Assembly: GCA_014859265.1 (NCBI GenBank)
Contig: JACUUN010000005.1
Location: forward strand, 1-57,626
DNA: 57,626 bases
Direction of reading: 5' to 3'
From: Coriobacteriia bacterium
GTDB lineage: Bacteria > Actinomycetota > Coriobacteriia > Anaerosomatales > SLCP01
A program made the position numbers and the translations under genes. Under the pieces are notes generated by a model. The model had not been told where the DNA came from. It ran no database searches and worked only from the letters and a program-made list of their open reading frames with translations. Below, piece by piece: positions 1 through 57,626 of this stretch. The first letter of the stretch is position 1. Each line of letters begins with the position of its first letter.

Positions 1-46
1 CTCCGCATGCGCTCTGCTGCGCCCCGTACCCCTCGATCACGGCCTC

Positions 47-511
47 CTAGTCCTGTATGCCGAGGAGGAGCCACGCTCCGGTCAGGCGGTCGAACGCGAG
101 GTCGTACGTGCCGCCGCTCTTGACAACGACGCGCCAGCAGCGCTGGCTCACCCGCACCCCGGCGTCCCACCAGGAGTGCTCGACCGCCCACGTCTGCACT
201 ACCGAGGCGACATCGTAGAGACGGCCCCGCCAGGCGAACGCCGCGGGTGTCCGGCTCGACGCGTCCCACGAGACTGCCACCGCCTCCCCGACCCGGCGAC
301 CGAGAGCTCCGTCGCCGGGACGCCGCAGGTCGGACGCGCGGACGAGCCAGGGAGTCGCGAGCAGGTCGAGTACCACCGGACGGCGTCCCTCGGCGGAATC
401 GAAGAGATCGAGCGGGAGCCCGTCGGGAAGAGAGCGGTACTGCTTGATGGCGGCGTTGCGACCCACGGGAGACCTTCCGACGTCGAGGGGAATCGAGCAT
501 ATCGAACACAT
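47..511 (-). CDS. Small conserved protein resembling the DUF6504 family
   Basis: 154-aa ORF; C-terminal pattern FAWRGRLYDV...WWDAGVRVSQRCWRVVVKSGGTYDLAFDRLTGAWLL resembles DUF6504 proteins. Confidence 0.5.
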   Translation of the reverse strand: MCSICSIPLDVGRSPVGRNAAIKQYRSLPDGLPLDLFDSAEGRRPVVLDLLATPWLVRASDLRRPGDGALGRRVGEAVAVSWDASSRTPAAFAWRGRLYDVASVVQTWAVEHSWWDAGVRVSQRCWRVVVKSGGTYDLAFDRLTGAWLLLGIQD

Positions 512-560
512 GTTCGCTATGCAAGATACGCGTCCCCACCGACAACAACGCCGGAAGACC

Positions 561-2588
561 CTACCCGAGCAGATTCGCGGCGACCGGTATCGCCCGGGCG
601 AACACCGCTCCTACCAGCAGGGCAGTCCCGATCGTGATGGCGACAACGAGTGTCGTTCGCTGTCGACCAAGCACCTTCCCGAGCACAGCGACGGTCGATA
701 TACATGGAACCGCCAGCGTGTTCACGAGTGCGTAGACGAACAGGTCGGTACTGCTCATGAATGCGGTGAGATCGGCTGCCTGCTCCCCCATGCTCGCGAT
801 GGCAAGCGTTGCGAGAAGTTGCAGTGCAAACTCCTTGCGCAGGACGCCGAAGAGCAGCGTGAGACCCGCAACCGACGGCAGACCGAGCAGGCCTACCACG
901 ATGGGATCGAACGGGGTGGTGAGGTTCCACAACCATCCGCTCTCATACAAGCCGCCGAGCACGATGCTTCCCACGATCACAAGCGGTATGACGACCACGA
1001 GGAACTCGAGGAACTGGCCCCATGCCTTGCGCGCCACGATCATGATGTTCGGGCGTCGGAAGGAGAACATCTCCATCACCAGCCCCCGGGTGGTTCCAGG
1101 TACCATCCGCGCCATGACCACGCCCACGGTGGTGGCGACCAGGAGAGTGACCGCATACACGCCGAGCGCAGGGCCGATGCCGATGTAGTGTCCCACTGCT
1201 CCGAGTATCACAGCCGTGCGCGCACTGCACGGCACGAAGGAGACGAGGGTCGCAGCGATGAAGCGCTCACGGTCCGTGGAGAGCACGCGCACGGACAGCA
1301 CCGCCGGCACACTGCAACCCGCTCCGGCAACGAGCGGTATCACGGCCCTGCCGTGTAGACCGAGACGGTGCATCACGTTGTCGGAGAGGAATGCTACGGC
1401 GTTGAGATATCCACTGTCCTCGAGTATTGCGAGCAGGAAGTAGAACGTCAGGATGTAAGGCAGGCCGATTCCCAGAGCCGCCTCGATCCCGGAGTCCAGC
1501 CCCCAGAGCAACGTGCTTCCGAGCACACCATCGCCCGCTACGGCTTCGACCGCGTTCTGGATATGGGGTGACACGAATCGTCCCCACGCGGAAGAGAAGA
1601 GGCCCGCGAGAAACTCCCCGACGAAGAAAAGCAGCAGGAAGATCGACGCCAGTGCCGCGATGAGCATGGGAATGCCCGTCAGCGGCGCCGTTGCCAGACG
1701 CTCCCACGGGATACTCCGGGGAACCTTCGCCTGCGAGATGCACTCGAGCGCAACTTGTGAGGCCAGACGGTGACGCTCCCGATGCAAGACGAAGGAGGGG
1801 CGCCCACCCGAGAGATGACCGAGCGATGACCTCGCCTCGGCCGCAACGCGAAGCAGTCCCGAGTCGCCCTGCTCTTCGAGCGCACCGATCACGTCGGCGC
1901 GGCCTTCGAGAAGCTGCAGCCCGAGCGGGCGTCCCTCAAGACAGAGAGCGGCATTCTCACCCCGCTCGACCGTCGCGACCAGCGGGGCAATCGAGCTCTC
2001 GAACCCGGTCGCATACCTGTGAAGCGGCGTGGGCAGGGGCCTGGGCTCCTCGGCCACCTCGAGCGCTGCGATCATCAGATCGCTGATGCCCTCGCCCGTG
2101 ACCGCGACCGTCTCCACCACGCGGGCGCCCGTTGCGGCCGCCAGGCGCGCCGTGTCGATCCTGAGCCCCGTGCGCTCCGCGACATCGACGAGATTGACTG
2201 CAAGCACCACAGGTAGCCCCAGGTCGAGCACTTCGAACGCCAGGGCAAGGTTCCGGGCCAGGTTGGACGCATCCAGGACGACGATCGTCGCGTCCGGCCG
2301 TAGGTCCAGGAGGGCACGGCGTGTAGTGAGGGAGACCTCGGATGAGTCGTCAAGGCCGTAGGTCCCGGGAAGGTCGATGACGCTGACGACGCTGCCACCG
2401 ATCTCGGTGCGCCCGACATTCACGTCCACGGTCTTGCCGGCGTAGTGAGCGGTGACGACGTCCTGGCCGGTCACGCTGTTGAAGAGCGTGGACTTCCCCA
2501 CGTTCGGACTTCCGGCGAAGGCCAGGAGGAGCGGTGGACGGCCCCCGGGAAAGAGGTGCGACGGTACGGGACCGTGACACGTGGGCAT
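561..2588 (-). CDS. feoB: Ferrous iron transport protein B (FeoB-type GTPase/permease)
   Basis: N-terminal G domain (GSPNVGKSTLFNSVTG, DLPGTYGLD, NLVD) plus gate motif GAGCSVPAVLSVRVL...FVPCSARTAV and C-terminal TM helices. Confidence 0.93.
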   Translation of the reverse strand: MPTCHGPVPSHLFPGGRPPLLLAFAGSPNVGKSTLFNSVTGQDVVTAHYAGKTVDVNVGRTEIGGSVVSVIDLPGTYGLDDSSEVSLTTRRALLDLRPDATIVVLDASNLARNLALAFEVLDLGLPVVLAVNLVDVAERTGLRIDTARLAAATGARVVETVAVTGEGISDLMIAALEVAEEPRPLPTPLHRYATGFESSIAPLVATVERGENAALCLEGRPLGLQLLEGRADVIGALEEQGDSGLLRVAAEARSSLGHLSGGRPSFVLHRERHRLASQVALECISQAKVPRSIPWERLATAPLTGIPMLIAALASIFLLLFFVGEFLAGLFSSAWGRFVSPHIQNAVEAVAGDGVLGSTLLWGLDSGIEAALGIGLPYILTFYFLLAILEDSGYLNAVAFLSDNVMHRLGLHGRAVIPLVAGAGCSVPAVLSVRVLSTDRERFIAATLVSFVPCSARTAVILGAVGHYIGIGPALGVYAVTLLVATTVGVVMARMVPGTTRGLVMEMFSFRRPNIMIVARKAWGQFLEFLVVVIPLVIVGSIVLGGLYESGWLWNLTTPFDPIVVGLLGLPSVAGLTLLFGVLRKEFALQLLATLAIASMGEQAADLTAFMSSTDLFVYALVNTLAVPCISTVAVLGKVLGRQRTTLVVAITIGTALLVGAVFARAIPVAANLLG

Positions 2589-2602
2589 AGGTTGCTGCTC
2601 CG

Positions 2603-3265
2603 TCAGTCGCGGTCTGCGTCTGCAGCCGTCACGAGGATGCGCTCGGCAACCTCACGGCCAAGTGCGTATGTGGTGCCATTCACCTCGATCAGTAAGGGAC
2701 CTTTGAACGGAGAGACCTCGCACACGCGCACCACGGTGCCGGGATACATGCCGAGCGAGCCGAGATACGTCAGCATGGCCTCGTCGTCCTCGGATACCTG
2801 GAGAATCTTCGAGGTCCGACCGCTGTCGATGTCACAGAGCGGCACGCCCTCCACAGGCACTATCTCACCCTCTGCACTGGGTATCGGGTGGCCATGAGGG
2901 CACACCTCCGGATTCTCCAGGTACTCTTCCAGCGCCTCCATGACCCTGGGGGAGAGCGCGTGCTCAAGGCGGCACGCGTCTTCGTGCGCGTCTTCCCAGG
3001 CAAGGCCGAGCACGTCTACGAGAAATCGCTCGGCCAGACGGTGACGCCTCACGATGTCGATCGCAAGGACGCGGCCTTCGTCCGTCAGAACGACCTCGCC
3101 GTCCCGCCGGCTTATAAGGTCGTGTGCTTCGAGACGCTTGAGGGTGGCAGTCACCGTGGGGCCGGAGACCCCCAACGCCTCGGCGATCGGCGTAGGCCGC
3201 ACGGGGCCACGCTCGGAGAGCTTGTAGATCGTCTCGAGGTACTCTTCAAGGGTCGCGGAAGGCAT
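2603..3265 (-). CDS. DtxR/IdeR/MntR-family metal-dependent repressor with C-terminal FeoA/SH3-like domain; start moved to MPSATLEEYLETIYKL
   Basis: wHTH (LEEYLETIYKLSERGPVRPTPIAEALGVSGPTVTATLKRLE), dimerisation region, C-terminal LGMYPGTVVRVCEVSPFKGPLLIEVNGTTYALGREVAERILV. Confidence 0.92.
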   Translation of the reverse strand: MPSATLEEYLETIYKLSERGPVRPTPIAEALGVSGPTVTATLKRLEAHDLISRRDGEVVLTDEGRVLAIDIVRRHRLAERFLVDVLGLAWEDAHEDACRLEHALSPRVMEALEEYLENPEVCPHGHPIPSAEGEIVPVEGVPLCDIDSGRTSKILQVSEDDEAMLTYLGSLGMYPGTVVRVCEVSPFKGPLLIEVNGTTYALGREVAERILVTAADADRD

Positions 3266-3311
3266 CGGCCCACCTCCATCGGCGCAGCAAGATGCGGGTG
3301 TGATACTCGTC

Positions 3312-3325
3312 TTAGAGTACCCTAA
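3312..3325 (-). promoter_or_regulatory. Candidate DtxR-type operator TTAGAGTACCCTAA overlapping the -10 of the dtxR-feoB operon
   Basis: 12/14 palindromic TTAG-N6-CTAA; overlaps -10-like TACTCT (3314-3319) with -35-like TTGTGA (3337-3342) at 17-bp spacing. Confidence 0.5.
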
Positions 3326-3727
3326 CCAGGGTCCTGTCACAAGACGATGTAGGGCTATGCGCCTACATGACGTTGTCCACTGCCATACCGCCGTTCTGAC
3401 ACCATATGTGACCGTTTGTCCCGGCCAACAGCCCGTCTGTCATGTACTTGTGATTTCTCCCAAAACGGCCTTGACGCTCCCGGAGGGTGGCTGTAACGTT
3501 GCAGCTGTCCCGAGAAGTCGGACCTGGCGAGCATCGAAACGTTGCGTACCAGTAGCCGCCGGCGGGGAAACGTGAGAGTGGGCATAACGCGAGTTGGCCC
3601 GGTCGAGCGGGACTCCAATGGAGGGAAATGGGAAGCAGCGGAGTATGGTGCCACGCGGACGAGGTTTCTCGGGACACTTCTATGTCCGCTCCCTTTCCCC
3701 GGTCGGCACGACCGGCCCCGGAGCCAT

Positions 3728-4093
3728 CTACCCCCGGTAGACGATTCTCGCGATCGGTGACTCCCACACGGCTACCTCGGCGACCGTGACCTCATCGCCG
3801 ACCCTCTCCTCGAGCTCCTCGAACACGATGCGCGCGAGGTTCTCAGCCGTCGGGTTGATCGAATCGAACGGAGGCACCTCGTTCAGGAACCCGTGATCGT
3901 AGCGGTCGAGGACGGCCGCCAGATCCTCCTTGAGGCGCTTGAAGTCGTAGACGATCCCCACCGCGTCGAGGTGCTCCCCGTGGACCGTGACCTCGACATC
4001 CCACGTGTGACCGTGTAGTTCGCGGCATTCTCCCGGATACCCGTGCAAAGCGTGGGCGGCATCGAAGTGGCCTTTCACCGTCAACTCGTACAC
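3728..4093 (-). CDS. queD: 6-carboxytetrahydropterin synthase / 6-pyruvoyl tetrahydropterin synthase family (QueD); GTG start
   Basis: FDAAHAL, CRELHGHTWDVEVTVHG, YDFKRLK...LDRYDHGFLNE, PTAENLARIV motifs. Confidence 0.88.
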   Translation of the reverse strand: MYELTVKGHFDAAHALHGYPGECRELHGHTWDVEVTVHGEHLDAVGIVYDFKRLKEDLAAVLDRYDHGFLNEVPPFDSINPTAENLARIVFEELEERVGDEVTVAEVAVWESPIARIVYRG

Positions 4094-4104
4094 TGCCGAC
4101 CTCC

Positions 4105-4581
4105 TCAGAAGAGCGTCCCCTGACCTTCCTCGTCCTCGCACGCTTCGATGGCGTCTCCAACGGATCTCCGTTCGTCCATGGCTTCGTTGGCAAGTCTGTC
4201 CGCCTCCGTGTTCTCCTCACGGGGCACATGGACGAAACTGACGTGGTCGAAGCGACCCATCAGCGCCTTGGCCCGGGCGAACGGCTCTTTTAGCCCGTCG
4301 TTCTTCACGCGGTAGCGGCCGGTCATCTGGCGTACGATGAGCTCGCTGTCCATGCGGACCTCGAGACTCCTGCAGCCGTGAGAGGCCGCGCTGCTCAGAC
4401 CGCGAATCAGCCCATCGTACTCCGCACGATTGTTCGTCGCCTCGCCGATGAAGTACCCTGCGGCGCACACGGCTGCTCCCGAGCCGTCCCTCAACACGAA
4501 TCCCGAGCCTGCGGGCCCTGGATTGCCGCGTGAGCCGCCGTCAGTGTAGAGCACCCAGTGCGCGGGGCTACTCAACTGCAT
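4105..4581 (-). CDS. rnhA: Ribonuclease HI family protein; start trimmed to MQLSSPAHW
   Basis: YTDGGSRGNPGPAGSGFVL, NNRAEYDGLI, MDSELIVRQMTGRYRVKN, HVPREENTEADRLANEAMD. Confidence 0.9.
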   Translation of the reverse strand: MQLSSPAHWVLYTDGGSRGNPGPAGSGFVLRDGSGAAVCAAGYFIGEATNNRAEYDGLIRGLSSAASHGCRSLEVRMDSELIVRQMTGRYRVKNDGLKEPFARAKALMGRFDHVSFVHVPREENTEADRLANEAMDERRSVGDAIEACEDEEGQGTLF

Positions 4582-5296
4582 CGGCTCCCCGAACCACGAG
4601 CAGACGCCTACAGTTCGGGCAGAGCCCGATGTCAGGGCCTTCGCGCAACTCCCTGAGACGCTCTGCCGGCAGCTCGACCCGGCATGCCGAGCAGGCCACC
4701 TCGAGCAGCTTCGCCGCCCCGATACCGCCCTTCGCTGCGGCGGTTGTCTCGTAGCGTGCGAGCAGGTCGTCACCGAGTGATGCAGCCAATTCCGCCCTCT
4801 GTGTCTTGTGGCTGTCGAGGGACGCCTGCATCTCTCCGCCCTTAGCCCGGTACTCTGTAATGAGTTGATTCTCGCGCGCAGAGAGACGCTCTAGAGCCAT
4901 CTCAACCTTCGCCACCTGCTCCCGTGCCTTCTCAAGTCGCTCCATGAGCGTAATGGTGTCGTTATCGAGCTTGTCCTCGCGCCGCTTGAGCGCATCCATC
5001 TCGCGCGATAGGTTGTGCACCTCTTTGGGGTTGGTCACCTGCCCGCTATCGAGGGTCTTCTGAACGCCGACGATCTTCTCGTCAACGGTTGCGACCTCGT
5101 CGGTGTTCGCGGTGATGGCGCGCTCGAGACGGTGGACGAGCTCCTCGGTCTTCCCCTTGAGCTGCCGTACCTCATCGGCCTTGTGGCGCGTCTCGAGAAT
5201 CGCGCGCTTCTCGGGGAGTTCATCGAGGAGCTTGGCCGCTCGCCGTATCTCCAGATCACACGTCTGCAGAGCGAACAGTGCGGCGGGTACGTCCAT
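4568..5296 (-). CDS. C4-type zinc-ribbon coiled-coil protein (DUF164/CT398-like)
   Basis: Long coiled coil with C-terminal CSACRVELPAE...GLCPNCRRLLV; located next to a Nif3-like gene. Confidence 0.85.
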   Translation of the reverse strand: MDVPAALFALQTCDLEIRRAAKLLDELPEKRAILETRHKADEVRQLKGKTEELVHRLERAITANTDEVATVDEKIVGVQKTLDSGQVTNPKEVHNLSREMDALKRREDKLDNDTITLMERLEKAREQVAKVEMALERLSARENQLITEYRAKGGEMQASLDSHKTQRAELAASLGDDLLARYETTAAAKGGIGAAKLLEVACSACRVELPAERLRELREGPDIGLCPNCRRLLVVRGADAVE

Positions 5297-6402
5297 CAGT
5301 CACTCCTTTGTGGGGTCCACCAGCCGACGACAGGCGGGTCGACCAGTACCGATCCGGCATCCAGACCTGGAGCGAGTGCCACCGCCTCAGCGAGAACTGG
5401 GACGAGCGGCCACTCCGAGACGTCATGCCCGATCTCGACGATACACAGGCCCGCAGCGGCCGCAGCCTGCGCGTCATGATAGCGCACCTCTCCTGCCACA
5501 AGGACATCGACGCCGGCACGAAGCGCGGCCGGTACGAGTGACCCGGCGGAACCCGTTGCGGTAGCAACGGTAGCAACGGTGACGTCCTCGGAGCCCCATA
5601 TCCTCGGCGTCACTCCGAACAAATCAGAGACGCGGGACACGAAAGCGGCAAGGGAGACGGGCTCGGGCAGCTCGCACACACGCCCCATCCGGGCATCGCC
5701 ACGCGCTATGGTCACCTCCGCAACCGTGATGAGCGGCTCTTCGTACGGGTGATTCTCGCGTGCCGCAGATACGGCAGCACCTGCCAGCTGACGCGGCGCG
5801 ACCATCTCGAGTCGGGACTCCTCCGCCGAGCTCATGCTTTCTACGACACCGGTGTAGGGAGCAGTCTCGCCGGATGGCGTGAAGGTGCCCGTCCCCGGCG
5901 TCGCGAACGAACAGCCGCGGTAGTCTCCGATGCGTCCCGCTCCCGCGCGCGCCATCGCATCCGCCACGGCACGCTCGTGTGAGGAGGGTACGAAGACAGT
6001 GACGAGCGACATCGGCAGCAACGCATCCTCGAGCGGCCGACCGGGGTCGAGCCCGAGCACGCGTGGGAGTGCGGCCGCCCCGTCAGGGGCACGGTCGAGG
6101 TTCGTATGGGCCGCAACAAGCGCGATTCCCGCGCTCAACGCCGGGAAGGACACCCCGGCCGCTGCCGGAGTCAAATGGGCCGGGGGCTCCAGAAAGGGCG
6201 GATGGTGGGTGACGAGCACCTGCGCACCCGCCTGGCGCGCCCGTTTCAGTGCATCGCGGGTTGGGTCCAAAGAGACCAGTACCCGCGAGACCGGCGCGTC
6301 GGGATCGCCAGCAATCAGCCCGACCCGATCCCAGAGCTCGGCCCACTCAGGGGGGAACGCAGCGTGAATCGCCTCTACGACACCGGCTACACTCGTGCTC
6401 AC
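5296..6402 (-). CDS. Nif3-like dinuclear metal centre hexameric protein
   Basis: EAIHAAFPPEWAELWDRVGLIAGDPDAPVSRVLVSLDPT, VTHHPPFLEP, AHTNLDRAPDG, EIGHDVSEWPLVPVL. Confidence 0.9.
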   Translation of the reverse strand: MSTSVAGVVEAIHAAFPPEWAELWDRVGLIAGDPDAPVSRVLVSLDPTRDALKRARQAGAQVLVTHHPPFLEPPAHLTPAAAGVSFPALSAGIALVAAHTNLDRAPDGAAALPRVLGLDPGRPLEDALLPMSLVTVFVPSSHERAVADAMARAGAGRIGDYRGCSFATPGTGTFTPSGETAPYTGVVESMSSAEESRLEMVAPRQLAGAAVSAARENHPYEEPLITVAEVTIARGDARMGRVCELPEPVSLAAFVSRVSDLFGVTPRIWGSEDVTVATVATATGSAGSLVPAALRAGVDVLVAGEVRYHDAQAAAAAGLCIVEIGHDVSEWPLVPVLAEAVALAPGLDAGSVLVDPPVVGWWTPQRSD

Positions 6403-7196
6403 AGCGGCACCTCCCGCATCTCCCGGGCCTCGAAGTAGACGATGCTCTCATACCCAGCCCGTGCCACTGCGGCACGGACCTCCCCGAGCCCGCTGCCGAC
6501 CTCCTCAGGCGTGTGAGCATCGGATGCCGTCGTGACCGGCACGCCTGCGCGCCGAAACGCGGCGAGCAAGTCATCGGAGGGATAGATCTCACGGCACGGC
6601 TTCCTCAGACCGGCCGAGGAGACCTCGACCGCCACGCCGGCGTCGGCCATCGCTGCCGCAACGTCATCGTAGAGCGAAATCAGATCCCCGGGCGGCACGT
6701 GGCCGAACTTCTTCACGAGATCGGGATGGGCCATCACGTCGAACAGCCCGCTCGAAGCGGCTTGCGTGAACACCTCGAAGTACTCGTCCCACGCGCCTGC
6801 GACATCCCTCAGGGACCACTCATCGATCAGCCGCGGGTCGTCGAAAGCCCAATCCCCGAGGAAGTGCACGGATCCGAGAACAACGTCGAACGGGTAGGCG
6901 GCGATCGCCCGTGCGGTCTGCGCCCGGTACGGTGGCACCCAGTCTGCCTCTATGCCGAGCAGTACCCGGGGCGGTCCGCCCGTGGCTGCGGACTTGCGAA
7001 CGTCCGCCACATACTCTGCAAGTTCCCCTGGGCGCATGGCATACTCGCCATCCGGGTCGTAGCCGTCTGGGAGGGCGAGATGGTCAGTGAACGCGATAAC
7101 TTCAAGGCCCGCCTGCCGTGCGGCAGCGACGTACTCCGACGGTCGGCCGGCGGCATGACCGCAGCGTGCGGTGTGAATGTGCAGATCGATCATCAT
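6399..7196 (-). CDS. PHP-domain histidinol-phosphatase-like phosphoesterase
   Basis: DLHIHTARCGHA, FTDHLALP, GIEADWVPPY, GSVHFLG, DAHTPEEVG. Confidence 0.88.
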   Translation of the reverse strand: MMIDLHIHTARCGHAAGRPSEYVAAARQAGLEVIAFTDHLALPDGYDPDGEYAMRPGELAEYVADVRKSAATGGPPRVLLGIEADWVPPYRAQTARAIAAYPFDVVLGSVHFLGDWAFDDPRLIDEWSLRDVAGAWDEYFEVFTQAASSGLFDVMAHPDLVKKFGHVPPGDLISLYDDVAAAMADAGVAVEVSSAGLRKPCREIYPSDDLLAAFRRAGVPVTTASDAHTPEEVGSGLGEVRAAVARAGYESIVYFEAREMREVPL

Positions 7197-8236
7197 CGTG
7201 TCGCTCCCACCACTCCCCCGCCCACTACACGGTCACCCACGTAGCATACGACAGCCTGGCCGCAGGCGACCCCACCGGCAGGGCTATCGAGCTCGACCGT
7301 TAGCCTCCCGCCCGACCAGCGTGCCTGTGCGGGCACGGACGTGGCACGATACCTGATCACAGCCTCAATGCGCTCGTGTCCTTCTGGACGCCAGACAGCG
7401 TCCTCGAGTTCGATCGTCGTGATCGGAGCTGGAGTGCCGTGGCACACGACGACGATGTTCTCATCGGCTCTGATCCTCGCGACGTACCAGGGTCCTCCGG
7501 AAAGCCCCAACCCCTTGCGCTGGCCGATGGTGTAGCGGGCGATTCCGTCGTGAGTGCCGACGTGTATCCCCTTCTCATCGACGATCGGACCTGATTCACC
7601 TGCCACAGGCGCCCTATTGACCACGAACGAGCCGACATCGTCCGGGATGAAGCATATCTCCTGGCTCTCGGGGCGCTCTGCCGTCGGGAGACCGAGCGCG
7701 CGCGCCTCCTCGCGAACCTCTGCCTTGGTTACGTCACCCAGCGGGAAGCACACGAAGCGAATCGCGGGTTCGTCGAGCCGGTAAAGGAAGTACGACTGGT
7801 CCTTCGAGACGTCGCGCCCGCGGTGAAGCCAGAGCGAGCCGGTCTCATCGGCCACGATCCGGGCGTAGTGACCGCTCGCCAGCGAATCGGCGCCGTGCGT
7901 GCGGGCACGTGCCAGCAGGATGGCGAACTTGACCCGGTCGTTGCACGCGATGCAGGGATTGGGCGTCCGGCCGGCGGCGTACTCGCGCACGAACGGCGCA
8001 ACGACCTCGCTCTCGAACACGTCGCGCATGTTGAGCGTGTAGTGCTCGATGCCGAGATGGTCGCAGACGCGGCGAGCTGCCCGAACAGCATCGGTCGAGC
8101 AGCACCTACCGGGATCCTCCCCCTCCGGGAGCACCTGCATGGTGACCCCGGTGACACTGTGACCCTGACGAACGAGACGGGCGGCAGCGACCGAGGAGTC
8201 CACACCGCCGCTCATCGCCACCCATAGGGATGCCAC
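7193..8236 (-). CDS. mnmA: tRNA-specific 2-thiouridylase MnmA
   Basis: AMSGGVDSSVAAARLV, NPCIACNDRVKF, GHYARIV, KDQSYFLYRL, SQEICFIPD, YTIGQRKGLGLSGGPWYV. Confidence 0.96.
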   Translation of the reverse strand: MASLWVAMSGGVDSSVAAARLVRQGHSVTGVTMQVLPEGEDPGRCCSTDAVRAARRVCDHLGIEHYTLNMRDVFESEVVAPFVREYAAGRTPNPCIACNDRVKFAILLARARTHGADSLASGHYARIVADETGSLWLHRGRDVSKDQSYFLYRLDEPAIRFVCFPLGDVTKAEVREEARALGLPTAERPESQEICFIPDDVGSFVVNRAPVAGESGPIVDEKGIHVGTHDGIARYTIGQRKGLGLSGGPWYVARIRADENIVVVCHGTPAPITTIELEDAVWRPEGHERIEAVIRYRATSVPAQARWSGGRLTVELDSPAGGVACGQAVVCYVGDRVVGGGVVGATR

Positions 8237-8245
8237 GGGAGTACG

Positions 8246-8713
8246 CTACTCCTCCGGGATGTCGCACGCGTCGTCATGCTCCTCGGCGTGCGGATCGAAG
8301 TCAGGATCGTCGTGCGCGATCGTGCCAGCGGCGATCGGATCGCGCCCGTGACTGACGAGGTAGTCGTCAACGGCTTTCTTCAGCCCATCGGTGGCGAGCA
8401 CGCTGCAGTGCATCTTGGCCGGAGGCAGCCCGCCGAGCTCATCGGCAACCTGCTTCTTCGTAATTGATACCGCCTCCTCGAGGGACATGCCCCGCGCCAT
8501 TTCGGTCACGATGGAACTCGTCGCAATCGCGGCTCCGCACCCCAGGGTCTGGAAACGGATGTCGTCGATCTTGTCGTCGGCAACCTTAATCGAGATTCTC
8601 ATGACATCACCGCAGACCGGGTTGCCGACCTCGCCGATGCCGTCAGCGTCATCGAGGACCCCGACGTTGCGCGGGTTGTTGAAGTGGTCCATGACTTTGT
8701 CGCTGTAGAGCAC
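8246..8713 (-). CDS. nifU: NifU/IscU-type Fe-S scaffold with acidic His/Cys C-terminal tail
   Basis: MLYSDKVMDHFNNPRNVG, GNPVCGDVMRI, FQTLGCGAAIATSS, KMHCSVLA. Confidence 0.94.
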   Translation of the reverse strand: MLYSDKVMDHFNNPRNVGVLDDADGIGEVGNPVCGDVMRISIKVADDKIDDIRFQTLGCGAAIATSSIVTEMARGMSLEEAVSITKKQVADELGGLPPAKMHCSVLATDGLKKAVDDYLVSHGRDPIAAGTIAHDDPDFDPHAEEHDDACDIPEE

Positions 8714-8761
8714 GGAACGTCCCTTCCTCGTATGCGGGCATCGCGCCCCGGTACCGGACAG

Positions 8762-9952
8762 CTACTTGATTGTCGAGCCGAACATCTTCTCGTACAGGGG
8801 CGACATGGCCCTCAACCGCTCAACGATAGGCGGAAAGACTTCGAGAAAGTACTCGACATCGTCAGCGCTCGTGTAGCGCCCGAGCGAGACACGAACCGAG
8901 CCGTGGGCCAACTCGGCCGGACACCCGATCGAGAGCAGCACGTGGCTAGGTTCGAGGCTGCCCGAGGAGCATGCTGAACCGGTGGAGATGGCGATCCCCT
9001 TCGCATCCAGTTGAAGGAGCATGGCCTCGCCTTCGACTCCCTTGATGATGAGGTGCGCGATGTTGGGAAGACGAGCCGGGTGCGTCGCGCTCTCGACCGT
9101 GTTCTCGATGATACTGGTGATGCCCTCTACGACGCGATTCCGAAGTTCGGCCAGCCGCTCGCTCTCGGCGGGCAACTCGGCCAGCATCAGGTCCAGTGCG
9201 GTCGCGAAGCCTGCGGCTCCGGCGACATTCTGAGTGCCCGAGCGCTTCTTGAACTCCTGTCCGCCTCCGCGGACCATCGGTGCGAACGGCGTCCCGCGCT
9301 TCAGGTAGAGCGCTCCGACGCCCTTCGGACCGTAGATCTTGTGACCCGAGAACGAGGCAGCATCTACGCCGAGTTCGGCAACGTCGAACGGCACCTTGCC
9401 GAGCGTCTGAGAGGCATCGGTATGGAAGAGTGCACCCCGGTCGTGAGCGACCTCGGCAAGAGCGCGAATCGGCTGGAGTGTGCCGATCTCGTTGTTGCCA
9501 TGCATGACCGAGACAAGCACTGTGTCGTCGCGCAAAACCACACGAAGGTCATCAGGTTCGATGTAGCCCTCGGGACGCGGAGCGAGGTAGGTGACCTCGT
9601 ATCCAGACTTCTCGAGGAAGTGTGCGGGCTCGAGGACCGCATGATGCTCGAACGCCGAGACGATGACGTGGCCACCGGCAGGCTTGGCTCGCGTGACGAT
9701 ACCGATGAGCGCGGCGTTGTCCGACTCGGTGCCGCCCGCGGTGAAGATGATCTCGTTGGGATGGGATGCACCGATGGCGCTGACGACGCGCTCACGGGCG
9801 GACTCGAGAGCGGTGTACGCCTCACGGCCCCGGCGATAGAGGCTATTCGGGTTGCCCCAGACCTCGCTGTAGTACGGGAGCATCGCCTCGACGACCCGCT
9901 CGTCAACGGGGGTCGTCGCCGCGTAATCCAGGTATACATCCCGATCTTCCAT
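8762..9952 (-). CDS. nifS: Cysteine desulfurase NifS/IscS
   Basis: VYLDYAATTPVDERV, GGTESDNAALIG, HTDASQTLGKVPFDV, SGHKIYGPKGVGALY, GSACSSGSLEPSHVL. Confidence 0.96.
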   Translation of the reverse strand: MEDRDVYLDYAATTPVDERVVEAMLPYYSEVWGNPNSLYRRGREAYTALESARERVVSAIGASHPNEIIFTAGGTESDNAALIGIVTRAKPAGGHVIVSAFEHHAVLEPAHFLEKSGYEVTYLAPRPEGYIEPDDLRVVLRDDTVLVSVMHGNNEIGTLQPIRALAEVAHDRGALFHTDASQTLGKVPFDVAELGVDAASFSGHKIYGPKGVGALYLKRGTPFAPMVRGGGQEFKKRSGTQNVAGAAGFATALDLMLAELPAESERLAELRNRVVEGITSIIENTVESATHPARLPNIAHLIIKGVEGEAMLLQLDAKGIAISTGSACSSGSLEPSHVLLSIGCPAELAHGSVRVSLGRYTSADDVEYFLEVFPPIVERLRAMSPLYEKMFGSTIK

Positions 9953-9958
9953 CAGCTC

Positions 9959-10411
9959 CTACCTCTCACCACGGCGCTGCGTGGCGCCCGATTCGTCAAA
10001 GACCTCCTGTGCCCGTGCAAGCGATGCCAGCGTCGTAGACTCCAGCACCTCGCGCACCGCGTTTGTCGCACGGTCCCACACGCCGGCGGCCGCGCATGCG
10101 TCGCCTCGCCCGCACGCAGCGGCCCGGTCACCGTCACACACGGTCGGCCGAAGCGAACCCTCGAGTGCTTCCACGACGTCGAGCACAGTAATCTCGCTTG
10201 CGGGACGCTGGAGGGCAAATCCACCGTGAGCGCCACGGACGGCGCCGACCAGACCCGCCTTGCGCAGCGCAACGAAGAGCTGCTCGAGGTATTTCGCCGG
10301 TATGCTCTGCCGGTCTGAGATCTCTCGTGCGCTCACAGGGCCCTGATCGACCCTGCAGGCAAGATCGATCATCGCAAGCAGGCCGTACTCGCTCTTGGCG
10401 GTGAGACGCAT
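9959..10411 (-). CDS. Rrf2-family (IscR-like) transcriptional regulator; start trimmed to MRLTAKSEYG
   Basis: MRLTAKSEYGLLAMIDLA, ISDRQSIPAKYLEQLFVALRKAGLVGAVRGAHGGFAL, three Cys region CDGDRAAACGRGDACAA. Confidence 0.93.
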   Translation of the reverse strand: MRLTAKSEYGLLAMIDLACRVDQGPVSAREISDRQSIPAKYLEQLFVALRKAGLVGAVRGAHGGFALQRPASEITVLDVVEALEGSLRPTVCDGDRAAACGRGDACAAAGVWDRATNAVREVLESTTLASLARAQEVFDESGATQRRGER

Positions 10412-10441
10412 CCTGTGATTCTGCTCCTCGGCTGGAATCCT

Positions 10442-10493
10442 TACCAAAACGGTATGATTTCAGCACGATAGTCCCCACTTGCAGGGGTGTCAA
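10442..10493 (-). promoter_or_regulatory. Promoter TTGACA-N17-TATCGT followed by inverted repeat TACC-N5-GGTA (putative Rrf2 autoregulatory operator)
   Basis: Minus strand: TTGACA (10488-10493), 17-nt spacer, TATCGT (10465-10470), then TACCGTTTTGGTA (10442-10454) just downstream of the expected TSS. Confidence 0.6.
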
Positions 10494-10513
10494 GCGATTC
10501 GCACCGGCAGCAC

Positions 10514-11233
10514 TCAGGTGTCGAGGTATCCGTCGTGCCCGGTGTCCGCCCGACCTGTCGCAAGTGCGATGGACGCGCCGACGTCCACCGCCGCCTGCGG
10601 CGCAAGAATTGCGGCGACCGCCGCATGATCGCCTTCGCGGGCCTCGGCGAGTGCCTGGAGGTGTTGGAGGTCCCCGACACTGGCGACCCGGAACAACCCG
10701 TGTACTCCGCGCTCCCCGATGGCAAGCGTCAATGCAGCGCCAACATCTCGTGAGCGTGTGACCAGTAGAATCGACTCCGCCTGGGATGAACGGGCATGGA
10801 TGAGCGCCACAAGCTTGCCGACCATGTCAGCGGCGGCGGCGGCGGAGAGCGGCCGTGACACGATCCGGGTGTGTAGCCTAAGCCCGAGCGGTGAACGCCA
10901 CGCTCCGCCGGAGGCGATGGTGAACCCGAGCGCTGCTCCGATATCGTCAATCTCGTGTCGCAGTTCGGTGCGAAGCCGAGCGTCGGCCTTATCCTGCGGG
11001 TCCGGGGTCGAGAGCACGAGGTCGGGGATGGCTTCGGTCACTACCTCCCGGGTGGCGTCGGAGCCGCTGGCCGATCTTGCGCTCCTGCTCTCGAAGCCCA
11101 ATGCCTCCGCAGCGTCCATCGTCAGTATCTCAGCAAGCCTGCGATTCTTGACGGACAACTTGACGCCGAAGACCTCGAGCACCGTGCTCCGGTCATCTGC
11201 GCCCGGTTCGGCAGGTGTCTCGTGGGCCTCCAT
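10514..11233 (-). CDS. Hypothetical protein (239 aa) downstream of the rib operon; start MEAHETPAEPG
   Basis: ORF with RBS-like GGAGGAG upstream of the ATG at 11233; no family recognised. The longer ORF to 12013 overlaps ribH and is not credible. Confidence 0.6.
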   Translation of the reverse strand: MEAHETPAEPGADDRSTVLEVFGVKLSVKNRRLAEILTMDAAEALGFESRSARSASGSDATREVVTEAIPDLVLSTPDPQDKADARLRTELRHEIDDIGAALGFTIASGGAWRSPLGLRLHTRIVSRPLSAAAAADMVGKLVALIHARSSQAESILLVTRSRDVGAALTLAIGERGVHGLFRVASVGDLQHLQALAEAREGDHAAVAAILAPQAAVDVGASIALATGRADTGHDGYLDT

Positions 11234-11469
11234 GAGCACTCCTCCGGGTCGGGCATCGCGGATGGGCACGTGGTCCATTCTATCCGACCGCAAGGGGTTT
11301 GGGGACCGCCACTCAGCTCTCGTCGGGTGCCACTCGTCGAATCGAACGTATCTTCCCTTGTTGGTGGCCGACCCGTCTGATACTGTGTGACACCCGCCTG
11401 CCGAGGCGACAAGGGAACCAACGGTCCACGGCTGATAGCCACAGGGTGGTGAGAGCCCACTGGACGCAG

Positions 11470-11504
11470 AGGAAGCCCCGACCCCTATGTGGCCGGGGCT
11501 TCCT
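11470..11504 (-). terminator. Strong hairpin downstream of ribH (11-bp perfect stem AGGAAGCCCCG/CGGGGCTTCCT), terminator-like but without a clear U-tract
   Basis: Perfect inverted repeat 17 nt after the ribH stop. Confidence 0.5.
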
Positions 11505-11520
11505 GGTTTCCGGAGTCCTT

Positions 11521-11985
11521 CTAGCTCAGTGCCTTGGCGAGGTTCGCCATCTCGATGGCACCCAGTGCTGCATCCCAGCCCTTGTTCCCCGCCTTGGTGC
11601 CGGCACGTTCGACCGCCTGCTCGATGGTGTCGGCGGTGATCACTCCGAACATCACCGGCACCCCCGAATCGAGCGATGCCTTGGCTACGCCCTTCGCTAC
11701 CTCGGAAGCCACATACTCGAAGTGCGGCGTCCCGCCGCGGATGATGACCCCGAGTGCGATTACGGCGTCGTAACGACCTGACGATGCCATCTGCCTGGCG
11801 ACGAGGGGGATCTCGAAACCGCCGGGAACCCAGGCGACATCGACGTCCTCCTCGGCGAGGCCATGGCGTGCGAGCCCATCGCGGGCGCCCGAGAGTAGCC
11901 GCCCGGAGAGCAGCTCGTTGAACCGGCTCACCACGATGCCAACCTTCAGGCCGGTCCCGATGAGGTTGCCTTCGAACGTACCCAT
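11521..11985 (-). CDS. ribH: 6,7-dimethyl-8-ribityllumazine synthase
   Basis: [79 protein letters not shown]. Confidence 0.96.
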
Positions 11986-13247
11986 TACTCTCCCTCTCCT
12001 TCGGTCGGCGCATCGTCCCGAAGGACGAGCGTATGTGCCATCTTCTCCCGTTTGGTCTCTAGATACGCGCGATTATCCGCACATGCTGGGACCTCGAGTG
12101 GGACCTGTTCCGTGACGCGAAGTCCGTACCCTTCCAGCCCGATGATCTTGGTCGGGTTGTTCGTGAGCAGACGCATCGACGTGAGTCCGAGGTCTACAAG
12201 GATCTGTGCACCGATACCGTAGTCACGGAGATCCGGCGCAAAGCCGAGTGCCTCGTTCGCCTCGACAGTGTCCGCACCAGCCTCCTGCAGTTCGTAGGCC
12301 TTGAGCTTGTTCACCAGGCCGATGCCCCGGCCCTCGTGGCCCACGATGTAGAGGATGACCCCCCTACCCTCGGCCTGCACAAGCCGCATGGCCTCCTCAA
12401 GCTGCGCCCCGCAGTCACACCTCAGGCTGTGGAAAACGTCCCCGGTCAGGCACTCCGAGTGGACCCGGACGAGCACGTCACGCGCGCCGGCGACGTCACC
12501 CACCACGAGAGCGACATGGGTCGACCCATCGATTCGCGAGGTGTAACCGTGCGCGACAAACTGCCCGTGCCGAGTGGGCAGATTCACGGTCGACGCGCGC
12601 TCCACCAGCCGCTCGGTGCGCCGACGAAACCTGATGATGTCGGCAACCGTCACGATCACGAGACCATGCTCACTCGCGAAGCACTCTAGCTGGGGACGCC
12701 TGGCCATCGTCCCGTCGACATTCATGATCTCGCAGATGACCCCCGCGGGATACAAACCCGCGAGGCGCGCAAGATCGACCGCGGTCTCCGTGTGGCCGGC
12801 CCGCTCCAGCACGCCGCCCGGCTTAGCCCGCAGCGGGAAGACGTGTCCAGGCATAGAAATGTCATCCGGCGCGGTCTCCGGATCGATTGCGGCAAGCACC
12901 GTGGCGGCACGGTCCGCCGCCGAGATACCCGTGGATATCTGGCCCTTGGCGCCGATCGACACGTGGAACGCCGTTCCCTGTTCGGAGGTGTTCGTCTGCG
13001 TCATGGGAGGTATCCGGAGCTCGTCCAGACGTTCTCCGGTGAGGGGAAGACAGATGAGGCCACGGCCGTGGGTGGCCATGAAATTCACTGCCTCAGGCGT
13101 GACCTTCTCGGCAGCCATCACGAGGTCGCCCTCGTTCTCACGGGCCTCATCGTCGACGACGATCACCATCCGGCCGGCTACAATCTCGTCGATCGCCTGC
13201 TCGACGGTGCCGAAGCTCGGGCTCCTGGCCGGGTTAGCTGACATCAT
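11985..13247 (-). CDS. ribBA: Bifunctional 3,4-dihydroxy-2-butanone-4-phosphate synthase / GTP cyclohydrolase II
   Basis: [75 protein letters not shown]. Confidence 0.97.
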
Positions 13248-13912
13248 CGGCCTTCCGCCAGGTCGCGCAACATATCGCCGAGGCCCCGGTGACCGGGACG
13301 CAGCGCGTCGTCGTCGATGTTTGCGTACAGCTCAACGAAGCGCTTGACGTACTTCGCCATCATGTCCACCTCGATGTTCACCTTCGCGCCCGTAGGCTTG
13401 TCCCCGAGGGTCGTTGCGGACTCTGTATGCGCTACCACCGCCGTGGCAAAGCCGTCGGCGCGCGTCTGGGCTATCGTTAGCGAGATGCCGTCCACTGCGA
13501 CCGAACCCTTAGGCACGATGTACTCCATAAGTACGCGCGGGACGGCGAACTGATAGATCGTCGAGTTGCCCGCAGGGTGGCGCATGACGAGCGATCCTAC
13601 ATCGTCGACATGACCGGTCACTATGTGGCCACCGAGGCGGTCCGAAAGGCGCAGCGCGCGCTCGAGGTTAACCTTCGACCCCTGGCGCAACCCACCCAGG
13701 GTCGTCCTTGCGAGCGTTTCCGAGCTAACGTCGGCAATGAACGCACCTCGGATGAACTTCAGCACCGTCAGACACGAGCCGTCGACCGCGATAGAATCGC
13801 CGATGGCCATGTCGCGCCCGAACTCGGGAGCGTAGACCTCCAGACGCATGCCGTCGGCCACGCGCTCCGTGCGCGTGATGATTCCTTCAGACTCGATGAG
13901 TCCCGTGAACAT
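13244..13912 (-). CDS. ribE: Riboflavin synthase alpha subunit; start trimmed to MFTGLIE
   Basis: MFTGLIESEGII, GDSIAVDGSCLTV, DVSSETL, GGHIVTGHVDDVG, VAVDGISLTI. Confidence 0.94.
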   Translation of the reverse strand: MFTGLIESEGIITRTERVADGMRLEVYAPEFGRDMAIGDSIAVDGSCLTVLKFIRGAFIADVSSETLARTTLGGLRQGSKVNLERALRLSDRLGGHIVTGHVDDVGSLVMRHPAGNSTIYQFAVPRVLMEYIVPKGSVAVDGISLTIAQTRADGFATAVVAHTESATTLGDKPTGAKVNIEVDMMAKYVKRFVELYANIDDDALRPGHRGLGDMLRDLAEGR

Positions 13913-13950
13913 CGCGACTACCCTTCCTCTCCCCGGCGTTTGAATCGCCG

Positions 13951-15048
13951 CTAGATGGCTCTTCGCCACACGGTGATGGCGTCGCAGCCTGCGACTGCCG
14001 CTTCAAACGCTGTCATGCGCTCACCGAGCGCGTCATCTGTGCCAGTTGTAGCTCCGGCGTACATACCCACCGCATCAGCCCCTGCCGCACTACCGGCGTG
14101 GATGACCACAAGCTCATCGATGAGGTTCTCATCCCATAGCGCGGTGAACAAATCCGGTCCCGCCTCAACAAGCAATCGGGCGATACCCCTCGCTCCGAGA
14201 ACGCGAAGGGCACCGCGTAGCCCATCGTCCGCAGAGTACTCGAGGATCTCCGCACCCGGCGGTGCGCCCATCCCTGAGCCCACGGGGACGAGCAACACTG
14301 CTGGTCCGCTCCCGTCGCTGAAGAGCGAACAAGTACCCGGGTCGGTGGTGCGTGTCATGACCACACGGAGTGGCTGACGCACCGCATCGGCACTGGCCTC
14401 GTCACGTACCGTCAGCCGGGGGTCATCCACGAGTGCCGTCCGGGCACCGACCAACACGGCATCCGACGCGGCACGCAATCTCATAGTCACCGGCCGCGAG
14501 CCTGGGCCCGAGATACGGGTACGCAGACCGGGGCCCGCACTTAATTTGCCATCGAGTGAACTCGCAATCTTCACCGTCACCCATGGTCTCTCCTTACGGA
14601 CGAGCGTCAACCACCCGAGATTGAGTGCTTCGTAGGGTGCCGGGTCTTCGGCGAAGGAGACATCGATGCCGGCAGCGCGCAGCCGCTCAGCACCGCCGGA
14701 GGCCACTTCGCTCGGGTCAGGCATGCCGATGACGACCCGCGCGACTCCTGCTTTTACGAGAGCATCCGTGCACGGCGGCGTGCGGCCGTGGTGCGCACAG
14801 GGCTCGAGCGTCACGTACGCGGTCGCGTCACACGCGGACGGGCCGGCCTGGACGAGCGCGACCGCCTCGGCGTGGGGCCCCCCGACGCGCTCATGCCACC
14901 CCTCCCCTATGACACGGGAGTCACGAACGACAACGCAGCCGACCATCGGATTGGGCGAGGTCGTGCCGAGACCTCTCTGCGCGAGAGTCCAGGCGCGCCG
15001 AAGAAAGGGGTCGGCTATCAATGTGGAATCGTCAGAGAACAGGCGCAT
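13951..15048 (-). CDS. ribD: Bifunctional diaminohydroxyphosphoribosylaminopyrimidine deaminase / uracil reductase; start trimmed to MRLFSDDS
   Basis: TSPNPMVGCVVVRD, GGPHAEAVAL, VTLEPCAHHGRTPPCTDAL; VKIASSLDGKLS. Confidence 0.96.
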   Translation of the reverse strand: MRLFSDDSTLIADPFLRRAWTLAQRGLGTTSPNPMVGCVVVRDSRVIGEGWHERVGGPHAEAVALVQAGPSACDATAYVTLEPCAHHGRTPPCTDALVKAGVARVVIGMPDPSEVASGGAERLRAAGIDVSFAEDPAPYEALNLGWLTLVRKERPWVTVKIASSLDGKLSAGPGLRTRISGPGSRPVTMRLRAASDAVLVGARTALVDDPRLTVRDEASADAVRQPLRVVMTRTTDPGTCSLFSDGSGPAVLLVPVGSGMGAPPGAEILEYSADDGLRGALRVLGARGIARLLVEAGPDLFTALWDENLIDELVVIHAGSAAGADAVGMYAGATTGTDDALGERMTAFEAAVAGCDAITVWRRAI

Positions 15049-15063
15049 GCACAAGCGCGGTCC

Positions 15064-15178
15064 TTCCTTCTCCCATCCAGACTCTAACTGTCGGCCCCGG
15101 GAATCCTCCGGGTCAGCCCCTTTGGGGGGCTCGCGGGCTATCACCGCCGGTGGGGACTTTCACCCCGCCCTGAAGAAA
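15064..15178 (-). ncRNA. FMN riboswitch (RFN element) upstream of ribD
   Basis: Minus strand TTCAGGGCGGGGTGAAAGTCCCCACCGGCGGTGATAGCCCGCGAGC...GACCCGGAGGATTCCCGGGGCCGACAGTTAGAGTCTGGATGGGAGAAGGA matches conserved RFN segments. Confidence 0.97.
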
Positions 15179-15193
15179 GACGCTGCTAGTGTA

Positions 15194-15883
15194 CTACAAG
15201 ACTCGTTCCGCTGCTTCCCGGATAGAGTTCATGGCCGAGATCGGGTCCGACTGGCAAAAGACCGCGCTCCCCGCAACGAGGCACCTGGCGCCCGTAGAAG
15301 CGACCAGAGGAGCCGTCGTGGGATCGATGCCACCATCGACCTGGATGAGGGGCGCGACACCCTCCTCGACACACAACGCAGCCAGACGACGGACGCGATC
15401 GACGGAGCGGGGGATGAAAGACTGCCCTCCAAATCCTGGATTGACACTCATGATGAGCACCAGATCCACCTCACCGATGATGTCGCGGAGCGCCTCGACC
15501 GGAGTCCCTGGATTCAGGCTCACGCCCGCGCGGGCACCGGCGCCCCTGATGGTCTGGACGACCCGGTGCAGGTGGTCGCACGCCTCGGCGTGGACGGTCA
15601 CCAAGTCGGCTCCCGCATCAAGGTACCACCCTACCGCGGAGTCGGCGTTGTCGATCATCAGGTGAACGTCGAGCGGAACGGTTGCCACCCGCTTCAATGC
15701 CTTCACTACCGGCGGGCCGATTGTGAGATTCGGGACGAAATGACCGTCCATGACATCCACGTGGATGAAATCCGCTCCGCCGTCCTGAATCAGGCGGACC
15801 GCTGCCCCCAGATCCATGAAGTCTGCCGAGAGGATCGAAGGGGCCATGAGTACACGCTCAGACATCGGTAGCGCCTCCCTCAC
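15194..15883 (-). CDS. rpe: Ribulose-phosphate 3-epimerase
   Basis: APSILSADFMDLG, FIHVDVMDGHFVPNLTIGP, VHLMIDN, MSVNPGFGGQSFIP, QVDGGID. Confidence 0.96.
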   Translation of the reverse strand: MREALPMSERVLMAPSILSADFMDLGAAVRLIQDGGADFIHVDVMDGHFVPNLTIGPPVVKALKRVATVPLDVHLMIDNADSAVGWYLDAGADLVTVHAEACDHLHRVVQTIRGAGARAGVSLNPGTPVEALRDIIGEVDLVLIMSVNPGFGGQSFIPRSVDRVRRLAALCVEEGVAPLIQVDGGIDPTTAPLVASTGARCLVAGSAVFCQSDPISAMNSIREAAERVL

Positions 15884-16899
15884 TCGTCGGTCAGGTCCAT
15901 GCCGTGCAGCTCGTCTGTTGACTCACGACCCATAAGCGCCCCGACAGCATCGCCAACGCACGCATGTTCGTGGACGATCAGACGCACCTGGTGCGTGATG
16001 GGCATCTCCAGGCCGTCCCGGACGCCGATCTCGTCGACGGTGACACACGAGACCGCCCCCTCGGCAACCATGTGGGTCTCCGCCTCATACTGTTCAACGC
16101 TGCCGCCGCGGGCGATGCACTCCCCGAGGCCGCGGTTCCGGCTGTGACGGGAGGTGCATGTTGCGATGAGGTCACCCATGCCCGCCAGGCCCATGTACGT
16201 CAGGGGGTTCGCACCTTCGCACCGGCCCAGACGCGACATCTCGGCCAGGCCGCGTGTCATGAGGGAGGCCTTCGTGTTGTCCCCGAACCCGAGACCGTCG
16301 GACATCCCCGCTGCAACGGCAATGACGTTTTTCGAAGCACCCGCCAGCTCGACGCCGACGACGTCGTTGTTTGTGTACGCACGAAAGGCAGACGTCGTGA
16401 AGAGCTCCCTGAGCGCCACTCCCACCCCTTCGTCGTACGCAGCGATGACCGTCGCCGAGGGGATGCCGCGGGACACCTCCTCGGCGTGATTCGGCCCCGA
16501 GAGAGCGGCCAGCCGCGAATTCCCGCCGAGGACATCGGCAAGCACCTCGGTCATCCGCAGGAGCGAGCCTCGTTCAAGTCCCTTGGCCAGGCTTACCACG
16601 GGCGCTGCCCGGTCCCACACGGTTGCAAGCGACTCGGCCGCGGCACGCATGGCCATTGAAGGTGTGGCGATGATTATGACGTCGGCTCCCCTGACGGCAT
16701 CCTCGAGATCTACCGTCGCACGGACACATGGAGGAAGCACGACGTCAGTGAGATAACGCGGGTTGCGCGCCTCTGCCGAGATGCGCTCGGCGACCTCTGC
16801 GCTGCGTGCCCACAGTACCGTTGGAATACCCTTGCCGCCCACAACGCTGGCGATGGCGGTGCCCCACGAACCGGCACCGATGACTGCTGCGCTTCTCAA
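15880..16899 (-). CDS. gpsA: Glycerol-3-phosphate dehydrogenase [NAD(P)+]
   Basis: VIGAGSWGTAIASV, SLAKGLERGSLLRMTEV, LSGPNHAEEV, ELAGASKNVIAVAAGMSDGLGFGDNTKASLMTRGL. Confidence 0.96.
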   Translation of the reverse strand: MRSAAVIGAGSWGTAIASVVGGKGIPTVLWARSAEVAERISAEARNPRYLTDVVLPPCVRATVDLEDAVRGADVIIIATPSMAMRAAAESLATVWDRAAPVVSLAKGLERGSLLRMTEVLADVLGGNSRLAALSGPNHAEEVSRGIPSATVIAAYDEGVGVALRELFTTSAFRAYTNNDVVGVELAGASKNVIAVAAGMSDGLGFGDNTKASLMTRGLAEMSRLGRCEGANPLTYMGLAGMGDLIATCTSRHSRNRGLGECIARGGSVEQYEAETHMVAEGAVSCVTVDEIGVRDGLEMPITHQVRLIVHEHACVGDAVGALMGRESTDELHGMDLTDE

Positions 16900-17555
16900 C
16901 GTGCGTCCTCCTGGTTCCGACCGGTGTCACGGCTACCCAGGCTTATCTTAGCTTCTTCGCCACGAGCGATGCGGGCGATATTCGAACGGTGGCGCCAGAT
17001 CACGAGAGTCGCAGCCACGAAAGAGAACGTGACGAGGGAGGGACGGTCCATATAGAGCAGGAGCACGAGCACGGGGAACTCAACCGCAACCACGACGGAT
17101 CCGAGGCTCACCATGCGCGAGATCGCGACCACCGCAACGAAGGTAGCGAAGAGTATCGGCCACGCGACCGGTGTGAGCACGAGCAATGCTCCTGCAGCGG
17201 TCGCCACACCCTTCCCGCCCGCGAAGCGAAGGTACGGCGAGTACGAGTGCCCGAGCACAGCGGCGAAGGACGCACCGATCAGCACCCAGTCATGCGCTGC
17301 GGCCCCAAGGTGCTCAGGATAGACAAGCGATGCAAGAATGACAGCGCCGACACCCTTCAGAGCATCGAGCACGAGGACCGCAGCACCCGCCTTCAGGCCG
17401 AAGACGCGCATGACGTTGGTCGCTCCCGCATTCCCCGAACCGTGCTCCCGCACGTCCGCACCGTAGAAGACGCGACCGACGATCACTGCAAACGGCGTCG
17501 CCCCGATGAGGTATGCGACGACCAGAGTGATTGCGACCCGAAGCGCGGTCTCCAT
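16896..17555 (-). CDS. plsY: Glycerol-3-phosphate acyltransferase PlsY; start trimmed to METALRV
   Basis: YLIGATPFAVIVGR, REHGSGNAGATNVMRVFG, LGHSYSPYLRFAGGKGVATAAGALL. Confidence 0.95.
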   Translation of the reverse strand: METALRVAITLVVAYLIGATPFAVIVGRVFYGADVREHGSGNAGATNVMRVFGLKAGAAVLVLDALKGVGAVILASLVYPEHLGAAAHDWVLIGASFAAVLGHSYSPYLRFAGGKGVATAAGALLVLTPVAWPILFATFVAVVAISRMVSLGSVVVAVEFPVLVLLLYMDRPSLVTFSFVAATLVIWRHRSNIARIARGEEAKISLGSRDTGRNQEDAR

Positions 17556-17559
17556 ACGC

Positions 17560-18867
17560 TCAGTCCTTCTGTCGAAACTTGAGCATGATGGGGGTTCCCG
17601 TGAAGTCGAACGCCTCGCGCAGACGGTTCTCGACGTAGCGACGGAAGTTGTCATCGGCAAGTGTCGGATGGTTCGCGAAGAACGTGAATCCCGGTGGCGC
17701 TGTGCGCGTCTGTGTCACGTAGTGCACCCGGAGCGTGCGGGCGCCCTTGCTCACGGTGTGACCGAAGTCCCGCATCTCGGTGAGAAGCCTGTTGAGCGCG
17801 CTCGTCGTTATCTCCTGTGTGTAGTTGTGCCACACGGTCTCGAGGGCTCTAAAGATGCGCTGCACCTTCGCACCGGTGAGCGCGCTTATCCGTATGACGG
17901 GCGCGTAGGAGACGAAGCCGAGCCGGTCCTCGATCTGATAGGCTAGCTCATCCCGCTCCTCCTCATCGGTGACCAGGTCCCACTTGTTGAGGAGGATGAT
18001 GAGCCCGCATCCGCGTTCCTCGGCGAAACGTGCCACGCGCTGATCCTGGTCGGTGACCCCTAGCGTCGAGTCGATCACAAGCAGGGCGATCTCCGCACTA
18101 TCAATCGCACGCATCGCACGCACGAATCCGTAGTACTCGACGTCTGCATCGATCTTCGCCTTGCGCCTGATGCCGGCGGTGTCGATGAACCGGTAGTGGC
18201 AGCTGTCACGTTCGAGCAGAACATCGAGGGTGTCACGAGTGGTACCGGGCACCTCGCTCACGATGGCCCTCTCGGAACCGGTCAGCCGGTTCAGCAGTGA
18301 CGACTTACCGGCGTTGGGCTTGCCGATGATTGCGACATCGATGGCGTCGGACTCGATGACCGGGCGGGGCTCCGGCAGCGAAGTTACCACCGCGTCGAGC
18401 AGGTCCCCGGTGCCATGGCCATGCGTGGCCGACACTGGCCACGGCTCGCCGAGGCCGAGAGCCCAGAACTCATGGACCTGATCGTCCCGCCCCGGTGTGT
18501 CCATCTTGTTCACCGCGAGGAATATCGGGACCTGAGCGCGCTTCAGCCTGCGCGCGACCTCTTCATCACCGGCAGTGACTCCTGTAGTCCCGTCCACAAG
18601 CACGATGACCACGTCAGCCTCCTCGGTCGCTACGAGTGCCTGTGCGGTGATTGACTCAGCGAACGGGTCGGCCTTGGCGCTTTCGATGCCTCCGGTGTCG
18701 ATGAGCATGAACTCGTGGCCGTTCCACTCCGCACGGTGGTAGCTGCGGTCGCGAGTGACCCCGGAAGCCTCGTGGACGATTGCATCTGCCGTTTGCGCGA
18801 TTCTGTTGACCAGGGTGGATTTGCCGACATTCGGACGCCCGACCACTGCGACGATAGGGAGTGACAT
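17560..18867 (-). CDS. der: GTPase Der (EngA); start trimmed to MSLPIVAVVG
   Basis: Two G domains: VVGRPNVGKSTLVNRI...DTGGIE...NKMD and IIGKPNAGKSSLLNRL...DTAGIRR...NKWDL. Confidence 0.96.
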   Translation of the reverse strand: MSLPIVAVVGRPNVGKSTLVNRIAQTADAIVHEASGVTRDRSYHRAEWNGHEFMLIDTGGIESAKADPFAESITAQALVATEEADVVIVLVDGTTGVTAGDEEVARRLKRAQVPIFLAVNKMDTPGRDDQVHEFWALGLGEPWPVSATHGHGTGDLLDAVVTSLPEPRPVIESDAIDVAIIGKPNAGKSSLLNRLTGSERAIVSEVPGTTRDTLDVLLERDSCHYRFIDTAGIRRKAKIDADVEYYGFVRAMRAIDSAEIALLVIDSTLGVTDQDQRVARFAEERGCGLIILLNKWDLVTDEEERDELAYQIEDRLGFVSYAPVIRISALTGAKVQRIFRALETVWHNYTQEITTSALNRLLTEMRDFGHTVSKGARTLRVHYVTQTRTAPPGFTFFANHPTLADDNFRRYVENRLREAFDFTGTPIMLKFRQKD

Positions 18868-18919
18868 CGATGCTCCTACTGGTGGAGGTCCGGCGCGGAG
18901 ACTGCGCCGTCCTGCAGCG

Positions 18920-20257
18920 TTAGAGGATACCAGAGAGTAGGGCGCAAGCGTGTGGCGCCACGAACTCCACCCGTCTTCCGCAGGCGGCGGAGATCTCATC
19001 GGCCGAGAGGCCGTCCAGGGTCACACCGTCCTCGTTGAAGATCACACTCGGAATCAGGACGTGCGTATCGGCCCCGTGCGCCCACACCGCGCGCGACACG
19101 TCGGCGCCGGTGAGGAGTCCCGCGACCGAAACGTTGCCGCCGAAGAAGGTGTTGTCGACGGCGAGCACGTCGAATGCGTCGCGCACTCCCGCATCGTCCA
19201 GAAGCGAGGTCAGCGCGGGCGCAAAGAGCGTCCCCGTGACCACCGTGGCGCGCAAACCCTCTGGGACAGCCGGAACGCTGCCCGAGAGCCCCTCGGCTGT
19301 GACAACCGCGAGGAACTCGTCGGTGAAGTCGCGCAGAAGCCCGATGCCGTTCTCGAACTGAGGAAAGCCGTCGTACGCCTCGGCAGGTGGTACCGGCCGC
19401 CCGGCGTTCAGATAGAACTCGTCAGCGGCGTGTACCCAACAGATGTCATCGCGCTCGCGGAATGCCGTGCGCCATGGCTCCAGCTCATCCAGCACCGCCG
19501 CTGCCGCCAACGCCGACTCATACGAGTGAGAGAAGCGGGTCTGATGGCGCGTGTAGCCGAGCGGGACGACTCCTACCGAACGGACGCCTTCCCGAGCGGC
19601 TAGCCAGGTCAGCGAAGCGTCCAGCTCTAGCCCGTCGTTGACACCGGGAACGAGCACGATCTGGACGTGGAGGTCGATGCCCTCAGCGAGCAGTTCATCG
19701 GCGACCTCGAGAGCACGGTCCTCACGCGGGCACACGAGCTCCGCGCGGACTGCGGGGGTGACCGCGTGCAGGGAAACATAGAGGGGCGAGAGATGCTGTT
19801 CGACAACGCGGTCGATGTCTTCCCCGGTAAGGTTCGTAAGCGTCACGAAGTTCCCCTGCAGGAAGGAGAGACGGTAGTCATCGTCGCGGACGTAGAGTGC
19901 GGGACGCAGACCGGGGGGCAACTGTGCCAAGAAACAGAACGCGCATGCATTGCGGCAGGTGCGGACTCCATCGAATAGCACATGGCTAAAGGAGAATCCC
20001 CAGGTCTCGCCGGAATCACGTTCGAGCCCGATGCAGCGGGTCTCCCCCTCCGCCAGAATCTCGATTTCGACTTTACGGCCGTCACTCTCCCATCGCCAGT
20101 CGATCACATCCCGGAGGCTACGCCCGTTCGCGGTCGATATCACGACCCCGGGGGACAAGCCCGCCCGGTCCGCCGGTCCGCCGGGCTCCACGTGAGCTAC
20201 CCTGGCCTCGCCGGCCAGATTCAGACCGCTGCCTCCGTATGTACGCTCTGGGAGCAC
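18920..20257 (-). CDS. DUF512-family PDZ/radical-SAM-like protein; GTG start overlapping the ispH end
   Basis: N-terminal PDZ-like region, FDGVRTCRNACAFCFLAQLPPGLRPALYVRDDDYRLSFLQGNFVTLTN, C-terminal DUF512; typical neighbour of der. Confidence 0.9.
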   Translation of the reverse strand: MLPERTYGGSGLNLAGEARVAHVEPGGPADRAGLSPGVVISTANGRSLRDVIDWRWESDGRKVEIEILAEGETRCIGLERDSGETWGFSFSHVLFDGVRTCRNACAFCFLAQLPPGLRPALYVRDDDYRLSFLQGNFVTLTNLTGEDIDRVVEQHLSPLYVSLHAVTPAVRAELVCPREDRALEVADELLAEGIDLHVQIVLVPGVNDGLELDASLTWLAAREGVRSVGVVPLGYTRHQTRFSHSYESALAAAAVLDELEPWRTAFRERDDICWVHAADEFYLNAGRPVPPAEAYDGFPQFENGIGLLRDFTDEFLAVVTAEGLSGSVPAVPEGLRATVVTGTLFAPALTSLLDDAGVRDAFDVLAVDNTFFGGNVSVAGLLTGADVSRAVWAHGADTHVLIPSVIFNEDGVTLDGLSADEISAACGRRVEFVAPHACALLSGIL

Positions 20258-20258
20258 G

Positions 20259-21092
20259 TCAGCCGAGCGCTTCAATCGCGGCGATGACGCCCGCCATCTG
20301 GGCATCAGGGGTGGAAGCGCCGGCGGTCACCCCCACGACCATCGCCCCCTCAAACCAGGCTGGATCGAGCTCGTCAGAGGTCTCGACATGGTGCGTTCGG
20401 GGATTAACCCGTGCGCATATCTCTGCGAGCCGTGTCGTGTTTCCGGAGTTGTGACCGCCTACGACGACCATAGCGTCGACCTCGCTGGCCAACTCTTCGG
20501 CGGACAATTGCCTCTTAGCGGTAGCCGAACAGATCGTGTTGAAAACCCGGAGCTCCGTCACCCGGGGAAGTATTGCCTGGACCACTGCGGCCAGACGGTC
20601 GGCTGATTGCGTCGTCTGCACAACGATGCCGATGCGCCGGTTCGAGAAGCGCTCGGGCAGCTCCTCGGGCGTCTGCACGATGATCGCGTCGCCGCCCGCA
20701 TGGGCGTTGATGCCCTCCACCTCGGGATGGTCCGCCTCGCCGACGATCACGACGGCATAGCCGCCGGCCTTGAGTTCACGAGCGGCGTCGTGCGCCTTGC
20801 TCACGAACGGACACGTTGCATCGACAACATCGAGCCCCTTTGCGCGCGCAGTCTCGATAATCGCTGGGTCGACGCCGTGGGAACGGATGACGAGTGTCCC
20901 GTCATCGGCCTCGTCGAGACACCCAGCCACCTCGACCCCCCGCCCTTTGAGGGCGGCGACCGCCTGCGGATTATGAATCAGGGGTCCGAGTGTGCGGACG
21001 ACCTTCCCGCTGCCAACGGCCTCCTCGGCCAGTTCCAGAGCACGCTCCACTCCGTAGCACACGCCTGCATGACGAGCGACCCGTATCTGCAT
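20259..21092 (-). CDS. ispH: 4-hydroxy-3-methylbut-2-enyl diphosphate reductase
   Basis: AGVCYGVERALELAEEA, GPLIHNPQAV, VDATCPFVSKAHD, GEADHPEVEG, TICSATAKRQ, NSGNTTRLAEI. Confidence 0.95.
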   Translation of the reverse strand: MQIRVARHAGVCYGVERALELAEEAVGSGKVVRTLGPLIHNPQAVAALKGRGVEVAGCLDEADDGTLVIRSHGVDPAIIETARAKGLDVVDATCPFVSKAHDAARELKAGGYAVVIVGEADHPEVEGINAHAGGDAIIVQTPEELPERFSNRRIGIVVQTTQSADRLAAVVQAILPRVTELRVFNTICSATAKRQLSAEELASEVDAMVVVGGHNSGNTTRLAEICARVNPRTHHVETSDELDPAWFEGAMVVGVTAGASTPDAQMAGVIAAIEALG

Positions 21093-21094
21093 CT

Positions 21095-21727
21095 CTACGC
21101 CTCCCTGGCCCGGTCCCTCGCGCGGGCTATGCGCTCCATTATCTCCCGGGTCATGAGCTCGACGCGCTCTTTGCGCCCGCCGTCCGTGAACTCCTCCGGT
21201 CTGACAGGCACACCATAGCGAATCGTCACACGCGGGAAGCGCGGCACGCGTGCGCCTGGCGGAAGTGCCTCGGCGGTACCGTGAATGCCCACGGGAACGA
21301 CCGGAACCCCGGAACGCAGGGCCATGAACGCGACGCCCTCGTTTGCCTCGCCGAGCCCGTCTGCTCCGTGTGCGCGATGCCGCGTCCCTTCCGGGAAGAT
21401 ACCCACGAGCTCGCCGGAGTCGAGCAGCGAGGCGGCAGTACTCAACGCAACTCTGTCAGGCATGCCGCGACGAACCGGAAACGCAAGAAGACGCTTAAGA
21501 GCGAAGCCGATGAACCGTGAATCCCACAGCTCGACCTTCGCCATGAAGTGCACGGGGCGGGGCGCACCGCACCATAGAAGGACCGGGTCAAGGTAGGACA
21601 CGTGGTTACCTGCGAGGATCGCCCCGCCCGGCGGCACGTTCTCGACACCGGCGAATCGCGTACGGTATGCACCGAGTACTACGTGAGCGAGGGTCAACCT
21701 CAGGGCGCGTGTCAACAGTGCACTCAC
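21095..21727 (-). CDS. plsC: 1-acyl-sn-glycerol-3-phosphate acyltransferase family
   Basis: AGNHVSYLDPVLL, FPEGTRHRAHG, VPVVPVGIHGT. Confidence 0.9.
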   Translation of the reverse strand: MSALLTRALRLTLAHVVLGAYRTRFAGVENVPPGGAILAGNHVSYLDPVLLWCGAPRPVHFMAKVELWDSRFIGFALKRLLAFPVRRGMPDRVALSTAASLLDSGELVGIFPEGTRHRAHGADGLGEANEGVAFMALRSGVPVVPVGIHGTAEALPPGARVPRFPRVTIRYGVPVRPEEFTDGGRKERVELMTREIMERIARARDRAREA

Positions 21728-22398
21728 GGGGTCACACGCTCCACCAAGGCGGCAACCGCGTCTACTACCTCGGTTACGGAAAGACCGGTCGTATCCAACA
21801 TCACGGCGTCTTCCGCGGCAGTAAGCGGCGCGGCTTCACGCGATGAGTCGGCGTGGTCGCGACGCTGCAAGCCACTTCGAACCGTGTCCTCATCGACGCT
21901 GTGCCCACGACCGGTCATCTCGGCGTGTCTGCGTCGCGCACGCTCCCCGGCCGAGGCGGTCAGGAACACCTTGACCTCGGCGTGCGGGAAGACCACCGTT
22001 CCTATGTCGCGGCCTTCGAGGACGATCGCGTTCGCCTCTGCGGCAATCCGGCGCTGCTGTGCCACCATGGCGGCCCGCACCTCCGGCATACGTGCGACGG
22101 CGCTCACCGCGTCATCAACCGCAGGCGTGCGTATGGCAGTCGTGATATCAGCATTGTCCAAAAGCACCGCGGTCGGTATCGGCGAGTCATCCGCGTGGAT
22201 GAACTCGATCGAGAGCGTACCTGCAAGGGTAGCGACAGCATGCTCGTCAGCGAGCGGGACTCCACGCTGGAGGGCGGCCAGCGCGACGGCCCGGTACATC
22301 GCGCCGGTGTCGAGGTAGTGGGCCCCGATCCGGCGCGCCAGAGCCCTGGCGACCGTGGACTTTCCTGAGGCAGCAGGGCCGTCGATGGCGATTATCAC
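21724..22398 (-). CDS. cmk: Cytidylate kinase
   Basis: IAIDGPAASGKSTVARALA, YLDTGAMYRAVAL, LEGRDIGTVVFPHAEVKVFLTASAGERARRR. Confidence 0.95.
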   Translation of the reverse strand: MIIAIDGPAASGKSTVARALARRIGAHYLDTGAMYRAVALAALQRGVPLADEHAVATLAGTLSIEFIHADDSPIPTAVLLDNADITTAIRTPAVDDAVSAVARMPEVRAAMVAQQRRIAAEANAIVLEGRDIGTVVFPHAEVKVFLTASAGERARRRHAEMTGRGHSVDEDTVRSGLQRRDHADSSREAAPLTAAEDAVMLDTTGLSVTEVVDAVAALVERVTP

Positions 22399-22463
22399 GG
22401 TACGCGGCTCCTGTCCGTCATGGTTGGGATGATGCGCGCCGCATCATAGCACGGGGACGACGC

Positions 22464-23774
22464 TCAGCCGGTGGCCCCAAGCGCGACCAGGTCGGCAGCG
22501 AACCGTGGATATGATACGTCCACCGCTTCGAACCCGGTGACCGTCACCGGGAATGCCGATACCAGGCCCGCGAGCGCCCATGTCATCGCAAGGCGATGGT
22601 CTCCCCTGCTGGCGAGGGTCACACCCCTGAGGTCTGCGGACCCCTCAACAATCAGCGTGTCTCCCTCGGCGTGGGCTGACGCACCGAGTGCCGTCAGCCC
22701 CTCGATGACGGCGGCCAAGCGGTCCGATTCTTTGACGCGGAGCTCCCCCGCACCCTCGAAACGCGTTGGCCCTTCGGCCTGCGTGGCGAGCAGCGCGAGC
22801 ACCGGAACCTCGTCGACGAGAGCCGGGACCTCCTCGGCGTGGACAACAGTCGAGCGGAGCGAACCCGAATATCCGACGTGGATCGTTCCAACGGGTTCGG
22901 CCCCTGCCGAAGCTGATGGCTGGACCCGGACATCGGCGTCCATTCGCTCGAGGACGTCCAGGAAAGCGATTCTCGTAGGGTTCAGGCCGACACCGGTGAC
23001 CGTGAGGTGGCTGCCGGGTACTAGTATCCCCGCGGCCACGATGAATGCCGCCGATGACGGATCTCCCGGGACGACGATGTCGGTGGCCGTAGGCAGCACA
23101 GGCCCATCCACCCATGCCGAGTGCGCAATGAGATCCCTGCCGACCGGCACACCGAACGCCGGGAGCAGCAGCTCGGTGTGATCGCGAGAACGAGCAGGCT
23201 CGCGGACCACGGTGCGGCCGTGGGCGCGCACACCAGCCAGAAGGACCGCGGTCTTGACCTGAGCGCTTGCCACCCGGCTCTCGTATTCGATCGCGGTGAG
23301 CTCGCCCCCGCGGACTGTGACGGGCAGGGTTCCACCGGTGGACTGGAACGAGGCACCCATGGCATCGAGCGGACCCGTCACCCGCTCCATGGGACGCTTT
23401 GAGAGCGAAGCGTCTCCGGTGAGCGTGACCTCGACGTCCCACCCGGCGAGCACGCCGAGCAGCAGACGTGCGGTCGTGCCACTGTTGCCGCAGTCGATCG
23501 GGGTGTCGGGAGCAACCGGGCCCGTGTCACCCCATCCTGTCACCGAGATAGCGAGTGCCTCGTCGGGCGCTTCCTCGACACGCACGTCCGCACCCAGGAC
23601 GCGAACCGCGCCGATGGTCGACCGGACATCATTGCTGTCGAGCACACCTGTAAGCCGGGAAGTGCCCTGTGCCATCGCGGCGAAGAGCACCGAGCGGTGC
23701 GAGAGGGACTTGTCTCCCGGCACCGCTATCTCTCCAGTCAACGGCGCGACAGGCCTCGCCGAGACGTAATCCAT
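22464..23774 (-). CDS. aroA: 3-phosphoshikimate 1-carboxyvinyltransferase (EPSP synthase)
   Basis: VPGDKSLSHRSVLFAAMA, DCGNSGTTARLLLG, GDASLSKRPMERV, DEVPVLALLA, RVKESDRLAAV, GDHRLAMTWALAGL. Confidence 0.96.
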   Translation of the reverse strand: MDYVSARPVAPLTGEIAVPGDKSLSHRSVLFAAMAQGTSRLTGVLDSNDVRSTIGAVRVLGADVRVEEAPDEALAISVTGWGDTGPVAPDTPIDCGNSGTTARLLLGVLAGWDVEVTLTGDASLSKRPMERVTGPLDAMGASFQSTGGTLPVTVRGGELTAIEYESRVASAQVKTAVLLAGVRAHGRTVVREPARSRDHTELLLPAFGVPVGRDLIAHSAWVDGPVLPTATDIVVPGDPSSAAFIVAAGILVPGSHLTVTGVGLNPTRIAFLDVLERMDADVRVQPSASAGAEPVGTIHVGYSGSLRSTVVHAEEVPALVDEVPVLALLATQAEGPTRFEGAGELRVKESDRLAAVIEGLTALGASAHAEGDTLIVEGSADLRGVTLASRGDHRLAMTWALAGLVSAFPVTVTGFEAVDVSYPRFAADLVALGATG

Positions 23775-23791
23775 GATGCCCGTCTCCCTCC

Positions 23792-24919
23792 TCAGCCCTC
23801 GAGCGGGCGTGTCTGGGGAGCGTACCCCGCCGACCGCAAGTCCTCGACGAAGCGATCGATGTCTCCCTCATCGGTCATCACGATCACAAGATGTGCGCTT
23901 GCCTCTGAGACGTGGTCGATTTCGATGGCTTCTATGTTGCACCCGGCGCGGCTGGCCGCCGTGGTCACCTCGGCGACCACGCCAGGACGGTCCAGCACCG
24001 GAACGACGACCTCGGTAAGGCGCGACGTGGCGGGTACCCACTGCGCCGGAAGCGAACGCCGGATGTCCGCCGCGCGGGCGAGCCACGATCGCAACCCGTC
24101 GGCGTCATTCGCCCGCAGCATCTCCGTGAACTCCCCGAGTACGTCACGCAGCTCGTCGACCCCTCCGGCGACGGCATCGGCGTTATCCAGACAGATGCCG
24201 GTCCACAGATCCGGACTCCCCGCCGCGACCCGTGTAGTGTCCTTGAAGCCGCCGGCCGCGAGCCTCAGCAACTCCCCGTCCTCACCCGCGTGGCCCGCAG
24301 CCAAATCGACCAGCGCACTGGCGGCGACGTGAGGTACGTGACTGATGATCGCTACCGCTTCATCGTGCGACGCCGGATCGACAGAGATCACGCGGCAGCC
24401 GAGCTCGCTCACAAGCGCATGTACGCGCCGGTACGCATCCACATCGGTCGAAGGGCTCGGTGTCAGGACGTAGTACGCGCCGCTGAACAGATCGGGGTCG
24501 GCCGCCTCGACTCCGCTGCGCTCCGACCCGGCCATCGGATGACCCCCGACGAATGCCGCCTGGCCGCCGAGTCGCTCTTCGGCGACCGCGATGATGGAGG
24601 ACTTCGTGGACGCGACATCGGTGACGACCCCGCCATAACCCCCGGTAGCCAGCCGTTCGATCCACTCAACGACACGGGAGGCGGGAGTGGCCAGCACCAC
24701 CAGGTCCGTGCCCCCGGGTCCCAGCCACTCCCTGGCCCCGAGCCCGTCGGGCAGTGAGGCGGCATCGATGAGGCTGTGTGAGAGGGCCCACTCGAGCCCC
24801 GCCGGGTCGGTGTCGATGCCTACTACCCGCGGCGGGTTGTCGAGGCGTTTGAGCGCTGCGGCGAAGGAGCCGCCGATGAGGCCCACGCCCACCACCGCGA
24901 CGGAAGCAAATCGCATCAC
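23792..24919 (-). CDS. tyrA: Prephenate dehydrogenase with C-terminal ACT domain
   Basis: VVGVGLIGGSFAAALK, VTDVASTKSSI, GGHPMAGSERSGVEAAD, ACT-like LDRPGVVAEVTTAASRAGCNIEAIEIDHVSEASAHLVIVMTDE. Confidence 0.93.
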   Translation of the reverse strand: MMRFASVAVVGVGLIGGSFAAALKRLDNPPRVVGIDTDPAGLEWALSHSLIDAASLPDGLGAREWLGPGGTDLVVLATPASRVVEWIERLATGGYGGVVTDVASTKSSIIAVAEERLGGQAAFVGGHPMAGSERSGVEAADPDLFSGAYYVLTPSPSTDVDAYRRVHALVSELGCRVISVDPASHDEAVAIISHVPHVAASALVDLAAGHAGEDGELLRLAAGGFKDTTRVAAGSPDLWTGICLDNADAVAGGVDELRDVLGEFTEMLRANDADGLRSWLARAADIRRSLPAQWVPATSRLTEVVVPVLDRPGVVAEVTTAASRAGCNIEAIEIDHVSEASAHLVIVMTDEGDIDRFVEDLRSAGYAPQTRPLEG

Positions 24920-25941
24920 GACACCCCCGGGTGCTTGCCGACGAGATCGAGCAGGGGCGCGAGACCGTCCATCAGCCCCTTGAAGCCGGGCAGATCGAGC
25001 GATTGCGGTCCGTCGCAGCGCGCCCGCTCGGGCTCCGGATGCACCTCGACCATGACGCCGTCAGCGCCCGCGATCACTGCCGCCTGGGCCATCGGCGCCA
25101 CAAGCTCACGTCTTCCGGTGGCATGTGAGGGGTCCACAACGATCGGCAGGTGTGTCAGCGACTTCAAGGCGGCGACCGCGGCAAGGTCGAGGGTGTTGCG
25201 TGTGTACGTCTCGAACGTGCGGATGCCCCGCTCACACAGGATGAGGTCCCTGTTGCCGCCCTTCAGAACGTACTCGGCGGCGGAGAGGAGCTCCTCGATG
25301 GTTGCCGAGAGGCCCCGCTTGAGAAGCACCGGCTTGCCCATCTTCCCCAACTCGTCGAGCATCATGAAATTCTGCATGTTGCGCGCGCCGACCTGCAGCA
25401 CGTCGGCCCACTCGGCCACGGTCGCCGCATCCCGGACGTCGAGCACTTCGGTGACCACGGGAAGCCCGAACTCATCTGCGGCCTCCCGCATCATGCGCAG
25501 CCCTTCGACACCAAGCCCCTGGAACGCGTACGGGCTCGTGCGCGGCTTGTACGCACCCCCGCGGAGCATCGCCGCGCCTGCGTCCTTCGCGACCTCGGCA
25601 ACCGCCCGCATCTGCTCGGGTGACTCCACCGAACACGGACCGGCAATTGTGGCAAACGCTCCTCCGCCGATCGACGACCCTTGCGGGAGGGTCACGACCG
25701 TGTCCTCGGGTTGGAACTCCCGGCTTACGAGTTTGTACGGCTTGAGGACTCTGACGACGTTCTCGACCCCGGGAAGGCCCTCGAGCTCGAGGTTGTAGAT
25801 GGTCTCCCGGTCTCCGATGACACCGATGATCGTCTTGACCTCGCCCTGGGACAGATGAGCCTGGGCACCGGCCTCCTCGAGGACCTCGACGACGTGATCG
25901 ATATCGCTCCGGGACGCATGGTCCCGCATCACTACAAGCAT
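24916..25941 (-). CDS. aroF: 3-deoxy-7-phosphoheptulonate synthase (type I-beta)
   Basis: IAGPCSVESPEQM, RGGAYKPRTSPYAFQGLGVEGL, QVGARNMQNFMML, LKRGLSATIEELLSAAEY, DPSHATGRRELV. Confidence 0.95.
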   Translation of the reverse strand: MLVVMRDHASRSDIDHVVEVLEEAGAQAHLSQGEVKTIIGVIGDRETIYNLELEGLPGVENVVRVLKPYKLVSREFQPEDTVVTLPQGSSIGGGAFATIAGPCSVESPEQMRAVAEVAKDAGAAMLRGGAYKPRTSPYAFQGLGVEGLRMMREAADEFGLPVVTEVLDVRDAATVAEWADVLQVGARNMQNFMMLDELGKMGKPVLLKRGLSATIEELLSAAEYVLKGGNRDLILCERGIRTFETYTRNTLDLAAVAALKSLTHLPIVVDPSHATGRRELVAPMAQAAVIAGADGVMVEVHPEPERARCDGPQSLDLPGFKGLMDGLAPLLDLVGKHPGVS

Positions 25942-26004
25942 GGCTCTTCACTCCCTCGCCTCGATGCGTACCCGTTCACGCCTCCTTGGCACCAGGGGGT
26001 GACG

Positions 26005-27105
26005 CTAGACGCCACCGAGCCGTGCTACGACCGCTTCAAGAGCCGCGATCGTCGCCCGGGTGTCCTCGGGTGTCCCGACGCCAACCCGCAGAGCGGGAGC
26101 GGTGCCGAAGCCACGCACGATGACCCCCTCGCCGAGGAGTGCCTCGAACACTTCGACCGGCCGCTCGGTCCTCAAGTAGACGAAGTTCGTCTCGGACGGG
26201 ACGTATCCGATGCCAAGCCGGTCGAAGGCCGAATAGAGGTAGGTCTTCTGCTCCTGGTTCTCACGCTTGCGGCGCTCGACCTCAGCTTCGTCACCAAGGG
26301 AGTAGAAGGCACCGACCTGGGCTGGCGTGTTCACGTTGAAAGGCTCTCGGACCTTGTCGACAGCGTGCGCGAGCGGTGCGGGCAGTACGCCGTAGCCGAT
26401 ACGCAATCCGGCCAGCGAGTAGATCTTGGAGAACGTGCGGAGCACGGCCAGCGGACGATCGCCGTCGAACCAGTCGAGAGCGTCTGGGTAGCGGTCATCG
26501 GTGACGAACTCGAAGTACGCCTCGTCGACCACAACCATGACGTGGCCGGGAACCTCGGCCAGGAAGCGTTCGAACTTCTCGCGGTGGTAGATCGTACCGG
26601 TGGGGTTGTTCGGGTTGCAGAGGAATACGATGCGCGTCTTGTCGGTGATCGCTGCGAGCATGGCGGAGAGATCGTGTATCTCGTCTGCTGTGAGCGGCAC
26701 TTTGACGGCAATGGCGCCGAACATCTGTGTGACCATCGGGTAGACAACGAAGCTCGGCCAGGCGAACACGACCTCGTCTCCCGGACGCAGCAACACTTGT
26801 GCGATCAGACGTATGAGCTCGTTCGAGCCGTTGCCGATCACGAGGCTCTCGTCAGCCGCCCCCAGGTGCTGGCAGAGTGCACGTCTCAGAGCGCGGGCGG
26901 AGCCATCCGGGTAGCGATTAAGACGCGGAAGGACCGCCTCCATCGCCCTGAGCGCGGTCGGGAACGGGCCGCACGGGTGCTCGTTGCTGGAGAGCTTGAG
27001 GATGGTGTCGCGTCCAAAGCGTTCGCGTACCTCGCTGGCACGCAAGCCGGGGGCGTAGGGCACCATGGGATCGAGCTCTGCTCGTATGGCGGCTTCCCAA
27101 TCCAT
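26005..27105 (-). CDS. hisC: Histidinol-phosphate aminotransferase
   Basis: KLSSNEHPCGP, NRYPDGSARALR, GNGSNELIRLIAQ, NPNNPTGTIY, VVDEAYFEF, TFSKIYSLAGLRIGYG. Confidence 0.94.
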   Translation of the reverse strand: MDWEAAIRAELDPMVPYAPGLRASEVRERFGRDTILKLSSNEHPCGPFPTALRAMEAVLPRLNRYPDGSARALRRALCQHLGAADESLVIGNGSNELIRLIAQVLLRPGDEVVFAWPSFVVYPMVTQMFGAIAVKVPLTADEIHDLSAMLAAITDKTRIVFLCNPNNPTGTIYHREKFERFLAEVPGHVMVVVDEAYFEFVTDDRYPDALDWFDGDRPLAVLRTFSKIYSLAGLRIGYGVLPAPLAHAVDKVREPFNVNTPAQVGAFYSLGDEAEVERRKRENQEQKTYLYSAFDRLGIGYVPSETNFVYLRTERPVEVFEALLGEGVIVRGFGTAPALRVGVGTPEDTRATIAALEAVVARLGGV

Positions 27106-27192
27106 CTCGGCTCTCAGGCGCTCCTCACGATCCCGGTGCGGGTGTGCCGAGGATTGTCGCAGGTCGGACGCGCACGAGCAAGAGATGGCCGG

Positions 27193-27780
27193 TCATCCGT
27201 GGACACAGAACTCCTCCATCATCCCGTGACCGTCCGTCACCGTGACGTGGGCTGCGGCACCATTCCTTATATGGAACGCCCAGATGTCGCTCGTCGACAA
27301 GCCGAGTAGATGCACCAGCATCGCCCTGAAGACGCCGCCGTGGGTACAGACCGCATGTCGGCCACCCAACCCGACCAGCAAGTCTGCGAACTCGGCCGCC
27401 CGGGCCTCTATCGCGGCACGCGACTCGCCGTCTGGCGCTACCGGGGTCTCAACGGAACGGTAGTCGAAGGCGAGTCCAGCCTCCTCGATCTCGGGCCAGG
27501 TCAGCCCCTCGGCCTGACCGAAGTCGAGCTCGAGCAGACGCTCGTCCACCTTCAAGGGAACGGCGGCTGCACCGGCGGCCGACTCGGCGACCCGGTACGC
27601 GCGCTCGAGCGGGCTCGACCATACGGTCTGCGGCTCGAATACCGCGATTCGTGCCACGAGCAGATCGACCTGGCGTACCCCCCGTTCGGTGTAGGGCGTC
27701 TCGCCACGCCCGACGAGCCGACCGTCGAGGTTCGCCTCGGTCTCGGGATGGCGGACGATAAGCACCTCGGTGACGTTCAT
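27193..27780 (-). CDS. cobC: Histidine phosphatase family protein (probable alpha-ribazole phosphatase)
   Basis: LIVRHPETEANLDGRLVGRGETPYTERG, LDFGQAEGLTWPEIE, VCTHGGVFRAML; adjacent to cobS. Confidence 0.8.
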   Translation of the reverse strand: MNVTEVLIVRHPETEANLDGRLVGRGETPYTERGVRQVDLLVARIAVFEPQTVWSSPLERAYRVAESAAGAAAVPLKVDERLLELDFGQAEGLTWPEIEEAGLAFDYRSVETPVAPDGESRAAIEARAAEFADLLVGLGGRHAVCTHGGVFRAMLVHLLGLSTSDIWAFHIRNGAAAHVTVTDGHGMMEEFCVHG

Positions 27781-27784
27781 GCCC

Positions 27785-28573
27785 CTACCATACCAGGGCG
27801 AACAGAACGAGGGCCGTGGTCTCGGTCAGCAGCACGCTTGCGCCGAGCACGTCTCCCGTGATGCCCCCGAAGCGTGACGCGAGGACATGCGGGGTGCCGA
27901 GCGCGGCAACCACGGACACAACCACACCCACAGGCACCCCGGATCCTGCAACCGATGCCGTGACGGCTATTCCCACCAGAACTGCTGTGGCGAAGCTGGC
28001 CGAGGCAGCCCTGGGCCAGCCGGCCACTGCCACCCCGAGCCCGGTCTGTCTGGCAGGCCTTCCGAGCCACGAACCGAACACCGCAGCGAAGCGGCCGAGG
28101 ATCGGGGCGATGACCAGTGCTGCGAGTGCGCTCTGCCCGATGAGCACCGAAACGGCGGTCACCTGAATGATTGCCACCAGGACGAGGGCGGATGCGCCGA
28201 AGACCCCGATGTGAGGGTCACTCATGATCTCGAGACGACGCGCTGGCTCGTAGGCTCCCCAGTACGCGTCGGCAACGTCCGCAAGCGCATCCCAGTGAAG
28301 CATGCGGGTGAGCAGCGCCCAGCCCGTGACCAACAGAGCAGCAAGGAGCAGCGTGTGCGACGCGCCCGCGATCCTGAAGGGAACGCCTAGGACCACCGGA
28401 CCGTACAGGAGCGCGAAACCGAACGCGCCGAGCAGCAGGCCGGCCGTTGGGAAGTAGCCCGCAACGTCGGGCCGCTCATCTTCGGGCCACGTGACTCGCA
28501 GTGGAAGCACGGTGAGTAGCGTGATCGCAAGCCCGAGATCCCTGAGGGGGCGCGATGTCGCCGGAGCCCTCAT
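27785..28573 (-). CDS. cobS: Adenosylcobinamide-GDP ribazoletransferase
   Basis: FPTAGLLLGAFGF, HWDALADVADAYWGAYEPARRLEIMSDPHIGVFGA. Confidence 0.92.
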   Translation of the reverse strand: MRAPATSRPLRDLGLAITLLTVLPLRVTWPEDERPDVAGYFPTAGLLLGAFGFALLYGPVVLGVPFRIAGASHTLLLAALLVTGWALLTRMLHWDALADVADAYWGAYEPARRLEIMSDPHIGVFGASALVLVAIIQVTAVSVLIGQSALAALVIAPILGRFAAVFGSWLGRPARQTGLGVAVAGWPRAASASFATAVLVGIAVTASVAGSGVPVGVVVSVVAALGTPHVLASRFGGITGDVLGASVLLTETTALVLFALVW

Positions 28574-29640
28574 GTAGCATCCGAGCCGCTTACACCGGCC
28601 TCATCGAACGTGGCCATCCCAGAGAGCATCCGGCACGCAGCGTCTACGAGCGCCATCGCGAGAGCCGCCCCTGTCCCCTCCCCGAGCCTCAGGTCGAGGT
28701 CGAGGACCGGACGCATGCCGAGGTGCTCGAGCTGGATGCTATGACCCGGCTCCAGTGAGCGATGCGACGCAAGCAGGTAGTCGCGGCATGCCGGACAGAG
28801 AGCAACCGCCGCGAGAGCGGCGGCGCCGGAGATGAAGCCGTCGACCAGCACGCACGCCCTCAGAGCCGCACCGCCGATCATCACGCCTGCAAGTCCGGCA
28901 ATCTCGGCCCCCCCTACCGAAGCGAGTATCCCGAGCGCGTCTGTTCCGGGCGCCACGTTGCGCGCGAGGGCATCCCGCACGACCGTCGTTTTGTGCGCTA
29001 CCCCCGCTTCGTCGAGTCCGGTTCCTGGACCCACTACTCGCTCCGGAGACACGCCCGTGTATGCCGCTGTGAGAGCTGCCGCCGCAGTGGTGTTCCCGAT
29101 GCCCATCTCTCCTGTGCCGAGCAGTGTCACACCGTCGCTGACAGCTGCTGACGCTGCCTCTGCACCCGAAAGTACTGCCTCGACGGCCTGCACGGTGCTC
29201 AGCGCAGGGCCATGCCGCATGTTCTCCGTGCCCTCGGCGACCTTGATCTGGTATACCCCTCCGAGTCCGCTGGTGTCCCCCGCCACTCCAACGTCGTAGA
29301 GGCGCAGCTCGGCATCCACAGAGCGGGCAATCTGATTGATGGCGGCACCGCCGGTCGCGAAGTTGGCGACCATCTGCAACGTAACGGACTGGGGATACGA
29401 CGACACGCCCTCGACGGCAACACCATGGTCACCCGCCATGAGCAGGATGGCTTTTCGCTCGACAGACGGGTGCTCTGTCCCCTGGATGCGGGCGACGGCC
29501 GCCGCTATCTCTTCGAGCCTGCCGAGGCTGCGGCGCGGCTTTGTAAGCGAGTCCAACCGTACCCACGCGCGCTCTTCAGCAGACATATCGGCAGGCTGAA
29601 CTGTGTCGATCAGATGCATAAGTCGCTCGGTAGCGCTCAT
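28570..29640 (-). CDS. cobT: Nicotinate-nucleotide-dimethylbenzimidazole phosphoribosyltransferase; start trimmed to MSATERL
   Basis: LTKPRRSLGRLEEIAAAVA, MAGDHGVAVEGVSSYPQSVT, MGIGNTTAAAAL, VGPGTGLDEAGVAHK, GGAEIAGLAGVM. Confidence 0.95.
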   Translation of the reverse strand: MSATERLMHLIDTVQPADMSAEERAWVRLDSLTKPRRSLGRLEEIAAAVARIQGTEHPSVERKAILLMAGDHGVAVEGVSSYPQSVTLQMVANFATGGAAINQIARSVDAELRLYDVGVAGDTSGLGGVYQIKVAEGTENMRHGPALSTVQAVEAVLSGAEAASAAVSDGVTLLGTGEMGIGNTTAAAALTAAYTGVSPERVVGPGTGLDEAGVAHKTTVVRDALARNVAPGTDALGILASVGGAEIAGLAGVMIGGAALRACVLVDGFISGAAALAAVALCPACRDYLLASHRSLEPGHSIQLEHLGMRPVLDLDLRLGEGTGAALAMALVDAACRMLSGMATFDEAGVSGSDAT

Positions 29641-29654
29641 GTGCCGGTACCGTT

Positions 29655-30242
29655 TCAGTCCGAGGGCCAGGACACGTCCCGGGGCAGAGCCCCGAGATCG
29701 AGCACGCGACCGTTCACGGCGAGGTACGCCGCATCGGCGATGGTGACGAACACCGTATTCGCGCGTCCCAGAGCGTCCCGGAAGACCCGCCCGCTGGCGT
29801 ACGCGGGAACGACTCCCCAACCTGTCTCGTTCGTGACGACGATGGTGTCACCAGAACGGCGCGAGACCCATGCGACGAACTCCGCAAGAGCCCCGTCGAG
29901 CGCGGACTCGAGCTCAGTCTCATATGTATCGGTGTCAAGGTCGCCGGTGGCCTCCCCCATCATGAGCGCGGCGAGCGTTCCGAGGCACTCTACCACAAGC
30001 ACAGCCTCGTCCGGGACGGACTTTCTCCACGAGCGCGAGTCCCCGGCCTCAAGCGCGCGGAACTCAGTCGGACGCTCCGTCCTGTGGCGCTCGATACGAG
30101 CGGCGAACTCGGCGTCGCCTTGCGCAACACCGAACACCGCCACAACGACCTCTACACCCCTTCCGGCTCTTGCATGCGCAAGGCGCTGCGCAGCTGCCGA
30201 CTTCCCGCTGCGGGCTGCACCGGTAATGACGACAAGCGCCAT
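29655..30242 (-). CDS. cobU: Adenosylcobinamide kinase/phosphate guanylyltransferase
   Basis: VVITGAARSGKSAAAQRL, RIERHRTERPTEFRALEA, VVTNETGWGVVPAYASGRVFRDALGRAN. Confidence 0.92.
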   Translation of the reverse strand: MALVVITGAARSGKSAAAQRLAHARAGRGVEVVVAVFGVAQGDAEFAARIERHRTERPTEFRALEAGDSRSWRKSVPDEAVLVVECLGTLAALMMGEATGDLDTDTYETELESALDGALAEFVAWVSRRSGDTIVVTNETGWGVVPAYASGRVFRDALGRANTVFVTIADAAYLAVNGRVLDLGALPRDVSWPSD

Positions 30243-31018
30243 CAGCGCCCTCCTTCCGTCGTGCGCTTGAGTGCTGAGACCTCTTCTGGGCCAAGGTGCC
30301 GGTGCTCGCCCGGGGCTAGGTCGCCGAGGACCAGCGGGCCGAACGACGTCCGGTGTAGCGAGATGACGGGATGACCGACCGCGGCGAACATGCGTCGGAC
30401 CTGTCGTTTGCGGCCTTCACGTATCGCGATCTCCATCTCCGCCGACGGACCTGCTTCGACCATCCGCACCCGGGCAGGCGCCGTCACGCCGTCTTCGAGC
30501 TCCACCCCCGATGAAAGCGCGGCGAGTGTCTCCCGGGCCGGTCTGCCTTCGACCGAAACGCGGTAGGTCTTCTCGACGTGGAAGCGCGGATGAAGAAGCT
30601 TATGTGCGAGGTCACCGTCGGTCGTGAAGAGAAGAAGGCCCGTCGTCTCCCGGTCCAGCCGGCCCACCGGGAAGAGCCCTGCCGGGTCGCGGGGAACCAG
30701 ATCGGCGACGGTGGGACGGCCCTGGGGATCGCTCATGGTCGTCACGTAGCCGGCCGGCTTGTTGAGCACGAGATACGTCGGCGCCGATGCGAGCGTGACG
30801 ACCCGGCCATCGACTTCCACGGTATCCGTGAGCGGGTCGACGCGTGCACCGAGCTCGGAGACGACGACACCGTTGACGCGGACCCGCCCGGCAGTCATGA
30901 GGTCCTCGCTGCCACGGCGCGAGGCAACACCCGCGCGTGCCAGGAACCGCTGGAGCCTCATCGGGACGATACGCTCGTGGACGCCTGGCGGCCCGTCTGT
31001 GGCTTCGTGGGTGTTCAC
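30242..31018 (-). CDS. rluB: rRNA pseudouridine synthase (RsuA/RluB family)
   Basis: S4 domain MRLQRFLARAGVASRRGSEDLMTAGRVRVNG, LNKPAGYVTTMSDPQGRPTV, VGRLDRETTGLLLFTTDG. Confidence 0.93.
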   Translation of the reverse strand: MNTHEATDGPPGVHERIVPMRLQRFLARAGVASRRGSEDLMTAGRVRVNGVVVSELGARVDPLTDTVEVDGRVVTLASAPTYLVLNKPAGYVTTMSDPQGRPTVADLVPRDPAGLFPVGRLDRETTGLLLFTTDGDLAHKLLHPRFHVEKTYRVSVEGRPARETLAALSSGVELEDGVTAPARVRMVEAGPSAEMEIAIREGRKRQVRRMFAAVGHPVISLHRTSFGPLVLGDLAPGEHRHLGPEEVSALKRTTEGGR

Positions 31019-31020
31019 GG

Positions 31021-31656
31021 CTAGTCGATCTCTGCGACGTCGTTCTCGTCGGGTCCGAGATCCTCTTCAGCACCGAATCCGATGCCCCCCGACGGACCGC
31101 CAAGCCGGTCCCGGATCGCCGCTTCGGTCCGCGGATCGGGAGCGAACTCCTCGAGCGGGGGCAGCTCCTCGAGGCTCTTGAGCCCAAACTTCTCGAGGAA
31201 CGCCTTCGTGGTCGTGTAGATAATCGCGTTACCGGCCTCACGGTCCCGGCCGGCCTCTCTGACGAGGCCCTTCTCGATGAGCGATGAAATCACGGCCTCA
31301 CTATTCACGCCCCTTACCGCGTTCACGCCTGCCCGGGTGACCGGCTGGTGATATGCGATCACAGCCAGAGCCTCGAGGGCGGCCTGGGACAGGCGACGTG
31401 TGTCCCAGGAAAGCACGAACTGCTCGATTGCGTCGTGATACGCCGGATGCGTGTACAGGCGCCACCCACCAGCCGCCTCCCGGAGCTGGAAGCCACGTTC
31501 GGCTTCTCGGTACTCCTCGGCTAGGCTGGTGAGGGTCTCGGTGACTGCTGAGACATTGGCGTCGAGTATCTTGGCTACGCGCGCCGCCGAGACCGGCTCG
31601 TCGGAGACGAACAACAGTGCCTCAATCGCGCCGCGGAGCATCACATCCCCCTGCAT
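31021..31656 (-). CDS. scpB: Segregation and condensation protein B; start trimmed to MQGDVMLRG
   Basis: AIEALLFVSDEPVSAARVAKIL, LSQAALEALAVIAYHQPVTRAGVNAVRGVNS. Confidence 0.93.
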   Translation of the reverse strand: MQGDVMLRGAIEALLFVSDEPVSAARVAKILDANVSAVTETLTSLAEEYREAERGFQLREAAGGWRLYTHPAYHDAIEQFVLSWDTRRLSQAALEALAVIAYHQPVTRAGVNAVRGVNSEAVISSLIEKGLVREAGRDREAGNAIIYTTTKAFLEKFGLKSLEELPPLEEFAPDPRTEAAIRDRLGGPSGGIGFGAEEDLGPDENDVAEID

Positions 31657-31657
31657 G

Positions 31658-32407
31658 TCACGAACCCTCCTGAACGTCGGTGGCGATAACCACGATGTCA
31701 TCGAACAGCTCGTCCTGTCGGAGTTCGACACGACCGCGCTTGTACAGCTCGAGTATGGCAAGGAACGTCACCACGAGGACCTCGGGCGACGGGTCCATGC
31801 CGAGAAGCTCGCTGAAGCACACCTTCCCCGAGCGGGCAAGAGCGCGCGACACGCTCTCGGTGTGCAGCTCGAGGCTGATAGGTGCGGCGGCAACGTGTTC
31901 CGCCTGCAGCAGGAAGACCTCGCGCCGGTGCACGAGATCAGCGCAGATGACCGCGAGCCCGCGAAGGGTCAGACCCTCCAGGTAGTCGGGCATCAGGCCG
32001 ACGAACGGGACCTCCAGACCGGCCTGGCGTGGATGCATGTGTGATACCGACTCCATGCGGGCAGCGAGCTCGGCTGCAACGTTCTTGAACTGCTTGTAGA
32101 CCAGGAGGCGGGCGAGCAGCAGCTCCCGTGCCTCCTCGGGTGAGAGGTCATCGATATCCTCACCGATGTACTGCTCTTCTGTGGGCAGCAGGCTCGCCGC
32201 TTTGATCTCGAGCAGGGTCGCCGCAACAAGGAGGAAGTCGCTCGCCACATCGAGATCCAGCTCGTGCATGCGCTCGACGTATTCGAGGTACTGGTCAGTG
32301 ACCTCGGTGATCGAGATCGCACTGACGTCGACCTTCTGACGCGCGACGAGATGGAGCAGCAAGTCGAACGGCCCCTCGAATGAATCGATCTTGACCCGGT
32401 ATCCCAC
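31658..32407 (-). CDS. scpA: Segregation and condensation protein A
   Basis: FEGPFDLLLHLVARQKVDVSAISITEVTDQYLEYV, FLLVAATLLEIKAASLLP, VVTFLAILELYKRGRVEL. Confidence 0.94.
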   Translation of the reverse strand: MGYRVKIDSFEGPFDLLLHLVARQKVDVSAISITEVTDQYLEYVERMHELDLDVASDFLLVAATLLEIKAASLLPTEEQYIGEDIDDLSPEEARELLLARLLVYKQFKNVAAELAARMESVSHMHPRQAGLEVPFVGLMPDYLEGLTLRGLAVICADLVHRREVFLLQAEHVAAAPISLELHTESVSRALARSGKVCFSELLGMDPSPEVLVVTFLAILELYKRGRVELRQDELFDDIVVIATDVQEGS

Positions 32408-32419
32408 CGGGAACGCCCC

Positions 32420-33421
32420 CTACCGGTCCCCGTCGATGCGCACGAGGCGCCTGCACGTCTCAACGACCCCGGCGGTCACGGGCCGCGCCTTGGCAGCACC
32501 CGCCTCAAGGACCTCCCACGCGAACCCGGGCCGAGCAGCCAGCTTCTCGCGACGGGCCCGGAACTCGGAGAGGTAGGCCACCAGGTCCTCGGCCATCTTC
32601 TTCTTGTGGGCGACACAACCGCACTCGGCAGTGCGACAGCACCGGTCCCACTGCTCGATGTCGGACGCGTCGGGAGTCACGAGCTTGTGGATCTGGTGAA
32701 GCGGGCAGATGTCCGGGTCGCCGGAGTCGGTCTTGAGTTTGCGGGCGGGATCGGTGATCATACCCCGCACCTTGGCAGCGATCTCATCAGGGGTGTCCGA
32801 GATGAAGATGGCGTTTCCGTACGACTTGCTCATCTTGCGGCCATCGGTACCGGGCACCCGGGCACCCTGCTTCGCGATGAGCGCGGCCGGCTCGATCAGG
32901 TACTCGCCGTAGGTGTTGCTGAAGCGGCGCACGACCTCGCGCGTGAGCTCGAGGTGGGGCAGTTGGTCCTCGCCCACCGGCACCACGTCGGCGAGCACGA
33001 TCGTGATGTCGGCGGCCTGAAGGAGCGGGTACATGAAGAACCCGAGGTTGCCGAGGTCCTTATCGGTTACCTGCTCGCGCTGCTCCTTGTAGGAGGGCAC
33101 GCGCTCGAGCCACGACATCGGGGTCACCATCGAGAAGTAGAGAGTGAGCTCCGCAACCTCAGGAACGTCGGACTGACGGTAGATGGTGCAGCGCTCGGGA
33201 TCGAGTCCCGCAGCGCACCAGTCGAGCACCATCTCCTCGGTGAACTCGCGCACGCGGGTCGTGTCCGCCCAGTCACTGGTGAGCGCGTGCCAGTCCGCGA
33301 TGAAGTAGAAGGCGTCGTACTCGTCCTGCATGGCCAGCATGTTCTGGAGATTGCCGAACCAGTGCCCGAGGTGAAGCTTGCCGGTCGGTCGGTAGCCGGT
33401 AAGCGCGCGCTTACGTGTCAT
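32420..33421 (-). CDS. trpS: Tryptophan-tRNA ligase; start trimmed to MTRKRALTGYRPTGKLHLGHW
   Basis: GYRPTGKLHLGHWFG, PLLQAADI, VPVGEDQLPHLELTREV, GRKMSKSYGNAI. Confidence 0.96.
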   Translation of the reverse strand: MTRKRALTGYRPTGKLHLGHWFGNLQNMLAMQDEYDAFYFIADWHALTSDWADTTRVREFTEEMVLDWCAAGLDPERCTIYRQSDVPEVAELTLYFSMVTPMSWLERVPSYKEQREQVTDKDLGNLGFFMYPLLQAADITIVLADVVPVGEDQLPHLELTREVVRRFSNTYGEYLIEPAALIAKQGARVPGTDGRKMSKSYGNAIFISDTPDEIAAKVRGMITDPARKLKTDSGDPDICPLHQIHKLVTPDASDIEQWDRCCRTAECGCVAHKKKMAEDLVAYLSEFRARREKLAARPGFAWEVLEAGAAKARPVTAGVVETCRRLVRIDGDR

Positions 33422-33491
33422 ACGGCGAGGACTCCTCGAACGTGGAAACCAATGTGGCGGAAACGGTTCGTATGATACCGCACCCGCTCGC

Positions 33492-34121
33492 TCACAACCC
33501 TGTGAACAGCCCGAGCAACGGGTAAACGGTGAAACCGAAGTACCAACCGAGCGGGTTGATGCCGAGATAGGAGGGTAGCAGCCAGAGTGCGGCAATGATG
33601 ATGAGGAATCCATACCGCTCCACACCGTGGTACGCCTTGAGCGCCCGGTCGGATAGGAACAGCGGCAACACCCGCGAGCCGTCGAGAGGTGGCAGCGGAA
33701 TCAGGTTGAAGAACATCAAGACAAGGTTCATGAGAGCGAAGAAGAAAAGTGTCTGGCCGATCAAGCCCGCGCTACCCACGACCCTGAAGACCAATCCCGA
33801 GAACGCAGCGAGCACCAGGTTCGAAGCCGGTCCTGCGATGCCGGTGAGGAACATCCCGCGGCGGTAGTCTTTGAACCGGTACGGGTTGATGGGCACCGGC
33901 TTTGCATAGCCGAAGCCGAATCCCAGGATGGCGACCATCAACAGGGGGAGCAAGATGGTGCCCCACGGGTCGATGTGGCGCACCGGGTTCAGGCTCAGTC
34001 GACCCCGCTCCTTAGCGGTGTTGTCTCCCAGCAGATAGGCGGCCCAGCCGTGGGAAACTTCATGGATGACGATTGCCGGCACGAGAAGACCGAATCGCCA
34101 TGCGATCTCGACGAGATCCAC
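33492..34121 (-). CDS. Site-2-protease family (M50) membrane metalloprotease
   Basis: HEVSHGWAAYLLGD zinc motif, NLIPLPPLDGSRVL, multiple TM segments. Confidence 0.92.
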   Translation of the reverse strand: MDLVEIAWRFGLLVPAIVIHEVSHGWAAYLLGDNTAKERGRLSLNPVRHIDPWGTILLPLLMVAILGFGFGYAKPVPINPYRFKDYRRGMFLTGIAGPASNLVLAAFSGLVFRVVGSAGLIGQTLFFFALMNLVLMFFNLIPLPPLDGSRVLPLFLSDRALKAYHGVERYGFLIIIAALWLLPSYLGINPLGWYFGFTVYPLLGLFTGL

Positions 34122-34133
34122 GTGTGCGTTCTC

Positions 34134-36773
34134 CTAGCGGCCCTGACGCGGACCATCTGCGGGCAATCCCGCGCGCGACACGAGGCGTCCCAGGTTCGCC
34201 ATCTCGGCGTCCCGCCCCACCGCCTTGCCGTCGAGACGGGCGTCGAGCGCTTGCGCGAGTATACCGGAGAAAGCCGGCGATGGCTCCAGCCCCATTGCGA
34301 TGAGGTCCTCTCCGCTCACAGCCGGCTTGATGCGGGAGAGCACGCTCACGAACCGCTGGATCCTCTCCCGTGCGAGCACATCTCCTGCGCCCCACAAGTA
34401 GATGATGGCCTCCTCAGGAACAGAATCCAGTAAGCGGTAGAGACGGGAGTCCCTCATCTTGCGCCGGTCCTTGAGGCGTCTACCGAGTAGTACGGATCGC
34501 TCGGCGAGGACGAGGGCGGGCTCACCGTACTCACGACCGAACCGCATCCGTCGCAGCCAGCGCTCCCCCGCCTGCTGACCGCTGCCCGCCACCAGCGCCG
34601 CAACCAGCGCGACCCTGCGGCGCGGCGTACGTTCGAATGCGTCCGCGAGTGTGCGGTACGCGCGCTCGGCACCGAAGAGCGCCTCGATGGAGTGGTGACT
34701 CACGGCACCCTCGGGAAGCAGTACGCCGAGTACGCCGAGGTCGTCGAGGCGCTCGAACACCGCCGAGGGCGAGTCTTCATCGATGATGTCTAGCATCTCC
34801 TCGCGTATGCGAGCGCTGCTGACCTCGTCGATGACACCCATCTCGACCGCCTGACGTGCGAGCTCCTCCGTCGCACCATCCATGCAGAACCCGAAGCGGC
34901 GTTCGAATCGCGCTGCGCGAAGTACGCGCGTGGGATCCTCGACGAACGACAGCGAGTGAAGGACCCTCAACGTTCCCCGCTCGAGGTCGCGCAGCCCACC
35001 GAAGGGATCGGCGATAGCCCCGAAGCACTCGGTGTTCACGCACGCCGCCATGGCGTTCAGGGTGAAGTCGCGGCGGAAAAGGTCCTGGCGCAGGGAGGAG
35101 CGCTCAACGGTCGGTAGCGCACCCGGACGCGTGTAGTACTCGGTCCGGGCGCTCGTGATGTCGAGGTGCAGTGTTCGGGAGAGAACCAGTACGGCCGTAC
35201 CGAACCTCCGGTGGACCTTCACCCGTGCGCCGAGTGCGGTTGCCGCAGCCTCCGCAAAGGCAACCCCGTCCCCCTCGATCACAACATCAATGTCGAGGTT
35301 GCGGCGGCCCAGAAGCATATCGCGAACGAACCCTCCCACCGCGTGCGCTCTCAACCCATGTTCCTCGGCCATGCGCCCGATCTCATGTAGCGCCTCGTAC
35401 GCCTCGGCGGGAAGGAGCGACGTGACCGAGGCGAGGAAGCGCTCGGTGGACCGCGCACGGGCACGCGGCAGACGCCGGTCGAGGTACTCGTCACCGTGCT
35501 CGGCACGGAGCAGGTCCTTACGCGTGACGATTCCAACAAGTTCGCCGTCGTGCACTACCGGCAGCCGTCCGATGCCCCTCGTCGCGAGCAGGTTCTCAAC
35601 AGTGTAGAGGTCGTCATCGGGGCCGACCGTCACCACCTCCCGGGTCATGAAGCCCTTGACGGGGGCGTGCGAGAGACAGTGACGCACGGCCTTGTCCACA
35701 TCCTTGCGGGTGATAAGCCCAACGACTCCGTCGCCTTCCATGACTGGCAGACCGCCGTGGCCCCACGTCGCCATCAGGGTCCCGGCCTCGGCCATGGTCG
35801 CATCCGGTTGGACGGTGTGGACCGGTGCCGAGAGGATATCTCGCGCCCTCAGAGGCGAGCGCACCACTTCGTCGAGTGCCTCGCGCACCCGTAGTAGCGC
35901 CGTGTCGGTGTCCATTTCACGGAAGGCGGCTGACGCAGCCTGGGCGTGTCCCCCGCCGCCGATGCGCTTCATCACCTTACCGACGTCTACCTCGTACAGC
36001 CGACTGCGGGCGACCACCTGCAGTCGTCCAGGCATGCCGACGATCGCGATTGCAACCCGGTACCCCATGTCTTCGACGATGTAGTGCGTCAGGACGCTTG
36101 CCGAGTCCACGTACTCCCCCGCACGGGCAACACCGACCGCTACCTGCTGGCCGTGCACGTCCCAGACCTCCAGCGAACCCAGGAGGTCTTCGAGCAGGCG
36201 CCGCTGCTCAGAGTCGAGCGCGCGCGTCAGGAACTGGTTCAGAACCTCCATGTCCGCCCCTGCGCCCATCAGGTAGGCAACCGCCTCCGCGTCATAGGCG
36301 GTCGTGCCCGGATACGTGAGAGAGCCCGTGTCCTCGTGAATACCGAGGAGAAGCAGGGACGCTTCGAGCGGGGTCAGCGCTATGCCCTGACGGTGAATCT
36401 CGTGCACCAGGATGGACGTCGTGGCGCCGACATCCAGCGAGCGGTCATCGACGCCTGAAAGGTCACCCTCGGCTGGAGGATGATGGTCGTACACCACCAC
36501 TTCCACATCGGGGCGCACAGCGATTTCGCCGAGCTCCCCGATACGGCCGGCGTCCCGAGTGTCGACCATGATCAGGCGCGTAATCGAATCCAGCTCGAGC
36601 CCCCTGAGGTCGACGAAGTCAAGAAAGTCCTCGTGCAGGTTGTGGAACGCCCGCACATTGGCATTCTGCGTCCCGAGGAACACACCGCGTGAGCCCGGGA
36701 AGAGCTTCGTTGCAGCTACGGTGGCCGCGTAGGCGTCAAAATCCGGGTTCGCATGTCCGACGACGAGTTCCAC
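34134..36773 (-). CDS. DHH/DHHA1 phosphoesterase - CBS pair - poly(A) polymerase/CCA-type tRNA nucleotidyltransferase fusion (879 aa)
   Basis: HANPDFDAYAA...VYDHHPPAEG; two CBS repeats (GVVGLITRKDVDKA, ELVGIVTRKDLLRA); VGGFVRDMLLGRRNLDIDVVIEGDG...RRDFTLNAMA. Confidence 0.92.
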   Translation of the reverse strand: MELVVGHANPDFDAYAATVAATKLFPGSRGVFLGTQNANVRAFHNLHEDFLDFVDLRGLELDSITRLIMVDTRDAGRIGELGEIAVRPDVEVVVYDHHPPAEGDLSGVDDRSLDVGATTSILVHEIHRQGIALTPLEASLLLLGIHEDTGSLTYPGTTAYDAEAVAYLMGAGADMEVLNQFLTRALDSEQRRLLEDLLGSLEVWDVHGQQVAVGVARAGEYVDSASVLTHYIVEDMGYRVAIAIVGMPGRLQVVARSRLYEVDVGKVMKRIGGGGHAQAASAAFREMDTDTALLRVREALDEVVRSPLRARDILSAPVHTVQPDATMAEAGTLMATWGHGGLPVMEGDGVVGLITRKDVDKAVRHCLSHAPVKGFMTREVVTVGPDDDLYTVENLLATRGIGRLPVVHDGELVGIVTRKDLLRAEHGDEYLDRRLPRARARSTERFLASVTSLLPAEAYEALHEIGRMAEEHGLRAHAVGGFVRDMLLGRRNLDIDVVIEGDGVAFAEAAATALGARVKVHRRFGTAVLVLSRTLHLDITSARTEYYTRPGALPTVERSSLRQDLFRRDFTLNAMAACVNTECFGAIADPFGGLRDLERGTLRVLHSLSFVEDPTRVLRAARFERRFGFCMDGATEELARQAVEMGVIDEVSSARIREEMLDIIDEDSPSAVFERLDDLGVLGVLLPEGAVSHHSIEALFGAERAYRTLADAFERTPRRRVALVAALVAGSGQQAGERWLRRMRFGREYGEPALVLAERSVLLGRRLKDRRKMRDSRLYRLLDSVPEEAIIYLWGAGDVLARERIQRFVSVLSRIKPAVSGEDLIAMGLEPSPAFSGILAQALDARLDGKAVGRDAEMANLGRLVSRAGLPADGPRQGR

Positions 36774-36778
36774 AGCGG

Positions 36779-38080
36779 CTACACCTCGTGAAAGAGCGAT
36801 GGCGGGTCGACGCGTTCAGAAGCGATGGCAATCGAGGCTCTCAGACGTTCCTCGCCGAGGTCGAGTTGTTGCTCGGTAGCGGCGTAGAGGGTCGCGATAC
36901 GGTCCCCCGGAGTGACTTCGTGGCCGATGCGGACGTCGAGGACGAGCCCCGCGCCAGGGTCGATGAGGTCATCCTTCGTCGCACGCCCGGCACCGAGCAA
37001 CATGGCAGCCCTGCCAATCTCCTCGGCATCCGTTCCGACGACGAAACCCCTCTCACCGCTGACCGTGACCTCGCGAGAACGGCTCGCTAACGGAAGCAAC
37101 GAGGTGTCCGAGGCTACCGCCGGATCGCCGCCCTGTGCTTCGATCCAGCGCTTGAACACCCTGATTGCCGCTCCGGACGAGAGCGCCTGCTCCGCCTGCC
37201 AGCGGCCCTCGCCCTCGTTGGGCGCGACCCCTCCGAGCGTCAGCATCTTGGCCGCGAGATCGAGGCAGAGCTCGGTGAGCTCCACCGGACCCTCGCAGCG
37301 CAGTGTCTCGACGGCCTCGACTACTTCGAGCGCGTTGCCTACGGCCATGCCGAGGGGCTGGTTCATATCGCTCATGACACAGTGGACATCCTTGCCGAGT
37401 CTAGCCCCGACCCTCGTCAGTTCGCCGGCAAGGTGCCGGGCCTCGTCTTCGGTCTTCATGAATGCGCCCGATCCGACTTTGACGTCCAAAAGAATGGCAT
37501 CCGCCCCACCCGCTACCTTCTTGCTGATAATCGAACCGACGATAAGCGGGATGCTCGGTACGGTCGCCGTAACGTCGCGCAGGGCGTACATCATCTTGTC
37601 GGCGGGATCGATGTCCGGCGACTGTGCGATGACGGCGACCCCTACGCGCGCGACCTGCTCGAGAAACTCATCCGGAGAGAGCTCGACCCGCATCCCGGGT
37701 ATCGACTCGAGTTTGTCGAGAGTCCCACCAGTGTGTCCGAGGCCCCGTCCACTCATCTTCGCAATCGGCACCCCGCACGCTGCAACCAGCGGAGCAAGAA
37801 CGAGGGTCGTCGTGTCGGCCACACCGCCCGTCGAGTGCTTGTCGACCTTGATCCCCGGGATCGAAGAGAGATCGACCACCCTGCCCGAGCGCACCATCGC
37901 GTCGGTGAGGCACACGGTCTCCTCGCCTGAAAGTCCGTTTAGGTACGCGGCCATGAGCCACGCGGCCATCTGGTAATCCGGCATCTCACCTTCAGCGTAT
38001 CCGAGAACGATCCGGTCAATCTGCTCGGCAGTGTGCTCGTTCCCATCCCGTTTTGCCTCTATGAGCTCTTCGAACGTCAT
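36779..38080 (-). CDS. deoA: Thymidine/pyrimidine-nucleoside phosphorylase
   Basis: KVDKHSTGGVADTTTLVLAPLVAACGVPIAKMSGRGLGHTGGTLDKLESIPG, VKVGSGAFMKT. Confidence 0.95.
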   Translation of the reverse strand: MTFEELIEAKRDGNEHTAEQIDRIVLGYAEGEMPDYQMAAWLMAAYLNGLSGEETVCLTDAMVRSGRVVDLSSIPGIKVDKHSTGGVADTTTLVLAPLVAACGVPIAKMSGRGLGHTGGTLDKLESIPGMRVELSPDEFLEQVARVGVAVIAQSPDIDPADKMMYALRDVTATVPSIPLIVGSIISKKVAGGADAILLDVKVGSGAFMKTEDEARHLAGELTRVGARLGKDVHCVMSDMNQPLGMAVGNALEVVEAVETLRCEGPVELTELCLDLAAKMLTLGGVAPNEGEGRWQAEQALSSGAAIRVFKRWIEAQGGDPAVASDTSLLPLASRSREVTVSGERGFVVGTDAEEIGRAAMLLGAGRATKDDLIDPGAGLVLDVRIGHEVTPGDRIATLYAATEQQLDLGEERLRASIAIASERVDPPSLFHEV

Positions 38081-39264
38081 GCCTGCCGCACCTCCGCAAG
38101 AAACGAGGTACCGCGCCCACAGCGGCCGGGTATCCTGTAGAAGTCGAGCACGGTCTCACCGATGTCGGAGAAGGTGGCGCGTGTGCCGAGATCGACCCCG
38201 CGGTCGATTCCTTTGAGCTTCGCGATGAGCGGAGTGTGCTCCCGGCTGTGATCGGTGGAGGGCATGGTCGGATCGCAGCCGTGGTCGGCAGTGATGATGA
38301 GCAGGTCGCCGTCGATCATCGCGCTGAGCAACTCTGGCATGCGGGCATCTACGGCCTCCAGCCCGCGCCCATAGCCTTCTGCGTCGTTTCGATGCCCCCA
38401 GAGCATGTCGAAGTCGACCAGGTTCGCGAAGACGAACCCGGGTGTATCGCTGTTCACGCGCTTCACGAGCTTGCTGAAACCATCCATGTTGTCGGTGACG
38501 TGTGGTGACTCGCACACCCCCTGCCACGCGAAGATCTCGCCGATCTTGCCGATGCCGTACGTGTCCACCCCGATCTCCGCGAGGCGATCGAGCGCGGTGG
38601 GCTCGACGGGCTTGAGGGCGAAATCACGTCGCCGGTGTGTGCGAGTATAGCCTTCTTCGTCGGAGCCGATGAACGGTCGTGCGATTATCCTGCCCACTGC
38701 ATGCTCCCCGACGCACACCCTCTCCCGGGCAATCGAGCAGAGCTCGTAGAGCCTCTCGATCGGGACGATATCCTCGTGGGCGGCGATCTGGAAGACGCTG
38801 TCGGCGCTCGTATAGACGATCGGCTTGCCGGTTCGCACATGCTCATCCCCGAGATCCTGGATGATCACGGTCCCGCTAGCAGGGTAGTTTCCGAGCCATC
38901 CGACACCGGTCTCGCGCTCGAAGGCCTCCATGACCTCGTCGGGAAATCCTTCGGGATACGTCGGGAACGGGCTCGTCAGGTGAAGGCCCATCATCTCCCA
39001 GTGGCCGGTCGTGGTGTCTTTCCCGGCGCTCGCCTCGGCATTGCGACCCCATGACGCCTGCGGCTCGTCAGTGGGTGGCACTCCGAGAATGTCAGTGATG
39101 TTTCCGAGCCCCAGTGCGCCGAGGTTCGGCAGGGACAGCCCACCTGCCGCGAGAGCCGTGTTGCCGAGGGTGTTGCTTCCCTCGTCCCCGTAGTCGGCCG
39201 CATCCGGCAGGGCGCCGACGCCGACGCTGTCGAGTACGAGTACAATCGCACGCAGCTCTCTCAT
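38077..39264 (-). CDS. deoB: Phosphopentomutase
   Basis: VLDSVGVGALPDAADYGDEGSNTLGN, GKDTTTGHWEMMGL, YTSADSVFQIAAHED, LLIITADHGCDPTMPSTDHSREHTPLI. Confidence 0.95.
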   Translation of the reverse strand: MRELRAIVLVLDSVGVGALPDAADYGDEGSNTLGNTALAAGGLSLPNLGALGLGNITDILGVPPTDEPQASWGRNAEASAGKDTTTGHWEMMGLHLTSPFPTYPEGFPDEVMEAFERETGVGWLGNYPASGTVIIQDLGDEHVRTGKPIVYTSADSVFQIAAHEDIVPIERLYELCSIARERVCVGEHAVGRIIARPFIGSDEEGYTRTHRRRDFALKPVEPTALDRLAEIGVDTYGIGKIGEIFAWQGVCESPHVTDNMDGFSKLVKRVNSDTPGFVFANLVDFDMLWGHRNDAEGYGRGLEAVDARMPELLSAMIDGDLLIITADHGCDPTMPSTDHSREHTPLIAKLKGIDRGVDLGTRATFSDIGETVLDFYRIPGRCGRGTSFLAEVRQA

Positions 39265-39362
39265 GCGAACATCACCACTGCGATAGCCCCTTTCCGGCCC
39301 TGTTCAGCCAAGATATCCCGACGCTCAGAGATGCGTGACCGAGCTGCTTCTACTCACTGAGA

Positions 39363-39650
39363 CTATCCCCGAGTGCGGGCGACGCTGAGCGCCCACTCGA
39401 TTAGAAGAACGACGACGACAGTCAGCGCTGCTCCGACATCGAACACGCCCCCGTACGGTGTACGTGCGCCGCTGATACCCACTCGCAGGACGAGGAACTC
39501 CGTGAAGTCAACGATCGCGCGCCCCGCAACGGTTATAGCGAGGGCTCCGAAGAACTCGACGACGATACGGCCCGTCAGCAACACTGCGACCACGAAGAGG
39601 ACGTTCATGAAGAACGTCAGAATAAAACGCGCCTGGGCGGAACCTGGCAT
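39363..39650 (-). CDS. Small conserved membrane protein (about 95 aa), unknown function
   Basis: Start trimmed to MPGSAQARF; about 3 hydrophobic segments. Confidence 0.55.
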   Translation of the reverse strand: MPGSAQARFILTFFMNVLFVVAVLLTGRIVVEFFGALAITVAGRAIVDFTEFLVLRVGISGARTPYGGVFDVGAALTVVVVLLIEWALSVARTRG

Positions 39651-39729
39651 CGCATCCCCCGGATACGGTACGTCGTTACACTCCGAGTATGGAGGGAACG
39701 GGCGTGCGATACCAGGTGAGGAGGCGTAC

Positions 39730-39984
39730 CTAGCGCACCGAATCGGAGATCGCGCGGCCGATGATCTTGGCTGCAACCTCCTCGGCGGACGGAGGGTGAG
39801 TCTCCATCCGATCTTTCGCTTCGCTCACCCGCTCATCGCGCGTCTCGGGGAGGGTGTCGAGAACCTCTCGTACCCGCTTGAGCAGGTGTTCGGGAACATC
39901 GCCGGGAATCGAATGCTCATTATGTGTGTCATGTGTTCGCAGGTAGTCGACGGCGAGTCGGACCTGCTCCTCTGAGATAATCAT
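39730..39984 (-). CDS. flgM: FlgM-like anti-sigma-28 factor candidate (84 aa)
   Basis: MIISEEQV...LDTLPETRDERVSEAKDRMETHPPSAEEVAAKIIGRAI resembles the FlgM C-terminal helix region (LPEvReeRVqelKarIe...dVAeKmi); sigma-28-like promoter upstream. Confidence 0.6.
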   Translation of the reverse strand: MIISEEQVRLAVDYLRTHDTHNEHSIPGDVPEHLLKRVREVLDTLPETRDERVSEAKDRMETHPPSAEEVAAKIIGRAISDSVR

Positions 39985-39994
39985 CGCATTACTA

Positions 39995-40022
39995 GTATCG
40001 GCTCGAAGAACCGTCCTCTTGA
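39995..40022 (-). promoter_or_regulatory. Sigma-28/sigma-D-like promoter TCAA-N16-GCCGATAC
   Basis: Minus strand TCAA(40019-40022)-16 nt-GCCGATAC(39995-40002), close to TAAA-N15-GCCGATAA. Confidence 0.6.
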
Positions 40023-40184
40023 CCTTTTCCGCGAGACCGCACAAGGGTGTCCGGCGAAGGGAGAGCCCCAAGGCCGGCACCTTGAGGCTCAGGGGTAAGG
40101 GGTTGCATTCGCATGCAACTCAAAAACGATTCTAGCCCTCGAACAATTGTGATGCAAGACCCTTGTGAAAATCTTCCCTTGCCC

Positions 40185-41624
40185 TCAGGCGAAGGTCAGG
40201 ACCCGCAGAACCGACTGCAGACCGAGGACCAGTGGCACGATCCCGATCGCGACAATCAGCACCGCGACGGTTGCGATCGCCACCTCGGATCCGCGGTCGG
40301 TGGTCCCCTCGTCACCCGGCTCGTGCGATACCGTTGGAGTCTCGAAGTATAGAGACCTCAGGACCGCACCGTAATACCCGAACGATACGACCGATGCGAT
40401 GACCCCGAAGAGCGCCAGCCACCAGTACCCTGCCGAGACCGCAACCCCGAAAACCATGAACTTGCCCCAGAAGCCGGCCGTCAGCGGCATACCGATAAGT
40501 GAGAACATCGTGACAGTCACCGCGGCTCCGAGCATCGGGCGCTCCCGCCCCAGACCCGCAAGGGCCGCGATGGTGCCGTCCCATCCCGGCCTGGCGGCCC
40601 GGAATGCACCTGCTGCGAGGAACGCACCGGCCGCAGCTAGCGCATACGCCGTAACTAGCAGAGCAGCTGAGGTCATTGCTGGCGCGCCAAGCGCAACGCC
40701 GACGAGTGCGTATCCGATCTGGGCGACACCCGAATACGCGAGCATCCGTGTGTACGAACGCTGAAGCAGACCGCCGCTGGCTCCGAACGCCATCGAGAGA
40801 ATCGCCAGGAGCCCGAACACCCACAGCTGGTACGTGGTGTCCAGGCCGGCGAACACCGAGCGTGAGAAGAGGATGATCATGGCGACTACCGCCGCCAACT
40901 TCGGTATGCCGGCCAGAAGCGCTGCGAAGTGCGAGGGAGCCGATTCGAACGCGTCCAGCGCCCAGGAGTGGAACGGGAACGCCCCTACCTTGTAGGCGAG
41001 CGCAACGGCGATAAGCACGAAGGCCGTGGTGACCGGCGAACCTGTTTCCGTGCCCATGACGCCACGTATCCATACGTAGGAGGTGGAACCACCGTAGAGC
41101 CCGAAGAGAATCGCCAGACCGAGAACGAAGAACCCAGTCGCGATCGCGCCCTGAACGAAGTACTTCACCGCAGCTTCGATTGCCGGGGCCGTGCGCGCGG
41201 ACCAAACTAACGCATACGCGCAGAGCGCTAGCCCTTCGAGGGCGATCAGAAGTACAAGGATGTCCGCTGCAACCGCAATGGACGCGGCAGCTGCGACGGA
41301 GACCGTGGCAAGCGCAGCCAGTCCTCCACCGGAGCTAGCCTCTGTGAGCGGGCGCCATGAACCCAGCAAGACCAGAGCGCCGATGGCACAGATAATGCCG
41401 ACGATCGCGGAGAACCCTGTCCCTGACAGCACTACGTCACCGGTCAATTCAGGCGCGCGGGCACTGCCCGCAAATGCGAGGACCGACCCGGCTACGAGCC
41501 CGGCAACCGCGGCCGCTATGGCAAGACCCCGGCGCTCGAACGCGTCGAATGCGACGGCGGCGGCGGCCCCGACGACGCATACGATCTGGGGCGCGAACGC
41601 GACCAGCATGCTGACCTCGGTCAC
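40185..41624 (-). CDS. nuoN: NADH-quinone oxidoreductase subunit N
   Basis: Antiporter-like multi-TM protein; last gene of the nuo operon. Confidence 0.93.
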   Translation of the reverse strand: MTEVSMLVAFAPQIVCVVGAAAAVAFDAFERRGLAIAAAVAGLVAGSVLAFAGSARAPELTGDVVLSGTGFSAIVGIICAIGALVLLGSWRPLTEASSGGGLAALATVSVAAAASIAVAADILVLLIALEGLALCAYALVWSARTAPAIEAAVKYFVQGAIATGFFVLGLAILFGLYGGSTSYVWIRGVMGTETGSPVTTAFVLIAVALAYKVGAFPFHSWALDAFESAPSHFAALLAGIPKLAAVVAMIILFSRSVFAGLDTTYQLWVFGLLAILSMAFGASGGLLQRSYTRMLAYSGVAQIGYALVGVALGAPAMTSAALLVTAYALAAAGAFLAAGAFRAARPGWDGTIAALAGLGRERPMLGAAVTVTMFSLIGMPLTAGFWGKFMVFGVAVSAGYWWLALFGVIASVVSFGYYGAVLRSLYFETPTVSHEPGDEGTTDRGSEVAIATVAVLIVAIGIVPLVLGLQSVLRVLTFA

Positions 41625-41625
41625 G

Positions 41626-43074
41626 TTAGGCCCCCGTTCCGACGACGAGCGCGAGCGCGGCGAAGACGTCGCCGGTCATCGCGAGGACGAGCCTCGGCCA
41701 CACGCCGAGGACGATGACTGCTGCAACGAGCAGCCCGACCGGAATCAAGTCCCCGGCGGTCAGGTCGCGAATCCCTGCCCACTCTCCCGCCACCTCGCCG
41801 TGGAGGACCTCTCTAACCGCACGCAGGTTGTACGCGGCGGCGAGAACGATGCCGGGCATGACAAGGGTGATCGGCCACGACCACGCACCGAATCCCTCGA
41901 TCACCGCGAGAAACTCACCGGGAAAACCCGACAGGCCCGGAAGGCCGAGACTCGCGAGCGCCGCGAAGGTTAGAGCCGTCCCCCACCGGGGGGTCAGAGA
42001 GCCGAGGCCGCCGAACCGGGCGATCTCCCGCGTGTGGGCGCGGTCGTACAACTGGCCGACCAGCAGGAAGAGCAGTGGCGCGATAGCCCCGTGGCTCACC
42101 ATAACAAGCATGGCTGCCGAGAAGCCCCGCTCCCCACCGGTCGAGAGCGCGAGCAAAACGAAGCCCATGTGCGCGACGCTCGAATATGCTACGAGGCGCT
42201 TCAAATCGGCCTGGACCAACGCGACCGCGGCTCCGTATACGATTCCCACGCCGCCGAGCACTGCGAAGATCCAGGACACCTCGGCAAAGACACCAGGAGC
42301 TATCGGAATGGCGAGACGCAGCAGACCGTAGCCGCCCATCTTCAGAAGCGCCCCGGCCAGCAGTATCGAGCCTGCGGTTGGCGCTTCAACATGGGCGTCG
42401 GGAAGCCAGGTGTGCAGCGGAAACGCTGGAAGCTTCACCAGCATGCCGGCAGCGAGCAGCCAGAAGACCACCATCGGATCCGGAAGGGCGACCCGGCCGG
42501 CAACGAGCGAGTCTATGCTCGTGGCACCGATGGTGAAGATCGCCATCAGGATGCCGACCAGCATGAGCGCGCTTCCCGCGAACGTATAGACGAAGAACTT
42601 CATCGCAGCGTGTCTGCGGTCCTCATGTCCCCAGACACCGATCAGGAAGTACATCGGGATGAGCACGGCCTCCCAGAACACATAGAGAAGCACGACGTCT
42701 GCCGCAAGGAAGACTCCGGCGAGCGCCGCCTGGAGTCCGAGGAGCAGCGCGTGGTGCACCGCAGGACGTTCCTCGACCTTCCACGAGGCCAGCACCGCAA
42801 CGGGGCCGAGCAGCGCGGTGAGTACGAGTAGAGGTGCCGAAAGCCCGTCGATGCGCAAATCCCAGAAGGGCACAGACTCCTGCGCGACGCGCACGCCGGA
42901 AAGCGCCTGCCCGGTGAAGATCCCTTCTCCCGCCAGCGAGAGCAAGGCTGCAGCGAACCCCAGGGTGGCCGCAAGGGCCACCACACGCGCAAATGACGGA
43001 GCGAACCTGCCCGCAACCAGGCAGGCCACGACTCCGGCGAGCGGCACCAGTATGAGCAGCTCAAGTGCGATCAT
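41626..43074 (-). CDS. nuoM: NADH-quinone oxidoreductase subunit M; start set at 43074 (MIALELLILVPL)
   Basis: YVFWEAVLIPMYFLIGVWG, FPLHTWLPDAHVEAPTAGSILLAG, LVAYSSVAHMGFVLLAL. Confidence 0.95.
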   Translation of the reverse strand: MIALELLILVPLAGVVACLVAGRFAPSFARVVALAATLGFAAALLSLAGEGIFTGQALSGVRVAQESVPFWDLRIDGLSAPLLVLTALLGPVAVLASWKVEERPAVHHALLLGLQAALAGVFLAADVVLLYVFWEAVLIPMYFLIGVWGHEDRRHAAMKFFVYTFAGSALMLVGILMAIFTIGATSIDSLVAGRVALPDPMVVFWLLAAGMLVKLPAFPLHTWLPDAHVEAPTAGSILLAGALLKMGGYGLLRLAIPIAPGVFAEVSWIFAVLGGVGIVYGAAVALVQADLKRLVAYSSVAHMGFVLLALSTGGERGFSAAMLVMVSHGAIAPLLFLLVGQLYDRAHTREIARFGGLGSLTPRWGTALTFAALASLGLPGLSGFPGEFLAVIEGFGAWSWPITLVMPGIVLAAAYNLRAVREVLHGEVAGEWAGIRDLTAGDLIPVGLLVAAVIVLGVWPRLVLAMTGDVFAALALVVGTGA

Positions 43075-44900
43075 CACAACCCCCGTCCAACGTATGAAAC
43101 GAGGGCGAGCAACGCTACGGCCCCGGCGCCAAGCATCGTGGCGTACCACTGGGCGTCCCCGGACTGAAGCGAGGTGAACACCCGTCCAAGCCCACGGGCA
43201 CCCGGGGCGGCACCTTCCGCGATTCCGTCGACGACCCTGCGATCGACGAAGTCGTAGAGCACACGGGAAACACCGATGACCGGAGACAGGACGGCCCGCT
43301 CGACCAGCGTGTCGGCACCCCAACCGGTCCGCATGAGCGACGCGAGTCGCTCGAAGGATGGGCGCGCGAAAGCGGGGTGGTCGATACCGGCGACCTTCCA
43401 GCCCGCAAGCAGTCCGGCGACAGCAAACAGGGTCGACGCGAGCGCTATCCTGAGATCGAGAGAGCCTTGATGCGCTCCGACTACGTCTGCGACCGACGCT
43501 GCCGCAAAGCCCAGCCCGCCAGCGAACGCAGCGAGGATGATGAGTGGGATCCGCATGCTCCACCCGCCCTCGTGGGGATGGCCGCTCCCGCGATACACAT
43601 CGAAGAACGCGAGCCGGGTGGTGCGGGCGATATAGAACGCTGTCATCAGGCTCGCACCGAAGAGGATGGCGGCCCACATCGGCTCGGCACCGGCGACATC
43701 ATGAAGTATCTCGTCTTTGCTGAAGAAACCTGCGAGCGGCGGCAGTCCCGCAAGTGCTCCCGCGCCGATCAGCCACGTTGTGCCGGTCACCGGCATCTTA
43801 CGGAACAGCCCACCCATCTCCTCGAGCTCCTGCGTGCCCGAGCCATGGATCACGCTTCCGGAGCCCAGGAACAGCAATGCCTTGAAGGCGGCGTGCGTCA
43901 CCAAATGGAAGATCGCAGCGCCCCACGCGCCGACACCGAGCGCGGCGAACATGAAGCCGAGCTGACTGATGGTGGAGTACGCGAGGACCTTCTTGATGTC
44001 CGACTGTACGAGAGCGGCCGCGGCGGCACCGACGGCGGTCACGCCGCCGATGGCGAGCGTCACGGCAAGTGCCTCGCTCGAAAGAGAGAAAAGCGGCCAC
44101 GCGCGAGCAACGAGGAAGACGCCGGCCGCCACCATAGTGGCCGCGTGGATGAGCGCCGAGACTGTAGTCGGGCCTTCCATGGCATCGGGCAGCCATATCT
44201 GCAGCGGGAACTGTGCCGACTTACCGACCGCGCCCACCAGAAGGAGCAGGCTCGCAGCGGTGACGATGCCGGGCGCCAGCGAGGGGGCCGCCGCGAACAC
44301 CGCCGAGTACGAGAGATCACCGACCTCACGCCAGAGCAGGGCCAGCGCGAGGAGCAGACCGACGTCGCCGACCCGCGTGGTGAGGAAGGCCTTGACCGCA
44401 GCCTTGGCGGCAGCGGGACGGGTGAACCAGAATCCGATCAACAGGTACGAGCACGTTCCGACCAGCTCCCAGCCGATGAACAACCCTACCAGCCCGTCGG
44501 CCACGACGAGCATGCTCATCGCCGCCGTGAAGAGACAGAGTGCCGCGTAGTAACGAGGCAAGCCGTTCTCACCGTGCATGTAGCCGGCGGAGAACATCAC
44601 CACGAGCGCGGCGACAAGGCCGACCACGACGAGCATCACCGCGGTCAGGCCATCGACGGCCCAACCCACCGTGAGGCCGCCGGCACCGCCGATTGTGAGC
44701 CATTCGACAGAGTCGGCGCGAGCGGAGCCGTGGACGCCCTCCACCAGCGAGAGTGCTCCGTAGGCTAGGACCCACACGGGAGCGACAATGGCTACCGCGG
44801 GGGTCAGGCGTCCGAGGAGGCGCCCTGATACGGCAACCACCACCGCGAGGGCCAGCGGAAGCATGACGACCGACCAGCCGGAGTCGAGGAAGCCGCTCAT
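43074..44900 (-). CDS. nuoL: NADH-quinone oxidoreductase subunit L
   Basis: FIGWELVGTCSYLLIGFW, FPLQIWLPDAMEGPTTVSALIHAATMVAAGVFLVAR, VLAYSTISQLGFM, HAAFKALLFLGSGSVIH. Confidence 0.96.
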   Translation of the reverse strand: MSGFLDSGWSVVMLPLALAVVVAVSGRLLGRLTPAVAIVAPVWVLAYGALSLVEGVHGSARADSVEWLTIGGAGGLTVGWAVDGLTAVMLVVVGLVAALVVMFSAGYMHGENGLPRYYAALCLFTAAMSMLVVADGLVGLFIGWELVGTCSYLLIGFWFTRPAAAKAAVKAFLTTRVGDVGLLLALALLWREVGDLSYSAVFAAAPSLAPGIVTAASLLLLVGAVGKSAQFPLQIWLPDAMEGPTTVSALIHAATMVAAGVFLVARAWPLFSLSSEALAVTLAIGGVTAVGAAAAALVQSDIKKVLAYSTISQLGFMFAALGVGAWGAAIFHLVTHAAFKALLFLGSGSVIHGSGTQELEEMGGLFRKMPVTGTTWLIGAGALAGLPPLAGFFSKDEILHDVAGAEPMWAAILFGASLMTAFYIARTTRLAFFDVYRGSGHPHEGGWSMRIPLIILAAFAGGLGFAAASVADVVGAHQGSLDLRIALASTLFAVAGLLAGWKVAGIDHPAFARPSFERLASLMRTGWGADTLVERAVLSPVIGVSRVLYDFVDRRVVDGIAEGAAPGARGLGRVFTSLQSGDAQWYATMLGAGAVALLALVSYVGRGL

Positions 44901-44901
44901 C

Positions 44902-45207
44902 TCAGCCTTTCACCTCCGCGAGCTCGTCGACGCGCGTCGTCTTGAACCGCCGGGCAACCGAGATCACGAGAGCGAGCCCGACCGCAGCCTCGGCGGCAGC
45001 AAGCACGATCACCATGACGCCTGTCGCCTCTACGGCACCCTCGTGCGCACCAACGGGCGTGCCTGCCGCGGCAAGACCGACAAGGAGTAGGGTCGCGGAG
45101 CCGAGCATCACCTCTATGCTCGCGAGAATCGCCACGAGGTCACGGCGTGTAAGAACCCCATACAGGCCCAGCGAGAACAGCCCTACCGTGATGACCAGCA
45201 GGCTCAT
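44902..45207 (-). CDS. nuoK: NADH-quinone oxidoreductase subunit K
   Basis: 101 aa; LGLYGVLTRRDLVAILASIEVMLGSATLLLV, AAAEAAVGLALVI. Confidence 0.94.
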   Translation of the reverse strand: MSLLVITVGLFSLGLYGVLTRRDLVAILASIEVMLGSATLLLVGLAAAGTPVGAHEGAVEATGVMVIVLAAAEAAVGLALVISVARRFKTTRVDELAEVKG

Positions 45208-45698
45208 CGGTCATCACCTCCAAGTATCACGACGACAGAGACCAAAACCGCCAGCAGTAGGACGCCACCCATCTCGAAATGAGTCAGCATCGGTCCGAGG
45301 AATGCCTCGGTGAGTTCGGCAGGCCCCGACTCTATCCCCTGGTTGACCGAGTCGGGCACAACGCCGCGAAGTGCCATGACGACCATGAAGAACAGCCCGC
45401 CTGCGACAGCGAGTGCTGCGACGTCATGCCGTGTCTCCAGAAGCGGGGATCCGTCGGGTGATCGGTGCACCAGCATGATGGCGAAGATCATCAGCACGAG
45501 CACGCCACCGATGTAGACGAACAATTGGACCACACCGAGGAAGGTCGCACCCCAGTACACGAAGAATCCGGCGACAGCGAGAAGGAAGGCGCCAAGGCCC
45601 ATCGCCATGCGGCTCACATCACGCGCGAACACCGTCACGACCGCGCCGGAGACGGCGACAACGCCAAGGAGGGCGAAGATGATGCTCGCAAGGGTCAC
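45204..45698 (-). CDS. nuoJ: NADH-quinone oxidoreductase subunit J
   Basis: ARDVSRMAMGLGAFLLAVAGFFVYWGATFLGVVQLFVYIGGVLVLMIFAIML. Confidence 0.94.
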   Translation of the reverse strand: MTLASIIFALLGVVAVSGAVVTVFARDVSRMAMGLGAFLLAVAGFFVYWGATFLGVVQLFVYIGGVLVLMIFAIMLVHRSPDGSPLLETRHDVAALAVAGGLFFMVVMALRGVVPDSVNQGIESGPAELTEAFLGPMLTHFEMGGVLLLAVLVSVVVILGGDDR

Positions 45699-47785
45699 CG
45701 GGGCACCTCCCGGACGGCTTCATGCACACCATCGCGCCCGGTTGCCCGCGTGCCCGCGCCATCCCGTAGCATCTCGTGGCGGTCGAAGATGGTCAGGTCG
45801 CGGTGGAAGAAGCTCAACTCGTACTGCCCGGTATGGGTCAGCGCATTGGTGGGACACTGCGGGGCACACAGGCCGCAGAAGCAGCACTTCGAGAGGTCGA
45901 GTTCGTAGTGGGTCACCCGGCGCTCGCCAGGGTCGTCCACGCGCTCTACCTCGATCGCGTAGTCGGGACACGTACGCGCGCAGAACGTGCAGCCCACGCA
46001 CACTTCGGACTGGCACCGCAGACAGCGCATCGCCTCGTTCAAGGCCTCCAGGTGGGTGATACCGAGCTCTATGTGGCGGAAGTCGGTCGCGCGCTCCTCG
46101 GGTTTCGCCATCGGCATCGTGACCCGGCGGCGGTTCGCTTCCACGCCATCGATATGAGCCACCTGGTACTTGTCGTAGACGGGAACGGGACGGGCCACGC
46201 GGCCCTCGGCAAGATCCAGCCCCTCCAGATAGCGGTGAATCGAGGTTGCCGCTTCATGACCGGTGGCGATAGACGCAATGGCACTTCCGGGGCCGGTCAC
46301 AACCTCGCCAGAGGCGAAGACGCCCTCTTGAGCGGTGGTGAACAGAGTGCCATCGACCGGAAGCAGCCCACGCTCCGTGAGTGTCAGATCAGAGCCCGCC
46401 ACCACATCCGCGAGTACCGGACCCTGGCCGACCGAGAAGACCACCATGTCGACTGCCACCTCGGTGTACTCGTCACCAAACTGAGGCGCAAAACGGCCGG
46501 ATGCGTCGAATACCGAGATACACTCGCGCATGCGCATGCCCCGGACCTTGCCCTCGTCGTCGACAAGGACCTCCTCCGGACCGAGCGAGCACATTGCGAT
46601 GACGCCCTCGTCGAGCGCCTCCTCGATCTCCCACGGGTGACAGGGCATCTCTTCTTCCCCTTCGAGGCACGCCAGGCGGACCTCGGTAGCTCCGGTGCGA
46701 AGCGCACAGCGGGCAACGTCGACCGCGACGTTGCCGCCGCCGATCACCAGCACGCGCTTGCCCTGCACGCCCGGGTCGCCCTTCCAGTTCGCGTCGCGCA
46801 GGAACGGCAGCGCCCCGGTCACGCCCTCGGCGGTATGGCCAGGAACCGGGATGATTCGGCTCTCCTGCAGGCCGACGGCGATGAGCACAGCGTCATACTC
46901 GCCTAGAAGGTAGTCGATCGGAACGTCCTTGCCGACCTCAACGCCAAGCTTGAACTCCATGCCGAGAGTCACCAGGTTGTCGATCTCGTCGTGGAGCACC
47001 TCCCGGGGTAGTCGGTACGAGGGCACTCCGGAGTACAGGGCCCCACCCGGCTTCTTCTCCTTTTCGTACACCGAGACCGAGTAGCCGAGCTTCATCAGGT
47101 CGTATGCGGCGGCAAGTCCGGATGGTCCGGAGCCGATGATGGCAATCCGCCGGTTGCGCGTACGCTCCAGCGGCTCGAGCCGCTCGCTCGCCACCTTGAC
47201 GTACTCCTCGTACGCGTGACGGTGGAGCGGCCGGATAGCGATCGGCTCGTCGTAGTAGTTGCGACGGCATGCCGTCTCGCACGGATGGTGGCAGATACGA
47301 CCGAGGACGCCGGGAAGGATGTTTCGGTCCCTGACGAGCTCGTATGCCTCGGCGGGCTTGCCCTCGCCAAGGTAGTATCCCTGGCCGCGAGCGTCGACAT
47401 TTGCCGGGCAGTTGCCGACACACGGGGGCAGCCGGTCGGCACGGTAGAGCCCATCGATGAGAGCGTTGTACTCGGGCGGCGTATCTTCGATGATCGGGAT
47501 GTCGTCGAGACCGAGAATGCCGCGGAGCCGCAGGGCGCCGCGCCACCTCGGTGATAGCGCGACCTTCTCGTGCGGGTAGCGCAGAGTCGTTGCCGGACCG
47601 AGCGCCTTCCTGCCCGTGATGCCCAGGCCGGTCAGCAGCGATTGCCATCGTGCGAAGAAGCCGGCGACACCGCCAGGGAAGTCGTCGGTGACGTTCACCG
47701 TCACGGGGACGACATGAGGAGCCTGCGCGGGCGCACCGATTTCGTGGTTACGGGTATCGGTGTTGTTGTGTGAGTTCACAGCCAT
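45695..47785 (-). CDS. NuoI / GltD-like chimera: NuoI-like N-terminal segment, FAD/NAD(P)-dependent oxidoreductase domain with N-terminal Cys clusters, C-terminal 2x[4Fe-4S] NuoI-like domain
   Basis: Start trimmed to MAVNSHNN. N-term LLTGLGITGRKALGPATTLRYPHEKVALSPRWRGALRL; middle CVGNCPAN...RICHHPCETACRR, IAIIGSGPSGLAAAYDLMKLGYSVSVYEKEKKPGGAL, VLVIGGGNVAVDVAR; C-term CVGCTFCARTCP and CCFCGLCAPQCPTNALTHTGQYELSFFHRDLTIFDRHEML. Confidence 0.9.
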   Translation of the reverse strand: MAVNSHNNTDTRNHEIGAPAQAPHVVPVTVNVTDDFPGGVAGFFARWQSLLTGLGITGRKALGPATTLRYPHEKVALSPRWRGALRLRGILGLDDIPIIEDTPPEYNALIDGLYRADRLPPCVGNCPANVDARGQGYYLGEGKPAEAYELVRDRNILPGVLGRICHHPCETACRRNYYDEPIAIRPLHRHAYEEYVKVASERLEPLERTRNRRIAIIGSGPSGLAAAYDLMKLGYSVSVYEKEKKPGGALYSGVPSYRLPREVLHDEIDNLVTLGMEFKLGVEVGKDVPIDYLLGEYDAVLIAVGLQESRIIPVPGHTAEGVTGALPFLRDANWKGDPGVQGKRVLVIGGGNVAVDVARCALRTGATEVRLACLEGEEEMPCHPWEIEEALDEGVIAMCSLGPEEVLVDDEGKVRGMRMRECISVFDASGRFAPQFGDEYTEVAVDMVVFSVGQGPVLADVVAGSDLTLTERGLLPVDGTLFTTAQEGVFASGEVVTGPGSAIASIATGHEAATSIHRYLEGLDLAEGRVARPVPVYDKYQVAHIDGVEANRRRVTMPMAKPEERATDFRHIELGITHLEALNEAMRCLRCQSEVCVGCTFCARTCPDYAIEVERVDDPGERRVTHYELDLSKCCFCGLCAPQCPTNALTHTGQYELSFFHRDLTIFDRHEMLRDGAGTRATGRDGVHEAVREVPR

Positions 47786-48726
47786 GGGATCACCGCCCCG
47801 ACGATCACAAGTTGCACGAGCGCCATCGGCGTCAGCACTTTCCACGCGGTGCCCATCAGCTGATCGGGGCGCATGCGCGGGTACGTCCACTTCACCCACA
47901 TCATCGCCGTGGCAATGAGGGTAGCCTTCGCTATCAACACGATAACCCCGAGCGCGCCGGGCAGGCCGAGGTAGCCCCCGAAGAAGAACGCAGCCCCGAA
48001 GAGCGACGCAGCGACCAGGCCACCATACTCAGCCATCATGAAGATCGCCCAGCGGATGCCCGAGTAGTCGGCGAAGTAGCCCGCTACCAGCTCCGACTCT
48101 GCCTCGGGGAGGTCGAACGGACCGCGGTTGACCTCAGCGACCGATGAGATGAAGTAGACGACGAACGCGATGAGAGTGAGCGGAATCCACCACCACCGCC
48201 ACTCGTCCATGATGTCGAGCGGGCGCATCGATCCCGCAAGCAGCACGAACGGCAGCACCGAGAGCGTGCGCGGCAGCTCGTAGGAGATCATCTGAGCCGC
48301 GGCCCTCAAGCCCCCGATGGTGGCGTACGTGTTGCGCGACGCCCAGCCGGCGAGCAGGACTCCGATGACGGAAATCGCCGGGACCGCCATGAAGAAGAGC
48401 ACGCCGACGCTCGTGTCCAGCGGTGCAAAGCCGGCGGCGTATGGAATGACCGCGAGTGACATCGCGATTGGCGCGAACACGATGAGCGGCGCGATCCGGA
48501 AGATGCGCACATCGGCCGCGCGCGGGGTGATGTCCTCTTTGAGCACGAGCTTCACGGTGTCGGCGAGCGTCTGCAGAAGCCCGAACGGGCCGAGCTCCTG
48601 GGGCCCGATACGCATCTGGATGCGCGCGGACACCTTCCGCTCGCCCCACACCCCGATCAGCGCGGCCACCGCTATGACAAGGCCGGCCGCCAGGCCGTAG
48701 AAGGCACCCCATGCCAGGCCGCTCAC
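47776..48726 (-). CDS. nuoH: NADH-quinone oxidoreductase subunit H
   Basis: GERKVSARIQMRIGPQELGPFGLLQTLADTVKLVLKEDITP, SSVAEVNRGPFDLPEAESELVAGYFADYSGIRWAIFMMAEY. Confidence 0.96.
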   Translation of the reverse strand: MSGLAWGAFYGLAAGLVIAVAALIGVWGERKVSARIQMRIGPQELGPFGLLQTLADTVKLVLKEDITPRAADVRIFRIAPLIVFAPIAMSLAVIPYAAGFAPLDTSVGVLFFMAVPAISVIGVLLAGWASRNTYATIGGLRAAAQMISYELPRTLSVLPFVLLAGSMRPLDIMDEWRWWWIPLTLIAFVVYFISSVAEVNRGPFDLPEAESELVAGYFADYSGIRWAIFMMAEYGGLVAASLFGAAFFFGGYLGLPGALGVIVLIAKATLIATAMMWVKWTYPRMRPDQLMGTAWKVLTPMALVQLVIVGAVIPWL

Positions 48727-49868
48727 CGATCCACCTCCCCGAACACCGGATCGAGGCTTCCCAGGATGACGACGAGGTCGGAAAGCATGTGGCCCTCGGC
48801 CAGCATCGGGAGGAGCGCGAGATTGCAGAACGCCGGCGAGCGCACCTTCATCCGGTAGGGGCGCACCGATCCGTCGGAGACGAGGTATACGCCGAGAGAC
48901 CCGCGCGCAGACTCGATGTGGTCGTAGGCGTCACCGGGACGCGGCGCAAGCAGCCTCGGCATGCCGGACGCGTTAATGGGTCCGGGCTCCATCTGTGCCA
49001 GGGCCTGCTCGATGATGCGACAGGACTCGTAGCACTCGAAGAGCCTGACGCGCGCACGGTCGTAGCAGTCGCCGTTGGTGCCGGTGGGCACGTCGAAATC
49101 GAAACGCGGATAGACCGAGTAGGTGTCGTGTTTGCGGAGGTCCCAGTTCACGCCGGAGCCGCGCGCGACAGGTCCCGAGGCGCCCCAGGCCACCGCGTCC
49201 TCGGCAGAGAGGACGCCAACGCCCTTCATGCGATCTCGGGCGATGACATTCCCGAAGTAGAGGGCGTCGATATCGTCGAGCGCGGTGCGATGGTCGCGGC
49301 AGAACGCGAGCACCGACTCCGCCCACCCCTCGGGGATGTCGAAGCTCACGCCACCGGGACGGACGTAGTTGTACGTGAGCCGGGCGCCGCACAACTCCTC
49401 GAATGCTTCGACGATCCTCTCGCGCTGGTCGAACGCGTAGATGAACATCGTGAATGCCCCGGTGTCGGCGGCGGCAGAACCGAGGGACATCATGTGACTC
49501 GCGATGCGTTGCATTTCGCATACGATCACCCGCAGGTACTCCGCACGCTCGGGTACCCGGATACCGGCAAGCCGCTCCACGGCACGGCAGTACGCCCAGT
49601 TGGCGTACATCGAGCCGACGTAGTCGAGCCGGTCGGTAAGCGGTACCACCTGCAGGTATGTGCGGTTCTCGGCCATCTTCTCGATTCCGCGGTGCAGGTA
49701 GCCGATGACCGGCTCGGCCTTGGTGACGACCTCGCCGTCGAGACGCACGATCACCCGGCAAACGCCGTGAGTCGAAGGGTGGGAAGGACCGATGTTGACG
49801 ACGAGCTCGTCAACGCTGGGCTCGACCTCGTTCACGAAGCACTCGTCCTGCCCTATCTCTGCGGCCAT
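48723..49868 (-). CDS. nuoD: NADH-quinone oxidoreductase subunit D; start set at 49868 (MAAEIGQDE)
   Basis: NIGPSHPSTHGVCRVIVRLDGE, GYLHRGIEKMAENRTYLQVVPLTDRLDYV, final LGSLDPVFGEVDR. Confidence 0.96.
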   Translation of the reverse strand: MAAEIGQDECFVNEVEPSVDELVVNIGPSHPSTHGVCRVIVRLDGEVVTKAEPVIGYLHRGIEKMAENRTYLQVVPLTDRLDYVGSMYANWAYCRAVERLAGIRVPERAEYLRVIVCEMQRIASHMMSLGSAAADTGAFTMFIYAFDQRERIVEAFEELCGARLTYNYVRPGGVSFDIPEGWAESVLAFCRDHRTALDDIDALYFGNVIARDRMKGVGVLSAEDAVAWGASGPVARGSGVNWDLRKHDTYSVYPRFDFDVPTGTNGDCYDRARVRLFECYESCRIIEQALAQMEPGPINASGMPRLLAPRPGDAYDHIESARGSLGVYLVSDGSVRPYRMKVRSPAFCNLALLPMLAEGHMLSDLVVILGSLDPVFGEVDR

Positions 49869-49881
49869 GGTCCCACCCCCT

Positions 49882-50343
49882 TCAGATGTAGTCCGGACGG
49901 CGAATGACGGAATCGTCCCGGTAGTCCTTGCGCAGCGGGTAGCCCTCCCATTCCTCGGGAAGGAGGATTCTGCGCAGGTCAGGGTGGCCTTCGAACACGA
50001 TGCCGAACATGTCGTAGACCTCTCGCTCCTGCCAAAGCGCGGCGGGCCAGAGATCGACAAGCGAGCGAGCCAAGGGGTTGTCACGCTCGACGTTGCACTT
50101 GAGGAAGAGTGCTGCAGACATCGAACGCGAATGAAGCCTGTAGACCAGCTCGAAGTACGTGAGACGGTCGACAGCCGTCGCCATGCCGAGCCGGTCGAAG
50201 CCAAGCTCTTTCAGGTTGTCGGCCGCATCGAAGAGGCGATCGCAGTCGACAGAGAGAACCCCGTCGCCGAACTCTATCGAGAACAGCGGGCACAGATCAG
50301 GATATGTGGCACAGAGATGCTCGCGAAGTTCGGTGATGTTCAG
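49882..50343 (-). CDS. nuoC: NADH-quinone oxidoreductase subunit C; proposed CTG start overlapping the nuoB stop
   Basis: ORF track starts at an internal Met (50184); the in-frame extension encodes LNITELREHLCATYPDLCPLFSIEFGDGVLSVDCDRLFDAADNLKELGFDRLGMATAVD...ALWQEREVYDMFGIVFEGHPDLRRILLPEEWEGYPLRKDY. Confidence 0.85.
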   Translation of the reverse strand: MNITELREHLCATYPDLCPLFSIEFGDGVLSVDCDRLFDAADNLKELGFDRLGMATAVDRLTYFELVYRLHSRSMSAALFLKCNVERDNPLARSLVDLWPAALWQEREVYDMFGIVFEGHPDLRRILLPEEWEGYPLRKDYRDDSVIRRPDYI

Positions 50344-50942
50344 CGGGACTCACCCCCTGTGTCCGGGCCGCTTCCACCGAGGCGGGCACCGAGGGAGATA
50401 TCGCCGGGCATCGGCAGGGTGTATGAGCCCTCTCGACGGCGATCCGGAGCGATAGACTCGGTCGCGATCCGCTCGCGGAGTCGCAACACCGCATCCTGGA
50501 GGGACTCGGGACGCGGAGGACATCCTGCGAGGTAGACATCAACCGGAAGGAACTCATCGATGCCGCGGACGACGGAGTACGTGTCGTAGTAGAAGATGCC
50601 GCCCGAGATGGTGCAGTTGCCCATCGCTATGACCCACTTGGGGTCGGCCATCTGCTCGTAGAGGCGCTTGACTGCAGGCGCCATCTTCTTCGTGATCGTC
50701 CCGGCGACGATCATGACGTCGGTATGGCGCGGATCGGGACGGGGGAACGTGCCGTGACGGTCGAAATCGAACTTGTTGAACGAGGCGGCTATAAGTTCCA
50801 TAGCACAGCATGCTGTACCCATCGGCATCGCCCAGAGCGACTTGCCCCGTGCCCAGTCAACCAGCGAATCGACAGTGGACAGGATGATCCCTCCCCCTTG
50901 CCCCCCCTCGAGAGCCTCGCCGAGGCGATCGATCAGCGCCAC
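50340..50942 (-). CDS. nuoB: NADH-quinone oxidoreductase subunit B; GTG start (VALIDRLGEALEGG)
   Basis: MGTACCAMELIAAS, RHTDVMIVAGTITKKMAPAVKRLYEQMADPKWVIAMGNCTISGGIFYYDTY, DVYLAGCPPRPE. Confidence 0.95.
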   Translation of the reverse strand: MALIDRLGEALEGGQGGGIILSTVDSLVDWARGKSLWAMPMGTACCAMELIAASFNKFDFDRHGTFPRPDPRHTDVMIVAGTITKKMAPAVKRLYEQMADPKWVIAMGNCTISGGIFYYDTYSVVRGIDEFLPVDVYLAGCPPRPESLQDAVLRLRERIATESIAPDRRREGSYTLPMPGDISLGARLGGSGPDTGGESR

Positions 50943-51298
50943 TGCAGGACCCCCTTGCGCCACGCGTAGAGAAGGCCAAGAGTAAGCAGACCGACGAAGA
51001 TGCCGACGGCGATGACGCCCCCGGGCGACCCCCGTAGGCCGCTTGCGACGGCGAAGAGCATCGCCGCCTCGGCATCGAAGATCACCAGCAGCAGGGCTAT
51101 GGCGGCGAAACGCAACCTGACCGGCGCCCAGGGCATCCCGGCCTGCGGCATGCCACATTCATAGGGTTCGACCTTCTCGGCCGTGGGGTTTCGCGGTGAG
51201 AGAACGGTGTTAGCGAGGAAGACGACAAGGATGAAGGCGACGGCGGCCGCTGCCAGCCCCACCACGAACAGAACGCTTTCCGCATACGCACCCTGCAT
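50933..51298 (-). CDS. nuoA: NADH-quinone oxidoreductase subunit A; start trimmed to MQGAYAES
   Basis: EKVEPYECGMPQAG...PVRLRFAAIALLLVIFDAEAAMLF. Confidence 0.94.
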   Translation of the reverse strand: MQGAYAESVLFVVGLAAAAVAFILVVFLANTVLSPRNPTAEKVEPYECGMPQAGMPWAPVRLRFAAIALLLVIFDAEAAMLFAVASGLRGSPGGVIAVGIFVGLLTLGLLYAWRKGVLQWR

Positions 51299-51434
51299 GC
51301 GTTCCCCCTGGTTGACCCCTTGTGCCCGCAGCCTCGCCAGCCACGACACAGACGAGTCCCATAGTCCCTGCAAATCCACTGCACACGACGCCAAAGAGCG
51401 TCGGTCCCGGCGCGGTTGGGCTGATTCTCGCAGA

Positions 51435-51486
51435 ACATTCGGTGTTTGTAAACATTGTTACAAACATTGTTACAAACACCGAATGT
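51435..51486. promoter_or_regulatory. 52-bp palindromic operator-like element upstream of the nuo operon, with a Rex-like site and tandem 12-mers
   Basis: Perfect 17-bp arms ACATTCGGTGTTTGTAA / TTACAAACACCGAATGT; centre has ACATTGTTACAA twice in tandem; TTGTAAACATTGTTACAA at 51446-51463. Confidence 0.6.
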
Positions 51487-51511
51487 CGGAGGAAACACGC
51501 AGGTGACTACT

Positions 51512-53533
51512 CTACTCGCCCGCTTCTGCCTCCTCTATGGAATCAGCCAGCTCAATCCATTCGCGTTCCATTTCCGCAAGAACTGACTTCAGTTCTGCGT
51601 ATTCCTTCATGGCAGCCGAGAATGCGTCGGGATCCTCGTAGAAAGACGGGTCCGCCATGAGGGATACGATCTCGTCGTGCCGGTGCTGGCCGCTGGCGAT
51701 CCGACTCTCGAGCTCGGCCAGACGTCCCCTGTTCTCGCGGGTAGCACGGTAGGTGCGATTGCGTACCTCCGCCTCGGCACGCTTCTGTTCTTTCGTCTTG
51801 CGCGCGACACCCGGTGCACCCGGACCCTGCTCTTCCGACACCGCGCCATCCCGTGATCGCGCACGCGCGCTGATGACAGGCGCCGCAGGCCCGCTCTGCA
51901 CCTCGGCATCGAGTTTCGCTCGCTTGAATAGGTAGTAATCGTAGTCTCCGGGAAACACCGTCGACCGCCCGCCCCGCACCTCGACTATCTTGTTCGCCAC
52001 CGACCGAATCAGATGTCGGTCATGGGTGATGAGCACGATCGTGCCCTGGAACTGTGCGAGTGCAGCCTCCAGTACGTCGGATGACGCGATATCGAGATGG
52101 TTCGTCGGCTCGTCGAGACAGAGGAACGGCGCAGGCTCCACCAGCATCTTCGCGAGTGCCAGCCGGCAGCGCTCGCCGCCGGAAAGAACACGGACGTGCT
52201 TGTTGACGTCGTCCCCACTGAAGAGGAAGGCGCCGAGCAGCCGGCGGACCTCGGCCTGGGTCCAACCGGGCGCCACGGCATCGAGCTCGTCGAACACGCT
52301 CTTGGCTCCGTCGAGCGCCTCCAGCTGATGCTGGGCGAAGTAGGCGACATCGACGTGGACGCCGTAGCGCCGCTCTCCGGCATCAGGCTCGAGCACCCCG
52401 GCAAGCATCTTCAGCAGCGTCGACTTACCGGCACCGTTCGGTCCGACGAGGGCCACTTTGTCCCCTCGGTAGAGCGTGAGGTCGAGTTTGTCGTACACGA
52501 CGTTGTCCCCGTACGCCTTGTGGACGCCGGCGAGTGTGACGACCTCTTCACCGGTTCGGGGTGGCTGAGGGAACGCGAACCGCACGGTCTTGCGCTCCTC
52601 GGGCAGCTCCACCATCTCTGCCTTGACCTTCTCGATGCGCTTGACGCGATCCTGTGCCTGACGCGCCTTCGTGTTCTTGTAACGGAATCGGTCCACGAAC
52701 GCCTGCATGTGGGCGATCTCCTTGAGCTGCCGCTCGTGCGTGACGCGCTGCTGCTCGCGGACCAGCTCGCGCTGGGCGAGATAGCGCTCGTAGGTGCCGG
52801 CGTACGTGGCAACCCTGCGCTGATCGATCTCGGCGACGTGGTCGACCAGGCCCTCCATGAAAGCCCGGTCGTGGCTCACGAGGACGATGGCTCCCTCGTA
52901 GCCACGCAGGAACGACTCAAGCCACGTCACGGTTTCAAGGTCGAGGTGGTTCGTTGGCTCGTCGAGGAGCAGGACATCGGGCTTGGCCAGCAGCAGCTTG
53001 CCGAGCGCGAGTCGCATCAGCCAGCCGCCGCTGAACTGTTCGGTCGGGCGCTCCAGGTCCGCCTCCTTGAACCCGAGCCCCGTGAGCACCGCGCGCGCCT
53101 CCGCTTCGACCCCGTAACCGCCTGCATGCTCGAAACGGTCGCGCAGCCGCCCGTACTCGGCAAGCAGGCGATCGGCCGTGGCCGGGTCCTCATCCGACAA
53201 CGATACCTCGGCAATCTCGTGCTCGAGCAAACTCAACCGATGCTCGAGGGTGGTGACGTCGGCTGCCGCAGTGAGCGCCTCGGCGAGCACCGTTCGGCCG
53301 TGCATCTCGATGGCTTCCTGCTTGAGGTAGCCGACTACGGCATCCTTCGCGAGCGTGACCGAGCCCTCGTCCGCTGTCTGCTCCCCGGAAATGATTTCGA
53401 GCAGTGTCGTCTTGCCCGCACCGTTGGGGCCGAGCAGCGCGAAGCGGTCGCGTGCGCCGACACGCAGTGACGCCCCCTCGAAGAGTACTCGCTCGCCGAA
53501 GGTTTTCGTCACTGTATCCACGGAGATAATCAC
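51512..53533 (-). CDS. ABC-F family ATP-binding cassette protein (Uup/YdiF-like)
   Basis: Two ABC domains: [16 protein letters not shown]...[11 protein letters not shown] and [16 protein letters not shown]...[15 protein letters not shown]...[11 protein letters not shown]; linker and C-terminal coiled coil. Confidence 0.95.
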
Positions 53534-53563
53534 CGTGACAGTCTACCAGGGAGGATTGGTCGT

Positions 53564-54913
53564 GTGAGCGCCAAGGGCAAGATCGTCGTGATAGGGTCCG
53601 GAGCGGCAGGGACCGGAGCGGCACGCACGCTGGCTGCGGCAGGTTGGGACACCACCGTGGTCGAGCGCGACCGCGTGGGAGGCACCTGCCTGTGGCGTGG
53701 TTGCATGCCGAAGAAGGCCCTCTACAACTCCGCACGCGCCCGACGCAATGCTGACCGAGCGGAGATGTTCGGCCTCGAGGGTGCCCGGGGTTTCGACTGG
53801 CAAAGCGTGCTGGCGTGGAAGTGGCATAGCCAGGAGACGTACGCGGGCGACCAGGAGGCCGGATTTACGGACCGGGGCATCCGGCTTGTGAAGGACGATG
53901 CCCGCTTCGTGTCGCCTGACGCTGTCGAGGTCGCTGGGGAACGTGTGTCCTTCGATCACGCGATCATCGCGACTGGCTCCCGGCCTGTCATTCCGCCCAT
54001 CACCGGTATCGAACTCGCCGACACCAGCACCGGCGCGCTCGGTTATCCTGAGCCACCTTCGTCGCTGCTGGTAGTCGGTGGAGGGTTCATCGGTCTGGAG
54101 CTCGGGGCGATCTACGCCTCCTTCGGCACTGAAGTCACCATCATTACCAGCGCCGTTCGACCGCTCGAGATGCTAGATGAGGAGATTTCCGCAATCCCAC
54201 TCCGCCGGTTGGAGCGACTCGGGGTGGCATTCCATACTTCCTGTCGGCTCAAGAGTCTCTCCGGCTCTCCCGGCGCGGTCACAGCGCGCTTCTCCGATGC
54301 TGCCGGAGCGTCACACGAGCGCACATGGGAGCGAGTGCTCGTCGCAGTCGGTCGCAAACCCTCCGTTGACGATCTCGATCTGGCAGCCGCGGGCGTGGAG
54401 GTCGACGGCCGTGGGGGAATCGTGCTCGACACGTCCCATCGCACCACAAATCCCCGCGTGTGGGTGGCAGGCGATGCGGCCGGTGGCATGATGCAGACCC
54501 CGATCGCTAACTACCAGGGGCGGACGGTGGCGGCATCCATCGACTCGGGCGCCGCAAGCGAACTGGACGACTCAATGGTCCCGACGTGCCTATTCACAAC
54601 ACCACAGGTGGCCCAGGTCGGACTCACTGAGACACAGGCACACGCATCTGGGATCGAGATCAGCATCGGACGCGCATCCTTCGAGTTCCTGGGTGCTGCA
54701 GTAATCGAGGATGAGCGCGATGGCCTGGTGAAACTGTTGTTCGCCGAGGACGACGGCAGGCTCGTTGGAGCGCATATCGCCGGACCGGCCGCGAGCGACC
54801 TCATCTACGCGGCGGCGGTTGCCATGCGATGCGGTGCCACTCGGGACACCCTGCGCGCGACCATCGGTATCCACCCGGCGTTTTGCGAGGCGCTCAACTG
54901 GGCCGCGGGGTAA
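53564..54913 (+). CDS. NAD(P)/FAD-dependent pyridine nucleotide-disulfide oxidoreductase (class I, dihydrolipoamide dehydrogenase/mercuric reductase-like); GTG start
   Basis: IVVIGSGAAGTGAARTL, redox motif GGTCLWRGCMPKKAL, VVGGGFIGLELGAIYASFGTEVTII, GDAAGGMMQTPIA, C-terminal IGIHPAFCEAL. Confidence 0.93.
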   Translation: MSAKGKIVVIGSGAAGTGAARTLAAAGWDTTVVERDRVGGTCLWRGCMPKKALYNSARARRNADRAEMFGLEGARGFDWQSVLAWKWHSQETYAGDQEAGFTDRGIRLVKDDARFVSPDAVEVAGERVSFDHAIIATGSRPVIPPITGIELADTSTGALGYPEPPSSLLVVGGGFIGLELGAIYASFGTEVTIITSAVRPLEMLDEEISAIPLRRLERLGVAFHTSCRLKSLSGSPGAVTARFSDAAGASHERTWERVLVAVGRKPSVDDLDLAAAGVEVDGRGGIVLDTSHRTTNPRVWVAGDAAGGMMQTPIANYQGRTVAASIDSGAASELDDSMVPTCLFTTPQVAQVGLTETQAHASGIEISIGRASFEFLGAAVIEDERDGLVKLLFAEDDGRLVGAHIAGPAASDLIYAAAVAMRCGATRDTLRATIGIHPAFCEALNWAAG

Positions 54914-54916
54914 ACG

Positions 54917-54944
54917 CGACCTTGAGGCTCATGCCTCAAGGTCG
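54917..54944. terminator. Bidirectional terminator hairpin between convergent genes: CGACCTTGAGGC-TCAT-GCCTCAAGGTCG
   Basis: Perfect 12-bp stem, 4-nt loop; starts 4 nt after the plus-strand CDS and overlaps the minus-strand stop codon. Confidence 0.7.
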
Positions 54945-57439
54945 GCGCATCTCTCGACTTCACACGAGAGCAAGTCGAACAGCCGGTCGAACTCCCGGTC
55001 GTTCTCGACGACCGGCTCTGGCTGCTCGGGCACGTGCGTCAGCCTGTGCAGCTTGCACGAACCCCCTCTGTGGCACGGCTTACTCGGTCCCGGTTCGATC
55101 GTTGTGTTGCCTCCAGCTAGAACTTCTTCGATCTCAAATGCGGAACATGGATGCGAGAACAGATAACCCTGCACATGGTCGCAGCCCGCATGTCTCAGGT
55201 ACTCGAGATGACATGGTTTCTCGACGCCCTCGGCTACGGTACGCAAGTGGAGCTTGGATGCCAGAACGAGGATCGTATCGATGATTGGATGTGAATCTGA
55301 CTCCGCGCACAGGTCCGAGACAAAGGACCGGTCTATCTTCAGGATGCTGATGGGCAGTCCCTGCAGACGTTCAAGCGAGGAGTGACCGGTCCCGAAGTCG
55401 TCCAGCGCAAGCCCGACACCCATCGCTCTCAGTTGCTCGAACACCGGCGAGACCATATCGATCTCCCGCATCATCGCTGTCTCTGTGATCTCCAGCTCGA
55501 GATCTTCAGGCTTCAGGCCGGTATGGGCTAGAACCTCAGAAACCTCGTGGATGAGATCCCCGTCAATCATCTGGACCGCCGAAAGGTTCACCGCGACCCG
55601 GGGCACAGCGATGCCCGCCTGCCTCCACCGAGCGAGTGTCCCACACGCCTCGAAGAGGATCCACCGGCCCATTGGAACGATGAGACCACTCTCCTCGGCG
55701 ATATCCATGAACTCCTCCGGGCCAAGTACACCCCTTGTGGGGTGTCGCCAGCGCACCAACGCTTCGACGCCAGCAAGCCTACTGCTGTCGGCCGTGATGA
55801 TGGTCTGGTAGTGGATCTCGAGCTCTCCCTTGTCGACGGCATCGGCGAGCTCGTTCTTTGTCCGGAAGCGCTCCGAGATCGCCGTCTCCATGCTCGGCTC
55901 GTACACCTCGAAGCGGTCACCGCCTGCCTTCTTCGCGACATACATCGCGCGATCCGCCCGCTTCAGTGCCTCACTCGCCTGCATCCCCCTCTCGCAGTGG
56001 CAGATTCCAATGCTCGCGGATGGCCGCACGGTAAGCCCGCCTATCTCCATCGTCTCCGAAGAGAACTCCAGCAGCCGCAAGGCGATGTCCTCCGCGTGCG
56101 CCTTCGCTGTGACATCCGGCACTATGAGGACAAACTCATCGCCGCCAACCCGCCCGAGCGTGTCGCCATCGCGTGTCACCCAGCTGAGCCGGTCGCCCAT
56201 GATCTTGATCAGCTGGTCACCCGCGTCATGGCCCACCGTGTCGTTCACCGCCTTGAGATTATCGATGTCCACGTAGATGACGGCGAGTCCTTCGGCATCT
56301 CCCCGGTCCAGGTGAGCAAGGGCGCCGTTCAGCCGCTCGCTAACGAGGCGCCTGTTCGGAAGGCCCGTAAGCGGATCATCGTAGGCCATCTGGGAGACGA
56401 GCTCCTCCGCCTGACGACGCGCGGAGACGTCTCGCGAGACGTTCATAATCGCCGGGCCGCCGTCGAACACCACGAATTGGCTCCTCACTTCGACGGGTAG
56501 ACGCTGACCGCCCTTGCAGACGTTCATCACCTCGTAGAGCGCGGTGCCGGACTCGACAACGGTTCGCCGTTGGTTCTCGCGTGCATCCTCCTGCGACTCC
56601 GGCGCGATCCACGAGAAGGGCTCCAGCTCCAGAAACTCCTCGCGCGTGTAGCCGCGCATCTCGTGTGCCGCCTGGTTGAGATAGAGGATCCTACCATCCG
56701 GGCGAGTCACGATGACCGAATCGTGTACCGAGTCGAGCAGATGGGACTCGGAGCGCAGGCTCTCCTCTGTGCGCCGCCGCTCTGTCACGTCCTCCCCGTA
56801 CGAGATCACCTGCAGGACATCACCGGACTCGTTGAGCGCCGCCGAGCGGCTCCACCGCACAATCCGCTCCCCGATGCACGTGCGGACAGGGTACTCAAGG
56901 GTGGCACCAACCTGGCCGCGGCTCTCACAGAACCGCTCGAATTCGTCGCGCGCGTAGATGTCGGCTGCCTGTGTGCCCCAGAGTTCGAACGCGTCCTTGC
57001 CTACGACATCGTCCTCGGCGACGCCGAGCAGTTCGAGGCCGTACCGGTTCATATGCCTGACCGTGCCATCGGGGTCCAGCGTCGCCACCACAGCTGCAAC
57101 ACCATCGGCGTAGGTGCTGCGAACTGACTCGATCCGAGCGAGCAGCTCTGACGTTCGGCGAGCGTCGAAGGCCTCTGCACGGAAAGCGAGGGCGCCCCAC
57201 ACCACGCCGGTCGCCTGTACTACGCGCAGAAAAGCAAGGACATCGGCTTGATTCGTAACGCTTCGCCCCAGGAGGACGAGCGACGCGGCGATGCCTGCGA
57301 CACACGCGGCAGCAAAGGCGACAGCAGCCCTGCGCCACCGTCCCCGCACGGACGATGCGCGGAGGGCAAACACGATGACTGCGAGGGCGACCGCATGTAT
57401 GAGGAGTGCAGTCCAGTGCAGAAGCGCTTGTCCGGGCAT
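54929..57439 (-). CDS. Membrane PAS-PAS-GGDEF-EAL protein (c-di-GMP cyclase/phosphodiesterase)
   Basis: N-terminal TM segments; PAS regions; RDGD-TLGRV-GGDEF (I-site plus active site), EALVRWRHP, ELEITETAMM, LDDFGTGHSSLERL, AEGVEKPCHLEYLRHAGCDHVQGYLF. Confidence 0.95.
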   Translation of the reverse strand: MPGQALLHWTALLIHAVALAVIVFALRASSVRGRWRRAAVAFAAACVAGIAASLVLLGRSVTNQADVLAFLRVVQATGVVWGALAFRAEAFDARRTSELLARIESVRSTYADGVAAVVATLDPDGTVRHMNRYGLELLGVAEDDVVGKDAFELWGTQAADIYARDEFERFCESRGQVGATLEYPVRTCIGERIVRWSRSAALNESGDVLQVISYGEDVTERRRTEESLRSESHLLDSVHDSVIVTRPDGRILYLNQAAHEMRGYTREEFLELEPFSWIAPESQEDARENQRRTVVESGTALYEVMNVCKGGQRLPVEVRSQFVVFDGGPAIMNVSRDVSARRQAEELVSQMAYDDPLTGLPNRRLVSERLNGALAHLDRGDAEGLAVIYVDIDNLKAVNDTVGHDAGDQLIKIMGDRLSWVTRDGDTLGRVGGDEFVLIVPDVTAKAHAEDIALRLLEFSSETMEIGGLTVRPSASIGICHCERGMQASEALKRADRAMYVAKKAGGDRFEVYEPSMETAISERFRTKNELADAVDKGELEIHYQTIITADSSRLAGVEALVRWRHPTRGVLGPEEFMDIAEESGLIVPMGRWILFEACGTLARWRQAGIAVPRVAVNLSAVQMIDGDLIHEVSEVLAHTGLKPEDLELEITETAMMREIDMVSPVFEQLRAMGVGLALDDFGTGHSSLERLQGLPISILKIDRSFVSDLCAESDSHPIIDTILVLASKLHLRTVAEGVEKPCHLEYLRHAGCDHVQGYLFSHPCSAFEIEEVLAGGNTTIEPGPSKPCHRGGSCKLHRLTHVPEQPEPVVENDREFDRLFDLLSCEVERCADLEA

Positions 57440-57497
57440 CTTGCGAATCCTTTGTCGAAACCGTGGTCCCTAGCGAGTGAGTCATGAGTTACTAACC

Positions 57498-57525
57498 CTA
57501 TCGACCTGCCGATGTGCCAACTTGA
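57498..57525 (-). promoter_or_regulatory. Sigma-28-like promoter TCAA-N16-GTCGATAG upstream of the GGDEF-EAL gene
   Basis: Minus strand TCAA(57522-57525)-16 nt-GTCGATAG(57498-57505); same layout as the flgM-like gene promoter. Confidence 0.5.
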
Positions 57526-57586
57526 ACCCCAAGGCCGGTCGCACCATGAGGCTTTGGGGGACGGGGCAACACCGAGAGCAACACAA

Positions 57587-57613
57587 AGGCCGGGAGCGAT
57601 ACGCTCCCGGCCT
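57587..57613. terminator. Strong hairpin AGGCCGGGAGCG-ATA-CGCTCCCGGCCT near the window edge, probably a terminator
   Basis: Perfect 12-bp stem with 3-nt loop. Confidence 0.6.
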
Positions 57614-57626
57614 CATCATCCATGGT

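Follow-up and report, generated by a model that had tools for sequence, protein, structure and literature searches.

What is a long, perfect palindrome doing ahead of a complex I operon, and which protein would read it? In the window, the whole 57,626-nt stretch of Coriobacteriia bacterium DNA analysed here, a sequence-only reading had singled out this palindrome, judged it more likely an operator than a terminator, and proposed cooperative binding at three half-sites. The features that frame the question are these:

50933–51298, minus strand: nuoA, first gene of the nuo operon (complex I subunits)
51435–51486, no strand: the 52-bp palindrome, 17-bp perfect arms and an 18-nt centre; absent from the related genomes G001–G004
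51450–51473, no strand: two tandem 12-mers, AAACATTGTTAC twice on the plus strand (51450–51461 and 51462–51473)
51469–51475, minus strand: a third, extra half-site TTGTAAC, a direct repeat 12 bp upstream of the left half of the operator core
51512–53533, minus strand: the upstream gene, an ABC-F-like ATPase annotated from sequence, with two ABC ATPase halves

The two arms (51435–51451 and 51470–51486), 18 nt apart, are complementary at 17 of 17 positions, just as the sequence-only reading had described them upstream of nuoA. The tandem 12-mers that it reported are also present; its ACATTGTTACAA is this repeat read in a different register. Three TTGTAA/TTACAA half-sites lie within the palindrome, again as described, and the claim of AT-richness held, with GC dropping to 0.47–0.49 versus roughly 0.57–0.70 nearby. 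Among the window's perfect inverted repeats with loops of 3–40 nt, the palindrome ranks longest (the runner-up has 12-bp arms), and the longest arm in six shuffles was 10–11 bp, compared with 17 bp in the real sequence. The palindrome is real and not a product of chance. It lies 25 nt past the stop codon of the ABC-F gene (51514–51512, minus strand) and 136 bp ahead of the nuoA ATG (51298, minus strand).

Footprinting of nuoA upstream regions, which the sequence-only reading had named as a check, divided its proposal in two. In 350 bp upstream of nuoA from 46 Anaerosomatales genomes (this one included, its relatives placing it in that order), sites of 7-4-7 geometry scoring at least 12 of 14 were present in 34 of 46 genomes versus 1 of 920 dinucleotide shuffles. 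An 18-bp core is thus conserved across the order, whereas the 52-bp palindrome is absent in same-family relatives; lack of conservation, which the sequence-only reading had named as a refuting result, counts against the full palindrome and not against its core. The core and the promoter elements around it are as follows:

51446–51463, minus strand: operator core TTGTAAC-AATG-TTTACAA, a 7-4-7 dyad conserved before nuoA and the proposed Rex1 site
51447–51452, minus strand: −35-like box TTTACA within the operator core, from a promoter scan; position conserved in relatives
51424–51429, minus strand: −10-like box GAGAAT with an upstream TG and a 17-bp spacer from the −35 box, from the same scan; conserved in relatives

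The half-sites of this core are TTGTAAC and, as the reverse complement of the right half, TTGTAAA. Relatives almost invariably have TTTACAA as the right half, and 17–18 bp downstream of TTTACA they have a −10-like element (GAGAAT, TAGAAT or TATAAA). The right half of the core doubles as the −35 box of a conserved predicted promoter, which presumably explains why it reads TTTACAA at nuoA and GTTACAA at other targets. In two relatives (L031 and L040), the nuoA upstream region carries an additional TTGTAAC half-site in direct orientation, 21–22 bp upstream of the core dyad.

A core enlarged into a perfect palindrome of 52 bp was seen in this one species only. Three genomes of the same genus (G001–G003) and one of the same family (G004) have an intact 18-bp core and a single 12-mer, and the flanks of their cores are complementary outward over only 0–4 bp. 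Neither the outer arms nor the exact third half-site occurs in the nuoA upstream regions of the three same-genus and five other same-family genomes; G005–G008 have no arms, and in G005 alone a degenerate half-site, TTGTAG, stands at the 12-bp offset. Since the window's right flank runs into the same TTCTGCGAGAAT promoter as G001–G003 and its left flank is the one that differs, the left arm was apparently copied from the right by a template switch. This pattern, read from one assembly, suggests that the palindrome and third half-site arose recently in the species, most simply by a 12-bp tandem duplication and right-to-left copying of the flank. Given that only the two half-sites of the single 18-bp dyad are conserved, and that the exact third half-site and outer arms are missing in 8 of 8 same-family relatives, cooperative binding through three half-sites has no support from conservation. 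The arms and third half-site are probably by-products, or at most tune affinity. In other respects the operator is ordinary, and the conspicuous palindrome looks to be a local accident.

When up to 2 mismatches were allowed, TTGTAAYNNNNRTTACAA was found at five places in the organism's own genome (2.34 Mb, 97.7% complete), four of them with at most one mismatch: the window site, C25:19118, C77:6605 and C102:4742. The fifth, weaker place is on contig C24. The C77:6605 site lies directly upstream of rex1, which encodes the redox-sensing repressor Rex. The C102:4742 site precedes genes for the small and large subunits of a [NiFe] hydrogenase, and the C25:19118 site precedes a TAT-signal molybdo-oxidoreductase fragment that matches formate dehydrogenase models. 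In relatives, further targets, named by reading their sequences, include formate-dehydrogenase-like genes, short-chain dehydrogenases and an iron-sulphur protein resembling sulfhydrogenase subunits. With spacing left free from N2 to N7, the motif was found in 57 of 69 genomes of the order versus 1 of 31 other members of the class, and a reversed-pattern control was near zero. Spacings among the sites examined were N4 (n = 39) or N5 (n = 14), never N2, N3, N6 or N7. The architecture of a Rex operator, an 18-bp inverted repeat with 7-bp half-sites and a 4-bp spacer, is present at 51446–51463, N4 being the predominant spacing overall and N5 the second.

The candidate binder, Rex1 (P0002 on contig C77), scored 248.9 bits against the NCBIfam Rex subfamily NF003995 (cut-off 126) and matches Rex structures in the PDB with a best E of 4e-44. 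At 60% identity or more it is found in 57 of 69 genomes of the order, and no Rex match was found in the 31 other class members. Some Rex1-bearing genomes have no nuoA site (G049, G056), and G011 has the nuoA site with Rex1 not found in its 86% assembly; presence and absence within the order make a weak test because the genomes without a detected Rex1 are mostly incomplete. The promoter of rex1 itself carries the motif, as would be expected of a Rex operator, both at C77:6605 and in all 30 orthologues read, where a recognisable dyad has N4 spacing in 21 and N5 in 9. All nine N5 dyads, two of them imperfect, come from one family (f12) and replace N4 at the corresponding place in the promoter. 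A collection of named genomes yielded 16 rex1 genes with 7-4-7 sites, many of them from the same species as the 30 orthologues; five more distant Rex genes in that collection (from Pelotomaculum, Chloroflexi and others) have no 7-4-7 site.

Because the motif stands before rex1 and redox genes, and because of its distribution between the order and the Rex-less class-mates, we consider it most likely the operator of a Rex with the diverged consensus TTGTAAC in place of TTGTGAA. The palindrome is a real control site ahead of a respiratory-complex operon. With a probability of about 0.82, we read its inner 18 bp as the predicted operator of an NAD+/NADH-sensing Rex1 that would repress nuo at the −35 box and be released by NADH. 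From these sequence patterns we infer the binding, the direction of regulation and the NADH response. A Rex1 dimer in its NAD+ state would occupy TTGTAAC-N4-TTTACAA and, sitting on the half that overlaps the −35 box, would keep RNA polymerase off the nuo promoter; rising NADH would then release Rex1 and allow nuo to be transcribed.

How does this predicted operator compare with known Rex systems? The classical Rex operator (ROP), TTGTGAA-N4-TTCACAA, has the same 18-bp 7-4-7 dyad, the same TTGT...ACAA ends and the same position at promoters; overlap with a promoter is indicated here by the consensus scan and the conserved spacing. Classical Rex of Gram-positive bacteria is autoregulated and has redox and respiratory targets including nuo (PMC5355995), likewise the pattern here, and in Streptomyces both nuoA1-N1 and rex are repressed by Rex through promoter sites of this kind (PMC5355995). 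In contrast to the classical ROP, TTGTAAC has A instead of G at base 5 and C instead of A at base 7, N5 spacing also occurs in relatives, and the site is enlarged to a 52-bp palindrome in this species. The half-sites do not match TTGTGAA, and we therefore class the site as a diverged variant. The canonical TTGTGAA-N4-TTCACAA is not enriched in the organism's own genome, its best match having 2 mismatches.

This departure at 2 of 7 bases, the base-5 guanine included, argues against the Rex1 reading. Known Rex structures contact the guanine at base 5 of the half-site (PMC8836258, PMC8376106), and binding by Streptococcus agalactiae Rex is nearly abolished when its equivalent is lost (PMC8376106). 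The Thermoanaerobacter Rex motif, ATTGTTA-N6-TAACAAT (PMC5886521), likewise departs from G at this base, although with T where the motif here has A, and at the Lys49 position the T. ethanolicus Rex carries Gln (IRQDL) where Rex1 has Arg. In T. maritima Rex numbering, Arg occupies the Lys49 position in 30 of 30 Rex1 proteins read, while Rex2 paralogues keep Lys. We rejected the Lys49-to-Arg change as the single-residue cause of the altered motif, since the Rex proteins of B. subtilis and S. agalactiae also have Arg. Arg51 of S. agalactiae Rex contacts the guanine of TTGTGAA (PMC8376106), so that Arg is insufficient to account for A at base 5. The Anaerosomatales recognition helix, NPAQIRRDLTHFG, differs at several other positions, none of which we single out. 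In the literature searched we found no Rex motif for Anaerosomatales; a 2012 comparative study of Rex lay outside that search and may list a similar one.

N5 sites also occur at nuoA: 16 of the 46 upstream regions contain one scoring at least 13, whereas 0 of 920 shuffles reach 12. In many families the N5 site often follows the N4 site at a distance of about 122 bp downstream, and it may act as a second operator or belong to a hairpin in the leader RNA. A more elaborate and rather improbable proposal is that the Anaerosomatales Rex follows a shifted code, TTGTAAC, and accepts both 4- and 5-bp spacings; that the nuo N4 site at the −35 box and the N5 site downstream would form a paired operator in many families; and that in this species the upstream site would have become a three-half-site palindrome that changes the redox threshold.

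The nuoA leaders of several relatives (L025, L026, L029 and L040 among them; last 70 nt before the ATG) share GTCTnACCGGC and GAGAC around a variable hairpin, a short distance ahead of the ribosome-binding site. In several genomes a TTGTAAC-N5-GTTACAA dyad makes up this hairpin; in others it is a different stem. We discarded a 5′-leader RNA element before nuoA as a candidate: the element of the relatives has no Rfam match, its consensus fold is poor, and the strict pattern occurs in only 3 of 69 genomes. The sole Rfam match in the window is an FMN riboswitch at 15061–15181 on the minus strand (RF00050, 111.6 bits).

Could a protein other than Rex1 read the core? Sequence alone cannot name the binder, and the changed consensus fits no characterised Rex, so another regulator that co-occurs with Rex1 in the order would be an alternative, though an improbable one. 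The paralogue Rex2, encoded on contig C239, comes under this heading, being also a Rex and widespread in the order. However, no TTGTAAC dyad stands upstream of the rex2 genes read, and Rex2 retains the canonical helix QVRKDLSYLG, while the rex1 promoters have the motif throughout. The Rex2 proteins of this genome and of relatives (L072–L083) are 35–43% identical to Rex1, and further Rex-like proteins (24–29%) are encoded close by Rex2 in some genomes.

Less probable still is HcpR2, a nitrosative-stress regulator of the CRP/FNR family whose motif, GTAACnnnnGTTAC, has been predicted in Clostridia, Thermotogales and others (PMC1274295). That published motif forms the core of TTGTAACnnnnGTTACAA; its core is nearly identical to the one seen here, and its 4-bp spacer is the same. 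The genome also has CRP-family genes and hcp, and prismane-family genes (hcp or CO dehydrogenase) were found in 12 of 13 genomes searched. The HcpR2 motif was described at hcp genes, however, whereas the motif here was upstream of hcp in 0 of 12 loci read and is instead located at rex1, nuo, hydrogenase and formate-dehydrogenase-like genes, and not at CRP-family genes. The regulator beside the organism's own hcp operon has HcpR1-like recognition residues (VPETLSR), and this HcpR-like gene has a TTGACnnnnGTCAA site, TTGAC-GCGG-GTCAA, about 75 bp upstream, which is the published HcpR1 motif (PMC1274295). A second CRP-like protein read has SRET. Residues 180–181 are PE and RE in the two best CRP-like proteins, three further family matches being weaker; HcpR2 has Pro at position 181 (PMC1274295). 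On the evidence of the 12 hcp loci and the HcpR1-type site, we disfavour HcpR2 as the binder. At contig C42 of this genome (L183), hcp, together with a ferredoxin-like gene and one more small gene, lies opposite the HcpR-like CRP-family gene with its TTGACGCGGGTCAA site, likely a separate nitrosative-stress regulon.

That the palindrome is a terminator or an attenuator hairpin for the ABC-F gene upstream is very improbable, and we rejected this reading: although the transcript could fold a stable stem just past the ABC-F stop (region z −4.7), we found no terminator-like site with a GC-rich stem and U-tract, the long arms are missing in same-genus genomes, conservation falls on the bases of the dyad that overlaps the promoter, and transcription of nuo is predicted to start downstream of the palindrome. 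The earlier preference for an operator over a terminator is well supported: the site is conserved at nuoA across the order, it overlaps a conserved promoter, and its motif recurs ahead of rex and other redox operons.

The predicted target of Rex1 has a peculiarity of its own. At the NuoI position of the operon (45695–47899, minus strand), the window encodes a 734-aa protein in which a GltD-like pyridine-nucleotide/FAD oxidoreductase is fused to a ferredoxin domain; the fusion is conserved at 63–86% identity in seven members of the order (L159–L165) from several families. Cultured Anaerosomatales strains use hydrogen and formate, and their complex I is without NuoEFG (PMC9686372). Because the order's complex I is without these subunits, the fusion could be an alternative input for NAD(P)H or ferredoxin.

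Overall, the site appears to be an ordinary kind of element, the operator of an autoregulated redox repressor at the promoter of a complex I operon, here in a variant found throughout the lineage. If the Rex reading is right, it names a redox regulon (nuo, [NiFe] hydrogenase, formate-dehydrogenase-like genes, rex and others) for an order that is widespread in the subsurface but has very few members in culture, and it would provide a natural case of altered Rex DNA specificity and spacer length.
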